A stretch of 64,000 nt of DNA, taken from Arboricoccus pini (GTDB lineage: Bacteria > Pseudomonadota > Alphaproteobacteria > Geminicoccales > Geminicoccaceae). Position numbers and translations under genes: made by a program. The stretch's first letter is position 1; each line of letters opens with the position of its first letter. Location: positions 62,001-126,000 of the forward strand of contig NZ_FYEH01000002.1 of NCBI RefSeq assembly GCF_900187945.1. Direction: 5' to 3'. Below, piece by piece: positions 1-64,000 of the stretch. Below the pieces are notes generated by a model, which was not told where the DNA came from, did no database searches, and was given only the letters and a program-made list of their open reading frames with translations.

Positions 1-2
1 GG

Positions 3-25
3 CCGCGGATGGCAGGCATCCGCGG
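3..25 (-). terminator. Candidate terminator hairpin after the amino-acid binding protein gene
   Basis: A perfect 9-bp inverted repeat (CCGCGGATG at 3-11 and CATCCGCGG at 17-25) with a 5-base loop lies just beyond the stop codon of the minus-strand gene ending at 35. Position and GC-rich stem suit an intrinsic terminator. The T-tract that would confirm it falls outside the window, so it could instead be an intercistronic hairpin in front of permease genes. Confidence 0.45.
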
Positions 26-34
26 GTCGGTCAC

Positions 35-1063
35 CTAGCGGACGGGTATGCCGTACATAAGGCCACCGGCATTCCAAAGAGCGTTTTGTCCGCGCGGCAG
101 CTTCAAAGGCGTACTCGGGCCGACGTTCCGATCGTACATCTCGCCGTAATTGCCGACCTGTTTGACGATGTTGTAGGCCCAGGCATTATCGATGCCCAAT
201 TGCTTGCCCATGTCACCCTGAACGCCCAGGAGACGCTGTACGGTCGGGCTCTGGCTCGAAGCTTTCTGCTCGTCCACATTTTTCGAGGTGATGCCCGCTT
301 CCTCGGCCTCGAGCTGGGCATAGAGGGACCATTTGACGATCGTGAACCATTCGTCGTCGCCACGGCGCACGGCTGGCCCCAAAGGTTCCTTCGAGATCGT
401 CTCCGGCAGGATCGTGTAGTCGCCAGGGTTGCTCAGATCGTTCGCCAGCGAGGCCGCGAGACCGGACTTGTCGGTCGTGTAGACCTGACAGCGCCCTTGC
501 TCGAACGCCTGGAGCAGCTGGTCCAGCGCCTCGATGACGACGGTTTGGAGCTTCATGTTATGCGTGCGGAAATAGTCCGCTAGATTGAGCTCCGTCGTCG
601 TCCCGGGCTGGACGCAAACCGTGGCGCCATCGAGTTCGAGCGCGCTCTTCACGCCGAGACTGTTAGGTACCAGGAAGCCCTGCCCGTCGTAGAAATTCAC
701 GCCGGCGAACTCGAGGCCTTGGCTGGCGTCACGCGTCAGCGTCCAGGTCGTATTGCGGTAGAGGATGTCGACCTCGCCCGATTGCAGAGCGGTGAAACGC
801 TGCTGAGCGTTGAGCGGCACAAATTGGACCTTGGTGGCATCCCCGAGTACGGCCGCAGCCACGACGCGACAACCGTCAGCGTCGATTCCCGTCCATTTGC
901 CCTGGCTATCGGGCAGCGAAAAGCCGGCCAGGCCGGTATTGACGCCGCATTTGACGGCTCCGCGACTCTTGACGGCGTCGAGGGTCGGACCAGCACTCGC
1001 GAGATGCGTTCCCCCCAGTACGAAAGCCACGGCCCCGGCAAGGGCGAGACACTTCAAACGCAT
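35..1063 (-). CDS. aapJ: General L-amino acid ABC transporter, periplasmic binding protein (AapJ-like)
   Basis: Periplasmic solute-binding protein of 342 residues that would deliver polar amino acids to an AapQMP-type permease. Residues 1-24 form a Sec signal peptide (Lys-containing N-terminus, hydrophobic core, cleavage after LASA). The mature protein shows family 3 solute-binding features: RGAVKCGVN near the N-terminus, a GIDADGCR block and a C-terminal YGEMYDRNVG segment. The ATG at 1063 was chosen because GGAGG lies 4 bases upstream and the signal peptide starts there; an in-frame extension to 1201 has no site. The permease and ATPase genes would lie left of the window. Divergence from metC is an arrangement also met in rhizobia. 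Substrate range is inferred from the family. Confidence 0.88.
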   Translation of the reverse strand: MRLKCLALAGAVAFVLGGTHLASAGPTLDAVKSRGAVKCGVNTGLAGFSLPDSQGKWTGIDADGCRVVAAAVLGDATKVQFVPLNAQQRFTALQSGEVDILYRNTTWTLTRDASQGLEFAGVNFYDGQGFLVPNSLGVKSALELDGATVCVQPGTTTELNLADYFRTHNMKLQTVVIEALDQLLQAFEQGRCQVYTTDKSGLAASLANDLSNPGDYTILPETISKEPLGPAVRRGDDEWFTIVKWSLYAQLEAEEAGITSKNVDEQKASSQSPTVQRLLGVQGDMGKQLGIDNAWAYNIVKQVGNYGEMYDRNVGPSTPLKLPRGQNALWNAGGLMYGIPVR

Positions 1064-1174
1064 GGAACCTCCAAAGTTGGCGACCCTTCCTCGAAAGAGG
1101 CAGGGTCGATTCCGGCCACACTCGCGGATTGTCGTACCCGCAGTCATGCACGCGGCAGCCCTGATTGCCAATCG

Positions 1175-1202
1175 TTTACACAACGCTCGTCCGGTGCACA
1201 AT
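1175..1202 (+). promoter_or_regulatory. Candidate sigma-70-type promoter for metC
   Basis: TTTACA (1175-1180) and CACAAT (1197-1202) are separated by 16 bases inside the 229-base divergent region between the binding-protein gene and metC, about 90 bases before the metC start. Both hexamers match consensus only partly, so this is a weak prediction. I see nothing else definable in 1064-1292. Confidence 0.25.
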
Positions 1203-1292
1203 TTCCCAGCAGGTAATCACGTTGGCTGGATGGACCCGGGCCTCATCGTGTATGCCCACAGCGTCGAACCGAGCGATGAGGATGTGATCATC

Positions 1293-2483
1293 TTGAAGAA
1301 GCGGACTTTGACGTCTTACAGCGATGCGACCGCCGTTACCGTTCTGGGACGGGACCCCGATGCCCATTTCGGAATCGTCAATCCACCGGTCTATCGAGCT
1401 TCGACCATCCTCTACCCGACCGTCGATGCACTTCGTCGGCACGAGACACGCGGCAATGTCCAGTATGGCCGTTATGGCACGCCGACCAATTTCGCGCTCG
1501 AAGAGGCGCTCACTGCTCTAGAGGAGGGTTATAGCTCCATTGCGGTGGGATCAGGCAAGACCGCGATCACTGCCACCCTTTTGGCCTTGCTCGAACCGGG
1601 TGATCATCTGCTCGTAACGGATAGCGTCTACGGCCCGACGCGCGGTTTCGCCGATGGCATGCTCACGAAATTCGGGATCGCGATCGAGTATTTCGATCCA
1701 CTCATCGGTGCCGATATCGAAGCCAGGATCCGGCCGAACACCAAAGCGATTTTTCTCGAGAGCCCCGGATCATGGACGTTCGAAATTCAGGACGTGCCAG
1801 CGATCGTCTCGGTTGCGAAACGGCATGGGGTTGTCACGCTTATCGATAATACTTGGGCCTCGCCACTATTCTTCAAGCCCTTGGCCTTGGGCGTGGATAT
1901 CAGCATTCACGCTGCGACCAAGTATATCGGAGGTCACTCGGATCTGATGATGGGAACCATCACGATGACCGAGGCCATGGATCATCGTCTTCGCAAGTCC
2001 ATCTGGGAGACTACGACGGCTTCCTCGCCGGACGACTGCGCTTTGGCCTTGCGTGGATTGCGGACGCTGGACGTCCGTCTCAAACAACATCAGCAATCGG
2101 CAATCGATGTGGCGCATTGGCTGGCGACACAACCGGAAGTGGCAGAAGTCATTCATCCGGCCCTCCCCAATCATCCGGGACACGCAGTTTGGCGCCGCGA
2201 CTTCAAGGGCTCGAGCGGTCTTTTCGGCTTCATCTTGAAGTCGTCGTCGGCAGCTGCGCTGGCCGCCATGCTCGACGAACTCGAATTTTTCGGCATGGGC
2301 TATAGCTGGGGCGGGTATGAGAGCCTCTTGATCCCGGTCGAGCCTGCGGCGATCCGCTCCGCAGTCCCCTGGACGCGATCCGGGCAGGCGATGCGGATGC
2401 ATGTAGGGCTCGAGAGCCCGACCGACCTCATCCGCGATCTCGAGGCCGGTTTCGCGCGCTTCAGACGGGCCCTGTCCGACTAG
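1293..2483 (+). CDS. metC: Cystathionine beta-lyase
   Basis: PLP-dependent Cys/Met metabolism enzyme (fold type I) that splits cystathionine to homocysteine, pyruvate and ammonia in methionine synthesis; cytoplasmic. With a TTG start at 1293 (GAGGA about 10 bases upstream) the product has 396 residues, the normal family length. The PLP lysine in the ATKYIGGHSD motif is then residue 210, the same number as in E. coli MetC. Other family marks are VNPPVYRAST near the N-terminus and the QYGRYGTPT cofactor segment. Upstream codons to 810 are open but read through the neighbouring gene and are not credible. A GTG at 1284 is possible but sits on the ribosome binding site. The 3' end overlaps the convergent tlyA by 23 bases. 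Some members act as gamma-lyases; gene neighbourhood favours MetC. Confidence 0.9.
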   Translation: MKKRTLTSYSDATAVTVLGRDPDAHFGIVNPPVYRASTILYPTVDALRRHETRGNVQYGRYGTPTNFALEEALTALEEGYSSIAVGSGKTAITATLLALLEPGDHLLVTDSVYGPTRGFADGMLTKFGIAIEYFDPLIGADIEARIRPNTKAIFLESPGSWTFEIQDVPAIVSVAKRHGVVTLIDNTWASPLFFKPLALGVDISIHAATKYIGGHSDLMMGTITMTEAMDHRLRKSIWETTTASSPDDCALALRGLRTLDVRLKQHQQSAIDVAHWLATQPEVAEVIHPALPNHPGHAVWRRDFKGSSGLFGFILKSSSAAALAAMLDELEFFGMGYSWGGYESLLIPVEPAAIRSAVPWTRSGQAMRMHVGLESPTDLIRDLEAGFARFRRALSD

Positions 2484-3207
2484 CGGCGACTAGATACTCG
2501 ATATTGCCGGCGGGCCCGCGCACCGGACTCTCGACTAAGCCAGTGGCATGCCAGCCGGGCTGGGCGTCGAGCCAGTGGCGAACGCCGTCGCAGATGCGGG
2601 TCCGGATCGTCGCATCGCGCACGACACCGCCCTGCCCCACCTCCCGCGCGGCCGCCTCGAATTGCGGTTTGATCAAGGCAACGAGCCGGGCTTCCGCCGA
2701 TGCCAGCGCCATGGCGGCCGGCAGGACAGTCGCCAGGCGGATGAAGCTTGCATCGCAGACGATCAGATCGATGGGCTCTGGGATAATAGTCGCGTCGAGA
2801 AAGCGCGCATTTTGACCTTCGCGGAGCTGGACCCGAGGATCATTGCGCAACTGCCAGTCGAGCAGGCCCTTGCCCACATCGACGGCATAGACTCGCTTGG
2901 CACCATGGCGGAGCAGCACATGTGTAAAACCTCCAGTTGAGGCTCCGACATCGAGGGCGATGAGGCCCATCGGATCAATATGGAACGCCTCGATGGCCGC
3001 CTTGAGCTTCCCGGCCCCGCGGCTCACCCAACCCTCGCCGCGCCCGCGGATCTCGAGGGGAATGTCCGCGCGCACGAGGGTGCCGGCCTTGTCGAGCCGC
3101 TTCTCAGAGGAAAATACCTGGCCCGCCATCAGCATGGCTCGCGCCTTGTCGAGATCGTCGGCCAGACCGCGCTCGACCAAAAGGCAATCCAGTCGCTCGC
3201 GCGCCAC
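2461..3207 (-). CDS. tlyA: TlyA family rRNA 2'-O-methyltransferase (hemolysin A homologue)
   Basis: Predicted S-adenosylmethionine-dependent ribose methyltransferase acting on ribosomal RNA; 248 residues, the usual size. An S4 RNA-binding domain occupies about residues 3-65 (RERLDCLLVERGLADD onward). A FtsJ/RrmJ-type Rossmann domain follows, with the SAM-binding loop LDVGASTGGFT and the acidic ALIKPQFE segment. The GTG start at 3207 was chosen because it leaves 5 bases after the GNAT stop and begins directly at the S4 domain. It is the last gene of the minus-strand run that starts at sdhE; dxs followed by tlyA is a common pairing. Actinobacterial homologues methylate both 16S and 23S rRNA; the target here is not known. 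Confidence 0.9.
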   Translation of the reverse strand: MARERLDCLLVERGLADDLDKARAMLMAGQVFSSEKRLDKAGTLVRADIPLEIRGRGEGWVSRGAGKLKAAIEAFHIDPMGLIALDVGASTGGFTHVLLRHGAKRVYAVDVGKGLLDWQLRNDPRVQLREGQNARFLDATIIPEPIDLIVCDASFIRLATVLPAAMALASAEARLVALIKPQFEAAAREVGQGGVVRDATIRTRICDGVRHWLDAQPGWHATGLVESPVRGPAGNIEYLVAASRTGPV

Positions 3208-3212
3208 CGCCG

Positions 3213-3698
3213 TCAAAGTGTCCTGTACATTATGAGGCCATCCACATAGCCCGCGGTTGGATGGAGGAAGGCCCGCGGCAATCGCCCGACCGTCTCCATG
3301 CCGAGGCTGCGCCAAAGCGCAATGGCGGCCACATTCGTGGCGACAACGAAATTATATTGGAGTGCCTTGAAGCCCCGCTCGCGGGCACGGGCCAACGCGT
3401 GATTGCCCATCTGTCGCGCCAGGCCGCGTCCGGTCGCCGCTGGATGGACGACGAAGCCGCAATTGGCTACGTGCGAGCCGCCGCCTTGCGCATTGGCGCG
3501 CAGATAATACGTGCCGACGACCTCGCCGTCGGCGACGATAACGAAGACCTCGTGTTCTGGCCTCAACCAGTAAGCGAGCGCACCCTTGCGATCCAAGTCA
3601 GGCGACAGAAGATAGGTTGAGCCGTCCCTGATCATGGGCTCGAGGATGGACCATAGGGCGTTGTCGTCGGCCGGTGTCGAAACAGGGCGAATCTGCAA
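3213..3698 (-). CDS. GNAT family N-acetyltransferase
   Basis: Single-domain acetyltransferase of 161 residues. The acetyl-CoA-binding motif A is visible as VHPAATGRGLARQMGNHAL, preceded by the strand FVIVADGEVVGTYYL and followed by the QYNFVVATN-AAIALWRSLG motif B. Substrate unknown; small-molecule and protein targets are both possible for this superfamily. I chose a TTG start at 3698, where the protein opens with the usual IRPVSTPADD strand just beyond the dxs stop; an ATG at 3755 would add 19 atypical residues and overlap dxs. It lies between dxs and tlyA in one transcription unit, which need not imply a shared function. Confidence 0.8.
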   Translation of the reverse strand: MQIRPVSTPADDNALWSILEPMIRDGSTYLLSPDLDRKGALAYWLRPEHEVFVIVADGEVVGTYYLRANAQGGGSHVANCGFVVHPAATGRGLARQMGNHALARARERGFKALQYNFVVATNVAAIALWRSLGMETVGRLPRAFLHPTAGYVDGLIMYRTL

Positions 3699-3714
3699 AG
3701 TTGATCTCGTCGTT

Positions 3715-5634
3715 TTAAACGGCAGCCAGTCGTCTGGTGCCGGACTCACGGCCAATGACCGCCTTCACGAGCTTGACGATATGGGAGGCCGTCAAGCCGG
3801 CCTCCTCATATTGCCGCGCCGGCGTATCGTGGTCGATAAAGTGATCGGGCAACACCATGCTGCGGAGACGCGTGTGGCCATCGTCGAGCAGACCGGCATT
3901 GACCATGAATTGCTGCACTTGGCTGCCGAAGCCTCCGACAGCACCTTCCTCGATGGTGACGATGAGGCCATGGCGACGGGCCAGGTCACGGATGAGATCC
4001 TCGTCTAGAGGCTTTGCAAACCGGGCATCGGCGACGGAGACCGTAATACCTTGCCGCCCAAGATCCTCAGCCGCAATCAGCGACTCCGAGAGGCGCGGGC
4101 CGAAGCTCAGTAGTGCCACCTGCTCGCCATGTCGCAAGATCCTGCCCTTGCCTATGGCAAGAGGCGTGCCGCGCTCCGGCAGATCAACGCCGGCCCCGTC
4201 GCCGCGCGGATAGCGTACCGCGCTCGGTCGATCGTCGATCGTCGCTGCCGTCGCCACCATGTGCATGAGTTCCGCCTCGTCCGCCGCCGCCATGACGACG
4301 AAACCAGGCAGGCTGCACAGATAGCCGATGTCGAAGCTTCCGGCATGGGTGGCGCCGTCGGCGCCGACGAGGCCGGCGCGGTCGATGGCGAATCGGACCG
4401 GCAGACTCTGGATCGCCACGTCGTGTACGATCTGATCGTAGGCACGCTGCAGGAAGGTCGAGTAGATCGCACAAAAAGGGCGAAATCCCTCGCAGGCGAG
4501 CCCGGCCGCGAAGGTAACCGCATGCTGCTCGGCGATCCCACAGTCGAAGACACGCTGCGGAAAGAGCTCCGCCATCTTGTCGACGCCTGTGCCTGAAGGC
4601 ATTGCCGCGGTTATTGCGACAATCTTGTCATCCGCCTTTGCTTCGGCGACCAAGGCACGGGCAAAGACAGAAGTATATGACGGCGCGTTAGATGCCGCTT
4701 TTTGCTGCTTGCCGGTCGCGATCTCGAAGCGGCTGACACCATGGTATTTGTCAAGCGCCGCTTCTGCCGGCGGATACCCCTTGCCTTTTTGCGTAACCAG
4801 ATGGATCAGCACGGGCCCCTTCGCGCGACCATCGCGGACATTTTCGAGCACCGGTATCAGATGATCGAGATTATGCCCGTCGAGCGGACCTATATAATAA
4901 AAGCCCAGTTCTTCGAATAATGTGCCACCCGTCGCCATGCCACGCGCATATTCCTCGGCGCGGGCCGCCATGTTTTGCAGGCGGCTGGGGAAACGCTTGG
5001 CCAATTGTTTCGCCACATGGCGAAAGCCCCGATAGGTATGGCTCGAAACGACGCGCGATAGATAAGAACTCATCGCTCCCGTCGGCGGGGCGATCGACAT
5101 ATCGTTATCGTTCAGGATGACGATCATCCGGGCCTGCATGGCCCCGGCATTGTTCATCGCCTCATAAGCCATGCCGGCGCTCATGGCGCCATCGCCGATC
5201 ACTGCCACGACATTGCGCGGGTGTTGCTCCAGCCTCGCTGCCGTCGCCATGCCGAGGCCCGCCGAGATCGAGGTCGAGCTGTGAGCAGCGCCAAACGGAT
5301 CGTAGGGGCTTTCGCTACGACGCGTGAAGCCCGAAAGGCCGCCTCCCTGCCGCAATGTGCGGATCCGGTCGCGCCGGCCGGTCAGAATCTTATGGGGATA
5401 GGCCTGATGTCCCACATCCCAGATAAGCCGATCGTTCGGCGTGTCGAAGACATAGTGGAGAGCCACGGACAACTCGACCACTCCGAGACCGGCGCCGAGA
5501 TGCCCGCCCGTTACAGAGACAGCATCGATGGTCTCACGCCGAAGTTCCTCCGCCACCTGTGGCAGCTGATCCACGCTGAGCGCCCGAAGATCAGCAGGAC
5601 GATTAATCATATCGAGCAGCGGTGTGTCACTCAT
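3715..5634 (-). CDS. dxs: 1-deoxy-D-xylulose-5-phosphate synthase
   Basis: First and rate-controlling enzyme of the MEP pathway: condenses pyruvate and glyceraldehyde 3-phosphate to DXP, using thiamine diphosphate and Mg2+; also feeds thiamine and pyridoxal synthesis. It has 639 residues. The N-terminal transketolase domain carries the ThDP motif starting GDG at 147-149 and ending NN at 161-162. The pyrimidine-binding domain has the [13 protein letters not shown] signature, and a C-terminal transketolase domain follows. The ATG at 5634 has GAAAGAA upstream and gives the normal length; the open frame extends to 5703 without support. It follows ispA by 76 bases, continuing the xseB-ispA-dxs order also seen in E. 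coli. Confidence 0.97.
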
Positions 5635-5710
5635 GTAATTCTTTCGCGCGTCTGCGGAGCATTTCGTCGCGGCTCGTAAAGGCGTCTCGTGGTGATCTCT
5701 CAAAAATCGC

Positions 5711-6601
5711 TCATGAACTGCGATCTATAACGAAATCAAACAGCTGGCCCAAGAGGTTGGTTTCCAGTTTGGCTCGGCTGAGCGCACTCCACCCTTGCTG
5801 CCGCAGCTCGATCAACCTCGCTCGCGCAGCGGGAGCCCCCAGCAGGGTAACGAAGGTCTTGCGGCCGAGTGCCGCATCCCGGCCCGCCATTTTGCCCGTC
5901 TCGCCGACCTCGAGATCGAGCAGGTCGTCGCGAATCTGAAAGGCTAGGCCCAGGGCATCCGCATAAACGGTAAGGGCTCGAAGTGCCGCGGCGTCCAGCC
6001 CGGCCAAGCGGGCACCCGCTTCCAGGGAAAAGCCGATCAGTGCGCCTGTTTTCAGGCGCTGAAGCTGTACCAGCTCTTCTTCGCTTAGGAGACGCTCGCT
6101 GCTGCTCTCCAGATCGAGCATCTGGCCACCGCACATGCCAGCAGCACCAGCTGCCCGGCCGAGGCCGACGACGAGCTCCAGGCGAAGCGGGGCAGCCGCC
6201 GGCCAGTCCGCCCTGGCCAAGACCTCCATCGCCAGCGCGTTCAAGGCATCGCCCGCCAAAATGGCGGTAGCCTCACCGAACTGTCGGTGGACTGACGGCT
6301 TCCCGCGCCGAAGCTCGGCATCGTCCATGGCCGGCAGATCGTCGTGAACGAGACTATAGCAATGAACGAGCTCAATCGCAGCACCGACCCGCGTAATGGA
6401 CGCACGATCGACGTGGCCCAGAGCAGCGCCAGCGTGTACGAGAATGGGTCGGAAACGCTTGCCTGCTTCGAGGCACGCATAGCGCATAGCTTCCAGCAGC
6501 CTCGGAGGAACGGTATCGGTAGGACTAAGGAGTCGATCAAGCTCGCGCTCGATGTCGGCCGCCACCCGGGCCATAATATCCTTCAAGATCGGGCCGCTCA
6601 C
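5711..6601 (-). CDS. ispA: Polyprenyl (farnesyl/geranylgeranyl) diphosphate synthase
   Basis: Trans-isoprenyl diphosphate synthase that condenses isopentenyl diphosphate with allylic diphosphates. Both Asp-rich Mg2+ sites are intact: DDLPAMD at 87-93 and DDLLD at 225-229. The C-terminal region is normal and the length (296) fits IspA. Residues CY at 81-82, four to five positions before the first Asp motif, set chain length in this family; they suggest C15 product but do not prove it. The GTG start at 6601 overlaps the xseB stop as GTGA, indicating translational coupling. Confidence 0.93.
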
Positions 6602-6885
6602 GCCGGATCCAGCGGTTGCAGGCGGGCATTGCCAGCCGCATCGAAGCTGAGCTTCTCGACGCGCAACTCCGCCTCCTTAAGTTTCGTTGTGCAATGTTGG
6701 CGCAGTTCGGTCCCGCGCTCATAGGCCTTGATGGCCGCATCGAGATCGAGCTGACCGCGCTCCAGTTTTTGGACGATCAACTCGAGCTCGGCCAGTGCTT
6801 CCTCGAAGCTCATGGAGGCGACGGCGGCATCTGTGGTCGGGCGAGCGGGATCCGATTTCAGCGATTCGGCAAGCGACTTAGCCAT
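6598..6885 (-). CDS. xseB: Exodeoxyribonuclease VII small subunit
   Basis: Small helical subunit (95 residues) of exonuclease VII, the single-strand DNA exonuclease. The conserved core FEEALAELELIVQKLERG (about residues 27-44) and following LDAAIKAYERG helix are clear. The start has GGAGAAG 7 bases upstream. Its partner XseA is encoded about 40 kb away at 46659-48149, so the two subunits are not co-transcribed. It is coupled to ispA by a 4-base overlap. Confidence 0.95.
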   Translation of the reverse strand: MAKSLAESLKSDPARPTTDAAVASMSFEEALAELELIVQKLERGQLDLDAAIKAYERGTELRQHCTTKLKEAELRVEKLSFDAAGNARLQPLDPA

Positions 6886-6910
6886 TGGCTTCTCCGGGCA
6901 TCAGGCAATT

Positions 6911-7828
6911 TTAGGTGAGCCCCTCGAGATGCGCCACGACCGAGCGGGCGAGCGCGTCAATATCGTAGCCACCCTCAAGCGTCGAGACGATCCGCCCCCC
7001 GGCATGCGTCAAGGCCAACTTGCGCAGCTCGCTGGTGATCCAGGCGAAATCGTCTTCCTCCAGCATGAGGTCGGCAAGCGGGTCCGCGACATGCGCATCG
7101 AAACCCGCGGAGATCAAAAGAAGCTCGGGCGCGAAGCGATCGATCGCCGGCAGCAGGGAGCCTTCCACGACGGCACGAAAGCCTGCTCCGCCGGTACCGG
7201 CCGGCAAAGGGAGATTGAGGATGGTGCCGTGCGCACCCTTCTCGGCCGCGCGGCCCGAGTGAGGAAAGAGCGAAGTCTGATGGATGGATGCGTAGAAGAC
7301 GCGCGGCTCATTCCAGAACGTCGCCTGTGTGCCATTACCATGGTGGACGTCGAAATCGACGATGGCCACACGTTGGAAATCGCCGCTCGCTAGCGCATGA
7401 GCCGCAGCAATCGCAATCTGGTTGTAGAGACAAAAGCCCATGGCGCGGGCGGGCTCCGCGTGGTGGCCGGGCGGCCTTGTCGCGCAGAAGACGATGTTCG
7501 TTTCGCCGGTTCGGAGCGCCTCGACGGCGGCGCAACACGCTCCCGCCGCATGAATGGCGGCGGTCAGCGAGCCGGGTGAAACGATCGTATCGCCATCGAC
7601 GGCGCTGAGGCCTTCTGCCGGCATCAGCTTTGCCAGGCGCTCTTGAAATTCAGGAGGATGGACGCGGCCGATCTGTTCGCTCGTCGCCGCGGGAGCCTCT
7701 CGCCTTTGCCAGTCGGGCCCTGCTGACTCCTCTAGCGCCGCCAGAACGGCTTCGAGGCGGCCTGGACACTCCGGATGACCAGGTCCGGTCTGGTGGCCGA
7801 GACCGGAGCGATGGGTGAGCAGCAGCAT
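6911..7828 (-). CDS. Histone deacetylase family (acetoin utilisation/acetylpolyamine amidohydrolase-like) protein
   Basis: Zn-dependent deacetylase of the arginase/deacetylase fold, 305 residues. The catalytic dyad HH is at 122-123 in RPPGHHAEP, and the metal ligands appear as D160 and H162 in VDFDVHHGNGTQ and D244 in AGFDAH. The active site therefore looks complete. Bacterial members hydrolyse acetylpolyamines, acetylated lysines or short-chain amides; the natural substrate cannot be read from sequence. The gene sits 15 bases after mfd and 25 before xseB, so it is probably co-transcribed with both, a neighbourhood I recognise from other alphaproteobacteria. Confidence 0.92.
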   Translation of the reverse strand: MLLLTHRSGLGHQTGPGHPECPGRLEAVLAALEESAGPDWQRREAPAATSEQIGRVHPPEFQERLAKLMPAEGLSAVDGDTIVSPGSLTAAIHAAGACCAAVEALRTGETNIVFCATRPPGHHAEPARAMGFCLYNQIAIAAAHALASGDFQRVAIVDFDVHHGNGTQATFWNEPRVFYASIHQTSLFPHSGRAAEKGAHGTILNLPLPAGTGGAGFRAVVEGSLLPAIDRFAPELLLISAGFDAHVADPLADLMLEEDDFAWITSELRKLALTHAGGRIVSTLEGGYDIDALARSVVAHLEGLT

Positions 7829-7843
7829 CGATCCTCGATCGCC

Positions 7844-10800
7844 CTAGGTGGCCAGCTTGGCGAGCTCGCTTGCGAGGAAGCGTGCCGCCTTCAATCGCTC
7901 GGGCGGCGACTGTGTCTCACGCATCATGACAAGCCGATGATCCGGTCGGACCCGCATCTGCCCCTTGCTGTTGGCGATCCAGCCGACCAGCCTGTCGGGC
8001 CGAGGAAAGCGGTTTTCGTGAAATGTCGCGACGATTCCCTTCGGCCCGGCATCGAGCTTAGCCACGTTGGCACGACGGCAGAGCTGTTTGATTCCGACAA
8101 TTTCAATCAGTTGTCGCGTCTCGATCGGCATCTTGCCAAAACGGTCCACCAGCTCAGCCGCAAAGGCATCGAGTTCGTCCGCCTCCTGCAGCGAGGCCAG
8201 GCGACGATACATGCTGAGCCTAAGGTCGAGATCGCCAATATAACTCTCAGGCATCAACGCTGCGGCATCGACCGTGATCTGTGGCGTCCAGTCCGTCGCC
8301 GAGCTGGCGGATTGCTCGGCGTCCTTGGCAGCCCGCCTGAGCTCGGTGACAGCCTCCTCCAGCATCTGGTTATAGAGCTCGAAGCCGACCTCCTTGATCT
8401 GACCAGATTGTTCGTCGCCAAGAAGATTACCAGCTCCTCGGATGTCGAGATCGTGCGACGCCAGATGGAAGCCGGCTCCCAGCCCATCTAGAGACTGGAT
8501 GATCTGTAAACGCTTTTCCGCTGTATCGGCGAGCGTTCGTTCGCTCGGCACGGTGAAATAGGCATAGCCCCGGACCTTCGATCGGCCGACCCGACCGCGT
8601 AGCTGATAGAGCTGGGAGAGACCGAAGAGATCCGCGCGATGAACGATCAGCGTGTTAGCGCGCGGAATATCGAGGCCGCTCTCGACGATATTTGTCGCGA
8701 GCAGGAGGTCTACCTTGCCGTCGTAGAAATCGTTCATCACCGCCTCGAGGACGGCGGGCGCCATCTGACCATTTGCAACGGCTATCTTGATTTCGGGCAC
8801 GAGGGCTTCGAGATCCTGTCGCAGTTTCGTCTGATCCGCCACGCGGGGACAGACATAGAAACACTGACCGCCGCGATGATACTCACGCAGGATGGCGTCG
8901 CGGAGCACCACTGGATCGGTCGGCGTGACGAAGGAGCGCACGGCCAGACGATCGACCGGTGGCGTAGCGATGATGGAAAGGTCCTTCATGCCGCCCAACG
9001 CCATGTGCAGCGTGCGTGGGATGGGTGTGGCGGTCATCGTTAATACATGGACCTCGGCGCGGAGCTGCTTCAGCTTCTCCTTGGCCGCCACGCCGAAATG
9101 CTGCTCCTCGTCGATGATCACGAGGCCCAGATCCTTGAACGCTACCCCCTTGCTCAAGAGCGCGTGCGTGCCGACGACGATGTCGACCTCACCGGCGATC
9201 ATGGCCTTTTTCGTCTTGTCCATCTCCTTGGCGGTAACGAAGCGCGAAAGCTGCGCTACGCGGATCGGCATGCCGGCGAAACGCTGTGAGAACACATTGA
9301 AGTGTTGGCGTGCCAGAAGCGTGGTCGGCGCCAACATCGCGACCTGTCGGCCGGACATGGCGACGACGAAGGCTGCGCGAATGGCGACCTCGGTCTTGCC
9401 GAAGCCGACATCGCCGCAGACCAGACGATCCATCGGATGACCCGATGCCATGTCGCCCAGGACCGATTCGATGGCACGCAGTTGGTCCTCGGTTTCCTCG
9501 AAGGGAAAGCGCGCCGCGAACTCGTCATAAATGCCGTGCGCGAGGTCGATAGGCTGACCCTTGCGCATCGCCCGCTCGGCGGCAACTTTGATCAATTCGC
9601 CCGCGAGTTCGCGGATCCGCTCCTTGGCCTTGGCCTTGCGCTGTTGCCAACCGACGCCGCCCAGCTTGTCGAGCGCACCGCCCTCTTCGCCACTACCATA
9701 GCGCGATAATATCTCGAGATTCTCGACGGGCACAAAGAGCTTGTCGTTACCGGCGTAGATCAGTTTGAGCACATCGTGGGGAGCTCCCCCGATTTCGAGC
9801 GTCACCAGGCCATCGAAGCGCCCGATACCATGCTCGGCATGCACGACGAGATCGCCCTCGGCCAACTGCGTCAAATCGGCGATGAATTTGTCGGCTCGCC
9901 TGCTCTTGCGCGCTGCTCGGGCGATACGGTCGCCTAGTAGATCCTGCTCGCTCAGGATGTGCAACCCGTCATCAGCGATCACGCCGTGGTCGAGGGGCAG
10001 CACGACGATGACCACGCCCGGTAGCCGCCTCGCCTCGGCAAAGGTCTCGGCCCGGCTCAACCCTTCAGCACCATGGTCCTCGAGAACCTGTTGCAATCGC
10101 TCGGCTGCGCCATTGCTGGCAACGGCGATCAGCGGCTTTGCCTTGCGCCCGAGAAGCTCGCGCAGATGCCGAACGATTGCATCGAACAAGTTGGTATCGC
10201 GCGTCGCCCGCTCGGTCGCGAAATCCCTGGCGGGACGGCCATGCAGATCGATGACTTCGTCGTACCCCTTGGGTATGGCGGGCGGCGCGTTGAAGATCGA
10301 GAATTGAAAGCTCCGCCGCTCCCTGGCCGCCCGCTCGAAGCTCTGCTCATCGATATAAAGGGCGTCAGGCGGAAGGGCGCGGTAGGGAACGGTGCCAAAG
10401 GTGCTGCCTGTGGGCTCAGGCGTCCGGCGGGCCTCGTAGTGTTCGCCAATCAAGGTAGCTCGGGCGAGGACGCCCTCTCTGGCTAGATGATCAAAGGCCA
10501 GCTCGCAGTCGGCCGGCAGATAATCAAAGAGCGTAGCCAAAGAGTCGTGAAAGAGCGGCAGCCAGTGTTCCATGCCCGGAAATGGGCGACCACTTTGTAC
10601 AGATTCGAGGAGTGGGTCGCTGCTGCCGACGGCGCCGAAAGTCTGCAGATAGCGCGTTCTAAAGCGTTCGATTGCAGCATCATCCAGAACCACCTCGCTG
10701 ACCGCGCCCAGCTCGAGCTGCTGTTCCTTGCCGGCCGAGCGTTGGGTCAATGGATCGAAGCGGCGAATGCTTTCGATCGTCGAACCAAAGAAGTCCAACC

Positions 10801-11404
10801 GTACGGGCGCCTTGGCACCTGTGGGAAAGACATCGAGCAAACCGCCACGGACGGCATATTCGCCAGTCTCAACGACGGTCCCCGCGCGCCGATAGCCATT
10901 GCGCTCGAGATGGCGGATCAGGTCCTCGCGATCGACGCGCGTGCCAGTGCGCGCGGTGAAGTGTCCTGCCGCAACGGCCTCGGCCGGCGGCAATCTCTGC
11001 AGGACCGCATTTGCCGTGGTCAGGATCAATTTCGGCGCCTGGTCAGCCGGATGGAGCAAGGCCGCGAGCGTGCGTAGACGCGCTGCCATGACCTCGCCAT
11101 TGGGTGAGATCCGATCGTAGGGCACGCAGTCCCAAGCCGGCAGGTTCAACACTTGAACTTGCGGCGCGAAGAAGTGGGCGAGCTTCTCTAACTGAATCAG
11201 TCGTGGCTGATCCCTGGCGATGAAGAGAATGGTCGAGGCATCCCCTGACGTCAGGCGTTGTACAACGAAGCGAGCCTCGAGGCCGTCCCGTGACGCACTA
11301 AGTAGTGTTCGCGTCGGCAAAGACTCGGCGGCCAATTCGGCTGCGAAAGATTCGGCGACGGATTCGACGACGTCGCCGTCTTGGATCGATCCAGACGGAG
11401 TCAT
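7844..11404 (-). CDS. mfd: Transcription-repair coupling factor
   Basis: DNA translocase of 1186 residues that dislodges RNA polymerase stalled at lesions and recruits UvrA. Visible domains in order: UvrB-like N-terminal region (LPAWDCVPYDRISPN), the RNA-polymerase-interacting CarD-like domain (EGDLVVHAEHGIGRFDGL), the superfamily 2 helicase core with Walker A GDVGFGKTE and DEEQ box, RecG-like TRG motif region, and the C-terminal regulatory domain. No truncation is seen. The start overlaps the sdhE stop by 4 bases (ATGA). The combination with sdhE is common in this class; coupling probably reflects expression rather than function. Confidence 0.97.
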   Translation of the reverse strand: MTPSGSIQDGDVVESVAESFAAELAAESLPTRTLLSASRDGLEARFVVQRLTSGDASTILFIARDQPRLIQLEKLAHFFAPQVQVLNLPAWDCVPYDRISPNGEVMAARLRTLAALLHPADQAPKLILTTANAVLQRLPPAEAVAAGHFTARTGTRVDREDLIRHLERNGYRRAGTVVETGEYAVRGGLLDVFPTGAKAPVRLDFFGSTIESIRRFDPLTQRSAGKEQQLELGAVSEVVLDDAAIERFRTRYLQTFGAVGSSDPLLESVQSGRPFPGMEHWLPLFHDSLATLFDYLPADCELAFDHLAREGVLARATLIGEHYEARRTPEPTGSTFGTVPYRALPPDALYIDEQSFERAARERRSFQFSIFNAPPAIPKGYDEVIDLHGRPARDFATERATRDTNLFDAIVRHLRELLGRKAKPLIAVASNGAAERLQQVLEDHGAEGLSRAETFAEARRLPGVVIVVLPLDHGVIADDGLHILSEQDLLGDRIARAARKSRRADKFIADLTQLAEGDLVVHAEHGIGRFDGLVTLEIGGAPHDVLKLIYAGNDKLFVPVENLEILSRYGSGEEGGALDKLGGVGWQQRKAKAKERIRELAGELIKVAAERAMRKGQPIDLAHGIYDEFAARFPFEETEDQLRAIESVLGDMASGHPMDRLVCGDVGFGKTEVAIRAAFVVAMSGRQVAMLAPTTLLARQHFNVFSQRFAGMPIRVAQLSRFVTAKEMDKTKKAMIAGEVDIVVGTHALLSKGVAFKDLGLVIIDEEQHFGVAAKEKLKQLRAEVHVLTMTATPIPRTLHMALGGMKDLSIIATPPVDRLAVRSFVTPTDPVVLRDAILREYHRGGQCFYVCPRVADQTKLRQDLEALVPEIKIAVANGQMAPAVLEAVMNDFYDGKVDLLLATNIVESGLDIPRANTLIVHRADLFGLSQLYQLRGRVGRSKVRGYAYFTVPSERTLADTAEKRLQIIQSLDGLGAGFHLASHDLDIRGAGNLLGDEQSGQIKEVGFELYNQMLEEAVTELRRAAKDAEQSASSATDWTPQITVDAAALMPESYIGDLDLRLSMYRRLASLQEADELDAFAAELVDRFGKMPIETRQLIEIVGIKQLCRRANVAKLDAGPKGIVATFHENRFPRPDRLVGWIANSKGQMRVRPDHRLVMMRETQSPPERLKAARFLASELAKLAT

Positions 11405-11688
11405 CGGGCGCGGTGGCTCCGTGCTAAAGCTATCTGCGTGCTTTTGATCAAGGCCAGCACGTCATTGTCGTGACGGGCTGGAACAGGCCTGCTGCCAACG
11501 ATCCAGGCAAAGATGTCGTGATCGCTCTCGGCCAGCAGCGTCTCGTAGCGACCGACCTGTTCCTCGTTTAAACTGGCCAGATGCTCCTCCGCGAACCGTC
11601 CGAGAATGACGTCGCTCTCGAGGAAGCCGCGATAGCGGCTATGATGCACAAGGCGCTTCTTGCGGATGGCTAGAGCATCCAATGACAT
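11401..11688 (-). CDS. sdhE: Succinate dehydrogenase assembly factor 2 (SdhE/DUF339)
   Basis: Small helical protein of 95 residues that promotes covalent FAD attachment to the SdhA flavoprotein of succinate dehydrogenase. The invariant RGxxE motif is present as RGFLE within SRYRGFLESD near residues 18-27, and the later DHDIFAWIVG segment fits the family. It is the first gene of the long minus-strand run ending with tlyA and lies only 18 bases from the divergent recG start, so promoters for both must overlap the coding regions or be very compact. No sdh genes are in the window. Confidence 0.9.
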   Translation of the reverse strand: MSLDALAIRKKRLVHHSRYRGFLESDVILGRFAEEHLASLNEEQVGRYETLLAESDHDIFAWIVGSRPVPARHDNDVLALIKSTQIALARSHRAR

Positions 11689-11706
11689 GATGCTACCCGA
11701 CTACTC

Positions 11707-13815
11707 GTGAAACAAAGCCCGACGATCGATGACGAACGCGAGTGGCAAGATCGTCTCGATCCCCTTCTCGCACCGGTCACCTCCCTCGATGGCGTGGGAC
11801 CGAAAACGGCAGCCGCCCTAGCGAGGCGGCTCCGCCGCGACGCCGTGCGCTGCATCGACTTGGTCCTTCTAGCACCTAACGGCAAGATCGACACGACCTC
11901 CGGCGACGATCTTGCGCTTGCGACTGGAAGGCTTGTCTGCCTGGAGGTCGAGATCCTGGCGCACCGTCCGGCCAGGACATCGAGGATGCCTTACGTCGTC
12001 GTCGCCAAAGTGGGGGAGACGGAGCTCGATCTGATCTTCTTCAGGGCACGGCCTAAGTGGCTCGCCGAGCGCTACCCTCTCGACACGCGCTGTCGGATCA
12101 TCGGCCGGATAGGGATCTATCGGGATCGATATCGCGTGGCGCACCCGACACTGGCATCTGAAACTGAGGCCGGACCTGGATCACTCGTCTCCTATGGAAC
12201 GGTTGAGGGGATCCCCCGGAGCAGATTCAATGCCTTGATCCGGCAAGCGGTCAACAGAACGCCCGAACTTCCGGAATGGCTGGATGCCGGCCTGCTCGCG
12301 AAGCATGGCTGGCCAGGCTGGCGCGAGGCCATCTTGACGCTGCACGCGACGAACACGGCCGAGGCCGCCAGACGGCGCCTGGCCTTCGACGAGATCCTCG
12401 CCTTTCAACTCGAGCTTGAATCGAGCCGGCGCACCATCGAGCAGCTTCCCGCCATGTCGTTGTGCGATGAGCAAGGCTTACAACGGGCTTTTTTGTCTCG
12501 CCTTCCTTTCGTGCCCACGAACGACCAGCTTCGCGCCATCCAGGAGATCGAGGCGGACTTGGCTAAAGAGCGGCCCATGGGTCGGCTTCTCCAGGGTGAC
12601 GTCGGCAGCGGCAAGACGCTCGTGGCCGCCTGTGCGATGCTCACCGCGGCGGCCTGCGGCGCACAGGCCGCCTTGATGGCGCCGACCGAACTCCTGGCAC
12701 GGCAGCATCATCGGACATTATCTCAATGGTTCGAGCCACTGGGCGTCGAGGTCGTGCTGGCGACAGGAAGCGAGACACTGGGAGCACGACGCCAATTTAC
12801 CCAGGCGCTGGCCAGCGGCAACGTCAAGCTAGCCGTCGGTACGCATGCCCTGTTCCAGGACAAGTTGATCTTCAAAAATCTGGCGCTGGTCGTAATTGAC
12901 GAACAACATCGTTTCGGGGTCGAGCAGCGACAGCGATTGATCTTGAAGGCCAGAGCGGGACGCGCCGCGCATCTTCTCGCGATGAGCGCCACGCCCATTC
13001 CCCGCACCTTGCTTCTAGGACTATACGGGGACATGACGGTTTCGTCGCTTCGACAAAAGCCGCCCGGCCGCTTGCCGGTCAAAACGCGCCTTATTGCTGC
13101 GGACCGGCAGGATGAAGTTATGGCATCCTGTGGTCGTGCCCTCGCCAATGGCGAGCGGATCTACTGGATTTGTCCCTTGATCGAAACGGATGAGGTCTCG
13201 GCCAGCCAGGACGCCGCGATCCAGCGTTTTGCCACTTTGGCCCTGTTGTTTGGCGAACGCGTCGGCATCGCGCACGGACGGCAGGAGGCTTCGGAACGCG
13301 AAGCGCAGTTGCGGGCCTTCGCCGCAGGCGACATTCAGCTTCTCGTTGCGACCACGGTCGTCGAAGTCGGCGTCGATGTGAGTGAAGCCACGATCATCGT
13401 AATCGAGAGCGCTGAGCGATTCGGTATGGCGCAATTGCATCAGTTGCGTGGAAGAGTTGGTCGGGGCGTGAGGCCATCTTTTTGTCTGCTGCTCTATAAC
13501 GCGCCCCTTAGCTTTTCCGCGCGGCAAAGACTACAGGCGCTCAGACAAACAGAAGACGGCTTTGCGATTGCCGAGAAAGACATGAACCTAAGAGGCCCAG
13601 GTGACATCCTGGGTTTGAGGCAAAGTGGGCTGCCTGAATTTCGAATGGCGGATCTGAAAAAGGATGCGGATCTGCTTGCTCTAAGCTCGGTGGTGGCTGC
13701 CTCAGCAGCAAAAGGTCGACGAGAAAACTCCGCACGTCGTCCCCTCGATCTTTTGGTATTGCTGCATCGAGCTCTGAATGCCTGGGCCGCATCAGCCAAC
13801 ATCATCAAGGTATAG
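11707..13815 (+). CDS. recG: ATP-dependent DNA helicase RecG
   Basis: Superfamily 2 branch-migration helicase that rescues stalled forks and processes recombination intermediates; 702 residues. The N-terminal wedge/OB domain starts after a helix-hairpin-helix-like SLDGVGPKTAAAL. The helicase core has Walker A QGDVGSGKT, DEQH Walker B, SATPIPRT and the C-terminal QLRGRVGRG motif. The GTG start at 11707 is the only one close to the expected N-terminus; no strong ribosome binding site is visible. RecG and Mfd share the same helicase module and are encoded back to back on opposite strands. Confidence 0.95.
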   Translation: MKQSPTIDDEREWQDRLDPLLAPVTSLDGVGPKTAAALARRLRRDAVRCIDLVLLAPNGKIDTTSGDDLALATGRLVCLEVEILAHRPARTSRMPYVVVAKVGETELDLIFFRARPKWLAERYPLDTRCRIIGRIGIYRDRYRVAHPTLASETEAGPGSLVSYGTVEGIPRSRFNALIRQAVNRTPELPEWLDAGLLAKHGWPGWREAILTLHATNTAEAARRRLAFDEILAFQLELESSRRTIEQLPAMSLCDEQGLQRAFLSRLPFVPTNDQLRAIQEIEADLAKERPMGRLLQGDVGSGKTLVAACAMLTAAACGAQAALMAPTELLARQHHRTLSQWFEPLGVEVVLATGSETLGARRQFTQALASGNVKLAVGTHALFQDKLIFKNLALVVIDEQHRFGVEQRQRLILKARAGRAAHLLAMSATPIPRTLLLGLYGDMTVSSLRQKPPGRLPVKTRLIAADRQDEVMASCGRALANGERIYWICPLIETDEVSASQDAAIQRFATLALLFGERVGIAHGRQEASEREAQLRAFAAGDIQLLVATTVVEVGVDVSEATIIVIESAERFGMAQLHQLRGRVGRGVRPSFCLLLYNAPLSFSARQRLQALRQTEDGFAIAEKDMNLRGPGDILGLRQSGLPEFRMADLKKDADLLALSSVVAASAAKGRRENSARRPLDLLVLLHRALNAWAASANIIKV

Positions 13816-13819
13816 AAAC

Positions 13820-13861
13820 ATTAAGAGCGTAAGAGTTTTTTAGATAAATTTTATTCTTAAT
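13820..13861. repeat. AT-rich inverted repeat downstream of recG
   Basis: ATTAAGA (13820-13826) and TCTTAAT (13855-13861) form a 7-bp inverted repeat around a loop containing a run of six T. It lies at the start of an AT-rich stretch (17 G/C of 70 bases in 13821-13890, about 24 %) in an otherwise high-GC window. It could help end recG transcription, but the loop is long. Confidence 0.4.
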
Positions 13862-13890
13862 TTCCTTAGATGGATATCTCTACATTCAAT

Positions 13891-13919
13891 TTGACAAGTG
13901 CCAACCAGAGCGAGAAATC
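13891..13919 (+). promoter_or_regulatory. Candidate promoter before the orphan gene
   Basis: A perfect TTGACA (13891-13896) lies in the AT-rich island upstream of the orphan reading frame. The best -10 at 17-base spacing (GAAATC, 13914-13919) is poor, so only the -35 element is convincing. The remaining part of 13816-13989 holds no recognisable gene. Confidence 0.25.
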
Positions 13920-13989
13920 TACGGCGATAGTTCTTTGATATGTGGCCGGTGTGGCCATTCGTATCGTAACATACTGTGCGATGTGCTTC

Positions 13990-14451
13990 ATGATTCATAC
14001 TGCACCACCTGACTACACGATGCGCGAACTTCTTCGCGAGCGTGATCGGCTATGCCGTGATCATTGGGAAACCAAATATTCCCTGCCGGAATGGACCATA
14101 GCACCGCTCCTTGCCGCCGGTCTGACGCGGGCGGAATTGGCAACAGTGTCAACGGGCACCGAGGCAGGAGAAAAGGCCCGCCTCGATAAGCTGGAGCAAC
14201 TGATTGCCGAGGTCGATCGTGAGCTCCTAGCGATCGTCATCCAGGTTCGCACCGGTCAGGCGGGAGAACGCGCCAGCCTCGCGAGTGTGATTAAACTGGC
14301 CATCCAGGAACTGCAATCCGAACGCCGAGATCACGACCATGGCCGCGCAGATCTCGTGGCCCGGTTGCTGCAACTTGCGTCCAGCTGTCTTGAGCCTGAC
14401 AGACCGCGCGAATCTGCCAGTCCGATTATGAAGCCCAGCATTCCAGCTTAG
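13990..14451 (+). CDS. Hypothetical protein, orphan
   Basis: I do not recognise this 153-residue product. It is mostly helical by composition, with an Arg/Glu-rich N-terminal helix (MRELLRERDRL), a Leu/Ala-rich middle (LDKLEQLIAEVDRELLAI) suggestive of a short coiled coil, and no membrane segment or cysteine motif. The start is uncertain: ATG codons at 13981, 13990 and 14020 and a GTG at 13942 are all in frame, and none has a clear ribosome binding site. It sits alone between recG and the convergent aspS, right after a strongly AT-rich stretch, which hints at insertion or a lineage-specific gene. It may also be non-coding. Confidence 0.5.
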   Translation: MIHTAPPDYTMRELLRERDRLCRDHWETKYSLPEWTIAPLLAAGLTRAELATVSTGTEAGEKARLDKLEQLIAEVDRELLAIVIQVRTGQAGERASLASVIKLAIQELQSERRDHDHGRADLVARLLQLASSCLEPDRPRESASPIMKPSIPA

Positions 14452-14479
14452 CATTACTCGCGGGTCCACGCAGGACGGC

Positions 14480-16318
14480 TTATTCCTCGCCGCCTGCCTT
14501 GTCGGTCGCAAGTCCCGCCTTTTCAAGGCCGGCCAGTCGTTCTCGGGCAGCGATTGTCAATTGGATACCGACGTCCTTTAGCTGCTTTTCGCTTGCCGGG
14601 CTCGGCGCGCCGAGAAGAAGTTCCTCCGCACGCTGACTGAGCGGAAAGGCCGTGACTTCCCGGAGGTTTGGCGTGTCCGCGAGCAGCATAACGATCCGAT
14701 CGATTCCCGGTGCGATGCCACCATGTGGTGGAGCACCGAACCGCAAAGCGCGCAGCATACCACCGAATCTTGTCTCCAGCTCATCCTGTCCGTATCCGGC
14801 GATGGCAAATGCCTTGGCCATGATGTCAGGCCGATGGTTACGAATAGCGCCGGAGGAGAGTTCGATGCCGTTACAGACAATGTCGTACTGATAGGCAAGG
14901 ATATCGAGAGGATCGCTGCCCTCCAGGGCCTGAAGGCCGCCTTGCGGCATGGAAAAGGGATTGTGCGAGAAAACGACCTGCTTGAGGTCCTCGTCCCACT
15001 CAAACATCGGAAAATCGACAATCCAGCAGAACTCGAAGACATTCTGCGTCAGCAGATTAAGGTCCTGGCCGACTTTCATTCGGGCCGAACCCGCGAATTT
15101 CGCCATCTTGCCGGGTTGACCAGCAACGAAGAAGACGGCGTCGCCATCGCCAAGCCCGAGTTTGTCGCGAATTTCAGCGGTTCGTTGTTCGCCGATATTT
15201 TTGGCGATCGGACCCGCCCCCTCGCCTTCGCGAAAGAAGATATATCCAAGTCCCGGCTGACCTTCGCCCTGGGCCCAGGCATTCATTCGATCGCAAAAGG
15301 TGCGACTTCCGCCGCCCTTGGCTGGAATGGCCCAGACTTCAGCCTTTGCATCTTTTTCCAGGATCGAGGCAAAGACCTTGAAGCCCGATCCGCGAAAATG
15401 CTCGGAGACATTGCACATGACGATCGGATTGCGAAGATCCGGCTTGTCCGACCCATAAAGCCGCATCGCCTCCGCGAACTTGATTCTCTTGAAGGGTGCT
15501 GGGGAAACAGTCCATCCTTCGGGCTTGAACTCTTCGAACAGTCCGTGGATCACCGGTTCGACCGCGGCAAACACGTCCTCCTGGGTCGCGAACGCCATCT
15601 CGATATCGAGCTGGTAAAATTCGCCGGGCGAACGGTCAGCCCGGGCGTCCTCGTCGCGAAAGCAAGGCGCAATCTGAAAGTACCGGTCGAATCCGGAGAT
15701 CATGTAGAGCTGTTTATATTGCTGCGGCGCCTGCGGCAGCGCGTAGAACGTCCCGGGATGCAGGCGCGAGGGCACCAGGAAGTCACGGGCCCCTTCCGGC
15801 GAACTTGCCGTCAGGATAGGCGTCTGAAATTCCGTGAAACCCTGCTCTTCCATGCGACGGCGAACGCTCGAAATGATGGCCGATCGTAGCCGAATATTGC
15901 GCTGCATCTGCTCGCGCCGCAGATCCAAGAAGCGATAGCGTAGACGCGTTTCCTCGGGAAAATCCCGGTCGGCATTCACCTGCATGGGCAGCACGTCGGC
16001 TGTCGACTGAACCGTGAACTGGTCGGCGACGACCTCGATAGCCCCTGTGGGCAGGTTGGGATTGATCGCGTCAGCGTCGCGGGCGATGACCTGTCCCTCG
16101 ATCGTGATGACACTCTCAAGACGCAGCGATTCGGCATCACCGAAGAACGGGCGATCAGGATTGACGACGATCTGGGTAAGGCCCGTATGATCACGAAGAT
16201 CGATGAACAGAAGTTGCCCATGGTCGCGCTTGCGATGCACCCAGCCGCTGAGACGTGCGGTGTGACCGACATCGGTCACGCGAAGCTGGCCGCATCGATG
16301 CGTTCGATAGACATGCAT
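14480..16318 (-). CDS. aspS: Aspartyl-tRNA synthetase, probably non-discriminating
   Basis: Class IIb aminoacyl-tRNA synthetase of 612 residues. It has the N-terminal OB anticodon-binding domain, the catalytic core with motif 2 ([22 protein letters not shown]), the bacterial GAD insertion and motif 3 ([14 protein letters not shown]). In the anticodon-binding region the sequence reads RDHG (His33), where discriminating enzymes such as E. coli have Leu. That His is a known determinant for also charging tRNA-Asn, in organisms that make Asn-tRNA by transamidation. The ATG at 16318 matches the family N-terminus MHVYRTH; a TTG at 16330 would add four residues. Confidence 0.95.
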
Positions 16319-16476
16319 GGCGTTAAGCAATCCTGTTCCTCAAATGGTCCGGACTTCCCTTTTTGCAAAAGAGCCGTGCCAGAACGGCGCGGAGGAAGTC
16401 ACGAAGGTCAAAGCCATGTCAAGCGACCTTACGACTTGAAGGCTGCCATTTTGCCCCTTGCCGATATCGAGTTTAC

Positions 16477-17622
16477 ATGACGCTGATCGCCGACAACAAT
16501 TCCCTCATCGCATTCTGCGAACGTCTCAAGGGTGAGCGGTTCATCACCATCGACACCGAGTTCATGCGGGATCGCACGTTCTGGTCCAAGCTCTGTCTTA
16601 TCCAGATCGGTGGCAGCAAGGAGGCGATGGCGATCGACCCTTTAGCACCCGGCCTCGATCTCGAGCCGATCATCGAGCTCATGGACGATCCAGCGATCCT
16701 CAAAGTTTTTCACGCCGCAAGGCAGGATCTCGAGATCTTCTGGCGAATTTCCGGACGTCTGCCGACACCCCTCTACGATACACAGATCGCGGCACAGGTC
16801 TGCGGCTTTGGTGACGAAGTGGCATACGAAACCTTGGTCAGCAAGGTAGCCAAGGGGCGACTCGATAAGAGTTCACGCCTCACCGACTGGTCACGGCGAC
16901 CGTTGAGCGAAGCACAAATAAATTACGCCCTCGGCGACGTCACCCATCTACGCGTCATCTATGAACGCCTGGCCCGTCAGATCAGCGCTGCGGGACGCAG
17001 CGAATGGGTGCAGGCGGAAATCGACCAACTTTATAAACCGTCCCTGTTCGAACAGAATCCAGAGGAAGCTTGGCGCCGCATCAAAGTGAGAACGCGTGAC
17101 CCGCGATTTCTCTTAATGGTGCAGCGCTTAGCTACCTGGCGTGAACAGGCGGCCCGCACGCGCGATCTACCGCGTAATCGCATCCTTCGCGACGACCTTC
17201 TCCTCGAGCTCGCGGCCTCTCGGCCCAGGACGATCGAAGATCTGAAATCCCTCGATCGAATCACGCTCGATCGGGAGAGCACGCATCAGGTCTTCGGTAT
17301 CGTCCAGGACGTCTTGGCAGCTCCAGGCTCGGCATTGCCCACGATCGAACAGCCTGCCGATCCTCCCCGCGGCCTCGGGCCGCTCGTCGAGCTGCTGCGA
17401 GTGCTGCTCAAACTGCGTTGCGAGGAGGCCGATGTCGCCCAGCGGCTTGTTGCTTCCGCGGGCGATCTGGAGGCAATAGCCATAGACGATCAGGCCGATG
17501 TACCAGCGCTCTGCGGCTGGCGTCGCGGGATCTTCGGCGAAGCCGCTCTGGCCCTAAAGCACGGCACAATTGCCCTTGCCGTCAGAGACGGCCGACCGTC
17601 TATCGTCGAGTTGCCCAGGTAA
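16477..17622 (+). CDS. rnd: Ribonuclease D
   Basis: 3'-5' exoribonuclease for tRNA 3'-end maturation; 381 residues. The DEDDy nuclease residues are all present: D26 and E28 in DTEFMRD, D84 in ARQDLEIF, and Y150/D154 in NYALGDVTHL. A first HRDC helical domain follows (about 210-290) and a weaker second one extends to the C-terminus. The ATG at 16477 starts right at the exonuclease domain; the frame is open back to 16363 but codes for atypical residues. Divergent from aspS across 158 bases, in which I see no clear promoter. Ends one base before the pdxY stop on the other strand. Confidence 0.93.
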   Translation: MTLIADNNSLIAFCERLKGERFITIDTEFMRDRTFWSKLCLIQIGGSKEAMAIDPLAPGLDLEPIIELMDDPAILKVFHAARQDLEIFWRISGRLPTPLYDTQIAAQVCGFGDEVAYETLVSKVAKGRLDKSSRLTDWSRRPLSEAQINYALGDVTHLRVIYERLARQISAAGRSEWVQAEIDQLYKPSLFEQNPEEAWRRIKVRTRDPRFLLMVQRLATWREQAARTRDLPRNRILRDDLLLELAASRPRTIEDLKSLDRITLDRESTHQVFGIVQDVLAAPGSALPTIEQPADPPRGLGPLVELLRVLLKLRCEEADVAQRLVASAGDLEAIAIDDQADVPALCGWRRGIFGEAALALKHGTIALAVRDGRPSIVELPR

Positions 17623-17623
17623 T

Positions 17624-18475
17624 TCAGACGACCTGGGTCGCTGCGAAGATCCGTCCAGGGCTTACCAACTGATCCTGCGCTTCGATGAGCAACAACTCGT
17701 GCGAGTCTGCCCGATGGGTGGCGGCTACGAGGCCGTACATGGCCGAGCTCGCATGCTCCAGGGATGACCGGGCGTCCCGCTGTTTGAGATACGAGGCCAG
17801 GTATAGGGCGGTGAAAGCATCGCCGGTGCCGTGCATGTCGAGGGGCAGCCGCGGCGTCTGCACCAGCCAGGAAGCTTCGGCGGTATGGGCAAGGATGCCC
17901 AGCGTGTCGCGCTCGCCGGGGAGCTCCAGGCTGGTGACAACAACGATCTCAGGGCCGGACTTTCGGATGAGTGAGGCTGCCTCGACGGCTTCCGCTAGAT
18001 TACTGATCGAGCGGCCGGCCAGATAGGCCAGCTCGAACTGATTGGGGGTCACGATGTGCGCCGCCGGAACGGCCCGATCGCGGAAGAACTCGGGGATACC
18101 GGCGCGAACGAAGAAGCCACGACCCTGGTCGCCCATTACGGGATCACAAGTGTAGATCGAATCGATACTGGCGCGCCGCACACGCTCCACCGCATCGAGT
18201 ACGACCTGACCGCTCTCAGGTGCTCCCAGATAACCCGACAGCACCGCCCGGCAGGTGGCGAAAGCGCCGCGCTCCTCAATTCCTTGAATGACTTCGCGCA
18301 CCCATTCAATATCGACCGATCGTCCGCCCCAGCTTCCATAGCCCGTATGATTGCTGAAGAGGACGGTCATCACCGGCCACACTTCAAAGCCCAGCCGCTG
18401 CAGCGGGAAGACCGCGGCGCTGTTTCCAGCATGGCCATAAGCCACCGAGGACTGGATCGAAAGTATGCCTTCCAC
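17624..18475 (-). CDS. pdxY: Pyridoxal kinase
   Basis: Ribokinase-superfamily kinase that phosphorylates pyridoxal in vitamin B6 salvage; cytoplasmic. With the GTG at 18475 (GGAG 10 bases upstream) the protein has 283 residues and begins [18 protein letters not shown], collinear with the PdxY N-terminus. A GTG at 18490 would add five residues. The CDPVMGD motif and the C-terminal GTGDAF anion-hole/catalytic Asp motif are intact. It is divergent from pdxH, whose enzyme oxidises the PNP/PMP made by kinases of this type, so the two form a compact salvage locus. Confidence 0.92.
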
Positions 18476-18628
18476 GTGCCATATCTCCACTTGAGCCGTA
18501 GATCGAAAGGCACCGGCCAGCCGCTGCGCCCAGAATTTTGTGGGTATGAGCTTTTGTCGTCGAAGGCTAGGGCCTGAGGCTCACGCATCCCGCGCTCATG
18601 GTCGGCCTCGTCACCCTGGAGAAATTTC

Positions 18629-19264
18629 GTGAGTAATCCATCGTCGATGCGGATCAATTATGACAAGTCGTCACTGGACGAGACGATGGTTGATCCTGAC
18701 CCTCTCGTCCAATTTCAAAACTGGTTCGACGAGGCGTTGGCTGCGGGTCTGATGGAACCCAACGCCATGGCCTTGGGCACCGTCGATGCGGACGGCAATC
18801 CTTCCACCCGCATGGTACTTTTGAAGGCTTTCGACCACCAGGGCTTCGTGTTCTATACCAATTATGAAAGCCGCAAGGCCATCGAGCTCGATCAAAGCAG
18901 GCGCGCCTCGCTGCTTTTCTGGTGGGACAAACTCCAGCGTCAGGTACGCATTGAAGGCTGGGTCGCGCGAAGCGAGCCCGAGGCGGCCGATGCCTATTTC
19001 GCGTCCCGTCCCTACGCCAGCCGCATCGGTGCCCTCGTCTCGCCCCAAAGCCGGATCATCAAGACCAGAGGCGAATTGGAGGCCACCGAGGCCGCCGCCC
19101 GCGAGCGTTATCCCGAAGAGGTACCCCGGCCCGCCCATTGGGGGGGCTATCGTGTTGTGCCCCGTTCCATAGAATTCTGGCAGGGACGCAGCTCCCGGCT
19201 GCACGACCGGCTGCGCTACAAGCTCGACGGCGAGACGTGGCGAGTCGAACGTCTAGCTCCCTGA
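18629..19264 (+). CDS. pdxH: Pyridoxamine/pyridoxine 5'-phosphate oxidase
   Basis: FMN-dependent oxidase that converts PNP or PMP to pyridoxal 5'-phosphate; 211 residues, a split-barrel dimer in the cytoplasm. The FMN-binding STRMVLLKAFDHQGFVFYTN region is typical, and the substrate-binding WGGYRVVPRSIEFWQG C-terminal signature is complete. The GTG start at 18629 has GGAG 7 bases upstream. The 138-base gap to pdxY, minus and divergent, must carry both promoters; no hexamers there are convincing. PLP made here serves MetC and Dat elsewhere in this window. Confidence 0.95.
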   Translation: MSNPSSMRINYDKSSLDETMVDPDPLVQFQNWFDEALAAGLMEPNAMALGTVDADGNPSTRMVLLKAFDHQGFVFYTNYESRKAIELDQSRRASLLFWWDKLQRQVRIEGWVARSEPEAADAYFASRPYASRIGALVSPQSRIIKTRGELEATEAAARERYPEEVPRPAHWGGYRVVPRSIEFWQGRSSRLHDRLRYKLDGETWRVERLAP

Positions 19265-19331
19265 ATCAGGTTTTGCACTATAACGGAAGCAGCTATGCTA
19301 AGCTTGCGCGTGACTGGCGATGGAGAGTGGC

Positions 19332-20066
19332 ATGAACGAACGGAAAACTGTCTTCATCACGGGCGCTAGCCGAGGCATTGGCCATGCAACCGCGGCTTAT
19401 TTCGTCCGCCAGGGGTGGCGGGCGATCACCTGCTCACGAGACCCGGTGCCGCCTCAGTGCCCTCGAGACGAACGTCATGCCCATATCACGATAGACCTTG
19501 CAAATATCGATCGCCTTGAAGGTGCGATCGAACAACTCTACGCGATTTTGGGAGACGGGGAGTTGCATGCCCTCGTCAATAATGCCGGCTATTCCCCAAA
19601 AGCCCCCGATGGGAGCAGGTTGGGCTGCCTGGATGGCGATCTGGCGGTCTGGCAAAAAACGCACGCCATCAATCTTATGGCGCCAGTCTTTTTCGCTCGA
19701 GCCTGCGTGCCTATGCTTCACAAGACGCAAGGTGCGATCGTCAACATCACCTCGATCGCCGGCACGCGCGTTCACCCGTTTGCCGGCAGTGCCTATAGTA
19801 CTTCCAAGGCGGCGCTGACGGCGCTGACAAGAGAACTCGCCGCCGACGTGGCGCATCTGGGCATTCGCTGCAACGCGGTCTGCCCAGGCGAAATCAACAC
19901 TGCCATTCTCTCGCCCGGTACCGACAAATTGGTCGAGCGTATTCCCCTCAAGCGACTGGGCTCGCCCGAAGAGGTAAGTGCGATCATCTATTTCCTCTGC
20001 AGCGATGCCGCATCCTACATCACCGGTGCCGAGATCCCGGTAAATGGCGGCCAGGATCTCTTCTAG
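19332..20066 (+). CDS. Short-chain dehydrogenase/reductase
   Basis: Classical SDR of 244 residues. The NAD(P)-binding motif TGASRGIG is at residues 10-17 and NNAG at 83-86. The catalytic set is complete: S141, Y155 and K159 in YSTSK. The PG motif and C-terminal NGGQ of the family are also visible. The ATG at 19332 has GGAG at 6-base spacing. The substrate is unknown. It follows pdxH by 67 bases and precedes a HugZ-like flavin-barrel gene by 41, so a role near B6 or tetrapyrrole metabolism is conceivable but unsupported by any specific residue. Confidence 0.85.
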   Translation: MNERKTVFITGASRGIGHATAAYFVRQGWRAITCSRDPVPPQCPRDERHAHITIDLANIDRLEGAIEQLYAILGDGELHALVNNAGYSPKAPDGSRLGCLDGDLAVWQKTHAINLMAPVFFARACVPMLHKTQGAIVNITSIAGTRVHPFAGSAYSTSKAALTALTRELAADVAHLGIRCNAVCPGEINTAILSPGTDKLVERIPLKRLGSPEEVSAIIYFLCSDAASYITGAEIPVNGGQDLF

Positions 20067-20107
20067 GCTGTCGGCAGGGTGAGCTGACCAACAAATTCAG
20101 GAGAATT

Positions 20108-20842
20108 ATGGGAGGCGTCGACAATCTCGAACGCGGCCGTCCAATCAGACGGATCTTGCGCCAGCAGGATCGTGCGGCACTAGGGACCTTGCTGGACGGC
20201 TCGCCCTACGTTTCGCTCGTTTTAATCGCTTATGATCACAGCTGTCGCCCGCTCCTGCTACTCTCCACACTGGCCGAGCATACGCGTAATCTCAAGTCGG
20301 ACGATCGCGCGTCCCTCCTGATCGACGACACGAAAAGCATGCCAACACCCTTGAGCGGGCAACGGGTCACTCTGCAGGGAGTCCTCCAACCGATCGACGA
20401 CCCGGCTGCCGCCCGTCGTTATCTGGCGCGACATCCAGATGCCGGCATCTATGCGGGCTTCAAGGATTTCGCGTTCTATCGACTCGAGCCGGACAGGGCT
20501 CACACAATCGCGGGTTTCGGCAAGATCGAATGGCACGCGGCTACGGATTTTATCTTGGATAACTCGGTTGCTGCCACGCTCGATGAGGCCGAGTCCGATA
20601 TCGTCGACCATATGAATGCCGATCATCGAGACGCCCTCGATCTAATTGCGCGCTGTCTGGCTGCTCGCGGAGATGCGGGTTGGGTGATGACGGGGATCGA
20701 CGCCGACGGGTCCGATCTCCGACGCGAGGATCAGGTGATACGCCTGCCGTTTTCCAGTCCGGTCGCTAACGCCGACGAAGCACGCCGAGAGCTGATCGCG
20801 CTGGTCAACGAGGCAAGAGCGCGGGACCTGCAGGCGCCATGA
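20108..20842 (+). CDS. HugZ-like split-barrel protein (PNPOx-like domain plus DUF2470)
   Basis: Protein of 244 residues with an N-terminal pyridoxamine-phosphate-oxidase-like flavin barrel (about 10-140) and a C-terminal DUF2470 domain marked by DHMNADHRDAL. This architecture is found in the HugZ haem-degrading enzymes and in proteins annotated as putative haem-iron utilisation factors. The start has a strong AGGAG before ATG. Its stop overlaps the cobU start as ATGA, so translation is coupled to a cobalamin gene. That context leaves room for a tetrapyrrole-related role; haem oxygenase activity is not shown by the sequence alone. Confidence 0.82.
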   Translation: MGGVDNLERGRPIRRILRQQDRAALGTLLDGSPYVSLVLIAYDHSCRPLLLLSTLAEHTRNLKSDDRASLLIDDTKSMPTPLSGQRVTLQGVLQPIDDPAAARRYLARHPDAGIYAGFKDFAFYRLEPDRAHTIAGFGKIEWHAATDFILDNSVAATLDEAESDIVDHMNADHRDALDLIARCLAARGDAGWVMTGIDADGSDLRREDQVIRLPFSSPVANADEARRELIALVNEARARDLQAP

Positions 20843-21366
20843 CCCGTCTTGGCTTGGTGCTCGGCGGCGCCCGTTCGGGAAAGAGCCGCTTTGCCGAGGA
20901 ACAGGTTCTGGCCAGCGGGCTGCAACCGATCTACATCGCGACCGCCGAGGCCTGGGATGAGCAGATGCGAGAGCGCATTGCCCACCACAAGGCCAATCGC
21001 CAAGGCAAGGGATGGCAAACACTCGAGGAGCCCACGGCCCTGGATAGCGTTATTTCCAGCGTAGCGCGCGCCGATCGATTTTTGTTGGTCGACTGCCTGA
21101 CACTCTGGCTGACCAATCTGATGATGGCAGATCGCGACATCGACATCGCGGTCGAAAAGCTGCTCGACGTTGTGGTCGCGCAGCCTGGAAAACTCCTCTT
21201 CGTATCCAACGAGGTCGGCCTCGGCGGTGTTGCTACCACCCCCCTGGGCAGGTCGTTCGCCGATCATGCGGGCCGGCTTCATCAGCGGCTGGCAGAAGTG
21301 GCAGACGAGGTCGTTTTGATGGTCGCTGGCCTGTCGCTCTGGCTGAAGCGCAGCCCGGAAAGCTAG
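20839..21366 (+). CDS. cobU: Bifunctional adenosylcobinamide kinase/adenosylcobinamide-phosphate guanylyltransferase
   Basis: Enzyme of nucleotide-loop assembly in cobalamin synthesis (CobU, called CobP in aerobic-pathway organisms); 175 residues. The P-loop GGARSGKS is at 9-16. The guanylylation region with IATAEAWDEQMRERIAHHK, where the active His lies, is present. The VDCLTLWLTN and SNEVGLGGV segments are family signatures. The start overlaps the upstream stop by 4 bases and cobN follows after 3 bases, so the genes form one operon. Confidence 0.93.
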   Translation: MTRLGLVLGGARSGKSRFAEEQVLASGLQPIYIATAEAWDEQMRERIAHHKANRQGKGWQTLEEPTALDSVISSVARADRFLLVDCLTLWLTNLMMADRDIDIAVEKLLDVVVAQPGKLLFVSNEVGLGGVATTPLGRSFADHAGRLHQRLAEVADEVVLMVAGLSLWLKRSPES

Positions 21367-21369
21367 AGT

Positions 21370-24300
21370 TTGCATCTCCTCCTCGCCAAGGACGCACCAG
21401 CCTCACTTGAAGGCGAAGCCGTCGATCTCGATCAATCGCCAGCCGATATCGTGTTTTTATCCTTTGCTGACACGGAACTAGCGCTCCTTAGCGCTGCCGC
21501 CGCGCAGCGGGACGCTTGCGCGCCATCGCTCCGCCTCGCCAGCCTGCTGCAATTGCAGCATCCAATGTCGATCGACCTTTATCTCGAAAAGACGATCGCG
21601 GGTGCCCGGCTGGTGATCGTTCGCCTGATCGGTGGTCGTTCGTACTGGGCCTATGGCGTGGAGCAGTTGTCCCTGTTGGCCGGAGCGGAAACATTCCAGC
21701 TCGCCCTCTTGCCTGGCGACGACCGCGAAGACGAGGAACTACGCAGGCTGTCGACGGTGGATGCTACATCGCTCGCGCGATTACAGGCCTATCTGGTCGA
21801 AGGCGGTCTGGAAAATGGGCGTGCGTTTTTGAGCTACGCGCATTGCCTTCTGGAGCCAAGGCTCTCGGCCCTCCCGCCCCTCGCCTTGCCAAAGCTGGGC
21901 TTCTACCGCCAGCCCGATCCGGCTCTGGTCGAGGGCGAGATTGCGCTCATCGTCTTCTATCGCGCTTTGATGCAGTCGGGCGATACGGCGCCCGTCGATG
22001 CTCTCATCGAGGCGTTGGCCCAACAGGGTATCCAGGCAGCTGCCTTGTTCGTGACGAGCCTGCGCGAGCCGCAGGCATCCGCGCTCGTCGCGGCACAGCA
22101 GGAGCGGCATCGCATTGGAGTCGTCCTCAACATGACGGGTTTTGCCCTAGGGGGGATGGATGAGCGAACCCCTGACCCCTTGCAGATTCCCGATTGCCCG
22201 ATTTTGCAGGTCATTCTCTCGAGTGAAAGCGAAGAAAGCTGGATAACGCGCCAGCGCGGCCTCGTCCCGCGGGACCTGGCGATGAGCGTTGCCCTTCCCG
22301 AAATCGATGGCCGGCTCCTGGTCGGAGTCGTGTCGTTCAAGTCGGTCACGGAGCTGGACCCGGTAACGCAGATCCGACCGGTTCGACACCACCCGAGGCC
22401 CGATCGCATCGCAAGGGTCGCATCGTCCGCAGCCGCCTGGCTGCGACTGCGACGTACCCAGACGAGTGAGCTCAGGGTGGCGCTGATCCTCGGCAATTAT
22501 CCCCCTCGCGATGGCCGCATCGCCAATGCGGTGGGCCTCGACGCCCCAGCCAGCCTCATGGTCATCCTGCAGGCGATGGCGGACCAAGGCTATGACATCC
22601 GGGATTGTCCGGCTTCCGCGGCTGACCTGATGACGGCGCTACGAGCGGGGGTGACGAGCGATGCCGCTTCGCTTGGTCGTCGGCAGGTCCGGGTGCGCTT
22701 CGAGGTCGAGCGCTACCGTGCCTGGCTAGCCGCCTTGCCAGAAGCTGTCTCGAAGGCGGTCGATGAACGCTGGGGCGACGCCGCGACCGATCCATTCGTC
22801 GTTGATGGTGCCTTCTCACTCCCGGTCCTCCCTTTAGGCAACCTTGTCGTGGGATTGCAGCCATCACGCGCGCCGGGGCTGGATCCGAATGAGACATTCC
22901 ACAGTCAAGATCTCGTGCCGCCCCACGCGTATCTGGCCTTTTATGCCTGGATACAAAACGGCTTCGACGCGCATGCCCTGGTTCATATCGGCAAGCACGG
23001 CTCGCTCGAATGGTTGCCGGGCAAGGCGCTTGCCCTGTCGGCCGACTGTTGGCCGGAAATCCTGCTCAATTCCATTCCGATCATCTACCCTTTCATCGTC
23101 AACGATCCCGGTGAAGGGGCCCAGGCCAAGCGCCGGTTGGGCGCCGTCATCGTCGATCATCTGACGCCGCCTTTGGCCCGGGCTGGCACCAATCAATCAT
23201 TGGCCCCACTCGAGCGCCTGTTGGACGAGTATGCACAGGCGCAAAGTCTCGACCCGACGCGTGCGGAACGCTTATGCCGGGAAATATTCGACTTCGCTCA
23301 AGCAACGGGCCTCGCGCGGGACCTTCAGCTTGACGACGAAGCCGATCCAACCAATCTGACAGCGATCGATCGCCATCTTTGTGATCTGAAAGAATTGCAG
23401 ATCCGCGATGGTCTTCACGTCTTTGGCCGCGCACCTGCCGGCCACGAGCGCGCGGCCTTGCTCTTGGCTTTGTCGATGAACGCGCCTGCCGATCGCGCTC
23501 GGCCTTCGCTCATGGACGCCCTTGTCACCGATCTGGGCCTGGACGCGCACGATCCCTTCGAGATCGATCCGGCCACGACATGGGATGGTCCACGTCCCGA
23601 CATCCTCACCTCGATCCTCAATGGAAGCTGGCGTCACGTCGGCCATACCAGGCAACGATTGGAACGCCTGGCCCTGGCACTGCTGGCTAAAAGCAAACAG
23701 CCATCACCTTCCTGGCGTCGAACGGTCGAGACGCTGGCATGGCTCGAACACGACGTTGCCAATTTGCTCGATAGCTCCGCCTCAGACGAGATCGCCAATC
23801 TGATGAAGGCTCTGGAGGGCCGTCGCATCCCCCCTGGGCCAAGTGGCGCCCCGACGCGCGGTAGACTGGACGTGCTACCGACTGGCAGAAACTTCTATTC
23901 CGTCGATACGCGCGCCGTCCCTACGCCGGCCGCCTGGGAGATCGGCTGGGCCTCGGCCAACGCCATTATCGACCGCTATTTGCAGCAGCATGGCGTGTGG
24001 CCTCGGCAGATTGCCCTTTCGGTCTGGGGCACCGCCAACATGCGGACAGGCGGCGACGATATTGCCCAGGCCTTGGCTTTTCTCGGCTGTCGGCCGGTGT
24101 GGGATACGCAAAGCTATCGGGTGACGGGAGTTGAGGTGATGCCACTAGCTGTCCTCGGACGGCCCCGCATCGACGTTCTTCTACGCATCTCGGGATTCTT
24201 TCGCGATGCGTTTCCCGCTCAGATCGAATTGCTCGACGATGCGATCCGGGCCATCGCTAACTTGGACGAGCCACCCGACGAGAATCCTCTTGCGGCAACC

Positions 24301-25062
24301 GCTCGCGCGACGTCTCAACATCTTCAGGCCGAGGGACTGTCGGCTACGGAGGCCAATCGTATCGCGAGTTTTCGCATTTTCGGCTCGCCGCCGGCCAGCT
24401 ACGGCACCGGGATTCAAGAGGCGGTCGATCAGGACCGCTGGCGCGATGAAGGAAATCTGGCAGCCCTCTTTATCAGGCACGGGGCCTATGCCTACGGTCG
24501 CGGCAGCGCAGGGAGGCTCGAGGAGTCTACTCTCGTCGAGCAGCTTCGCCGGACACAGCTGGTCATCCAAAATCAGGATAATCGCGAGCATGACCTGCTC
24601 GACAGTGACGGCTACTACCAATTCGCTGGCGGCATGGCCTTAGCGGTGCGAAGCCTCAGCGGCAGACAGCCCGAAATCGTCCATGCCGATCACTCCCACG
24701 GCAAGCTCCCGCATCTTCGATCGCTCAAGGAAGAACTCGCTCGTATCGTCAGAGGGAGGGCCAGCAACCCCAAATGGATACGCGGCATCATGCTGCACGG
24801 CTATCGCGGGGCTAGCGAGATAGCTGCCACCGTCGATTTCCTGCACGCATTTGCGGCCACGTCCGGCGAGGTCGAGAGCCACCATTTCGACATTCTCTTC
24901 GATGCCTATCTCCAGGATGATGAAGTCCGGACCTTCCTCAAGATCGCAAATCAAGACGCTCTTCGCGAGATCGCCTCGCGGTTTCGCCAGTCGATCCAGC
25001 GCGGATTCTGGCAGCCACGCCGCAACAGCGCGGTTGTCCTCCTGGATGAATTGCTGGCCTAG
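21370..25062 (+). CDS. cobN: Cobaltochelatase subunit CobN
   Basis: Large subunit (1230 residues) of the ATP-dependent cobaltochelatase, which inserts cobalt into hydrogenobyrinic a,c-diamide in the aerobic cobalamin pathway. Recognised by the long CobN/magnesium-chelatase H fold, including the segments VHIGKHGSLEWLPGKALALS, YPFIVNDPGEGAQAKRR and YGTGIQEAVDQDRW. The start is a TTG at 21370, 3 bases after cobU, giving the usual MHLL N-terminus; coupling would help such a weak start. CobS and CobT are needed for activity but are not in the window. Convergent with the stress-protein gene, which ends 3 bases later. Confidence 0.95.
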   Translation: MHLLLAKDAPASLEGEAVDLDQSPADIVFLSFADTELALLSAAAAQRDACAPSLRLASLLQLQHPMSIDLYLEKTIAGARLVIVRLIGGRSYWAYGVEQLSLLAGAETFQLALLPGDDREDEELRRLSTVDATSLARLQAYLVEGGLENGRAFLSYAHCLLEPRLSALPPLALPKLGFYRQPDPALVEGEIALIVFYRALMQSGDTAPVDALIEALAQQGIQAAALFVTSLREPQASALVAAQQERHRIGVVLNMTGFALGGMDERTPDPLQIPDCPILQVILSSESEESWITRQRGLVPRDLAMSVALPEIDGRLLVGVVSFKSVTELDPVTQIRPVRHHPRPDRIARVASSAAAWLRLRRTQTSELRVALILGNYPPRDGRIANAVGLDAPASLMVILQAMADQGYDIRDCPASAADLMTALRAGVTSDAASLGRRQVRVRFEVERYRAWLAALPEAVSKAVDERWGDAATDPFVVDGAFSLPVLPLGNLVVGLQPSRAPGLDPNETFHSQDLVPPHAYLAFYAWIQNGFDAHALVHIGKHGSLEWLPGKALALSADCWPEILLNSIPIIYPFIVNDPGEGAQAKRRLGAVIVDHLTPPLARAGTNQSLAPLERLLDEYAQAQSLDPTRAERLCREIFDFAQATGLARDLQLDDEADPTNLTAIDRHLCDLKELQIRDGLHVFGRAPAGHERAALLLALSMNAPADRARPSLMDALVTDLGLDAHDPFEIDPATTWDGPRPDILTSILNGSWRHVGHTRQRLERLALALLAKSKQPSPSWRRTVETLAWLEHDVANLLDSSASDEIANLMKALEGRRIPPGPSGAPTRGRLDVLPTGRNFYSVDTRAVPTPAAWEIGWASANAIIDRYLQQHGVWPRQIALSVWGTANMRTGGDDIAQALAFLGCRPVWDTQSYRVTGVEVMPLAVLGRPRIDVLLRISGFFRDAFPAQIELLDDAIRAIANLDEPPDENPLAATARATSQHLQAEGLSATEANRIASFRIFGSPPASYGTGIQEAVDQDRWRDEGNLAALFIRHGAYAYGRGSAGRLEESTLVEQLRRTQLVIQNQDNREHDLLDSDGYYQFAGGMALAVRSLSGRQPEIVHADHSHGKLPHLRSLKEELARIVRGRASNPKWIRGIMLHGYRGASEIAATVDFLHAFAATSGEVESHHFDILFDAYLQDDEVRTFLKIANQDALREIASRFRQSIQRGFWQPRRNSAVVLLDELLA

Positions 25063-25065
25063 CGG

Positions 25066-25914
25066 TCAGTTCGCCATCAAGACAGGCAACTCGGCCTCGG
25101 CCAGGATATGGCTGGTCGCACCGCCGAAGATCATCTGTCTGAGGCGGCTTTGCGTGTAGGCTCCCTTGACCAATAAGTCGCACGACAAGTCGGCGGCCTC
25201 AGCCAGTAAGACTTGGCCCACGGAACGGTTGTTCAGGAGGACCTCTCGCCAATCGGCCGTAATGCCGTGGCGCCGCAACGCCAAAGCCGCTTCGGCGGCA
25301 CTCGGACCAGCGACGTTCCGCTCGACCGCAACAACGCTCACCTTCTGTGCCTGGCGAAGGAAGGGCATGGCGAATGCCATCGTGCGCGCGGTCTCCGTAC
25401 TGCCGTTCCAGGCAATCATGACATGCTCGCCTAGCGTGGGCGGGGCCACCGGTGGTGCAACCAGGATGGGCCTGCCGGTCTCGAACAAGGCCGACTCCAA
25501 GGCCGCCATGCTAGGTGCTACCGAATCCCTTAAGGGACGTCCTACCACGATCAGATCGAAGACACGGCCGATCGAGCCGATGGCCGATGGACCGTTGGCG
25601 GTCTCGATGCGCCAATCTGCCGACAGGCCGACCTTACCGTCGACGGGCCGGACGAGATGATGCTCGTGCATGAACGTCTCGAACGTCACGCGGGCTTTCT
25701 CCGCGCGGTCCTTGGCTTCCCGTTCGAACCCCGAGACAAGATCCGGAGCCGCGGCGACGAAACCATCGGCGCCCGCCGCGATGACGTCCGGCTGTCCGGG
25801 CCGCATATGTAGGCCTTCGATATAGCTGTCGAATCGTCGCCCCACCGCAAGCGCGCATCCCAGAACGGCGGGCAGGACGGCGCTAACCTCGAGGTGCGCG
25901 AGAATATTCTTCAC
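25066..25914 (-). CDS. Universal stress protein, tandem UspA domains
   Basis: Tandem Usp protein of 282 residues. The first domain covers about 1-150 and the second about 155-282. The second keeps a recognisable nucleotide-binding stretch, DLLVKGAYTQSRLRQMIFGGATSHIL; the first has a degenerate equivalent around VVGRPLRDSV. Members bind ATP or other ligands under stress; the specific role is unknown. The GTG at 25914 opens the protein with KNILAHLE, as in the family, and was preferred to the ATG at 25950. Confidence 0.85.
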   Translation of the reverse strand: MKNILAHLEVSAVLPAVLGCALAVGRRFDSYIEGLHMRPGQPDVIAAGADGFVAAAPDLVSGFEREAKDRAEKARVTFETFMHEHHLVRPVDGKVGLSADWRIETANGPSAIGSIGRVFDLIVVGRPLRDSVAPSMAALESALFETGRPILVAPPVAPPTLGEHVMIAWNGSTETARTMAFAMPFLRQAQKVSVVAVERNVAGPSAAEAALALRRHGITADWREVLLNNRSVGQVLLAEAADLSCDLLVKGAYTQSRLRQMIFGGATSHILAEAELPVLMAN

Positions 25915-25998
25915 CGGAGGTCTTCCTCGCTGTTCGCAGTCATGATGCAAGCGAGTTGAACCGAGAGCGTTGCGACCGTCAACTCGCTCCCCATCATG

Positions 25999-26730
25999 TC
26001 ATCCTGGTGGCGTCGGCTCTTCCTCGCATAGGCAGCGGTAGAGAATCGGCCGACGGTTGCTAGGCGGCGGTCCAGCGGCCACGCCAAGCTCGAATGAAAC
26101 CGACGATCCCGCCGCGGCGTGGATGCTTCCATCCGGCAGTGCAAGAATGAGATCCTGGCCGAAGCCGAGGCACGCAACGCCGTTCTCGATAGCTCTTGCT
26201 TGCGCGAGGATGCGCCAAGGACCGAGCTTGTCGGCCCGACCTACCCATAAAAGCAGTTCCGCGCCGCCAAGACGGAGCGCCCGAGCGACCTCAGGGTGGT
26301 CGAGATCCTTGCCCAGCAAAAGGCCTACCCGGCCCATGCGCCATGGCACGATCGTCATCCAGTTGCCGGCGCTGAAACCGCCGGCGATATCCCCGCCATC
26401 GGGATGCGTGCCGCGATAATTTGCCTGTGCTCCGCCCGTGTCGTCGACGAACGTCAAGGCGCGGTATTGCCGTCCCGTGCAGGTCTCCTTGTAAGCCCAG
26501 GCGACGTGAACGCCTCGTTCGCGGCAAGCCTGACCGAGCGTTTCGTGGGAACCCGAATCAGAAAGCAAGGGCGGACAGTGGTCGGAAGCGCGGACCAGGC
26601 AGAGATCGCCCGAAGTCGCGTCTGCAAGGACTTGGTGCCAAGCCTCAACTGTTCGCGGTTGGTGATCGGCGTCAATCGCGCGCACTCGCATCGTCGGGTC
26701 GCGATCGCTCAGTTCATGAAGGTGGTGCAT
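25999..26730 (-). CDS. Nitrilase-fold protein lacking the Glu-Lys-Cys catalytic triad (pseudoenzyme)
   Basis: 243-residue protein that aligns along its whole length with carbon-nitrogen hydrolases. Yet each catalytic position appears replaced. The first Glu region reads LVRASDHC instead of the usual strand ending in PE. The Lys motif reads NYRGTHP instead of YRKTHL. The nucleophile elbow reads GLLLGKDLDHPEVARAL, with Gly where Cys is expected. Flanking fold elements (LRLGGAELLLW, ARAIENGVACLGFG) are well kept and the frame is intact, so this looks like a functional non-enzyme rather than a pseudogene. ATG at 26730 or 26691 are possible starts. It lies between a stress-protein gene and divergent degP. 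Role unknown. Confidence 0.75.
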   Translation of the reverse strand: MHHLHELSDRDPTMRVRAIDADHQPRTVEAWHQVLADATSGDLCLVRASDHCPPLLSDSGSHETLGQACRERGVHVAWAYKETCTGRQYRALTFVDDTGGAQANYRGTHPDGGDIAGGFSAGNWMTIVPWRMGRVGLLLGKDLDHPEVARALRLGGAELLLWVGRADKLGPWRILAQARAIENGVACLGFGQDLILALPDGSIHAAAGSSVSFELGVAAGPPPSNRRPILYRCLCEEEPTPPG

Positions 26731-26872
26731 TTTTCACCAAAAAGCCAATGAACGGCCATTTTCATGAACTATATCTCCTCTGGATGGTGATGCTGGATGT
26801 CGATTGGGTGCACGGTTCTGAACACCCGACGCCCCTATCACCAATATTATTCTCGCCAGATGGGTAAATGCC

Positions 26873-28390
26873 ATGGCTGCTCAAAAGGATAGCTTCTTGA
26901 CTCGTGGTGCTTTGCGGCGGATCCGCCTCTTGAGCGTGGTGTCCGGGGCCACCTTGCTTGTGGCGACCGGTGCCGTCGTGCCGTTTACCGGGCATGTGGC
27001 CCAGGCTCAGACGGAAACCAGCAGTTCGGCCGATCGCTACAACGATTCCTATGCCGATCTCGTTCAGCGCGTCATGCCGGCGGTCGTTAACGTCTCTGTC
27101 GAAAAGACCGAACAGGTGGATGCCGAGCGCACGCCTTTGGACGACCCTGAGATGCGCCGTTTCTTTGAGCGTTTCTTCGGTCAGCAGATGCCAGCTCCAG
27201 ATCAGCGGTCTCACTCGGAACGGGAGTTGGGCGAAGGTTCGGGCTTCGTGATCTCGAAAGACGGTTACATCGTGACCAACGCCCATGTGGCAGGCGGCGC
27301 GTCGAAGATCGAGGTCTCCTTCCAGGATGGCACGAAGCTTCCGGCTACGCTGAAGGGCATCGACGAAAAGACGGATCTAGCCGTCCTCAAGGTCGAGGCG
27401 CATAAAGATTTGACCTTCGTCTCGTTCGGCGACAGTAGCAAGGTTCGCGTCGGCGACAAGGTGCTGGCCGTCGGCAACCCCTTCGGCCTGGGTGGCACAG
27501 TGACGGCTGGCATCATCTCGGCCACGCAACGCGAGATTGGTGCCGGGCCGTATGACGACTTCCTTCAGGTCGATGCAGCGATCAACCGCGGCAATTCCGG
27601 CGGCCCGACCTTCAACCTGAACGGCCAGGTCATCGGCATCAACAGCATGATCTTCTCGCCGTCGGGCGGCAGCATCGGCATCGGCTTCGCGATCTCGTCG
27701 AATCTTGCCAAATCGGTCATTCAGCAGCTGACCGACGATGGTAAGGTCGATCGTGGTTGGCTGGGTGTGGGCATTCAGCCGGTGGATGAGGATATCGCCT
27801 CCAGCCTCGGCCTCAAGAAGGCAAGCGGCGCCCTTGTGAGCAAGGTGGAAGAAGGCAGCCCCGCTGAGGCGGCTGGCCTCAAGACCGGTGATGTGATCGT
27901 CGGCTTCAACGGCAAGGCAGTCGAGAAGGTGCGCGACCTCACCCGCGCGGTCGCTGACACAAAGCCAGGCAGCACAGAATCACTGGACGTCGTTTCAGGC
28001 GGTTCGACTCGTAGCGTCAAAGTTAATATTGGCGAGATGCCGACAGATACCACCAAGGTGGCCGCAAACGATCAGGATGGAAGCAAGTCGCAGGCCAAGA
28101 TCGGCTTGGCGCTGGCGCCGCTCTCACCTGATCTTCGCAAACAATTGAACCTGCCGGCGACGGCTAAGGGAGTGGTTGTCAGCGACGTCGAGGATGGCAG
28201 CCCGGCCGCATCCAAGGGCATCCAGGCCGGTGATCTCATTCTCAAGGTAGGCGACAAAGCCGTGTCGCGCCCGGAAGACGTGGTCAAGGCGATCACGGCG
28301 GCCCGGGAGCGTGGTGAAAAGGCCGTCTTGATGCTCTTTCAACGCGACGGCGCCCAGCTCTTTGCGGCTGTTCCTTTCTCCGTGTCTTGA
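26873..28390 (+). CDS. degP: Do/DegP-type periplasmic serine endoprotease
   Basis: HtrA-family protease of 505 residues for periplasmic protein quality control. A signal peptide or anchor covers about 15-46 (hydrophobic run, then AQAQ). The trypsin-like domain has the full triad: H138 in TNAHV, D168 in KTDLAVLK, and S242 in RGNSGGP. Two PDZ domains follow (about 280-370 and 405-500), each starting from a GLG/GLA strand and containing GSPAEAAGLKTGD or GSPAASKGIQAGD. It precedes a response regulator and kinase on the same strand, an envelope-stress style layout. The 142-base upstream region has no promoter I can assign with confidence. Confidence 0.95.
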   Translation: MAAQKDSFLTRGALRRIRLLSVVSGATLLVATGAVVPFTGHVAQAQTETSSSADRYNDSYADLVQRVMPAVVNVSVEKTEQVDAERTPLDDPEMRRFFERFFGQQMPAPDQRSHSERELGEGSGFVISKDGYIVTNAHVAGGASKIEVSFQDGTKLPATLKGIDEKTDLAVLKVEAHKDLTFVSFGDSSKVRVGDKVLAVGNPFGLGGTVTAGIISATQREIGAGPYDDFLQVDAAINRGNSGGPTFNLNGQVIGINSMIFSPSGGSIGIGFAISSNLAKSVIQQLTDDGKVDRGWLGVGIQPVDEDIASSLGLKKASGALVSKVEEGSPAEAAGLKTGDVIVGFNGKAVEKVRDLTRAVADTKPGSTESLDVVSGGSTRSVKVNIGEMPTDTTKVAANDQDGSKSQAKIGLALAPLSPDLRKQLNLPATAKGVVVSDVEDGSPAASKGIQAGDLILKVGDKAVSRPEDVVKAITAARERGEKAVLMLFQRDGAQLFAAVPFSVS

Positions 28391-28429
28391 TGCGGGCATT
28401 CGATGGCCCACTACCGATCTCTGGACGAG

Positions 28430-28470
28430 GCCCTCGCTTCGCGCGAAGAAGACATCGCGCCTGCGAGGGC
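28430..28470. repeat. Inverted repeat between degP and the response regulator gene
   Basis: GCCCTCGC (28430-28437) pairs perfectly with GCGAGGGC (28463-28470). The loop contains a further palindrome, TTCGCGCGAA. No T-tract follows, so it is not a standard terminator. It ends about 27 bases before the GTG start of the regulator and could act as an mRNA processing or attenuation element that sets expression of the two downstream genes relative to degP. Confidence 0.5.
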
Positions 28471-28496
28471 GAACCTCCTGAAAGGGAGTAGTTATT

Positions 28497-29252
28497 GTGC
28501 AAGTATCCACGCTAAACAGCCCTGTTGCTAAACCGGTGAGCGCTGCGCAAAAGACCATGCGAACCCTGGTAATCGAAGACGACAAGGACGCGGCCGCCTA
28601 TATGGCCAAGGGTCTTTCCGAAAGTGGCCACACGGTCGAGGTGGCGCATAATGGCAAGGACGGTCTGCTTTTGGCGGCGACCGAAGGTTTCGACGTGCTC
28701 GTCGTCGATCGCATGCTGCCGGGCCTCGATGGTCTCAACCTCGTCAAGACCTTGCGAGCTACCGGCAATCGGACTCCCGTTCTATTTCTCAGTGCGCTGG
28801 GCGAGGTTGACGATCGGGTCAAGGGATTGCGCGCCGGGGGTGACGATTATCTCGTCAAACCTTACGCATTCTCCGAACTCCTGGCGCGCCTCGAGGCACT
28901 CGTCCGTCGACGCGCCACCGAGTCCAATGATGGACGCGAAACGATCCTTCGCTATGTCGACCTGTCGATGGATTTGCTTTCCCGGAGAGTCGAGCGGGGC
29001 GGCAAGGAAATTGAACTGCAGCCGAGAGAATTTAAAATTCTCGAAGTATTGATGCGGCATCCCGGTCAGGTCATGACACGCACGATGCTCTTGGAAAAAG
29101 TCTGGGATTATCGATTCGATCCGCAGACTAATGTCATTGACGTCCACATCTCTCGACTGCGGCAGAAAATCGATCGCGGCTATGAATATCCCCTCATCCA
29201 CACGGTCAGGGGCGCCGGGTACAGCCTCAGGGCTCCGGACAAGGCTTCTTAA
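28497..29252 (+). CDS. OmpR/PhoB family response regulator
   Basis: Two-domain regulator of 251 residues. The receiver domain (about 22-140) has the acidic pair in VIEDDKD, the phospho-acceptor D71 in VVDRMLPGLDG, and the conserved Lys in YLVKPYAF. The winged-helix DNA-binding domain (about 150-248) has QPREFKILEVLM and the recognition region VIDVHISRLRQKI. The GTG at 28497 has GGGAG 8 bases upstream; an internal ATG at 28557 would also give a complete receiver. The kinase gene overlaps its 3' end. The pair resembles the RagA/RagB-type systems that follow degP in other alphaproteobacteria; the signal is unknown. Confidence 0.92.
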   Translation: MQVSTLNSPVAKPVSAAQKTMRTLVIEDDKDAAAYMAKGLSESGHTVEVAHNGKDGLLLAATEGFDVLVVDRMLPGLDGLNLVKTLRATGNRTPVLFLSALGEVDDRVKGLRAGGDDYLVKPYAFSELLARLEALVRRRATESNDGRETILRYVDLSMDLLSRRVERGGKEIELQPREFKILEVLMRHPGQVMTRTMLLEKVWDYRFDPQTNVIDVHISRLRQKIDRGYEYPLIHTVRGAGYSLRAPDKAS

Positions 29253-30618
29253 ATCTTCGACTTTTCGCCTCACCGCGGTCTACCTTCTGGTCTTCGGTCT
29301 ATCGGCTCTGGCTCTCCTCGCGTTTGTCTACGGTCTGGCCTCCAGCTTCATGGAGCGTCAGACGATGGAAACTATCGACGCGGAGATTCAGGGGCTCGAC
29401 GAGCAGAGCCAGCAACAGGGGATCTTGGGCCTCAAGCGCATCATCGAGCAGCGATCAAGCATCGAGGGTGACCCTGATCGGATGGGCATCTACCTGCTCG
29501 TCGATTGGGACGGAAATTACGTTGCCGGGAACCTGCCGCACTGGCCGGACGCGGATCTCCTTCCTGATTCGACGCTGCGTTTCAGCTTCGAGACCGTCGC
29601 GTCCAACAATCGCGTCATCCAGCGCTGGGTGTCGGCCAAGGCGTTCGTCGTCAGTCAGAAATTCCGCCTTCTTGTGGGACGCGACATCACCGAAAAGCAA
29701 CGCACTCAGCAGTTGCTCTGGAGTTCGGTCCTGGTCGGCACGAGTGTCATGATCCTGCTCGGCCTCGGTGGCGGCTTCGTTGTAAGCCGGTGGACGTTGG
29801 GCCGGATCGAGCTGATCAATCGGACGACTACCGCCATCATGGGGGGCAACCTCGGCAAGCGCATCCAGGTCGAGGGCGGCGGCGACGAGTTTGACGAACT
29901 CGCAACGAACCTAAATGCCATGCTGGAGCGTATACAACGACTTCTGGCTGGCATGCGGGAAGTCACTGACAATATCGCGCATGACCTTAGAACCCCACTC
30001 TCGCGCATCCGCTCGCGCATTGAGGTGGCGATGATGCACGACCTGAGCAGTGCCGAGGCGCATGAGTTGCTCGAGGCTACGGTACAAGATGCGGATAAGC
30101 TGATCGAAACATTCAATGCGTTGTTGAACATCGCCCGCGCAGAAGCGGGTAGCCAGCGTTCGGAATGGGAGGAGATCGGCCTCTGTGATCTGGCGCGTGA
30201 TGTTGTCGAGCTTTACGAACCACTAGCCGAGGTCAAGAACATTACTTTGCGACTCGAAGCCAAGGAAGGTGTGTCAATCATCGGCAGCCGCCAACTGGTC
30301 GCGCAGGCGCTGGCCAACATCACCGACAACGCCATCAAATACACACCAGAGAACGGGGTCGTAACGGTTACCATCAGCGACGAGCCCTCTCCCACGATTC
30401 TCGTTGCCGATAACGGACCGGGCATCGCGGCTAATCTTCGAGAGAAGGCTCTCGAGCGGTTTGTCCGCCTCGATCCCGATCGCTCCTCACCTGGAAACGG
30501 GCTCGGTTTAAGCCTGGTGAGCGCGGTTGCGAGGCTGCATGAGGCGAAGCTGACACTCGACGACAATAATCCCGGCTTGCGGATCGCGATCAGTTTTCGG
30601 CGTCCGTCAAGTCGCTGA
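29182..30618 (+). CDS. HAMP-domain sensor histidine kinase
   Basis: Inner-membrane kinase, partner of the upstream regulator. Two membrane helices (one near LTAVYLLVFGLSALALLAFV, one near SVLVGTSVMILLGLGGGFVV) bracket a periplasmic domain of about 130 residues. A HAMP linker follows, then HisKA with the phospho-His in NIAHDLRTPLSRIRSR, and an HATPase domain with N box NAIKYT, DNGPGI and GNGLGLSLV. The start is unclear: ATG at 29182 gives 478 residues and overlaps the regulator by 71 bases; an earlier ATG at 29131 is also in frame. Neither has a good ribosome binding site, so coupling to the upstream gene is likely. Confidence 0.9.
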   Translation: MNIPSSTRSGAPGTASGLRTRLLKSSTFRLTAVYLLVFGLSALALLAFVYGLASSFMERQTMETIDAEIQGLDEQSQQQGILGLKRIIEQRSSIEGDPDRMGIYLLVDWDGNYVAGNLPHWPDADLLPDSTLRFSFETVASNNRVIQRWVSAKAFVVSQKFRLLVGRDITEKQRTQQLLWSSVLVGTSVMILLGLGGGFVVSRWTLGRIELINRTTTAIMGGNLGKRIQVEGGGDEFDELATNLNAMLERIQRLLAGMREVTDNIAHDLRTPLSRIRSRIEVAMMHDLSSAEAHELLEATVQDADKLIETFNALLNIARAEAGSQRSEWEEIGLCDLARDVVELYEPLAEVKNITLRLEAKEGVSIIGSRQLVAQALANITDNAIKYTPENGVVTVTISDEPSPTILVADNGPGIAANLREKALERFVRLDPDRSSPGNGLGLSLVSAVARLHEAKLTLDDNNPGLRIAISFRRPSSR

Positions 30619-30644
30619 ATCAGCCGTCCCTCCTGGCGAGGTCT

Positions 30645-30863
30645 CTATGCGTGGCAGCTATTTCGACATGCCTCGAGCGCGCCCTCGGTAACCAGAAGAC
30701 GCTCTCCAAGCATCGTTTCTACGAGAATGCGCCGTCCATCCTGATCGTCTTCGACATGGATGAGATCGACCGGCACACGAGACTGGCGCAGGATGAGATA
30801 AGGACGGCAATTCTGGGTGAAATTTCCATCGGCGCTGCTGGTTGCATCGGTCATCTGGGTCAT
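30645..30863 (-). CDS. Small hypothetical protein, 72 residues
   Basis: I do not recognise this product. It was selected because a strong ribosome binding site (GGAAGTGAG, 8 bases before ATG at 30863) defines the start and the sequence has an orderly strand-rich pattern: PYLILRQSRVPVDLIHVEDD, then GRRILVETMLGERLLVTEG. No signal peptide or membrane segment is seen. A longer in-frame extension to 31247 would run through the bpt coding region and is implausible. It converges on the kinase gene and has its own 225-base upstream region shared with bpt. The plus-strand frame over the same bases (30651-30938) lacks such a site. Confidence 0.6.
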   Translation of the reverse strand: MTQMTDATSSADGNFTQNCRPYLILRQSRVPVDLIHVEDDQDGRRILVETMLGERLLVTEGALEACRNSCHA

Positions 30864-31088
30864 CGATCTCACTTCCAAGCTTGGCAACGCTGGTTGTTGC
30901 GTCGCACGTCGGGACCATTCATGGGCCAAGAAAGCTAATGGTGAGTTAACGATGCTATAAGGACTTATTGACCCTGCGATCCCTCGCGTATGGCAAGCGC
31001 ATGGCTCAAGGACTACTTGTTCTTTGCGACAGTTAAATCCGTCTGGCTTACGGCCCCTGGCCTCGAGTAGCCGAGTAGGGATGAGTTT

Positions 31089-31817
31089 GTGACGATTACG
31101 ACACCGCGCCGCTTCTACACGACGGAGCTTGCGCCATGTCCTTACCTGGACGGCCTGAAGGAACAGCGCGTACTGACCACGCTTCGTGGCGAGGATAGTG
31201 AGGCAGCCCTCTCGGCATTCACTGAAATCGGCTTTAGGCGCAGTCAAACCTACCTTTACCGCCCAGCCTGCCCTTCGTGTCGGCGATGCGTTCCGGTGCG
31301 GATCGTAGCGGACCGTTTCGAGCCCAGCCGCCGTTTCCGCAAAGTGCTACGACGAAATGCCGATCTTAGTTGGGCCGTCCTGCCCAGCGTGGCTTCCGAA
31401 GAGCAGTTCGAGCTCTTTCACCGTTATCTGGCAGCGCGCCATCCAGACGGCAGCATGATGTCCATGGAGTGGGCGGACTATCGAGCCATGCTCGAGGACT
31501 CACCCGCATGTACGATGATCATCGAATTTCGTTATGCGGACGGCAGGCTTGCGGGGGTCAGCCTGACCGACCAGCTAAGAAACGGTCTCTCCGGCGTCTA
31601 TAAATTCTTCGACCCGATCCAGTCCGCTCGTTCGCTTGGCACCTTCATCATTCTTTGGCACGTGCAGGAAGCGGTCAGGCGAAAATTGCCTTATGTCTAT
31701 CTCGGCTACTGGGTCGAAGGATCCAAGACCATGGACTACAAGGCAGACTTCCAACCAGCCGAGCGGCTGGGAATCAGAGGCTGGCAGTTGTTCGAACCCT
31801 CCTCGACGGGCGGATAA
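31089..31817 (+). CDS. bpt: Aspartate/glutamate leucyltransferase (Bpt; bacterial ATE-like)
   Basis: N-degron enzyme of 242 residues that transfers Leu from Leu-tRNA to proteins with N-terminal Asp or Glu, marking them for ClpAP via ClpS. Recognised from the N-terminal segment CPYLDGLKEQRVLTTL, the YLYRPACPSCRRCVPVR cysteine cluster, and the C-terminal YVYLGYWVEGSKTMDYKADF signature. The GTG start has AGGGA 7 bases upstream. The second leucyl-transfer enzyme of the same pathway, Aat, is encoded 2.1 kb downstream. Older annotations call this family arginyltransferase. Confidence 0.92.
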   Translation: MTITTPRRFYTTELAPCPYLDGLKEQRVLTTLRGEDSEAALSAFTEIGFRRSQTYLYRPACPSCRRCVPVRIVADRFEPSRRFRKVLRRNADLSWAVLPSVASEEQFELFHRYLAARHPDGSMMSMEWADYRAMLEDSPACTMIIEFRYADGRLAGVSLTDQLRNGLSGVYKFFDPIQSARSLGTFIILWHVQEAVRRKLPYVYLGYWVEGSKTMDYKADFQPAERLGIRGWQLFEPSSTGG

Positions 31818-31849
31818 TCGCTGAGTTTTTACAACCGCCGCGATTATCG
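31814..31849. repeat. Inverted repeat at the end of bpt
   Basis: GATAATCG (31814-31821, starting inside the bpt stop region) pairs with CGATTATC (31842-31849) around a 20-base loop that includes TTTTT. It could be a transcript-end structure or an operator before accB. No T-tract follows the right arm. Confidence 0.35.
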
Positions 31850-31857
31850 AGCGAGAT

Positions 31858-31885
31858 TGCCTTGATCGATGACCATGATATAAGC
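31858..31885 (+). promoter_or_regulatory. Candidate promoter for accBC
   Basis: TTGCCT (31858-31863) and TATAAG (31880-31885) are spaced by 16 bases in the 223-base gap between bpt and accB, some 155 bases before the accB start. The -10 element matches consensus in five of six positions. The rest of the gap holds no gene that I can support. Confidence 0.35.
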
Positions 31886-32040
31886 GCGCTCGATTGCCGA
31901 ACGCGCTCAGATGGCCGTGGTGCCGAAACGCATCTCTTCCGGCCATTTAAGACGTGGTATCGATGACAGTTTCAAAACAATGCTCCAGTCGATTCTCGGT
32001 ATCGGCGCTGGGCGGTCGTTGACAATCGGCAGAAGTTCGA

Positions 32041-32520
32041 ATGGCAAAAGAATCGAAGATGGCCAAACTCGAGATCGATATCGACTACATTGCGAAGTTA
32101 GCAGAACTTCTGCAACGGACTGGTTTAACCGAAATTGAGCTTAGTCAGTCGGAGACCAAGATTCGAGTTGCGCGCCAAGTCCAGCAGATCGTCGACGTTG
32201 CGACCCATGTTCCAGCTCTCGCTGCTGGACCCGCCAGCACCGTGGTTGCCGCCGCTGAAACTGCCGCCACCGATTATTCTTCTCACCCTGGCCTCGTGAC
32301 CTCACCCATGGTCGGCACGGCTTATACGGCAGCCGAGCCCGGCGCGCCTCCCTTCGTCACTGTCGGCCAGGAGATCAAAGAGGGTGCTACTCTCGTGATC
32401 GTCGAGGCCATGAAGGTGATGAATCAGATCCGGGCCCCTCGTTCGGGCCGCGTTACGAAAGTCTTTGTCGAAAACGCCGCTCCGGTCGAATTCGGCGAAC
32501 CCCTCATGATCATCGAGTGA
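32041..32520 (+). CDS. accB: Acetyl-CoA carboxylase biotin carboxyl carrier protein
   Basis: Carrier subunit (159 residues) of acetyl-CoA carboxylase, which starts fatty-acid synthesis. Residues 1-55 form the conserved N-terminal domain, a Pro/Ala-rich linker spans about 56-82, and the biotinyl domain fills the C-terminus. The biotin-accepting lysine is K125 in VEAMKVMNQI. The ATG at 32041 is preceded by AGAAG; a second in-frame ATG lies at 32059. Translationally linked to accC by a TGATG junction. Confidence 0.96.
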   Translation: MAKESKMAKLEIDIDYIAKLAELLQRTGLTEIELSQSETKIRVARQVQQIVDVATHVPALAAGPASTVVAAAETAATDYSSHPGLVTSPMVGTAYTAAEPGAPPFVTVGQEIKEGATLVIVEAMKVMNQIRAPRSGRVTKVFVENAAPVEFGEPLMIIE

Positions 32521-33878
32521 TGGCGAGCTTGTTCAACAAGGTTCTGATCGCCAACCGAGGCGAGATCGCGCTGCGCATTCTCCGCGCCTGCCGCGAGCTT
32601 GATATTTCGACCGTAGCGGTACATTCGACAGCGGACGCATCGGCCATGCATGTCAGGCTGGCCGATGAGAGCGTTTGCATAGGTCCGCCCTCGGCAACCG
32701 AATCCTATCTCAACGCGGCAGCTATTCTCTCCGCTGCCGAGATCACCGGCGCCGAAGCCATCCATCCCGGCTACGGCTTTCTTGCTGAGAATGCCGATTT
32801 CGCCAGCATGGTGGTCGAGCATGGCTTTACGTTCATCGGTCCTGACCCTTCGCAGATCAGGATCATGGGCGACAAGATCCGTGCCAAGCAGATGGCCGTG
32901 GAGTTGGACCTGCCGACGGTACCGGGTACGGCCGATGCCATTACGGGCGAGGAGGCAGCGATCAGCGCCGCCGAGGAGATCGGCTATCCCGTGCTGATCA
33001 AGGCCGTCGCCGGCGGCGGCGGCCGTGGCATGACCGTCGTCCACGACGAAGGAAGCCTGATCGAGGCGCTCAAGCTAGCGCGCTACGAGGCGAAGATGGG
33101 CTTCGGCGACGATCGAGTGTACCTTGAAAAATACCTTGATCACCCGCGTCATATCGAGATCCAGGTTATTGGCGACAAGTTCGGCAATGTCGTGCATCTG
33201 GGCGAACGGGACTGCACCCTTCAACGCCGGCATCAAAAGATCATTGAGGAAGCGCCGTCGCCCGTCCTCTCCGCGGCCGAACGGGAGGCTATCGGCACGC
33301 GTGTAGCTGCGGCCATGCGAACATTCGGCTATAGCAGCCTGGGCACGATCGAGTTCCTCTGGCAGGACGGTCGCTTCTATTTCATCGAGATGAATACGCG
33401 CCTGCAGGTCGAGCATCCGGTGACCGAACTCGTCACGGGGCGCGACTTGATTCGCGAGCAGATCAGGATCGCGGCCGGCGAACCGCTCAGTTTCGGGCAG
33501 AGCGACATTACGTTCACTGGCCATGCGATCGAATGCAGGATCAATGCGGAGGATCCACGCACGCTCATGCCCGCGCCTGGCAAGGTCACAGCGTTTCATG
33601 CTCCAGGCGGCCCGGGAGTGCGAACGGATTCGGCACTATATTCAGGATATTCGGTCCCGCCTTATTACGATAGCTTGATCGCGAAGGTCATCGTCCACGA
33701 TACAAACCGTGAAGCGGCGATCCGACGAATGGACCGAAGCCTTGCCGAAACCGTCATCGACGGCATCTCGACCAGTATACCGCTTCTACGAGCGCTCTGT
33801 GAGACCGACGATGTCAAAAAATCCAAGTATGATACCGGCTGGCTCGGTCGTTTTCTTGCCGATTGGGACGGGAACTAA
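32520..33878 (+). CDS. accC: Acetyl-CoA carboxylase biotin carboxylase subunit
   Basis: ATP-grasp enzyme (452 residues) that carboxylates biotin on AccB with bicarbonate. Domains: N-terminal carboxylase domain (KVLIANRGEIALRI), ATP-grasp with the glycine-rich KAVAGGGGRGM loop, catalytic EMNTRLQVEHPVTE, and C-terminal carboxylase domain (GHAIECRINAEDP). The ATG at 32520 shares one base with the accB stop; a GTG at 32517 would add one residue. accA and accD are not in the window. Confidence 0.97.
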   Translation: MASLFNKVLIANRGEIALRILRACRELDISTVAVHSTADASAMHVRLADESVCIGPPSATESYLNAAAILSAAEITGAEAIHPGYGFLAENADFASMVVEHGFTFIGPDPSQIRIMGDKIRAKQMAVELDLPTVPGTADAITGEEAAISAAEEIGYPVLIKAVAGGGGRGMTVVHDEGSLIEALKLARYEAKMGFGDDRVYLEKYLDHPRHIEIQVIGDKFGNVVHLGERDCTLQRRHQKIIEEAPSPVLSAAEREAIGTRVAAAMRTFGYSSLGTIEFLWQDGRFYFIEMNTRLQVEHPVTELVTGRDLIREQIRIAAGEPLSFGQSDITFTGHAIECRINAEDPRTLMPAPGKVTAFHAPGGPGVRTDSALYSGYSVPPYYDSLIAKVIVHDTNREAAIRRMDRSLAETVIDGISTSIPLLRALCETDDVKKSKYDTGWLGRFLADWDGN

Positions 33879-33925
33879 GCCGCCGGCCGCTTCTGCCGCG
33901 CGCTGCTGACGGCCGAATTTGAGCC

Positions 33926-34654
33926 ATGCGAGTCCTCAACTCGGCCGATCTTCTCAGTTGCTACGCCCGAGGCGAATTCCCGATGGCCAACGATCGGGAC
34001 GATCCGACCATATATCTTGTCAATCCGGAAAGGCGCGGCATCCTGCCCCTGGATGGGTTCCATATTCCCCGGAGCCTTCGCAAGACAGTCAGACGACGTC
34101 CCTTCGATATTCGTTGCAACACCGCATTCCGCCAGGTCATCACCGCTTGTGCCGATCCGACCCCTGAACGGCCCCGGACATGGCTGAACGATGGTCTCAT
34201 CGAACTTTATGTTGAACTTCACCATGCCGGTCATGCCCATAGCGTCGAGTGCTGGCAGGATGGCCGACTGGCAGGTGGCCTCTACGGCGTCAGCCTGGGC
34301 GGGGCATTTTTCGGTGAAAGCATGTTCTCGTACCGGACCGACGCCAGCAAGGTTGCGCTTGTCGACCTGATCGGCCGCCTGCTTGCCGGCCATTTCCTGC
34401 TGCTCGATACGCAATTTGTGACAGACCACCTACGGCGGTTCGGCGCCTTAGAGATCGCGCGCACCAGCTATCTCAGCAGGCTGCGGCGAGCCCTTCGTGC
34501 TGAGGCACGCTTTCCGAGCCAAGCCTATCCATTCGGTGAAGGACTGGTGACCGGCGCGGCATCTGGATCGGAAGGCGGTTCGGGTAACGACACGGCAGGC
34601 GGCGGCGATTCCGCATCGACAGGGTCCGCACAGCTCAAGACCCAGACATCATAG
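33926..34654 (+). CDS. aat: Leucyl/phenylalanyl-tRNA--protein transferase
   Basis: N-degron enzyme that adds Leu or Phe to N-terminal Arg or Lys, creating ClpS/ClpAP substrates. Typical features are SCYARGEFPM near the N-terminus, WLNDGLIELYVELHHAGHAHSVECW and GGAFFGESMFS. The conserved fold ends near residue 205. The remaining 35-40 residues are a Gly/Ser/Thr-rich tail not normal for the family, and they arise where the gene runs 130 bases into the convergent DUF2155 gene. Follows accC by 47 bases; accC-aat-DUF2155 is a known alphaproteobacterial order. Confidence 0.93.
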   Translation: MRVLNSADLLSCYARGEFPMANDRDDPTIYLVNPERRGILPLDGFHIPRSLRKTVRRRPFDIRCNTAFRQVITACADPTPERPRTWLNDGLIELYVELHHAGHAHSVECWQDGRLAGGLYGVSLGGAFFGESMFSYRTDASKVALVDLIGRLLAGHFLLLDTQFVTDHLRRFGALEIARTSYLSRLRRALRAEARFPSQAYPFGEGLVTGAASGSEGGSGNDTAGGGDSASTGSAQLKTQTS

Positions 34655-35004
34655 ATCGGATGCTCCAGCGCCGATAAAGCGGGCGATGAAGCAAACATCC
34701 ATCCCGAAAACAGCGGCTTTGCCGGTGCGTCAGCCTGCGTCTCGGCTATCTGCAGAAACGCAGCACTTTCGGGCGGCTCGGTCGGCGTCGACGAAAAGCA
34801 AGCCTTGGGCGTAATTTCCAGGCTGCCAAATCGGGTGGGTTGGCCGATCGGTGCCCTAAAGGAATTGATCCGCGCGGTGATCTTATCGAGACCTTGGAGA
34901 ATCACCGTTTTGTTGCGGATGCTGGGCTGCGCCGCATGGCCCGGTAAAGAGACCAAAACGAATGCGATCGCCATAGAAAGCACCGGCACGGTCTTCATCA
35001 TCAT
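34525..35004 (-). CDS. DUF2155 domain-containing exported protein
   Basis: Secreted protein of 159 residues with a signal peptide (MMMKTVPVLSMAIAFVLVSLPGHAA, about residues 1-25). The DUF2155 core follows: the ILQGLDKITARINSF strand, ITPKACFSS, and a C-terminal FSGWMFASSPALSALEHPIYDVWVLSC. This family is usually encoded beside aat and is linked in other genomes to complex I assembly-type genes; its function is not established. The Pro/Ser-rich C-terminal tail overlaps the aat tail on the opposite strand. The start overlaps the mlaD stop as ATGA. Confidence 0.88.
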   Translation of the reverse strand: MMMKTVPVLSMAIAFVLVSLPGHAAQPSIRNKTVILQGLDKITARINSFRAPIGQPTRFGSLEITPKACFSSTPTEPPESAAFLQIAETQADAPAKPLFSGWMFASSPALSALEHPIYDVWVLSCADPVDAESPPPAVSLPEPPSDPDAAPVTSPSPNG

Positions 35005-35468
35005 TGTGCCTGATTGCTCTGTCCGCGCTGGCCGCTGCCGAAGATGTACTGACCGATAAGGTCCTCGAGGTTGATCGATGACTGCGTGATGGTGATCGAC
35101 TGGCCGTCTTTCAGAGCTTCATCCTCGCCGCCGGGTGTTAGAGCCAGATATTTACCACCAAGAAGGCTCGCCGAGACGATGGCAGCCGAACTGTCCCGAG
35201 GCAGTTCGATCCCATTCTCGACGCTAAAGCTGACATCGGCGCGATAGGTCTTCTTATCCAGTCGCTGCGACAGAACGCTGCCGACCTTGATGCCGCTGAT
35301 CCGTACATCCGAGCCCACATCCAGACCGTCGATCCGATCGAACGCGGCGTTCAGGGTGTAGCCTGTCGGCGAGCCGACATTGCTTCGTGTATAGGCCCAT
35401 CCGAGAAAGCCTATGGCCAGGAGGAGGACCACGGCGCCCAGGATCGTCTCTACGAGATTTTGTCTCAT
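35001..35468 (-). CDS. mlaD: MlaD family outer-membrane lipid asymmetry protein
   Basis: Inner-membrane-anchored MCE-domain protein (155 residues) that binds phospholipid in the Mla trafficking pathway. One N-terminal membrane helix (about 8-26, LGAVVLLLAIGFLGWAY) precedes a single MCE domain (about 38-118: YTLNAAFDRIDGLDVGSDVRISGIKVGSV). The MlaE/F/B/C partners are not in the window. It lies between ftsY and the DUF2155 gene on the minus strand and overlaps the latter by 4 bases, so the two exported proteins are probably co-translated. In many relatives an NDUFA12-like gene occupies this neighbourhood. Confidence 0.9.
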   Translation of the reverse strand: MRQNLVETILGAVVLLLAIGFLGWAYTRSNVGSPTGYTLNAAFDRIDGLDVGSDVRISGIKVGSVLSQRLDKKTYRADVSFSVENGIELPRDSSAAIVSASLLGGKYLALTPGGEDEALKDGQSITITQSSINLEDLIGQYIFGSGQRGQSNQAQ

Positions 35469-35490
35469 GATATCCCTTGGTTAGTCCCGG

Positions 35491-36432
35491 TCACGATGGC
35501 CGGTCGAGCCCCATCAAGGCACGCGCGAAAGGCAAGGCCTCGAAGGGACGCAGATCGTCGATCTTCTCGCCGATGCCAATGGCGTGTACCGGTAGCTTGT
35601 AGCGATCGCCGATGGCTACAACGACCCCTGCTCTGGCCGTACCATCCAGTTTGGTGACGATCAGACCGGTTATGTCGACCATCGTCTTAAATGTATCGAC
35701 CTGGCTATGCGCATTTTGACCAGTTGTTGCATCTAGGATCAAAATCGTATCATGAGGTGCGGAGGGATCGAGCTTCTTGATCACGCGAATGATCTTTTTG
35801 AGCTCCTCCATCAACACTTGTTTGTTATGCAGACGCCCCGCCGTATCGATCATTAGGAGATCCGCACCTTCACGTCGGGCACGATCGAGAGCCTCGTAGG
35901 CCAAGGCGGCCGGATCTGAACCGGTCCTTGCGGCAATGACCGGCACGCCATTGCGCTCGCCCCATACTTGCAGTTGCTCCACGGCAGCAGCACGAAAGGT
36001 GTCACATGCGGCCAGTACAACCTTGAGCCCGGCTTCGGTCGCCTGCTTTGCCAGCTTGCCCAGCGTCGTCGTCTTGCCGGTGCCATTGACGCCACAGACC
36101 AGAACGACCTGCGGCCTGTGCTGGTCTCGGTGCGGCAAGGGTTCGGCAAGTTTCTCGAGCCGTCCGGCGATCAATCCCGCCAGCGCTTCTTTGACCTCGA
36201 TATCGCTCAATTCCTTGCCGTAGCGTCCACGCGCCAGATCGCGCACGAGGTCTCGCGACGTATCGACGCCGATGTCGGAGATGATCAGTGCGTCTTCTAG
36301 CTGCTCAAGCGTTTCGTCATCCAACCGGCGCTTTGTGAAGATGCCGGCAATGCGTTCGGTCAGCGCTGAAGACGAGCGCTGCAAGCCGCCACGCAGCCGG
36401 GCGAACCAGCCCTTGGGCTCTGTCTCGCTCAT
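35491..36432 (-). CDS. ftsY: Signal recognition particle receptor FtsY
   Basis: SRP receptor GTPase (313 residues) that docks Ffh-ribosome complexes at the membrane. It has a short N-terminal region with basic helices instead of the long acidic A domain of E. coli. The NG domain follows: NG helices, G1 GVNGTGKTT, G3 DTAGRLHNK, and G4 TKLDG. The start overlaps the mtaB stop by 4 bases. Its partner ffh lies 2.4 kb away on the opposite strand. Confidence 0.95.
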   Translation of the reverse strand: MSETEPKGWFARLRGGLQRSSSALTERIAGIFTKRRLDDETLEQLEDALIISDIGVDTSRDLVRDLARGRYGKELSDIEVKEALAGLIAGRLEKLAEPLPHRDQHRPQVVLVCGVNGTGKTTTLGKLAKQATEAGLKVVLAACDTFRAAAVEQLQVWGERNGVPVIAARTGSDPAALAYEALDRARREGADLLMIDTAGRLHNKQVLMEELKKIIRVIKKLDPSAPHDTILILDATTGQNAHSQVDTFKTMVDITGLIVTKLDGTARAGVVVAIGDRYKLPVHAIGIGEKIDDLRPFEALPFARALMGLDRPS

Positions 36433-37712
36433 GCCGCTTCTGCCATGGATCCGACCAGAAGGCCGTCCTCGATATCGGTGGCGACGATTTCCGCAATGCT
36501 GCTCACTGCCGGACCGCCCGGCGGCAGCCGCATCGTGGCAAAGTGTGCTGTGCGTCCCATGCCGCCTTGCTCCACGAGGACGCTTTGACGCCGCCCGATC
36601 TGGCTGGCGAGGAACCGGCCGAGAGCGGCATCGCCAGCTTCGCGAAGACGCTTTGCCCGTTCTTTGCGAATATTCCGGTCGACCTGCGGCATGCGCGCTG
36701 CAGGCGTCCCGGCGCGGGGGCTATAGGGAAACACGTGGAGGTATGTCAGCCCGGCCTCGTCGACGAGTTGCAGCGTGTTCTCGAACATCGTCTCGGTTTC
36801 GGTGGGAAAGCCGGCGATCAAGTCCGCGCCGTAGACGATGTCGCTGCGCAGGCTGCGCAAATGTTGTGCTACTTCGATTACGTCTCGCCGCGAATGCCGT
36901 CGCTTCATCCGCTTTAGCGTTAGATCATCGCCAGCCTGAACACTCAGGTGCAAATGCGGCATCAGCCTTGGCTCATCGCGGATAAGCCTTTGCAGATCAG
37001 GATCGATCTCCGCCGGGTCCAACGAAGAGAGCCGCAAGCGCGGCAGGTCGGGGACGCTATCGAGCAAATCCCGCAGCAGGCTTCCCAAGGTCGGCGTGCC
37101 CTCAAGATCTTTACCCCAGGACGTAATGTCGACACCGGTGACCACCAATTCGCGGTAGCCGGCGGCGACCAGGAGTCGAGCCTGCTCGATCACGCGCGAC
37201 GCGGCAATCGACCGGCTTGGGCCCCGGCCAAAGGGAATGATACAAAAAGTGCACCGATGATCACAGCCACCCTGGACTTCGAGAAATGCGCGCGTACGAC
37301 CATCGAAGCCTTCGACGAGATGACCCGCGGTCTCGCGCGCCAGCATGATGTCACCCACCTGGACCTTCGGCTTGGCCGAAGGTTGGGCCAATAGCTTCCA
37401 GACATCTGGATCGAGCTTCTCGGCATTGCCGACGACGTGATCCACCTCCGGCATGTCCGCATAGGCCCGACTTGCGACCTGGGCGCTACACCCTGTTACG
37501 ATCAGCCTTGCACCCGGTCGCTCGCGTCGCGCTTTGCGGATGGCCTGTCGCGCCTGCCGTTCCGCCTCGGCCGTAACAGCGCAGGTGTGGATGATGATCG
37601 CATTGTCGATCGAAGCGGCAGAGGCATGCGCACGAATCACTTCGGACTCGTAGCTGTTCAGCCTGCAGCCAAACGTGATGACTTCCAGAGTTGGCTCGCT
37701 AGACATCGACAT
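36429..37712 (-). CDS. mtaB: tRNA threonylcarbamoyladenosine methylthiotransferase MtaB
   Basis: Radical SAM enzyme (427 residues) that turns t6A37 into ms2t6A37 on tRNAs for ANN codons. The N-terminal UPF0004 domain binds the auxiliary cluster through C16, C44 and C75. The radical SAM cluster site is C150, C154 and C157 in GGCDHRCTFC. A C-terminal TRAM-like region follows. The ATG at 37712 was chosen for its GAGGGGAAC site; it overlaps the dapF 3' end by 14 bases. The subfamily call (MtaB rather than MiaB) rests on general resemblance and on the dapF-mtaB-ftsY order. Confidence 0.9.
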   Translation of the reverse strand: MSMSSEPTLEVITFGCRLNSYESEVIRAHASAASIDNAIIIHTCAVTAEAERQARQAIRKARRERPGARLIVTGCSAQVASRAYADMPEVDHVVGNAEKLDPDVWKLLAQPSAKPKVQVGDIMLARETAGHLVEGFDGRTRAFLEVQGGCDHRCTFCIIPFGRGPSRSIAASRVIEQARLLVAAGYRELVVTGVDITSWGKDLEGTPTLGSLLRDLLDSVPDLPRLRLSSLDPAEIDPDLQRLIRDEPRLMPHLHLSVQAGDDLTLKRMKRRHSRRDVIEVAQHLRSLRSDIVYGADLIAGFPTETETMFENTLQLVDEAGLTYLHVFPYSPRAGTPAARMPQVDRNIRKERAKRLREAGDAALGRFLASQIGRRQSVLVEQGGMGRTAHFATMRLPPGGPAVSSIAEIVATDIEDGLLVGSMAEAA

Positions 37713-38565
37713 GGTTCCCCTCGCCGACAAGCATGCCTTCAAAACTGTAGGCAGTTGGCCCTGTCATGAAGACCGGGCCGGCACCGGCCCAGGCGATCGA
37801 GAGTTCCCCACCGTCGAGTTGAACTTGGCAGGCCGGACCGACGAGTTCGCGGCGAACAGCGGCCACCACTGCGGCACAGGCCCCAGAGCCACAGGCAAGC
37901 GTAAGGCCGGCACCACGTTCGAAGACACGCAAGCGCAGCGCTTCGTGCGAGACGATCTGCGCAAATCCGATATTCGCCCGTTCCGGAAACATCGGATGTC
38001 GCTCAAGCGTTGGCCCGATCGCCGGAATGTCGAGGCTATCAAGATCGTCGACGAAAAAGACAGCATGCGGGTTGCCCATGTTCACGGCAACCGGTTCCCC
38101 AAGTCCGAAGAGACGCAAGGGGACATGTAAGGTGTCGCAAGGCTGCGCCAGCGGGATGTCACGCCATGCCAACCGCGGCTCAGTCATCCCAACCTTGATT
38201 TGACCATCAGCGAGGCGCACGGCTCGCAACAGGCCGCTCCCGCTGGCAAGCGAGATCTCGTCGATGGCAGACTGGTCCATTAGGTAGCGTGCGGCGCAGC
38301 GCGTTCCATTGCCGCAAGCGCCCGCCAGCGAACCGTCACTGTTTAAGAAGTTGATCCTTGCGTCGGCGTCGGCGTCGGCGCTGGCATCAAGGATGACGAG
38401 TTGGTCGAAACCCACGCCGCGGTGCCTGTCGGCGATCCGCGTGACGAAGGCCGCATCGAACTCCAGCACCTTTTCGCGCCGATCGATCAGCACGAAATCG
38501 TTGCCCAGGCCGTGCATCTTGATGAAAGGAATTCGCTGCATTGCTGCCCGATAAGGCTTTGCCAT
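37699..38565 (-). CDS. dapF: Diaminopimelate epimerase
   Basis: PLP-independent racemase (288 residues) that makes meso-diaminopimelate for lysine and peptidoglycan. The two catalytic cysteines are C84 in GACGNGTRC and C225 in ACGSGAC. Between the strands near residue 62 and 70 a loop reads SADADADA, encoded by a hexanucleotide repeat. An ATG at 38565 or an internal one at M9 are both possible starts. First gene of the dapF-mtaB-ftsY run, divergent from ffh over 229 bases; I see no well-formed promoter there. Confidence 0.95.
   Translation of the reverse strand: MAKPYRAAMQRIPFIKMHGLGNDFVLIDRREKVLEFDAAFVTRIADRHRGVGFDQLVILDASADADADARINFLNSDGSLAGACGNGTRCAARYLMDQSAIDEISLASGSGLLRAVRLADGQIKVGMTEPRLAWRDIPLAQPCDTLHVPLRLFGLGEPVAVNMGNPHAVFFVDDLDSLDIPAIGPTLERHPMFPERANIGFAQIVSHEALRLRVFERGAGLTLACGSGACAAVVAAVRRELVGPACQVQLDGGELSIAWAGAGPVFMTGPTAYSFEGMLVGEGNHVDV
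38361..38378. repeat. Hexanucleotide tandem repeat inside dapF
   Basis: CGTCGG is repeated three times without interruption (38361-38378) and a one-mismatch copy follows. On the minus strand this encodes the Ala-Asp run in a surface loop of DapF. Slippage would change loop length by two residues without breaking the frame. Confidence 0.8.
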
Positions 38566-38794
38566 GACTAAGGCAACCTTATCGCCATCCCGATCATGCG
38601 AGGCTGCCCAATTGCTTGACTTTTCAATGCATGGAGCGCAAAAGCCTGCGTCCTACGCTAGCCGCCGATCGGTGTCGTAGATCACTAATCCTCAAGGACG
38701 CCGGATGAACCTCCATGGCGAGGTTCTTTTGCGTCATGTTGTGCTATGCTCGATCGTCTCCACCGTCAACGGGAAGCAAGTCCTCTGAGACGCG

Positions 38795-40174
38795 ATGTTC
38801 GATAACCTCTCCACACGGCTAGGCAAGGTCTTTGACCGGCTGAAGGGCAAGGGCGTCCTTAGCGAGGGCGACGTTGGCGACGCCATGCGCGAGATCCGCG
38901 TCGCGATGCTCGAGGCGGATGTGGCACTGCCGGTGGTCAAGGACTTCATAGCCAGCGTTCGCGAAAAGGCCGTCGGCCAAGAGGTGCTGCGATCGATTAC
39001 CCCCGGCCAGATGGTCGTCAAGATCGTCAACGATCATCTCCGCGAACTTCTAGGCGGCGCGACTTCCGAGCTTAAGCTGGCGAGCCCGCCAGCCGTAATC
39101 TTGATGGTCGGCTTGCAAGGCTCCGGCAAGACGACGAGTTCGGCCAAGCTCGCCGTTCGCCTGCGCAAGGACCGCAAGAAGGTCCTCCTGGCTTCGCTCG
39201 ACGTGCAGCGACCAGCGGCGCAAAAGCAACTTGAGGTCCTGGCCCAGCAGGCACAAGTGGACAGCCTGCCGATCGTGAACGGGCAGCAGCCACTCGACAT
39301 CACCCGACGCGCGCTGGAAAGCGCCCGGCGTGAAGGCTTCGACGTCCTGATCCTCGATACAGCAGGCCGGCTCCATATCGACGAATCGCTGATGGTCGAG
39401 CTTCTTCAGGTTCGCGACCTCGCGAAACCGCACGAGACGCTGCTCGTTGCTGATGCGCTGACCGGTCAAGATGCCGTCAACGTCGCCAGTCATTTTCATG
39501 AGCGGATCGCCGTAACCGGCATCGTGCTGACCCGCCTCGACGGCGATGCGCGCGGTGGTGCCGCACTGAGCATGCGCCAGGTGACCGGCCGACCGATTAA
39601 ATTCGTCGGCATGGGCGAAAAACTCGATGCGCTCGAGGTCTTCCATCCTGATCGCATGGCTGGCCGCATCCTTGGCATGGGCGACGTCGTCTCGCTGGTC
39701 GAAAAGGCCGCCGAGATCGTCGACAAAGATGAGGCCGAGCGACTGGCTGATAAGCTCCAGAGGGGGAGCTTCAGCTTGGAGGACTTCAAGAGCCAGCTCC
39801 TTCAGGTGAAGAAGATGGGTGGCATGGGCGGCATCATGGGCAAGCTGCCTGGTATCGCGAAGCTCAAGGCTCAGATGGGCGAAGCCAAGATCGATGAGAA
39901 AATCATCGGCCGGCAAATTGCCATTATCGATTCAATGACGAAAATTGAACGCCGCAACCCGAAGATAATCGATGGTTCGCGACGTCGTCGTATCGCCAAG
40001 GGGTCGGGAACCGACGTTGCTGACGTCAACCGACTTCTTAAGCAACACCGCCAGATGCAAGACATGATGAAACAGATGAAAAAGGCCGGCGGCCTCGGCA
40101 ATCTGAAGAATCTGTTGAGTCGAGGCGGATTGGGTGGAATGAAGCTGCCCCCGGGCCTGATGCCCCCCCGCTGA
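38795..40174 (+). CDS. ffh: Signal recognition particle protein Ffh
   Basis: SRP54 homologue (459 residues) that binds signal sequences and 4.5S RNA. The NG GTPase domain has G1 [10 protein letters not shown]3 DTAGRLHID and G4 [10 protein letters not shown]. The C-terminal M domain is Met-rich ([15 protein letters not shown], then [14 protein letters not shown]) with the RNA-binding [13 protein letters not shown] motif. First gene of a ribosome-biogenesis run with rpsP, rimM, trmD and rplS. The 4.5S RNA gene is not in the window. Confidence 0.97.
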
Positions 40175-40185
40175 AGCGGTTTTTT
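40168..40185 (+). terminator. Terminator-like hairpin overlapping the ffh stop codon
   Basis: CCGC (40168-40171), loop TGAA and GCGG (40176-40179) are followed at once by six T (40180-40185). The TGA stop of ffh lies in the loop. The short stem suggests partial termination or attenuation, so that translation finishing on ffh could influence readthrough into rpsP. Confidence 0.45.
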
Positions 40186-40209
40186 GCCAAGTCTAAAGAG
40201 AGATTATCG

Positions 40210-40548
40210 ATGAGCGTTCGTATTCGCCTCGCCCGCGGTGGTGCCAAGAAGCGCCCCTATTACCGTATCGTCGCCGCCGATCAGCGTGCGGCACGCGATG
40301 GCGGTTTCCTCGAGAAGCTTGGCAGCTATAACCCTCTCCTGCCCGCCGAGGCCGAGAATCGCGTTACGCTAAATGAAGAGCGTATCCGTTATTGGCTGGG
40401 CAATGGCGCGCAGGTCAGCGATCGCGTTGCCAAGTTCCTGGACAAGGCGGGGATCACCAACAATACCGCCAAGCTTCGCGGAACGGGCAAGCGCGCCGAG
40501 GAAGCCGCCAAGAAGAAGGCCAACGCCGAGGCCGAAGCTGCCGCCTGA
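40210..40548 (+). CDS. rpsP: 30S ribosomal protein S16
   Basis: Small-subunit protein bS16 (112 residues). The core [23 protein letters not shown] is almost invariant, and LGSYNPL and [15 protein letters not shown] follow. The C-terminus carries a Lys/Ala/Glu-rich extension of about 25 residues, common in alphaproteobacteria. Upstream GAGAG serves as ribosome binding site. Confidence 0.97.
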
Positions 40549-40576
40549 TCTATCAGACCGGTGAGTCTCGACGGAT

Positions 40577-41107
40577 ATGCCCGCATCGGAACCCTCGCGC
40601 TTTGTGTGCGTCGCAGCCATTGCGGCCGCGCACGGTGTGCGGGGGGCAATGAAGCTCAAATGCTTTACGGCAGACCCTGAGGCTGTCGCTGGATATGGGC
40701 CGCTCTATGATGCGAATGGCAAGGCGCTCTTCACCGTTCGCATTCAATCGAGCACCAAGGATGGCGTGATCGTCACCGCGCCGGGGATCATGGATCGCGA
40801 CGCCGCCTCCTCCCTCCGCGGCACGCTCCTATATATCCCGCGTGATGCCCTTCCACCATTGGCCGACGACGAGTTCTATCTTGACGATTTGGTCGGATTA
40901 ATATGCCTCGACGAGGTTGGGCAAAAATGCGGCCACGTCGTTGCTGTCTATAATTTTGGTGCGGGCGATATCGTCGAAATTCGCGGCGAAGATGGCCGCG
41001 AGCATATGCTTCCGTTTACGCGCGACTATTTCCCTGACGTTGACAGCGCCAAAGGGCGGGTGACGGTTCGGTTGCCGGGTGAACTGGTGGCGAGCGCAGA
41101 ACGATGA
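40577..41107 (+). CDS. rimM: Ribosome maturation factor RimM
   Basis: Factor for 16S rRNA 3' domain assembly that binds S19; 176 residues. The N-terminal RimM barrel ([21 protein letters not shown]) is followed by a PRC-barrel domain ([19 protein letters not shown], then [13 protein letters not shown]). The stop overlaps the trmD start as ATGA. Sits between rpsP and trmD, the standard order. Confidence 0.95.
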
Positions 41108-41892
41108 CGGAGCAACCCTGGACGGTCACCGTCCTCAGCCTCTTCCCGCAAATGTTTCCGGGCCCGCTCGATTTTTCCTTGAGCGGGCGTGCCAAGGCGA
41201 ACGGACGCTGGCGGCTGGTCAGCCGTAATTTGCGCGATGCCGCGCTGGACAAGCATCATACTGTCGACGACACACCATTTGGTGGCGGTGCGGGCATGGT
41301 CATGCGTCCGGACGTCGTTGCCCGTGCAGTCGACGAGGCTCTTGGCCAGGGCGCCAAGAGGCCGCTCATCTATATGTCGCCACGGGGCCGCCGTTTCGAT
41401 CAGGCGATGGCACGCGAACTGGTCGCCGGCCCTGGAATGACCATTCTTTGCGGGCGCTTCGAGGGAGTAGACGAACGTGTGCTCGAAGCCAGGAACTTCC
41501 TTGAGATATCTATCGGCGACTTCGTCCTGTCTGGCGGCGAAACGGCTGCCCTTTGCATGATCGATGCCTGCGTCCGCCTGATTCCGGACGTCATGGGGGC
41601 GGCGGAATCGCTTGTCGAAGAAAGCTTCTCCGACGGGCTTTTGGAATATCCGCACTATACCCGACCGCAGGAATGGGAGGGCCGGCGCGTGCCCGACATC
41701 CTTCTTTCCGGGCACCATGGCCGCGTCAAGGAATGGCGGCGACAAAAATCCCTTGAGATCACGGCTGCCAAGCGCCCTGATCTATTGACGACCGCCGCCG
41801 GTCGTGATCCATGGCGATCCGCTCTGGCTGCCAGTGTGGAGTCGCCTGCCTGCTCGCCCGAGCGGGCTGACGGCCATCCACCTGAAGAATAA
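41104..41892 (+). CDS. trmD: tRNA (guanine-37-N1)-methyltransferase
   Basis: SPOUT-class methyltransferase (262 residues) that makes m1G37 and so prevents +1 frameshifting. The knot region shows [12 protein letters not shown] and [13 protein letters not shown], preceded by [17 protein letters not shown]. The C-terminal helical domain ends with RRPDLL-type residues ([10 protein letters not shown]) and a short extra tail. Translationally coupled to rimM. Confidence 0.96.
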
Positions 41893-41921
41893 TGAATGCC
41901 GAGCTTACAGGAGTAGAGTCG

Positions 41922-42323
41922 ATGGCTGTTAATCTTATTGAAGATCTGGAACGCGAACAGATCGAGGCCTTGAGCGCTCAGCGGGCCGTCCCCACCTTCA
42001 AAGCCGGCGATACGCTGCGCGTCAACGTGAAGGTGATCGAAGGCAATCGTGAGCGTGTGCAGGCATTCGAAGGCGTATGCATCGCGCGACGCAATCGCGG
42101 CCTCAATTCGGCATTCACCGTCCGCAAGATCTCCTATGGCGAGGGAGTCGAGCGTGTTTTCCCGCTCTACAGCCCGCGTATCGACAGCATCGACGTCGTC
42201 AGGCGCGGTCGTGTCAGGCGTGCGAAGCTCTATTACCTGCGCGGGCGCACCGGCAAGGCCGCGCGTATCGTCGAGCTGCGGGATGACCGTCCCGCCAGCA
42301 AGGACCAGAAGGCAGCAAGCTGA
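41922..42323 (+). CDS. rplS: 50S ribosomal protein L19
   Basis: Large-subunit protein bL19 (133 residues). The segments [32 protein letters not shown] and [18 protein letters not shown] are diagnostic. The ATG at 41922 was chosen because AGGAG lies 8 bases before it and the family begins MNLIE-like here; an ATG at 41892 in the trmD stop is in frame but adds ten atypical residues. Confidence 0.96.
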
Positions 42324-42329
42324 AGTCAC

Positions 42330-42347
42330 GGGCGCATAGCGCCCTTT
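42330..42347 (+). terminator. Candidate intrinsic terminator after rplS
   Basis: GGGCGC (42330-42335), loop ATA and GCGCCC (42339-42344) form a perfect 6-bp GC stem 6 bases after the rplS stop, followed by TTT. The short T-run implies partial termination between the ribosomal run and leuC, whose start lies 12 bases further on. Confidence 0.5.
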
Positions 42348-42358
42348 GGAGCGGTAGG

Positions 42359-43759
42359 ATGGGCAGGACGCTTTTCGAAAAGATCTGGGACAGCCACGTC
42401 GTTGATCGCCAGCCGGATGGCACCTGCCTACTCTATATCGATCGTCACCTCGTTCACGAGGTAACGAGTCCGCAGGCGTTCGAGGGTCTGCGCAGCACGG
42501 GCCGACGCGTACGGCGCCTGGACGCAACGCTTGCCGTTCCCGACCACAATGTGCCGACCAGCGATAGGAAGCTCGGCATTGCCGAGCCCACCTCGCGATT
42601 GCAGGTCGAGACTCTGGAACGGAACTGCGAAGAGTTCGGTGTCGAGCTCTTCGGCGTCACGGATCAGCGCCAGGGCATCGTTCACATCATCGGGCCCGAG
42701 CAGGGCTTTACCTTGCCCGGCATGACGATCGTCTGCGGCGACAGCCATACCAGCACGCACGGCGCCTTCGGCTCGCTGGCATTCGGCATCGGCACCTCCG
42801 AGGTGGAGCATGTGCTGGCGACCCAGACGTTGCTGCAGCGCATGCCGAAGACGATGCGGATCACAGTCGATGGCGAGCTTGGCTTTGGCGTCACGGCCAA
42901 GGACGTCATTCTCGCGATCATCGGCAAGATCGGTACTGCTGGCGGTACCGGTCACGTCATCGAATATGCTGGCAGCGTCATTCGCGGCCTCTCGATGGAG
43001 GGCCGGATGACCATTTGCAACATGTCGATCGAGGCTGGCGCGCGAGCGGGCTTGATCGCCCCGGACGAAACGACCTTCGCCTACGTCAAGGGCCGCCCCA
43101 TGGCGCCCAAGGCCGGGGCCTGGGAGCAGGCGGTTGCCTACTGGAGGAGCCTGCCCTCGGATCCTGACGCGCGTTATGACACCGAGATTGTGCTGCACGG
43201 GCAAACGCTGGAACCGCAGGTAACATGGGGCACCAGCCCGCAGGACGTCGTTGGCATCACCGGAACGGTTCCGGATCCACGTGCAGCCGACGCCGAGGAT
43301 CGCCGTCGGTCGATCTCGCGTTCGCTCGAGTATATGGGTCTCGAAGCGGGTATGCCGATGAGCGAGATTGCGATCGATAAGGTGTTCATCGGTTCGTGCA
43401 CGAATGGGCGCATTGAAGACCTGCGCGCAGTCGCCAAACTGGTCGAGGGCAAGAAGATAGCCTCGCGCGTCGAAGCGATGATCGTCCCGGGATCGGGCCT
43501 CGTCAAATACCAGGCCGAGGAAGAGGGTCTGGACAAGATCTTCATCGATGCTGGATTCGACTGGCGCGAGGCCGGCTGTTCCATGTGTCTTGGGATGAAT
43601 CCCGATAAGCTTAAGCCGGGCGAGCGCTGTGCGTCGACGAGCAACCGCAATTTCGAAGGGCGGCAGGGGCCGGGCGGGCGCACGCATCTGCTCTCCCCAG
43701 CCATGGCCGCCGCTGCCGCATTGAACGGGCACCTGACCGACGTGCGCGACTTGGCCTGA
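42359..43759 (+). CDS. leuC: 3-isopropylmalate dehydratase large subunit
   Basis: Aconitase-family [4Fe-4S] isomerase subunit (466 residues) in leucine synthesis. Cluster cysteines lie in [11 protein letters not shown] and in [12 protein letters not shown]. The N-terminal [12 protein letters not shown] and the [20 protein letters not shown] block are typical. Its ATG has GGAG 8 bases upstream. Works as heterodimer with LeuD, encoded next. Confidence 0.97.
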
Positions 43760-43770
43760 GATCGATCGAG

Positions 43771-43797
43771 GATCCGAGTTTCCAGTGAACCCGGATC
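43771..43797. repeat. Inverted repeat in the leuC-leuD gap
   Basis: GATCCG (43771-43776) pairs with CGGATC (43792-43797). After one mismatch the pairing resumes with GTT (43778-43780) and AAC (43788-43790), leaving a 7-base loop. No T-run follows, so an mRNA stability or processing role between leuC and leuD is more likely than termination. Confidence 0.45.
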
Positions 43798-43821
43798 GAG
43801 CTCATTTCCGGGAGCATCTTT

Positions 43822-44445
43822 ATGCAGCCCTTCACGAAGCTCACTGGGGTGGCCGCTCCTCTGCCACTCGTCAATGTCGACACTGACAAGATCATCCCGG
43901 CGAAATGGCTAAAGACAATCAAGCGCACCGGTCTCGGCATCGCGGCGTTCGAGACACTGCGCTACGAGACGGATGGTTCTGAGAAGCCCGACTTCGTTCT
44001 TAATCGCGAGCCTTATCGACACGCCGAGATCCTTATCGCCGGCGCAAATTTTGGCTGCGGCAGTTCGCGCGAACACGCGCCCTGGGCACTGCTCGACTTT
44101 GGCATCCGCTGCGTAATCGCGCCGAGTTTCGCCGACATCTTCTTTAATAACTGCTTTAAGAATGGCATCCTGCCGATTGTCTTGCCGCAGGAACAGATCG
44201 ACCTGCTCATGCAGGAAGCAACCGAGGCCGATGATCCCACCTTCACGGTTGACCTAGAGGCCAAGGAAATTATCCGGCCACGCGGCAACGCACCCTTGCC
44301 GTTCGACGTCGATGCCTTCAGCCGAGATTGCCTGTTGCAGGGCCTTGACGATATCGGCCTGACGCTCGCCAAGAGCACCAAGATCGACGGCTTCGAGTCT
44401 CAACAGCGCACGGGACAACCTTGGCTCTACCGAGCTGTGGCCTGA
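43822..44445 (+). CDS. leuD: 3-isopropylmalate dehydratase small subunit
   Basis: Small subunit (207 residues) that completes the isopropylmalate isomerase with LeuC. The substrate-binding [22 protein letters not shown] motif is intact, preceded by [24 protein letters not shown] precedes the ATG by about 8 bases. The long, 3-kb LeuC/LeuD/LeuB set is complete except for leuA, which is elsewhere. Confidence 0.97.
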
Positions 44446-44478
44446 ACCCAATCTCCTCAAGCGAAAGAAGCATCGGTC

Positions 44479-45588
44479 ATGACCGAACAAGGTCACATTC
44501 TCTTCCTCCCGGGTGATGGAATCGGTCCCGAGGTGATGGAAGAGGTCAAGCGGGTGGCCGGCTGGTTCGGCGCTCGCGGACTGGTCTTCGCACTCGACGA
44601 AGATCTCGTCGGCGGCGCGGCCTATGATCGCCACGGCGTCCCGCTGGCTCCAGCGACCCTTGAGAAAGCGACGACGATCGGCACGGTCATGTTCGGCGCT
44701 GTGGGGGGGCCAGCCTATGATGACTTACCCTTCGAGAAACGGCCCGAGCGTGGTCTCCTGGCACTGCGCAAGGAGCTTGGCCTGTTCGCCAATCTCCGCC
44801 CTGCTCTCGTCTTCCCGGCGCTTGCGGCAGCCTCAGCCCTCAAGCCCGAGTTGGTCGAAGGCTTGGATATCATGATCGTCCGGGAACTAACGGGCGGGGT
44901 ATATTTTGGCGAGCCCAAGGAGGTCACGAGCCTGCCCGACGGTCAGGAACGCGCAGTCGACACGCAGGTCTATACGACCTCGGAGATCGAGCGGATCGCG
45001 CGTGTCGGCTTCGAACTGGCGCAAAAGCGCTCCAATCGGGTTGCCTCGGCCGAGAAATCGAATGTCATGAAGTCGGGCATTCTTTGGAAGAAGACCGTTC
45101 AGCGTATTCACGATACCGAATTTGCCGGTGTCGAGCTTGCGCACGTGCTGGCTGATAACTGCGCGATGCAACTCGTTCGACAGCCCAAGCAGTTCGATGT
45201 GATCGTAACCGATAATCTTTTCGGCGACATCCTGTCCGACGTTGCGGCCATGCTGACGGGCAGTCTCGGCATGTTGCCATCCGCTTCGCTGGGGGCACCC
45301 GATCAGCATGGGCGGCGCAAGGCGATGTACGAGCCCGTGCACGGCTCGGCGCCCGATATCGCCGGCCGGGGCATCGCCAATCCCTTGGCCTGCATCTCGA
45401 GCTTCAGCATGCTGCTTCGCTATTCGTTCGAGCGGGGAGCGGAGGCCGACATGCTGGACCGTGCCATCACCCGCGTGCTGGACGAAGGGTATCGGACAGC
45501 CGACATCATGCAGTCCGGAGCGACCAGAGTTTCGACCTCCGAGATGGGCTCGCGCATCCTGGACGCGCTCGATCGACTGGCTGCCTAG
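44479..45588 (+). CDS. leuB: 3-isopropylmalate dehydrogenase
   Basis: NAD-dependent beta-decarboxylating dehydrogenase (369 residues), third step of leucine synthesis. Visible marks: [11 protein letters not shown] at the N-terminus, [11 protein letters not shown], the metal-binding [30 protein letters not shown], and [18 protein letters not shown] for cofactor binding. Follows leuD by 33 bases. Confidence 0.97.
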
Positions 45589-45617
45589 AGCGGCCCTGCT
45601 GGGAAGGACTAGTTTCA

Positions 45618-46634
45618 ATGGGCTACAAAGTGGCCGTCGTGGGCGCGACCGGTGCGGTTGGTGGAGAAATCCTCGAGATCCTGGCCGAGCGGAACTTCCC
45701 GGTGGATGAGGTTGTTGCCCTCGCCTCCGAGCGGTCCCTCGGCAAGGAAGTATCATTCGGAGATGATGAGCGGCTGGAGGTCAAGGATCTCGAAACGTTC
45801 GATTTCGAGGGCTTCGACATCGGGCTGTTTTCGCCAGGGGCGAAGATCTCCGCCGTTCATGCGCCCCGCGCTGCACGCGCCGGCTGTGTCGTGATCGATA
45901 ACACCTCGCATTTCCGGATGGAGCAGGATGTCCCGCTGATCGTCCCGGAGGTCAATCGCGAGGCGCTTGTCGACTTTCGCGCTCGGAATATCATTGCCAA
46001 CCCGAACTGCTCGACCATCCAGATGGTCGTAGCGCTTAAGCCGTTGCACGATATTGCCCGAATCAAACGGGTCGTCGTCTCGACCTATCAATCGGTCTCA
46101 GGCGGCGGCAAGGAGGCGATGGACGAGCTCTTCGAGCACACCAAGGCGATCTACATGAACGATCGTAAGGTGCCGGAGATCTTTCCCAAGACGATCGCCT
46201 TCAACTGTATCCCGCAGATCGACGTCTTCCTGGAGGATGGCTCCACCAAGGAAGAGTGGAAGATGACGGTCGAGACCAAGAAGATCCTGGACGCCGCGAT
46301 CGACGTTACGGCAACCTGCGTGCGTGTCCCGGTCTTCGTCGGCCATGCCGAGGCGGTCAATGTCGAGTTTGAATCGCCGATCGAGGTCGAAGAAGCGATC
46401 GAGGCCCTGCAAAACGCCGAGGGCGTCCTTGTCGTGGACGATCCAGAGCGCGGGGAATACGTGACTCAGATTGACTGCGTGGGTGAATATGCGGTCTTCG
46501 TGTCGCGTATCCGCAAGGATCCGACCGTACCTTATGGCCTCAACCTTTGGATCGTGTCTGACAATCTGCGCAAGGGTGCTGCACTCAATGCCGTGCAGAT
46601 CGCCGAAGCCATGGTCGAGGACAGCCTAATCTGA
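45618..46634 (+). CDS. asd: Aspartate-semialdehyde dehydrogenase
   Basis: NADP-dependent dehydrogenase (338 residues) that reduces aspartyl phosphate to the semialdehyde, the branch point to lysine, DAP, methionine and threonine. N-terminal VVGATGAVGGEIL binds NADP, the catalytic cysteine is C131 in NPNCSTIQM, and the catalytic His lies in PVFVGHAEAVNVEF. GGAAGGA precedes the start. Supplies precursors for dapF and metC products in this window. Confidence 0.96.
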   Translation: MGYKVAVVGATGAVGGEILEILAERNFPVDEVVALASERSLGKEVSFGDDERLEVKDLETFDFEGFDIGLFSPGAKISAVHAPRAARAGCVVIDNTSHFRMEQDVPLIVPEVNREALVDFRARNIIANPNCSTIQMVVALKPLHDIARIKRVVVSTYQSVSGGGKEAMDELFEHTKAIYMNDRKVPEIFPKTIAFNCIPQIDVFLEDGSTKEEWKMTVETKKILDAAIDVTATCVRVPVFVGHAEAVNVEFESPIEVEEAIEALQNAEGVLVVDDPERGEYVTQIDCVGEYAVFVSRIRKDPTVPYGLNLWIVSDNLRKGAALNAVQIAEAMVEDSLI

Positions 46635-46658
46635 GAGGACAGCGACAGAGATGAAGAC

Positions 46659-48149
46659 TTGAGCGAAACATCCTCCAACATCGCTGAGTATTCTGTCTCC
46701 GAACTGGCCTTCGCGTTGAAACGGACGGTCGAAGACTCCTTCGGACTTGTACGTGTGCGCGGCGAGATTTCTGGATTTAAGCGCGCGGCTTCTGGCCATG
46801 TCTATCTGGCACTGAAGGATGATCGAGCCGTCCTGGATGCCGTCGCCTGGCGCAACACGCTGGGCCGCCTTGCCTTTGAGCCCGGTGACGGATTGGAGGT
46901 CATCTGTGTCGGCCGACTGACGACCTATCCTGGCCGTTCCAAGTATCAGCTCGTCGTCGAGCGTATGGAGCCTGCCGGTATCGGCGCCCTCCTGGCGCAA
47001 CTAGACGAACGCCGCCGCCGGCTCGAGGCCGAGGGCCTCTTCGATGTATCGCGTAAGCGACCATTGCCGGTCCTGCCGGGCGTCATCGGTATCGTGACCT
47101 CTCCGACCGGTTCGGTCATCCGCGATATCCTGCATCGTCTGGAGGAGAGGTTTCCCAGGCGCGTTCTGGTCTGGCCTGTGCCCGTGCAGGGCGAAGGCGC
47201 GCGGGAAGCCATCGCTGCGGCTATCGACGGCTTCAGCGGGATGCCCGAGGGCGGGGCTATACCGCGGCCCGATCTGATCATCGTTGCTCGTGGCGGCGGC
47301 TCGATCGAAGATTTGTGGGCGTTCAACGAGGAAATCGTCGTTCGCGCCGCAGCGGCCTGCTCGATTCCGCTTATCTCGGCGGTGGGACACGAGACCGACA
47401 CCACGCTTATCGATCTCGCGGCCGACCACCGCGCGCCGACGCCGACCGCCGCTGCCGAAATGGCGGTCCCTGTCCGTCGCGAGCTGATGCTCCAGCTCGA
47501 CCAGCTGAGGATGCGCCAGCAAGCCGGTCTCGGACGCACGATCGACGAAATGCGCCGACACGTCGATGGGGTAGCTCGAGGACTGGCTCACCCGTCAAGA
47601 CTGCTCGGAACGGCCGCCCAACGGCTGGATGATTTGAGCGAGCGGCTTCGCCTCCGGCCGCCCGCTGAGGTTGTCCGAGTCCAGCGCCTGCAACTGCTGG
47701 GCCGTGGAGCCCGGCTTGATGAGGTGGCCGCCGACATGATCCGGCGCTCGACCGAGGCCCTGTCAGCGATAAGTGGCCGATTAGCGATTGAGACCCTGAC
47801 AGGCCGCCTTGAAACTGGCTTGTCGACCCTGGCGCGCATGTCCCCCCGACTCGACCAGGCCACGCGAGGCCGACTCCGCGCGTATGGCGAACGTGTAGAG
47901 GCTTTGAGCGCCCTTTGTCATTCACTCGGGCCACAGCGCGTCCTGGAGCGCGGCTATGTGCTCGTCCGGGACGAGACTGGTAGCTTGGTCACGACCGCTG
48001 ACGATGCAAAGAGCAAGGCCCATCTCTCCATCGTGTTCAGGGATGCCGCCTTGAACGTCGTGCCTGAACTCGATGAACGGCCGATAACTCGGCGACGCCC
48101 TGCTGGCAACCGGAGCAAGACCGCCGGAAAGCAGGAGACGCTGCTCTAA
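46659..48149 (+). CDS. xseA: Exodeoxyribonuclease VII large subunit
   Basis: Catalytic subunit (496 residues) of exonuclease VII. The N-terminal OB-fold (YSVSELAFALKRTVEDSFG, then RVRGEISGFKRAASGHVYLALKDD) is followed by the catalytic domain with IGIVTSPTGSVIRDIL, ARGGGSIEDLWAFNEE and SAVGHETDTTLIDLAADHRAPTP. A coiled helical region and C-terminal LERGYVLVRD end it. The start is TTG at 46659 with GATGAAG nearby. The small subunit gene is remote (6598-6885). Confidence 0.95.
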   Translation: MSETSSNIAEYSVSELAFALKRTVEDSFGLVRVRGEISGFKRAASGHVYLALKDDRAVLDAVAWRNTLGRLAFEPGDGLEVICVGRLTTYPGRSKYQLVVERMEPAGIGALLAQLDERRRRLEAEGLFDVSRKRPLPVLPGVIGIVTSPTGSVIRDILHRLEERFPRRVLVWPVPVQGEGAREAIAAAIDGFSGMPEGGAIPRPDLIIVARGGGSIEDLWAFNEEIVVRAAAACSIPLISAVGHETDTTLIDLAADHRAPTPTAAAEMAVPVRRELMLQLDQLRMRQQAGLGRTIDEMRRHVDGVARGLAHPSRLLGTAAQRLDDLSERLRLRPPAEVVRVQRLQLLGRGARLDEVAADMIRRSTEALSAISGRLAIETLTGRLETGLSTLARMSPRLDQATRGRLRAYGERVEALSALCHSLGPQRVLERGYVLVRDETGSLVTTADDAKSKAHLSIVFRDAALNVVPELDERPITRRRPAGNRSKTAGKQETLL

Positions 48150-48555
48150 GCAGCCTCATCTGCGCTCGCGTCCCAGCCGACCTCGTCGACAGGGAATGTC
48201 GTATCGGTGAGCGGCGCGCCGGTCGACGGGTTGACGAGCTCGACCATGCGCATCGTCAAATAGACAATGGGACCATCGCTGGTCTTCAACGGCACTCGGA
48301 TATTGTCACCACCGACAACGAGGTTTTGTAGATATAGCTTAGATCGCCGTCGGGCAGCTTCGTTATCGTGCCGTGATTAGCTTTGCGGACGCCGACCGTC
48401 ATTTCCTTGCCGGATCAATCGCGCAAGCCTGTCGGCAGGACGATCTTTATACTGACATTCGCTGGCGTTTGCGCCGATGCGGCGACGAGATTCGTTAAGG
48501 CGACGCTACTGGAATCAGAGCGGACGCGCGGGACCCGGCAAACTGGAGCTTGCAC
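48146..48555 (-). pseudogene. Frameshifted remnant of an exported Ig-like-domain protein gene
   Basis: Reading the minus strand, a coherent protein can be followed only by crossing one stop and one frameshift. The first frame gives ASAQTPANVSIKIVLPTGLR, then a TGA at 48415-48417, then SGKEMTVGVRKANHGTITKL and PDGDLSYIYKTS. Near 48319 it shifts frame and continues as VVGGDNIRVPLKTSDGPIVY and LTMRMVELVNPSTGAPLT to a TAG at 48146-48148. The pattern (GTITKLPDGDLSY then VGGDNIRV) resembles bacterial Ig/cadherin-like repeats; this is inference. The first part follows a possible GTG at 48555. It may be true decay or sequence error. The 524-base stretch between xseA and mazG holds nothing else I can support. 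Confidence 0.55.
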
Positions 48556-48673
48556 GCCAGCCGCCGATGCTGCTTGAGATCGTCCCCGTGGCCATGGCAG
48601 CTGTCTTCATTCAAACACATTGATAGTAAAATATCTAGGTTTCAGATCCCAACACTTAATCCCTGGAAAGCCA

Positions 48674-49567
48674 ATGATCGAGTCCGATCCGGACGATGAT
48701 GTAGTGCTGGCGCCGATCGGCGATTTGATGCGGCTGATGCGGCGGCTGCGTGATCCGGAGACCGGTTGCCCATGGGACATCAAACAGACCTTTGCTTCGA
48801 TCAGTGCCTACACGATCGAGGAAGCCTACGAGGTTGCCGACGCGATCGCGAGAGAATCATGGGACGACTTGGAAGACGAGCTCGGCGATCTCCTCTTGCA
48901 GGTCGTATTCCACGCCCGTATCGGCGAGGAACAAGGCCTCTTTGATCTCGGAACGGTCGCTCGTGCGATTCATCGAAAGCTCGTTCGCCGGCATCCCCAT
49001 ATTTTCGCTGTAGGCACGTCGACGGATGAGACGGCTCAGCGCGCAATATGGGAAACGATCAAGGCGGAAGAGCGGCGCCGAAAGGCGGAACGCACCGATA
49101 CCGCCTTCAGCGCGCTCTCCGGTGTTGCCCGCACGATTCCTCCACTACAGCGCGCTCATAAATTGCAGGAACGGGCCGCGCGCGTAGGCTTCGACTGGCC
49201 GGATACGGCGCAGGTCTGGGATAAGCTTCTGGAAGAAATTCGAGAGGTCGAAGAGGTCATTGACCGGCCGGATGCGAGGCTGGCCCAGGAAGAGGAGATC
49301 GGCGATCTGCTTTTCACCATCGTCAATTTAAGCCGCCATCTGAAGATTGATCCGGATCAGGCTCTGCGCCGCGCCAATGAAAAATTCGAACGGCGCTTTG
49401 GCGAGGTCGAGCGCCAGGCGACGGAGCGAGGCAAAGATGTCGAGGCTCTGCCGCTGGCTGCACTCGAGACATTCTGGGCAGCAGCCAAGGTATTGGAAAA
49501 GAGCACCGGGCCTGACGCGAATGATGTCACTAAGCGGCAAGATCCCGGGGCCGAACGAAACGAATAA
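48674..49567 (+). CDS. mazG: Nucleoside triphosphate pyrophosphohydrolase MazG
   Basis: All-alpha NTP pyrophosphohydrolase (297 residues) that hydrolyses NTPs to NMP and PPi. Two MazG domains are seen. The first has TGCPWDIKQTFASI, EEAYEVADAI and ELGDLLLQVVFHA. The second has GFDWPD, EEIREVEEVI and EEIGDLLFTIVNLSRHL. The Mg-binding EExxE residues look complete in both. The ATG at 48674 has GGAAAG upstream; the frame extends back to 48620 without support. Its 3' end overlaps the convergent phosphatase gene by 38 bases. Confidence 0.95.
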   Translation: MIESDPDDDVVLAPIGDLMRLMRRLRDPETGCPWDIKQTFASISAYTIEEAYEVADAIARESWDDLEDELGDLLLQVVFHARIGEEQGLFDLGTVARAIHRKLVRRHPHIFAVGTSTDETAQRAIWETIKAEERRRKAERTDTAFSALSGVARTIPPLQRAHKLQERAARVGFDWPDTAQVWDKLLEEIREVEEVIDRPDARLAQEEEIGDLLFTIVNLSRHLKIDPDQALRRANEKFERRFGEVERQATERGKDVEALPLAALETFWAAAKVLEKSTGPDANDVTKRQDPGAERNE

Positions 49568-50060
49568 GCTGCCCCTCGCCTACGGCTATCTCCAACCATC
49601 GATCGATGCGAAACTCAATAATCGCCAAGCTCGTTGTTGGGAACTTCTTCTTCATGGCCGCACGTTCGGCATCGTTCCCCGTTCCAGCCAGAACGTTCGC
49701 CAGCACGCCGATGCCGGGCTCGTGACCGAGGACAAGAAGTGATGACGCAGTGCCCCCTTGCTCGCCGATGATTGTCAGGATTTGCCAGGCTGACGCTAGA
49801 TAAAGCCCAGCCAGCCATTCCACACTGGGCATTCGATCTTGAATGCCGAGGACGATCTCTGCGGTCTGCCTCGTCCTGCATGAGTCGGAGGACAGGACGC
49901 GATCCGGCATCAATCCCTGAGATTTGATGAATTGTCCCATGGTCTGGGCGGCGGTTCGGCCGCGCAAGGCCAATGGGCGTGTATGGTCGGCCAAGTCCCG
50001 ATCGTCCCAGGACGATTTTGCGTGACGCAGCAAAAGAAGCCGGCGAACCGTGACGGCCAA
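49530..50060 (-). CDS. SixA-like histidine phosphatase
   Basis: Small histidine-phosphatase superfamily protein (176 residues). The catalytic RHAKSSW motif is at the N-terminus (His13), the second catalytic His is in LVLGHEPG, and SDSCRTRQTAE provides phosphate contacts. RHAKSSW-type members act on phosphohistidine in E. coli SixA; the target here is unknown. The TTG at 50060 was chosen because GGAGG lies 7 bases before it; another TTG at 50090 lacks such a site. Divergent from ppk over 95 bases. Confidence 0.88.
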   Translation of the reverse strand: MAVTVRRLLLLRHAKSSWDDRDLADHTRPLALRGRTAAQTMGQFIKSQGLMPDRVLSSDSCRTRQTAEIVLGIQDRMPSVEWLAGLYLASAWQILTIIGEQGGTASSLLVLGHEPGIGVLANVLAGTGNDAERAAMKKKFPTTSLAIIEFRIDRWLEIAVGEGQLIRFVRPRDLAA

Positions 50061-50155
50061 CTCAGATCCTCCGAACAAACCGGATGACAACGTGATTGGC
50101 AGGCGCGAGTGGCATCTCTAGAACGGGGCCTCATAGCTGCCGGGACGATTGTGAC

Positions 50156-52339
50156 ATGAGCGAAGCCGAAGTTCTGCCATCGTTTGCCGCTACCGGGATC
50201 GCCCAGCCCATGGCTCTGCGGCGCGAACATTTCATCAATCGCGAGCTTTCCTGGCTCGCCTTCAACGAGCGCGTCCTGGAGGAAGCGTCGAATGTTCAGC
50301 ATCCGCTGCAGGAGAGACTCCGCTTCCTGTCGATCTCGGCCTCGAACCTCGACGAATTCTATATGGTGCGCGTTGCCGGCCTGAAAGGCCTGCATTCGGC
50401 AGGTGTCAACACGGTCAGCACCGATGGAAATACGCCTAGCGAACAACTGGCGGCGATATCCGAGCGTGTACGTAAGCTGACGGAAGATCAGAATAAATGC
50501 TGGCATGAACTGACGACGCTTCTAAGGGAACAGGGCATTGAGCTCCTCGACATTGACGAGTTGGCAAGTAGCGAGCTTGCTCGCATGCGTGAGAGCTTCC
50601 TTGAGGAGGCGCTCACCGTCCTCACGCCGATAGCCCTGGACCCGACACATCCTTTTCCCTTCATCTCCAACCGAGGGATGGGAATCGTTCTCGAATTGAA
50701 GCAGCCTAAAGGCGAGATTCTAAACGGCCTTATTCTCATCCCGAGCATGATGGACCGTTTCATCCGTGTCTCGGAGGAACGCTATCGCTTCATCAGGATC
50801 GAACAGCTCATCCTTGCTTTCATCGATAATTTATTTCCTGGCTTCGAAGTCCTTAGTGTCGGTCACTTCCGTGTCATTCGCGACAGCGACATCGAGCTCG
50901 AAGAAGAGGCCGAAGATCTGGTCCGTCTCTTCGAGACGTTGCTGAAGCGTCGTCGCCGCGGGTCGGTTATTCAGCTCGTGGTCGACGCCGCCATGCCAGA
51001 TCGCATTCGCGAGTTCATCACCGACCAGCTGGCGGTGCCCCCGGAGGACGTCGTCGTAACCGACGGGATTCTTGGCCTTGCCGAAACCTCGCAGGTCATC
51101 GTCAAGGAGCGGACAGACCTTCTCTTTCCTCCCTATAGTCCAAGATTTCCGGAGCGCATCAAGGATTTCGGCGGCGATTGCTTCGCTGCGATCCGGCACA
51201 AGGATTTCATTGTCCACCATCCTTATGAAAGCTTTGACGTCGTCGCGCAGTTCGTCCGTCAGGCGGCACGCGATCCGGCCGTCGTCGCTATCAAGCAAAC
51301 GCTTTATCGCACGAGCGAGGATAGCCCCATCGTCGGCGCTCTCATCGACGCCGCGGAAGCCGGCAAGTCCGTAACGGCATTGGTCGAGTTGAAGGCCCGC
51401 TTTGATGAAGAACGGAATATTCGCTGGGCCCGCAATCTGGAGCGCGCCGGAGTCCAGGTCGTCTATGGCTTCATCACGTTGAAGACACACGCCAAGGTCT
51501 CGATGGTCGTTCGCCGCGAACAGACGGGGCTCCGGACCTATGTGCATTTCGGCACGGGCAACTATCATCCCATTACGGCCAGGATCTATACCGACCTTTC
51601 CTTCTTCACCTGCGACCCGGCACTTGGTCATGACGCAGCGCGGGCCTTCAATTTCATGACGGGCTACGCCGAGCCCAGGAAACTCGAAAAGCTGGCAATT
51701 GCGCCGGTCAATTTGCGAGAGACGCTAACCGCCTTGATCGATGCTGAGATCGAATACGCTAAGGTAGGCAAAAAAGCCCAGATTTGGGCCAAACTCAACG
51801 CGCTGACCGACGAGGGGATCATCACTAAGCTCTATGAGGCATCGAACAATGGCGTAAAGATCGATCTCATTATACGCGGCATATGCTGCCTGCGTCCGGG
51901 CGTGCCGGGCCTTTCGGAAAATATTCGGGTAAAGAGCATCATCGGGCGCTTTCTCGAGCATGCCCGCATTATCTGCTTTGGCGCCGGCTATGGCCTTCCG
52001 TCCAAGCGTGCAAAAGTCTTCATCTCCTCGGCCGACTGGATGCAGCGTAATTTGTCGCGTCGTGTCGAGACCCTGGTACCGATCGAGAATGAGACCGTTC
52101 ACCAGCAAGTGCTCGATCAGGTCATGATTGCCAATCTCAAGGATAATACCAGCAGCTGGCTCTTGAATGCGGACGGGACCTACGAGCGGGTCGCGCATAA
52201 TGACCAGCCATTTTCTGCCCACACCTACTTCATGACCAATCCGAGCCTCTCAGGTCGAGGAAGCGCGCTCAAGAGAAAAGGCAGCGTTGCCCAGCTGCGC
52301 CTCTATGCGGCTGCCAATCCCGACCAGACCGCCGACTGA
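50156..52339 (+). CDS. ppk: Polyphosphate kinase 1
   Basis: Enzyme (727 residues) that polymerises the gamma-phosphate of ATP into polyphosphate. The four PPK1 domains are complete: N-terminal [22 protein letters not shown]-type head domain, and two phospholipase-D-like C-terminal domains. The catalytic His region [13 protein letters not shown] and the second [15 protein letters not shown] motif are intact. The ATG at 50156 fits the family N-terminus. Followed after 16 bases by ppx, so synthesis and breakdown of polyphosphate share one transcript. Confidence 0.96.
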
Positions 52340-52355
52340 GTGATTTGCCCCTCTC

Positions 52356-53855
52356 ATGACAAAGCATAAGCTTGAGCCGTTCGCGGTTGTCGATCTCGGC
52401 TCGAACTCTATTCGTCTCGTCGTCTATGATGGCCTCACACGTGCCCCGGTGACGCGTTTCAACGAGCGACGGCTCTGCGGCCTCGGGCGCGAGGTGGCGA
52501 GGTATGGCAAACTCGGCCGCGCCGGCAGGAAATGCGCCCTCGACAGCCTGAAGCGCTTCACCGCCATCGCCAAAGGCGTCGGCTGTAGCCGCATCGACAT
52601 CATCGCGACGGCGGCGGTCAGGCTTGCCCGCGATGGGGCCAGCTTCGTCAAGCAGGCTGAGAAGACGATTGGCCAGAAGATCACCGTCCTTTCCGGACAG
52701 GAAGAGGCACATTTCGGTGCCTTGGGTGTGACCTGCGGGTTCTTCCAGCCTGCGGGCATCATGGGCGACCTGGGCGGCGGCAGTGTAGAATTCGCCGCCG
52801 TCCCGTCCGGACGGCGGTTTGTCGAAAAGGCGACGACGCTCCGCAGCCTACCGCTTGGAACCCTTATCGTGGGCGAGGCCATCAAGGCCGGCGGCCTGAC
52901 GGGCGCGAGCGATCTCGTTGCTCGGGCTTTCGCGGAATATCCCGATCTCGATGGTCTTGCAGCTGGCAAGACGTTCTATGTCGTCGGCGGCAGCTGGCGG
53001 GCGCTGGCGCGGGCAAGGATGACAATGACCAATCATCCTTTGCGGATCGTGCACGGCTTCGAGCTGCGACCTGACGAGGCGATCGACCTTGGACGTGAGA
53101 TCAGTCTAAGTACCGACGTGGCCTCGATTCCGGGTCTGCCGCGCAAGCGCGCCGGGACCGCCGTGGCCGCTGGCTTGATGCTCTCCGAAGTCGTCGGAAG
53201 ACTGAAGCCGGCTCGGGTCGTCTTTTCGGCAACAGGAGTACGCGAAGGCCGTGTCTTTGCTCTCTTAAAGCGCAAGGAACGGCATCGGGATCCTCTATTG
53301 GCCGCCGCCGAAGACCTCGGCCGTGTCGCCAATCGCTCCGCTCATGTCGGCAAGAGCATGATTGAATGGAGCAATACCATTTTCGCGACGCGCGAAACCG
53401 CTGCGTGGAAGCGGTTACGCGAGGCAGCCTGCCACGTATCCGACGCCAGCTGGCGCGAACATCCCGACACCCGCGCCCAGGAAGCCTTCCTGCGCCTCGT
53501 TCAATATCCCTTCCTTGGTATCGATCATGTCCAGCGGATCTCGCTCGCCCATATCGTGTACGCACGCTATGGGGGCGACCGGCGAGATCCGGCGATCACT
53601 CATGCGCTCGAGTTTCTCGACGACGACCAGATCCGATCGACGGAATTGGTGGGCCGTGTTCTGGAACTCGGCTATCGACTCTCCGGGGGCGCGCCAGAGA
53701 TTCTTGAGCAGTGTCGACTGGCGCTGAGCGACTCGGTCCTCATCCTCAAGGCGCCACATGATGCAGTGATCGAGGACGACGAGGCCATCACGTCGAGGCT
53801 GGCAGCACTCGCGTCAGCATTCGATCTTGAAGATGTTGCGATCGAGATCGCCTAG
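52356..53855 (+). CDS. ppx: Exopolyphosphatase (Ppx/GppA family)
   Basis: ASKHA-fold phosphatase (499 residues) that releases phosphate from polyphosphate or pppGpp. The phosphate-1 motif is VDLGSNSIRLVVYDG, the phosphate-2 region is MGDLGGGSVEFA, and TAAVRLARDGASFV marks the family. A C-terminal HD-like helical region (about 320-499) is present. Position after ppk favours polyphosphate as substrate; activity on pppGpp cannot be excluded. Overlaps the convergent hflX by 4 bases. Confidence 0.93.
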   Translation: MTKHKLEPFAVVDLGSNSIRLVVYDGLTRAPVTRFNERRLCGLGREVARYGKLGRAGRKCALDSLKRFTAIAKGVGCSRIDIIATAAVRLARDGASFVKQAEKTIGQKITVLSGQEEAHFGALGVTCGFFQPAGIMGDLGGGSVEFAAVPSGRRFVEKATTLRSLPLGTLIVGEAIKAGGLTGASDLVARAFAEYPDLDGLAAGKTFYVVGGSWRALARARMTMTNHPLRIVHGFELRPDEAIDLGREISLSTDVASIPGLPRKRAGTAVAAGLMLSEVVGRLKPARVVFSATGVREGRVFALLKRKERHRDPLLAAAEDLGRVANRSAHVGKSMIEWSNTIFATRETAAWKRLREAACHVSDASWREHPDTRAQEAFLRLVQYPFLGIDHVQRISLAHIVYARYGGDRRDPAITHALEFLDDDQIRSTELVGRVLELGYRLSGGAPEILEQCRLALSDSVLILKAPHDAVIEDDEAITSRLAALASAFDLEDVAIEIA

Positions 53856-55165
53856 GCGCTCGCAGCATCCGCCAGTCGACGTTCGAGTCGATTGCGAAAT
53901 TGCGGTTCGACGGCGACCTTGAGGTGGCGGCGTTGCTCACCGTCCGTCTCGCTCAGCACCTCGCAATGTTGATGGAGCCAGGCATGCAGCGCGCCGTCGC
54001 TGGTCGGTATATCGACCTCGGCCACGTGATGGTGAGCTAGAAGGCGACCGCCAACGACGTCGAGCAGATCGTCGACACCTTGGCCGGTCAGGGCCGAGGC
54101 CAAGATCGTATTTGGCCGTCGTGACGCCTCCGCCTGAACGCGCTCGGCCTCATCAGGCGCGAGGCTATCGATCTTGTTCCAGACCTCGATCAGGCGCTCA
54201 TGGCGAGCCACCTCGCCCACACCCAGTTCATCCAATACCTTCTCGACATCCAGCGCCTGAGCCTGACTGTCAGGGTGCGCAATGTCCCGCACATGGAGGA
54301 TCAAATCGGCAGATATGACTTCCTCCAAGGTGGCGCGAAATGCCGCCACCAGCGATGTCGGCAGATCGCTGATGAATCCCACCGTGTCGGAGAGGATTGT
54401 CTTCAGACCGGTGTTTAGACGGATGAGACGCATTGTCGGGTCAAGCGTGGCGAAGAGCTTGTCTTCGGCCACCACGTGCGCGCCCGTCAGGCGATTGAAC
54501 AAGGTGGACTTGCCCGCGTTCGTGTAACCGACCAGAGCGACTGTCTTGTAGGGCACGCGCTCCCTCGCCGCGCGATGCAGACCACGCGTCCGTATGACCT
54601 CCCCGAGTTCACGCTTGATACGCGTGATGCGCTCGGTAATCCGACGGCGATCGAGCTCGAGCTGGCTTTCACCCGGGCCACCGAGGAAGCCGAAACCACC
54701 TCGTTGCCGCTCGAGATGGGTCCAGGACCGAACCAGCCTGGAGCGTTGATAGGTCAATGCCGCAAGCTCGACCTGCAATACGCCCTCTCGGGTTCGCGCG
54801 CGTTCACCGAAGATCTCGAGGATCAAGCCTGTCCGGTCGATGACCTTAGTCTTCCAGGCAGTCTCGAGATTGCGCTGCTGCACTGGTGTTAGCGCGCCGT
54901 CGACGACGACGAGTTCGACAGCCTCTTGCGAAAACCGCTCGCCCAGCTCTTCCACCTTGCCCGTACCAAAAAGTGTCGCTGGGTTTGGTTGTCGAAGCTG
55001 GACTAATTCACCGCCGCGCACCTCGAGGTCGATCGCACGCGCCAGCCCCATGCCCTCAGCTAGGCGCTCCGCCGGTTGACGAGAATTCTCGTCTTTACCC
55101 GCTTGGTAAGGTTGCAGCACCCATGCGCCAATCTTTTCGTCGGCGTTCGCTAGAGCGTCATTCAA
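53852..55165 (-). CDS. hflX: GTPase HflX
   Basis: Ribosome-splitting/rescue GTPase (437 residues). The N-terminal HflX domain ends with the glycine-rich RQRGGFGFLGGPGESQLELDRR linker; the G domain has G1 GYTNAGKST, G3 DTVGFISDLP and G4 NKID. The start is TTG at 55165 with AAGGAG 10 bases upstream. hfq lies 30 bases upstream on the same strand, the conserved hfq-hflX order. Confidence 0.95.
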   Translation of the reverse strand: MNDALANADEKIGAWVLQPYQAGKDENSRQPAERLAEGMGLARAIDLEVRGGELVQLRQPNPATLFGTGKVEELGERFSQEAVELVVVDGALTPVQQRNLETAWKTKVIDRTGLILEIFGERARTREGVLQVELAALTYQRSRLVRSWTHLERQRGGFGFLGGPGESQLELDRRRITERITRIKRELGEVIRTRGLHRAARERVPYKTVALVGYTNAGKSTLFNRLTGAHVVAEDKLFATLDPTMRLIRLNTGLKTILSDTVGFISDLPTSLVAAFRATLEEVISADLILHVRDIAHPDSQAQALDVEKVLDELGVGEVARHERLIEVWNKIDSLAPDEAERVQAEASRRPNTILASALTGQGVDDLLDVVGGRLLAHHHVAEVDIPTSDGALHAWLHQHCEVLSETDGEQRRHLKVAVEPQFRNRLERRLADAASA

Positions 55166-55195
55166 CCGTACCTTACTCCTTCAACCTGACGATCG

Positions 55196-55471
55196 TCACA
55201 TCTGCATGTCGGGAGCGGGCTTGCCATCATCCGCGGCTGGATCATAGAGGCGCACTGCAGCGGATGGCATCACAGTCGATACAGCGTGCTTGTAGACAAG
55301 CTGGACATGACCATCTCGCCGCAAAAGCAAACAGAAATTATCGAATGAGCTGATGACGCCTTGAAGCTTAACGCCGTTGATAAGAAATATTGTCACCGGC
55401 ACTTTTGATTTGCGGACATGATTGAGAAACACATCCTGCAAATTTTGTTGCTTTTCGGCTGCCATAGCCAT
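55196..55471 (-). CDS. hfq: RNA chaperone Hfq
   Basis: Sm-like hexameric RNA chaperone (91 residues) that pairs small RNAs with mRNAs. Sm1 ([35 protein letters not shown], in part) and Sm2 ([12 protein letters not shown]) are clear, with a short C-terminal tail rich in Asp and Pro. The ATG at 55471 was chosen for its GAGGA at 5-base spacing; an ATG two codons later also fits. First of the hfq-hflX pair. Confidence 0.97.
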
Positions 55472-55570
55472 TGTATCCTCTAGACACTTTCGTCGATGCT
55501 CGTCGACGAGACACACACACATAGTCGCTGCTGGCCTGCGCTCGTTATCCGTCGCAAGCTACCCGCCCTT

Positions 55571-55644
55571 GTGAGATAGCTACAGCGCTCGTCCAGAACA
55601 AGCGACGAACGAGCACAACCCCACAGCGGCAATAACTATCTCAC
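55571..55644. repeat. Nested inverted repeats between dat and hfq
   Basis: GTGAGATAG (55571-55579) pairs perfectly with CTATCTCAC (55636-55644), the latter being the dat stop codon and two preceding codons read on the plus strand. Inside lies a second pair, GCTCGT (55587-55592) and ACGAGC (55609-55614). The nested layout would fold the end of the dat message onto the hfq leader. No T-run follows in either direction. Confidence 0.45.
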
Positions 55645-56508
55645 GGCAATGCCATCGTCTGAAGCGAGTTCGAGCCGCTGCAGGCGGTCGGTCAGCCGCC
55701 GGGTGATGCTGCCTGGACGACCATTGGCTATGACACGGTCGTCAACCGTGCTCACCGGCAGCACGCCGGCAGACGTGCTGGTCAGAAATGCCTCCCGCGC
55801 TGCTTGCGCCTCCGCGACGGTGAAGCCTCGCTCGACAAATTCAATCCCCTCGGCCTCGGCAGCCTCGAGCAGGAGCGATCGCGTGATACCCCCTAGAATT
55901 TCCTGGCCAAGCGGCCGGGTAACCAGCCTGCCCTCCTCGTCCACGATATAGGCGTTCGACGAACTGCCTTCTGTGACGAATCCATCGCGATCGACCAACC
56001 AAGCCTCTCTCGCACCTTCGTCAGCTGCGCGCTGTCGTGCCAGGCTGTTGGGCAGCAGGCTGATCGACTTGATGTGACAATGCGTCCACCGTTCATCCGG
56101 CATTGTCACGACTTTCACGCCCTCATCCCTCTCCCGCGCCGATGGCAGTTTGAGGGAGCGTACGGTGACGACGAGCGATGGCTTCAAATTGGCGTCAAAA
56201 AGATGATTGCGCGCGGCCACGCCGCGCGTCACCTGAATGTAGACGAGCGCGTCGCGAAGGCTGTTGAGCGCTACGGTACGGCGAACCACCTGCGTCAAAG
56301 GACCGCGCCCCATTGGCCAGCGCATGCCTAGGGCCGCAAGAGATCGGCCCAGCCGATCCAGATGCCGGTCTATATGGCGCACACCACCGCCACTGACCTT
56401 GAGGACCTCATAGACCCCATCAGCAAACTGATAGCCACGATCTTCGATCCGGATCGCGGGCGTCAAAACGGAAGAGTATGCGCCGTTGACATAAGCAATA
56501 CGTGTCAT
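55636..56508 (-). CDS. dat: D-amino acid aminotransferase
   Basis: Fold-type IV PLP transaminase (290 residues) that interconverts D-alanine and D-glutamate type substrates. The PLP lysine is K147 in HCHIKSISLLPN, close to K145 of the Bacillus enzyme; GYQFADGVYEV and the C-terminal EAFLTSTSAGVLPV are typical. Branched-chain transaminases share this fold, but the KSISLLPN context and length favour Dat. It follows ntrX on the minus strand by 58 bases; trkA, often between them in relatives, is absent. Confidence 0.9.
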   Translation of the reverse strand: MTRIAYVNGAYSSVLTPAIRIEDRGYQFADGVYEVLKVSGGGVRHIDRHLDRLGRSLAALGMRWPMGRGPLTQVVRRTVALNSLRDALVYIQVTRGVAARNHLFDANLKPSLVVTVRSLKLPSARERDEGVKVVTMPDERWTHCHIKSISLLPNSLARQRAADEGAREAWLVDRDGFVTEGSSSNAYIVDEEGRLVTRPLGQEILGGITRSLLLEAAEAEGIEFVERGFTVAEAQAAREAFLTSTSAGVLPVSTVDDRVIANGRPGSITRRLTDRLQRLELASDDGIAVR

Positions 56509-56566
56509 AGCCGGACAGGGCTCTCTGCTGGCAAATGGTCGCCGCCGGACGTGGCGTATACCTAGA

Positions 56567-57949
56567 TTAGTCGTTGTTCAGCCCGAGCGTCTTCAGCTTC
56601 CGATGCAGAGCTGATCGCTCCATGCCGACAAAGCTGGCTGTCCGCGAAATATTACCGCCGAATCGCTGGAGCTGTGCTTGAAGGTAACTGCGCTCGAAAT
56701 GCTCGCGCGCCTCGCGTAATGGCATCGAGACCAGTTCGCCGTTGGCGTTTGGATCCATCCCTGATGTAGCGCTCATCGTCAGCTCGGGGGGGAGATCCGC
56801 AACCTCAATCGGTGTTGCGGCATCGCCCTGGGCCATGATGAGTATCCACTCGATGGTGTTTCTCAACTGGCGCACGTCACCAGGCCAATTGGCCGTTTGG
56901 AGAACGGCCATTGCATCTTCACCGATCTGCCGGAGGGCAGTCGACGAACTGCGCGCGTTCAGCTGTAGGAAATGACGGGCAAGCTCGGGAATATCTGTAC
57001 GACGCTCGCTCAAAGGCGGCATGGCTATGGGAACGACGTTCAGCCGGTAATATAGATCTTCCCGAAAACGCCCGGCCGTCATCTCCTGACGGAGGTCGCG
57101 GTTCGTCGTCGCGACCACCCGAACATCGACCTCGACGCGCTGATCGCCGCCCAGGCGGGTAAAACGCTGCTCTTGGAGCACGCGCAAGATCTTGCCCTGC
57201 GTTTCGAGCGGCATATCGGCGACTTCGTCGAGCAGCAGCGTGCCGCCGTCAGCCCGCTCCAGGCAGCCTGTCACACGCGGCTGCTCCGGCCCGAGCCAGC
57301 CGGGCTCGGCACCAAACAATTCCAGATCGACGCGCTCGGGTCCAAGCGTCGCTGCGTTGAGCACGACTAGGGCAGCCATGTTGCGACGCGACTGAGCATG
57401 GATTGCGCGTGCCGCAATCTCCTTGCCCGATCCCGGCGGCCCGCTGATGAGGATGCGCGAGTTGGTTGCCGCCACGCGCTCGATCACCTGACGGACACGG
57501 GTCATGGGCGGCGACGAACCGATGAGAACCGTATCCGCACCGATGCGGCCACGTAAGTCCGCGTTCTCGCGCCGCAACCGGCTGGTTTCGATTGCCCGCG
57601 ATATGGCGATTAGCAGCCGGTCGGATTTGAAGGGCTTTTCAATGAAGTCGTAGGCACCTTTCTTGATCGCCGCGACGGCGGTCTCGATGGTGCCATGACC
57701 ACTGAACATGATCACAGGAAGATGGGGCAGGTCCCGCTTGATGCGCTCGAGAATTTCGACGCCATCGAGCTTCGAGCCTTCCAGCCAGATATCCAATAGA
57801 ACGAGGCCCGGGGGCCGCCGCTCAATCTCCCGGAGGGCCTCGTCACTATTGGACGCCTGGCGAGGCACATAGCCCTCGTCTTCGAGAATGCTTGCGACGA
57901 CGTCGCGGATGGCCGCCTCGTCATCTACGATTAGAACATCTTTGCTCAT
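56567..57949 (-). CDS. ntrX: Nitrogen regulation response regulator NtrX
   Basis: Response regulator (460 residues) partnered with NtrY. The receiver domain has phospho-acceptor D53. The AAA+ domain has Walker A GPPGSGKE and the LLLDEVADMP Walker B region. Where sigma-54 activators carry GAFTGA, this protein reads GAEPGWLGPEQ, so that loop is lost, as is known for NtrX of related bacteria. The Fis-type helix-turn-helix GGNISRTASFVGMERSALHRKL ends it. The start overlaps the ntrY stop as ATGA. Confidence 0.95.
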   Translation of the reverse strand: MSKDVLIVDDEAAIRDVVASILEDEGYVPRQASNSDEALREIERRPPGLVLLDIWLEGSKLDGVEILERIKRDLPHLPVIMFSGHGTIETAVAAIKKGAYDFIEKPFKSDRLLIAISRAIETSRLRRENADLRGRIGADTVLIGSSPPMTRVRQVIERVAATNSRILISGPPGSGKEIAARAIHAQSRRNMAALVVLNAATLGPERVDLELFGAEPGWLGPEQPRVTGCLERADGGTLLLDEVADMPLETQGKILRVLQEQRFTRLGGDQRVEVDVRVVATTNRDLRQEMTAGRFREDLYYRLNVVPIAMPPLSERRTDIPELARHFLQLNARSSSTALRQIGEDAMAVLQTANWPGDVRQLRNTIEWILIMAQGDAATPIEVADLPPELTMSATSGMDPNANGELVSMPLREAREHFERSYLQAQLQRFGGNISRTASFVGMERSALHRKLKTLGLNND

Positions 57950-60246
57950 TCAACCATCTGCATCGGTCGATCTGTCTTCTTGGCGCCGGGCCCCAAATTT
58001 GTCGTCCCGGTCTTGTCGGTCTGCTGCGAGACATCTGCTGCTGCGGGAAAGGACAAGAGCACGACAGCGCCCCCGCTTGGTGCATTATCGAGTTCGACCC
58101 TACCTCTATGTTCCTCCATGATCTTCCGAACGATAGCAAGACCCAAGCCCGTTCCCTTGGCCCTCGTCGTGAAATACGGCTCGAAAAGTCGCTCGCGTTC
58201 GCCAGCCGGAAAGCCGGGGCCGTTATCCTGGATCGCGACCGTTACGAAATCCGCCTGTCGCGACGTTCGAACCAGGACAGTCATGGGCTCCCGCTGGGCG
58301 GCTGGCTGCTCGAGTAAGGCGTTGATCGAATTCTGGAGAAGGTTGGTCAAGACCTGACCGACCTTTTCGCTGTCGCAAGGAATGATTAACGGATCGCCCG
58401 TAGGTTCTTCGAGCTTGATATTTACGGTCTGCCAAGCGCTCTGCTGTAACAGGACGGCGTTGCGGACCAACTCGCTCAAGGATTGCAATTTGAAGATCGG
58501 CGGTGGCATTCGAGCGAAGGCTGAGAACTCGCCAACCAGACGTCCGATCACGTCGACCTGACTGATGATCGTCTGGACTGACCGGGCGAAACTCTCCTGA
58601 TCGGAGGCCGGTATGTCCTTCTGATAGCGACGGGTCAGGCGTTCCGCCGCCAGGCGGATCGGCGTGAGAGGGTTTTTGATCTCGTGCGCTATGCGGCGGG
58701 CCAATTCAGACCAGGCCGCCTGACGCTGCGCGCTCATGAGCTCTGTGACATCGTCGAATGTGACGACGTAGCCCATGATCTCACCAGCCTCTAGCTGTGC
58801 GGCGACCCGAACAAGCAACATCCGCTCGCGATCGCCTCGCCGCAAAGAGAGATGTTCCTGGACGATATGGTCGTGATCCTCCAACAGCCGGTCGAATAAG
58901 GGTGTGATCGTTGGAATGAGGCTGTCGATGGCGCGGCCTTCGATAGAGTCATCGGCGATGCCGAGAATTTCCCTTGCGGATCGGTTGGGAAGAAGTACCT
59001 GCCGGTCTCGATCGAGACCAATGACACCAGCCGTGACGCCGGTGAGCACGGTCTCGGTAAATCGTCGACGATCGTCGAGCTTCTCGTTCGCGACCACGAC
59101 TTCTCGACGCTGACTTTCGAGCTGCGAGGTCATGCGATTAAAGGCACGGCTCAGCTGATCGACCTCGTCCTCTTCCGCCGTCTCAGGCACCCGGACCGAG
59201 AGATCGCCACGGCTGACGAGGTCAGTTGCACTAATAAGGCGACTGATCGGCCGCACCAGGTGATCGGCCAAGTGCAGGCCTATCCAGACCGCCGCCAGGA
59301 GCAACAGAATGGCGACGATCGCGAAAACCAGGGCCGAGGTGATCTGGATCCCGGATCGTTCAGATTCGAGATTGCGGTATTCGGCAACGATCTCCTGTGT
59401 ACGCTCCATGAAACCTAGAACCTGGGCATCGACGAAGCGGCCAACAAAAAGATAGACATCGCCCAAAGCATCGAGACGAAGAAGTGCGCGGACCCGGTCA
59501 TCGGACGAGTTGGTCATGGTTACGACCTCGCCCTGAGCCGCTCGGCTCAGATCATCTGGCGAGAGCTGCTCGATCTCGAGTGCGATGCCAAGGCCGGAAT
59601 GGGCCAGGACCTTGCCCGTCCCGTCGAAGACGATCGCCTCGGTCAGCGAGCGCAAAGCGGCTTGGGCAACCACCAAGTGGCGCAGATAGTCGGGATCCTG
59701 CAAGACGGCAGGCCCTTCCCGATCGAGGTCCGCCGCCATCGCCACGGCATCCGCCCTGATGACCTCCTTGTGCTCATCGAGATAGGCTTCGGCCACGGCC
59801 AGAGAATTTTCAAGCGCATCGCGGATGCGGGAGGAAAACCAATGCTCGAGTCCCGAGCTTAGAAAGACCACTGAGAAAATGGCGACGATGATGGCTGGCG
59901 TGGCCGCCAGCACCGCGAACATCGCCACCAATTTGCTGTGCAGCTTGGAGCCAGCTGAGCCCTGACGGCGCTCGACCACCAATCGGACTATACGCCTTGC
60001 CACGATGACGCCGAGGCAAAGCAGCAAAATGAGATCGATATTGAGAAGGATCAGGACCGATCGCACGCTAGAGCGCGGCAAAGGCCAGCCCGACGTTACG
60101 ACGTAGGTTCCGATGCCGGCGATGACCGCTAAAACTGTCAACACCAGTGCAGCCCGCCGTTCGAGGCGAGCAGATCGGGTCGAGGAGCCTCGGGCGGGCT
60201 CGGATGGCTTTAATAGCGCGCGCACAAAAAGGCCGTTCTCGCCCAT
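57946..60246 (-). CDS. ntrY: Sensor histidine kinase NtrY
   Basis: Membrane kinase (766 residues) of the NtrYX system, linked in this class to nitrogen and redox signals. Three N-terminal membrane helices (AALVLTVLAVIAGIGTYVV, LILLNIDLILLLCLGVIV, AVLAATPAIIVAIFSVVFL) precede a periplasmic region, a fourth helix near LVFAIVAILLLLAAVWIGL, HAMP, PAS, HisKA (HEIKNPLTPIRLAAERL) and HATPase (DNGPGFP, TTRAKGTGLGLAIV). No ribosome binding site is seen before the ATG. Confidence 0.95.
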   Translation of the reverse strand: MGENGLFVRALLKPSEPARGSSTRSARLERRAALVLTVLAVIAGIGTYVVTSGWPLPRSSVRSVLILLNIDLILLLCLGVIVARRIVRLVVERRQGSAGSKLHSKLVAMFAVLAATPAIIVAIFSVVFLSSGLEHWFSSRIRDALENSLAVAEAYLDEHKEVIRADAVAMAADLDREGPAVLQDPDYLRHLVVAQAALRSLTEAIVFDGTGKVLAHSGLGIALEIEQLSPDDLSRAAQGEVVTMTNSSDDRVRALLRLDALGDVYLFVGRFVDAQVLGFMERTQEIVAEYRNLESERSGIQITSALVFAIVAILLLLAAVWIGLHLADHLVRPISRLISATDLVSRGDLSVRVPETAEEDEVDQLSRAFNRMTSQLESQRREVVVANEKLDDRRRFTETVLTGVTAGVIGLDRDRQVLLPNRSAREILGIADDSIEGRAIDSLIPTITPLFDRLLEDHDHIVQEHLSLRRGDRERMLLVRVAAQLEAGEIMGYVVTFDDVTELMSAQRQAAWSELARRIAHEIKNPLTPIRLAAERLTRRYQKDIPASDQESFARSVQTIISQVDVIGRLVGEFSAFARMPPPIFKLQSLSELVRNAVLLQQSAWQTVNIKLEEPTGDPLIIPCDSEKVGQVLTNLLQNSINALLEQPAAQREPMTVLVRTSRQADFVTVAIQDNGPGFPAGERERLFEPYFTTRAKGTGLGLAIVRKIMEEHRGRVELDNAPSGGAVVLLSFPAAADVSQQTDKTGTTNLGPGAKKTDRPMQMVE

Positions 60247-60310
60247 TACTAAACGCCGCAGGCGGCGAGATGACCCAGGTCGACAAGCGCCCGGGCCGAT
60301 CGATTTGACG

Positions 60311-60332
60311 GCCCCCGAGCGAGGTTGGGGGC
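60311..60332 (-). terminator. Hairpin in the ntrC-ntrY gap
   Basis: GCCCCC (60311-60316) and GGGGGC (60327-60332) form a 6-bp stem with a 10-base loop, 15 bases after the ntrC stop on the minus strand. A second smaller hairpin, CGCCGC then GCGGCG, lies at about 60254-60267 in front of ntrY. Neither is followed by a clear T-run, so partial termination between ntrBC and ntrYX is only a possibility. Confidence 0.35.
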
Positions 60333-60347
60333 GCTACGTCATCTATA

Positions 60348-61799
60348 TCATGGACCGCGCATCACCTGGATGTCCAGTTCACGAATTTTTTTACGCAACG
60401 TATTGCGATTCACCCCAAGGATGTCGGCTGCCTTCAATTGGTTACCACGCGTTGCCGCGAGGGTCCGCGCGATCAGTGGCCGTTCGACCTCGCGCAATAT
60501 ACGATTATAGACGCCAGGTGGCGGCAGGGCGCTGTCGTGAGCACGGAAATACCTGTCCACGTGACGCTCGATCGAGACCTGGAAACTCTCTTCCGAGGCG
60601 GGCGTAACGCTGTCCGCCGCGGGAAACTCCGCCTGGGCCTGGTCGAGTTCACTGACGATGACCTCCTCGCCAATCGTCTCCTCGGCGTAGAGAACCGCCA
60701 GACGACGGACAAGGTTCTCGAGTTCGCGTACATTGCCCGGCCAACGATATCCCTTCAAACGCTGCATGGCCTCGGGTGTCACCGTCTTGAGCGGCAGTCC
60801 CTCGCCATGAGCCTTGCTCAGGAAATGCTGGACGAGAGCTGGTATGTCCTCAGCGCGCTCGCGAAGCGCCGGCAGGCGGATCGGCACAACGTTGAGACGA
60901 TAGAAAAGGTCTTCGCGAAACAATCCTTGACGGACCATCAAGCGGAGATCGCGATGACTCGCAGCGACGATGCGTAGATTTGTCTTGATGGGATGAATAC
61001 CGCCGACGGGAATGAACTCGCCTTGCTGGAGAACCCGCAAAAGACGGGTCTGCGCCTCAAGCGGCATGTCACCGATCTCATCCAGGAAAAGCGTGCCACC
61101 ATTCGACTGTTCGAATCGGCCAGCCCGACGCGCACCGGCTCCGGTGAAAGCACCCTTCTCATGCCCGAAGAGTTCGCTTTCGATCAATTCCCTGGGAATG
61201 GCTGCCATGTTGACGGCGACGAAAGGTCCCTCGCGCCGCTTACCAAAGTCATGCAGCGCGCGAGCAACCAGTTCCTTACCCGTGCCCGATTCGCCAGCTA
61301 TCAAGACGGTAAGATCGGTGCCGGTTAGACGAGCGATGATACGATATATTTCCTGCATGGGCGGGGAGCGGCCGATGATCGGCAATTGCTCCTCACCCAC
61401 ATGCTCGTCCGTCGGTGCGTCCGCACGGTGGCGACGCTGGCTGAGCGAGCGCTGTACCGCCGCCACGAGACTGCCAATATCGAACGGCTTGGGAAGATAT
61501 TCAAAGGCCCCGCGCTCCGTCGCACGAACGGCCGTGAGCAACGTGTTTTGCGCGCTCATTACAATGATGGGCAGATCCGGACGCAGCGTCTTGATGCGCG
61601 GCAAAAGATCGAGGCTGTTCTCGTCGGGGAGACCGACGTCTGTGATCACGACGTCGCCTTCACCGTCGCTGATCCATTTCCAGAGGGCGCTCGCAACGCT
61701 GGTTGCCTGAACCCGATAGCCTTGCCGTGATAAAGCCCGACTGACGACGGTACGGATCGCCGAGTCATCCTCGGCGATCAGGATGGTTTCCCCATTCAT
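60348..61799 (-). CDS. ntrC: Nitrogen regulation protein NtrC (NR(I))
   Basis: Sigma-54-dependent activator (483 residues). The receiver has phospho-acceptor D54. The AAA+ domain has Walker A GESGTGKE, an intact GAFTGA loop ([12 protein letters not shown]) and [13 protein letters not shown]. The C-terminal Fis-type helix-turn-helix reads [20 protein letters not shown]. All features needed for sigma-54 activation are present, unlike in NtrX. Its ATG shares a base with the ntrB stop (TAATG). Confidence 0.97.
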
Positions 61800-62965
61800 T
61801 ACAGACGTGTTCCTGACTCGCGTCGCGGCCGCCGCGCGGCGGGCAACCTGACACGGAAAATGGCACCGGGCTCACCTGGTACATATGTTACGAGACCGCC
61901 ATGGTCTCCCATGATCTTGGATACGAGGGACAGTCCGAGGCCGGTCCCTTTTGGTTTGCTGGAGACGAAAGGCTCGAAAAGATGATCGACCATGTCGTCG
62001 CGAACCCCGGCACCGTTGTCGCGGATCTCGACCGTAATCGGCAGCTCCAGGCGTTCTGAACTATTCGGCACGCTCATGCGAAGGCCGTGCTGATATTGCG
62101 TGGAAATCGTAATCTGGCCCGAATCTGCCGGAGCTGCCTCGGCCGCATTCTTAATCAGATTGAGGAATGCTTGAATCAGCCGGTCACGGTCACCCTCCAC
62201 ATCCGGCAGCGACGGATCGTAGAGCTCGACGATGCGGTGGCTGCGTGCAAATCCATTCTCGGCGATCCGACGGACATGCTCGAGGACCTGATGGATATTC
62301 ACGGGCTCTCTGGCGATCGTTCCAGGCTCCGCGAACTCCTCCATGCGGTCGACCAGATTGCAGATGCGGTCCGCCTCATCACAGATGAGCTTCACCAGGA
62401 CCTTGTCGTCGTCTTCAATGTAGGGCTCGAGCAACTGCGCCGCACCTCGGATGCCCGAGAGTGGATTCTTGACCTCATGCGCCAGCGTCGCCGCCAGTGC
62501 CGCCACAGACCGGCTCGATCCGCGATTGCCCAATTGCTGATCGAGGCGCCGTGCCATCGAACAGGGATGCAAAATAGCGAGAACCTGTCCCGGCGCTTCA
62601 ATGATCGGTGTTAAATGGCTGTCAACGGTCATTGTCTCACCGCGCGCCAGCGCCAGTTCCACGGCATAATCGGAAATGGAGCTGCCGCTCTTCTGCACCT
62701 GTCGTGCCAGATCGACGAGTTTTGCATGCGGGCCAAGAAAGCCCTCGATCGACCGCCCCTGCAGTGTAGTCCAACTCGCACGAAACAGATGCTCGGCCGC
62801 CGGATTGGCGGCAATGAAATGCAGGTCGGAGTCGAGGGCGAAAACGGCGCTTGGGAGATTGCTCAGCATGATCTCCGAGCGCATCTCCGCACGTTCCACG
62901 ACCGCGGCCGGGCGCCGCAACTGTGCATCCATGGAGTCGATTACCATCTGACCTGAGCTGCCCAT
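61799..62965 (-). CDS. ntrB: Nitrogen regulation sensor kinase NtrB (NR(II))
   Basis: Soluble histidine kinase/phosphatase (388 residues) that controls NtrC through PII. A PAS domain (about 33-130; [20 protein letters not shown]) is followed by HisKA with H163 in [19 protein letters not shown] and an HATPase domain with [18 protein letters not shown] and [12 protein letters not shown]. No membrane segment. First gene of the ntrBC pair; dusB, often upstream in relatives, is absent and ispDF is divergent instead. Confidence 0.96.
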
Positions 62966-62971
62966 TAGCTA

Positions 62972-62991
62972 AGCATCAAAACAGTGATGCA
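62972..62991 (-). promoter_or_regulatory. Palindromic site in front of ntrB, NtrC-box-like
   Basis: AGCATCA and TGATGCA are arranged as a dyad with a 6-base centre, ending 6 bases before the ntrB start codon. Each half differs by one to two bases from the NtrC half-site TGCACCA, but the classical spacing is three bases. It might be an autoregulatory operator or a hairpin over the ribosome binding site. Nothing else definable lies in 62992-63086. Confidence 0.3.
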
Positions 62992-63086
62992 CAACATTCA
63001 GGCAAGCTATAGGCGTTGACCTGGAGAGCAACAAGAGGAATGAGCTTGAGGAGAAGCACAGTTTTGCGCGGCAGCCATCTTCCGCT

Positions 63087-64000
63087 ATGATCACAGTCGG
63101 AAAATCATTGAATCGAAGCCCTTTGACCACCATCGCCCTCATCGTTGCCGGCGGCAGCGGCAATCGCTTTGGCGGTGCGTTTCCCAAGCAATATGTGGAC
63201 CTTGACGGGGTCCCTATCCTACGGCGGACGGCGCAGGCGTTCATCTCACATCCTGCAATCAGTCGGGTCCTCGTCGTCATCGGGCCGGGCCATGACGAGT
63301 TCTATCGGCGGGCCTGCGGCGATCTCGACCTGTTGCCTCCCGTGACAGGCGGCGCGGATCGCCAGGCATCGGTTCATCGCGGCTTGGAGGCGGTTGCCCA
63401 TCTCGGCGCGCAACAGATTCTCATCCATGACGGGGCTCGGCCATTTGTTTCGCGGACGCTGATCGATCGAGTGCTCAATGGACTAAACGGGCGGCAAGCG
63501 GTCGTACCCGTCCTGCCGGTTACGGACACGTTGCGACGTTTTGCGGATGGCATCGCTGTGGGGGAGATCGCACGAGATGGTCTCTATCGCATGCAAACCC
63601 CGCAGGGATTCGATTTTGCCATGATTCTAAAGGCGCATCGTGCCCATGCCGGTCGCGCGCTGACGGATGATGCGGCGCTTGCCGCCGTAGCGGGAGTGGA
63701 TGTGCATATGACTGAAGGTGACCTCGCGAACGTCAAGATAACAACCGTGGACGATCTGGCTGCACGTAGGCCGGATTGGCTGACGCTCACGGGTCAGGGT
63801 TTCGACGTGCATCGCCTGGTCCCGGATCGACCCCTTTGGCTCTGCGGAGTCGAGATCCCCTTCGAACTCGGCCTGGCCGGTCATTCCGATGCCGATGTCG
63901 GCCTGCACGCACTGACAGACGCTATTTTGGGAGCGATTGGCGCCGGCGATATCGGCGTCCATTTTCCGCCCACGGACGAGCGATGGCGCAACGTCGATTC
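63087..64000 (+). CDS. ispDF: Bifunctional IspD-IspF (MEP cytidylyltransferase/cyclodiphosphate synthase), 3' end cut by window
   Basis: Fused MEP-pathway enzyme; about 304 residues are visible. The IspD part (to about 225) has the nucleotide-binding [26 protein letters not shown] and YRMQTPQGF. The IspF part starts at [20 protein letters not shown] and has the zinc ligands in DVHR and [19 protein letters not shown], then [11 protein letters not shown]. The frame is open to the right edge. ATG at 63087 was used; a TTG at 63123 nearer the family N-terminus is an alternative. The fusion is typical of alphaproteobacteria. Confidence 0.95.

Follow-up and report, generated by a model that had tools for sequence, protein, structure and literature searches.

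A predicted nitrilase-fold pseudoenzyme family conserved at a stress locus of the Geminicoccales

The window (the whole stretch of DNA analyzed, 64,000 nucleotides) carries a gene for a nitrilase-like protein, here called the pseudo-nitrilase, which by its sequence is a member of a conserved pseudoenzyme family in a stress locus and not a one-off. The explanation that we lean toward, with some confidence, is a lineage-specific family of nitrilase-fold pseudoenzymes that would be kept at this locus as a non-catalytic binding partner or scaffold. Its computed part, namely fold, triad loss, a single clade, conserved position, and purifying selection, is supported by the data below, and the role itself is the most likely one given the synteny and the conserved parts of the protein.

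Results

An open frame with a nitrilase fold and a replaced triad

As an earlier note on this DNA had proposed from the sequence, the frame is open on the minus strand and is flanked by a universal stress protein (USP) gene and a divergent degP (Table 1). Because the orthologues begin with MRVA or MRIA, which align with Met14 of the window frame, Met14 is probably the true start. The alignment also bears out the proposed replacement of the catalytic Glu, Lys, and Cys by Ala48, Gly107, and Gly140, where Ala48 is an ungapped reading by eye and the alignment program inserts a gap at the old Glu position; an intact Glu-Lys-Cys triad elsewhere in the sequence was looked for in the alignments and none was found. 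Tested for membership among the catalytic nitrilases and amidases, the window protein thus fails at the triad, where it reads Ala/Gly/Gly.

Table 1. Coordinates of the pseudo-nitrilase gene, its former catalytic positions, and its neighbors in the window
Feature	Position	Strand	Remarks
Pseudo-nitrilase ORF	25999..26730	minus	ATG start, 243 aa; likely start Met14 at 26691 (230 aa, 25999-26691)
Ala48, old catalytic Glu position	26587..26589	minus	Ungapped reading, DLCLVRA vs DLLVLPE
Gly107, old catalytic Lys position	26410..26412	minus	NYRGTHP vs NYRKxHL
Trp124	26359..26361	minus	Invariant in 22/22 members; 18 Cys-bearing sister amidases have no consensus residue there
Gly140, old catalytic Cys position	26311..26313	minus	GLLLGKDLDHPE vs GLLICYDVEFPE
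Universal stress protein gene	25066..25950	minus	Downstream, same strand; Pfam Usp E 9.5e-7
Divergent intergenic region, pseudo-nitrilase (Met14 start) to degP	26692..26872		
degP/HtrA-type protease gene	26873..28390	plus	Trypsin-like and PDZ domains in an orthologue
OmpR-type response regulator (RR)	28497..29252	plus	Pfam of an orthologue
Sensor histidine kinase (HK)	29131..30618	plus	Longest frame, true start probably further in; Pfam of an orthologue

In Pfam-A, the window protein matches CN_hydrolase (PF00795) with an E value of 2.9e-9 to 3.3e-9 and 36.9 bits (cut-off, 23.2), and the same family is matched by all 22 aligned members at E ≤0.001; among the 12 CN_hydrolase matches of its own genome, the pseudo-nitrilase is the second weakest. 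The earlier statement that the protein aligns end to end with carbon-nitrogen hydrolases does not hold by Pfam alone, which covers residues 62-201 only, but it does hold by the orthologue profile (positions 1-244, in a profile that includes the window protein itself) and by the match of an AlphaFold model to solved CN hydrolases (residues 1-224). This AlphaFold2 model, run with 24 sequences and beginning at Met14, has a pLDDT of 84.9 and a pTM of 0.82, with poor prediction at residues 214-226, and its best structural neighbors over residues 1-224 in Foldseek and VIA are solved CN hydrolases (best VIA Z, 23.3). As modeled, then, the window protein is a member of the nitrilase superfamily with the CN_hydrolase fold.

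Orthologues across the order and their place in the nitrilase tree

An orthologue is present in 23 of 31 Geminicoccales genomes and in 11 of 16 genera, the same 31 genomes being the sample for both family and order; 22 of the orthologues are full length and one is a contig-edge fragment (G013). The family profile, which was built with the members that it scores, gives the full-length members at least 216 bits and the next matches in the 31 genomes at most 169 bits. Of these next matches, the ones read (L004 and L032-L038) retain the Cys, the C-terminal domain of a tandem protein (L003, about 106 bits or less) does not have it, and the fragment (165 bits) is a member by sequence and by its USP neighbor. 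The earlier note had suggested looking for replacements common to several genera, and this is what we observed: the Cys is lost in 11 of the 16 genera and absent from all 23 orthologues, so that the opposite outcome, orthologues that all keep the triad beside a decaying window copy, did not occur. No orthologue was found in the other eight of the 31 genomes (G001, G003, G007, G010, G011, G018, G026, and G027), and several of these assemblies are fragmented. Given this absence, which includes a genome (G007) where the USP gene and degP face each other, the pseudo-nitrilase is dispensable.

Outside this sample, a scan of named-genome contigs with the single protein returned no relative. A scan with a 7-row alignment of closer members (A2) and two peptide patterns yielded eight member loci, four of them titled Geminicoccaceae, a family placed by NCBI in the order Geminicoccales of the Alphaproteobacteria, and one titled Marinimicrococcus flavescens. 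In a class sample of 385 genomes, 17 matched at E 1e-40, of which 4 belong to the family itself and the other 13, at 144.5 to 164.2 bits, all retain the Cys. In a phylum sample of 398 genomes, 15 matched at E 1e-42, namely, the window's own and 14 others at no more than 179.9 bits; the Cys was retained in all 7 of these 14 that were read (including G058 and G072). At most six or seven candidates per genome were scored in these two samples, and a divergent member elsewhere is possible.

The 22 full-length members form one clade (SH-aLRT, 100) beside Cys-bearing amidases in a quick tree of 66 rows, which is unrooted and was computed with the three triad columns masked, and the same clade was recovered by FastTree from 128 rows with a support of 1.0. 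We take the neighboring branch to be DavA-like (5-aminovaleramide amidohydrolase), a provisional label for an alignment that has no reference DavA. The clade and the DavA-like branch lie together on one side of a branch with an SH-aLRT of 100, and both a sister and a nested position of the clade fit the unrooted tree. The branch leading to the window copy is long (1.35 in the quick tree).

A dismantled catalytic region around a kept core

At the old Cys position, the 23 orthologues carry Gly (21), Ala (1), or Asp (1), of which 22 were assigned by alignment and the Asp of the fragment was read by eye. Among the 22 full-length members, the Lys is lost in 21 and kept only in L012, with Arg in its place in 14, and the Glu is lost in 8 and kept in 14. 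A retained Glu is combined with a Lys-to-Arg replacement in 11 members and with the Lys itself in L012 alone. One could argue from the 14 retained Glu residues, and from the one member that has both Glu and Lys, for an active enzyme with a relocated nucleophile or a different chemistry. However, none of the 16 columns that are invariant in the 22 members is Ser, Thr, or Cys, so there is no obvious replacement nucleophile, and the replaced Cys position itself varies among Gly, Ala, and Asp; we find an active enzyme hardly credible. The non-catalytic nature of these predicted pseudoenzymes is well supported by their sequences.

The losses extend beyond the triad. The clade has also lost several residues at which the sister amidases show little or no variation: Gln7, the Gly-Tyr that follows PE, the Pro-Thr-Ala that follows the fifth helix, and, in later strands, Asn, Gly, and Ser. 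Several of these presumably line the substrate pocket, and some stretches that are shorter in the clade alignment are ones that we likewise assume to be pocket-lining. Glu82, Gly99, Arg106, Gly122, Asp142, PE146-147, Gly156, and Arg179-Ala180 (ORF numbering) are retained in both the clade and the 18 Cys-bearing sisters, and the best-kept parts include the helices PEVARAL and RARAxEN and the C-terminal tail RRPxLY, whose conservation is 0.86 to 1.0 in the clade versus 0.44 to 0.89 in the sister amidases. With core residues retained and losses around the catalytic site, the core has therefore been kept while the catalytic region has been dismantled.

This pattern bears on the possibility that the protein is a ligand-sensing pseudoenzyme, whose old pocket would bind an amide-like or acyl ligand without turnover and report to the stress locus. 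Fold and position are kept, and the frequent retention of Glu, often with a change of Lys to Arg, means that some members may still have a charged pocket. On the other hand, the non-triad residues and presumed pocket stretches just described are lost or shortened across the clade, and in the window copy all three catalytic side chains are gone. The kept core helices and RRPxLY are no less compatible with a structural role, or one in binding a partner, than with ligand sensing. A classical ligand sensor is, in our judgment, unlikely, and our preference is for a protein that acts as partner or scaffold within the USP-DegP locus.

Purifying selection in a fast-evolving gene

In all nine close pairs chosen, dN/dS (NG86) lies between 0.32 and 0.50; that is, purifying selection, as looked for in a pseudoenzyme, was seen in the nine pairs, which partly share members and are not nine independent tests, and which do not include the window copy, as it has no close relative. 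The gene evolves faster than all four of its neighbors: the median identity to the window copy, taken over copies longer than 70% of its length, is 0.38 for the pseudo-nitrilase (n = 16), compared with 0.66 for the USP (n = 16), 0.53 for DegP (n = 17), 0.56 for the HK (n = 19), and 0.82 for the RR (n = 19). Its GC3 is 0.66, versus 0.72 to 0.75 in three neighbors.

Fast evolution, the long window branch, the eight genomes in which the gene was not found, and the lower GC3 could all be signs of a decaying pseudogene, an amidase gene that has lost its function and is eroding. There is a precedent in a poplar nitrilase homologue without the triad, which its authors assumed to be a pseudogene (PMC6196558). 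Such decay is difficult to reconcile with 22 open full-length frames in 11 genera, a conserved position, 16 invariant columns, and a dN/dS of no more than 0.50 in every pair, and for the family as a whole the pseudogene reading is largely refuted; we judge it very improbable. The gene probably encodes a functional protein that is not an enzyme, as opposed to being broken, and the pseudoenzyme reading of the earlier note gains support from the universal absence of the Cys (23/23), the single clade (SH-aLRT, 100), and the dN/dS values of the nine pairs.

A conserved position beside degP and a two-component system

The RR-HK pair is divergent from the pseudo-nitrilase in 21 of 21 neighborhoods and in G006, that is, in all 22 copies whose upstream side is visible. 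degP lies between them in 18 of the 21 loci and in G006 (19/22) and is missing there from the three genomes of genus g16. In 18 of the 21 loci (18/22 counting G006), a same-strand USP gene lies downstream, with a gap of at most 165 bp in 16 of these 18, the exceptions being L041 (1272 bp) and L051 (368 bp); the genes come from a G+C-frame gene caller, which makes starts and some gaps rough. In G007 (L221, G007:C12), no pseudo-nitrilase is called between the facing USP gene and degP, which makes this a natural empty site, and in three members of the same genus (G005, G006, and G008) the pseudo-nitrilase has no USP neighbor. From this comparison it follows that the two genes are separable.

The intergenic regions between pseudo-nitrilase and degP gave no shared regulatory motif in a crude 8-mer count. 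The commonest 8-mers are mostly G+C-rich, together with ACGTTGAC/GACGTTGA in 10 loci; the latter pair was rejected as a regulatory motif, since in 9 of the 10 loci it falls inside the called degP gene. A suspected association of ccm genes with degP where the pseudo-nitrilase is absent proved wrong in G001, the sole genome examined, which has a glycosyltransferase and an ABC ATPase there.

Farther along, past the histidine kinase, two genes recur in many Geminicoccales, for example, in L041, L042, L044, L045, L047, and L053: a class-V aminotransferase (cluster c6, 10/21 loci) and a HAD hydrolase (c7, 8/21). These clusters may serve 2-aminoethylphosphonate degradation, and neither occurs in the neighborhood of the window copy.

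Cys-to-Gly replacements in other nitrilases

Of the 66 loci returned by the scan with A2, 50 have Glu and Lys but Gly in place of Cys, and by title 49 of these are Chloroflexota and 1 is labeled Bacteroidetes. One of the two peptide patterns requires Gly where the Cys used to be, so this haul is biased toward Gly and silent on frequency. The Chloroflexota-type loci (L100-L152 except L102, L127, and L132) are well conserved, with the typical motif NIGLMIGYDLAFPEV, and L135 stands apart in the tree; in the 17 examined, genes resembling, by eye, RluD, nucleoside diphosphate kinase, and ComEA are often nearby. From their sequences, they are possibly a second pseudoenzyme family.

Tandem nitrilases provide further cases. 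In L003, from the genome of the window (G000:C5:407-2176, minus strand), the N-terminal domain is intact and the C-terminal domain has His, Gln, and Gly for Glu, Lys, and Cys. In L231-L233, from a search of 289 genomes that turned them up in three, all of one other family, the N-terminal domain is again intact and the C-terminal domain has Gly for Cys, with Glu and Lys kept. The same genome as that of the window also encodes a CN hydrolase (L005, G000:C14:133917-134699) with Lys and Cys kept and Ala at the aligned Glu (PALFE).

AU tests, performed on the quick tree for groups that had been named after the first FastTree was inspected, rejected one old clade of the Geminicoccales and Chloroflexota groups (p-AU, 0.014), one clade of the Geminicoccales group and the tandem C-terminal domain (0.010), and a single clade of all Cys-to-Gly groups (0.0013); a common clade of the Chloroflexota group and the tandem C-terminal domain was not rejected (0.256). 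With the Chloroflexota and tandem C-terminal groups lying outside the clade of the Geminicoccales family, nitrilase inactivation appears therefore to be recurrent.

Alternatively, the pseudoenzyme may be a regulatory subunit that pairs with and tunes one of the cell's active nitrilases, in the way conceivable for a pseudo-domain and an active domain within one chain. L003 offers such an arrangement within the same genome, and CN_hydrolase matches number 4 to 12 per genome across all 31. Yet the closest active relatives are patchy: in the six genomes of genus g12, with up to 88 candidates scored per genome, no family-profile match lies between the pseudoenzyme (292 to 301 bits) and 88 bits, and there is therefore no constant closest partner. 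We hold this alternative to be quite improbable.

Discussion

The course of events that we propose starts with one DavA-like amidase that would have lost its catalytic Cys in the Geminicoccales. The Cys-less gene would then have come to sit upstream of degP-RR-HK, with a USP gene behind it, and the non-catalytic protein would have been maintained since, its other catalytic residues eroding (Lys nearly everywhere, Glu in about one-third). The protein may form a nitrilase-like dimer through the conserved helices and tail and may act by binding. Most likely it would do so in the cytoplasm, where it would partner or scaffold the adjacent USP or another nitrilase-fold protein and so serve the stress response of the adjoining two-component system. 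Synteny is no proof of a common function for the pseudo-nitrilase and the stress genes, and both the dimer and the partner are putative. Fast evolution, the long window branch, and absence from 8 of 31 genomes stand against this explanation, as do the 4 of 22 copies without a USP neighbor and the 3 of 22 without degP in place. A broader idea is that the nitrilase fold has repeatedly been turned into non-catalytic regulators (the stress-locus partner of the Geminicoccales; the Chloroflexota proteins, in which the site is otherwise mostly retained; and the tandem C-terminal halves) and that the Geminicoccales protein and the USP would together, as one module, regulate the DegP two-component stress response; we offer it tentatively, as something rather doubtful.

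Pseudoenzymes occur in many enzyme families (PMC10211241), and searches of the open-access literature turned up no paper whose title or abstract describes a bacterial nitrilase pseudoenzyme family. Occurring across most of the order, always at the same locus, the pseudo-nitrilase family offers a clean handle, with a small gene and a natural deletion in G007, and it cautions that proteins annotated as carbon-nitrogen hydrolases may be inactive.

Among known systems, the DavA-like amidases are the nearest Cys-bearing relatives and share with the family RAxEN, an Arg and a His following the Lys loop, and D and PE following the Cys; unlike the pseudo-nitrilases, they keep Glu-Lys-Cys (18/18) and further invariant residues, and because the triad is absent from the window protein, its sequence was not filed as that of a DavA-type amidase. 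Of the solved relatives, NitN, an amidase from Nesterenkonia AN1, matches the window protein best by profile (5ny2; E, 1.9e-31) and gives a VIA Z of 21.8 against the model (3hkx), and mouse Nit2 (2w1v) is the best Foldseek match (E, 1.4e-13; VIA Z, 23.1); unlike the window protein, both are Cys enzymes, and entries titled C145A or E41Q are laboratory mutants. The Chloroflexota family has the Cys-to-Gly change in the same motif as the Geminicoccales family but, in 9 rows, retains Glu and Lys along with most of the remaining conserved residues; it forms a separate clade and has other gene neighbors. Altered triads (E-K-S and E-R-S) are also reported for cephalopod members of the vanin/symplectin family; these are, however, animal two-domain proteins, and according to the authors essentially all of them have conserved catalytic residues (PMC5541922).
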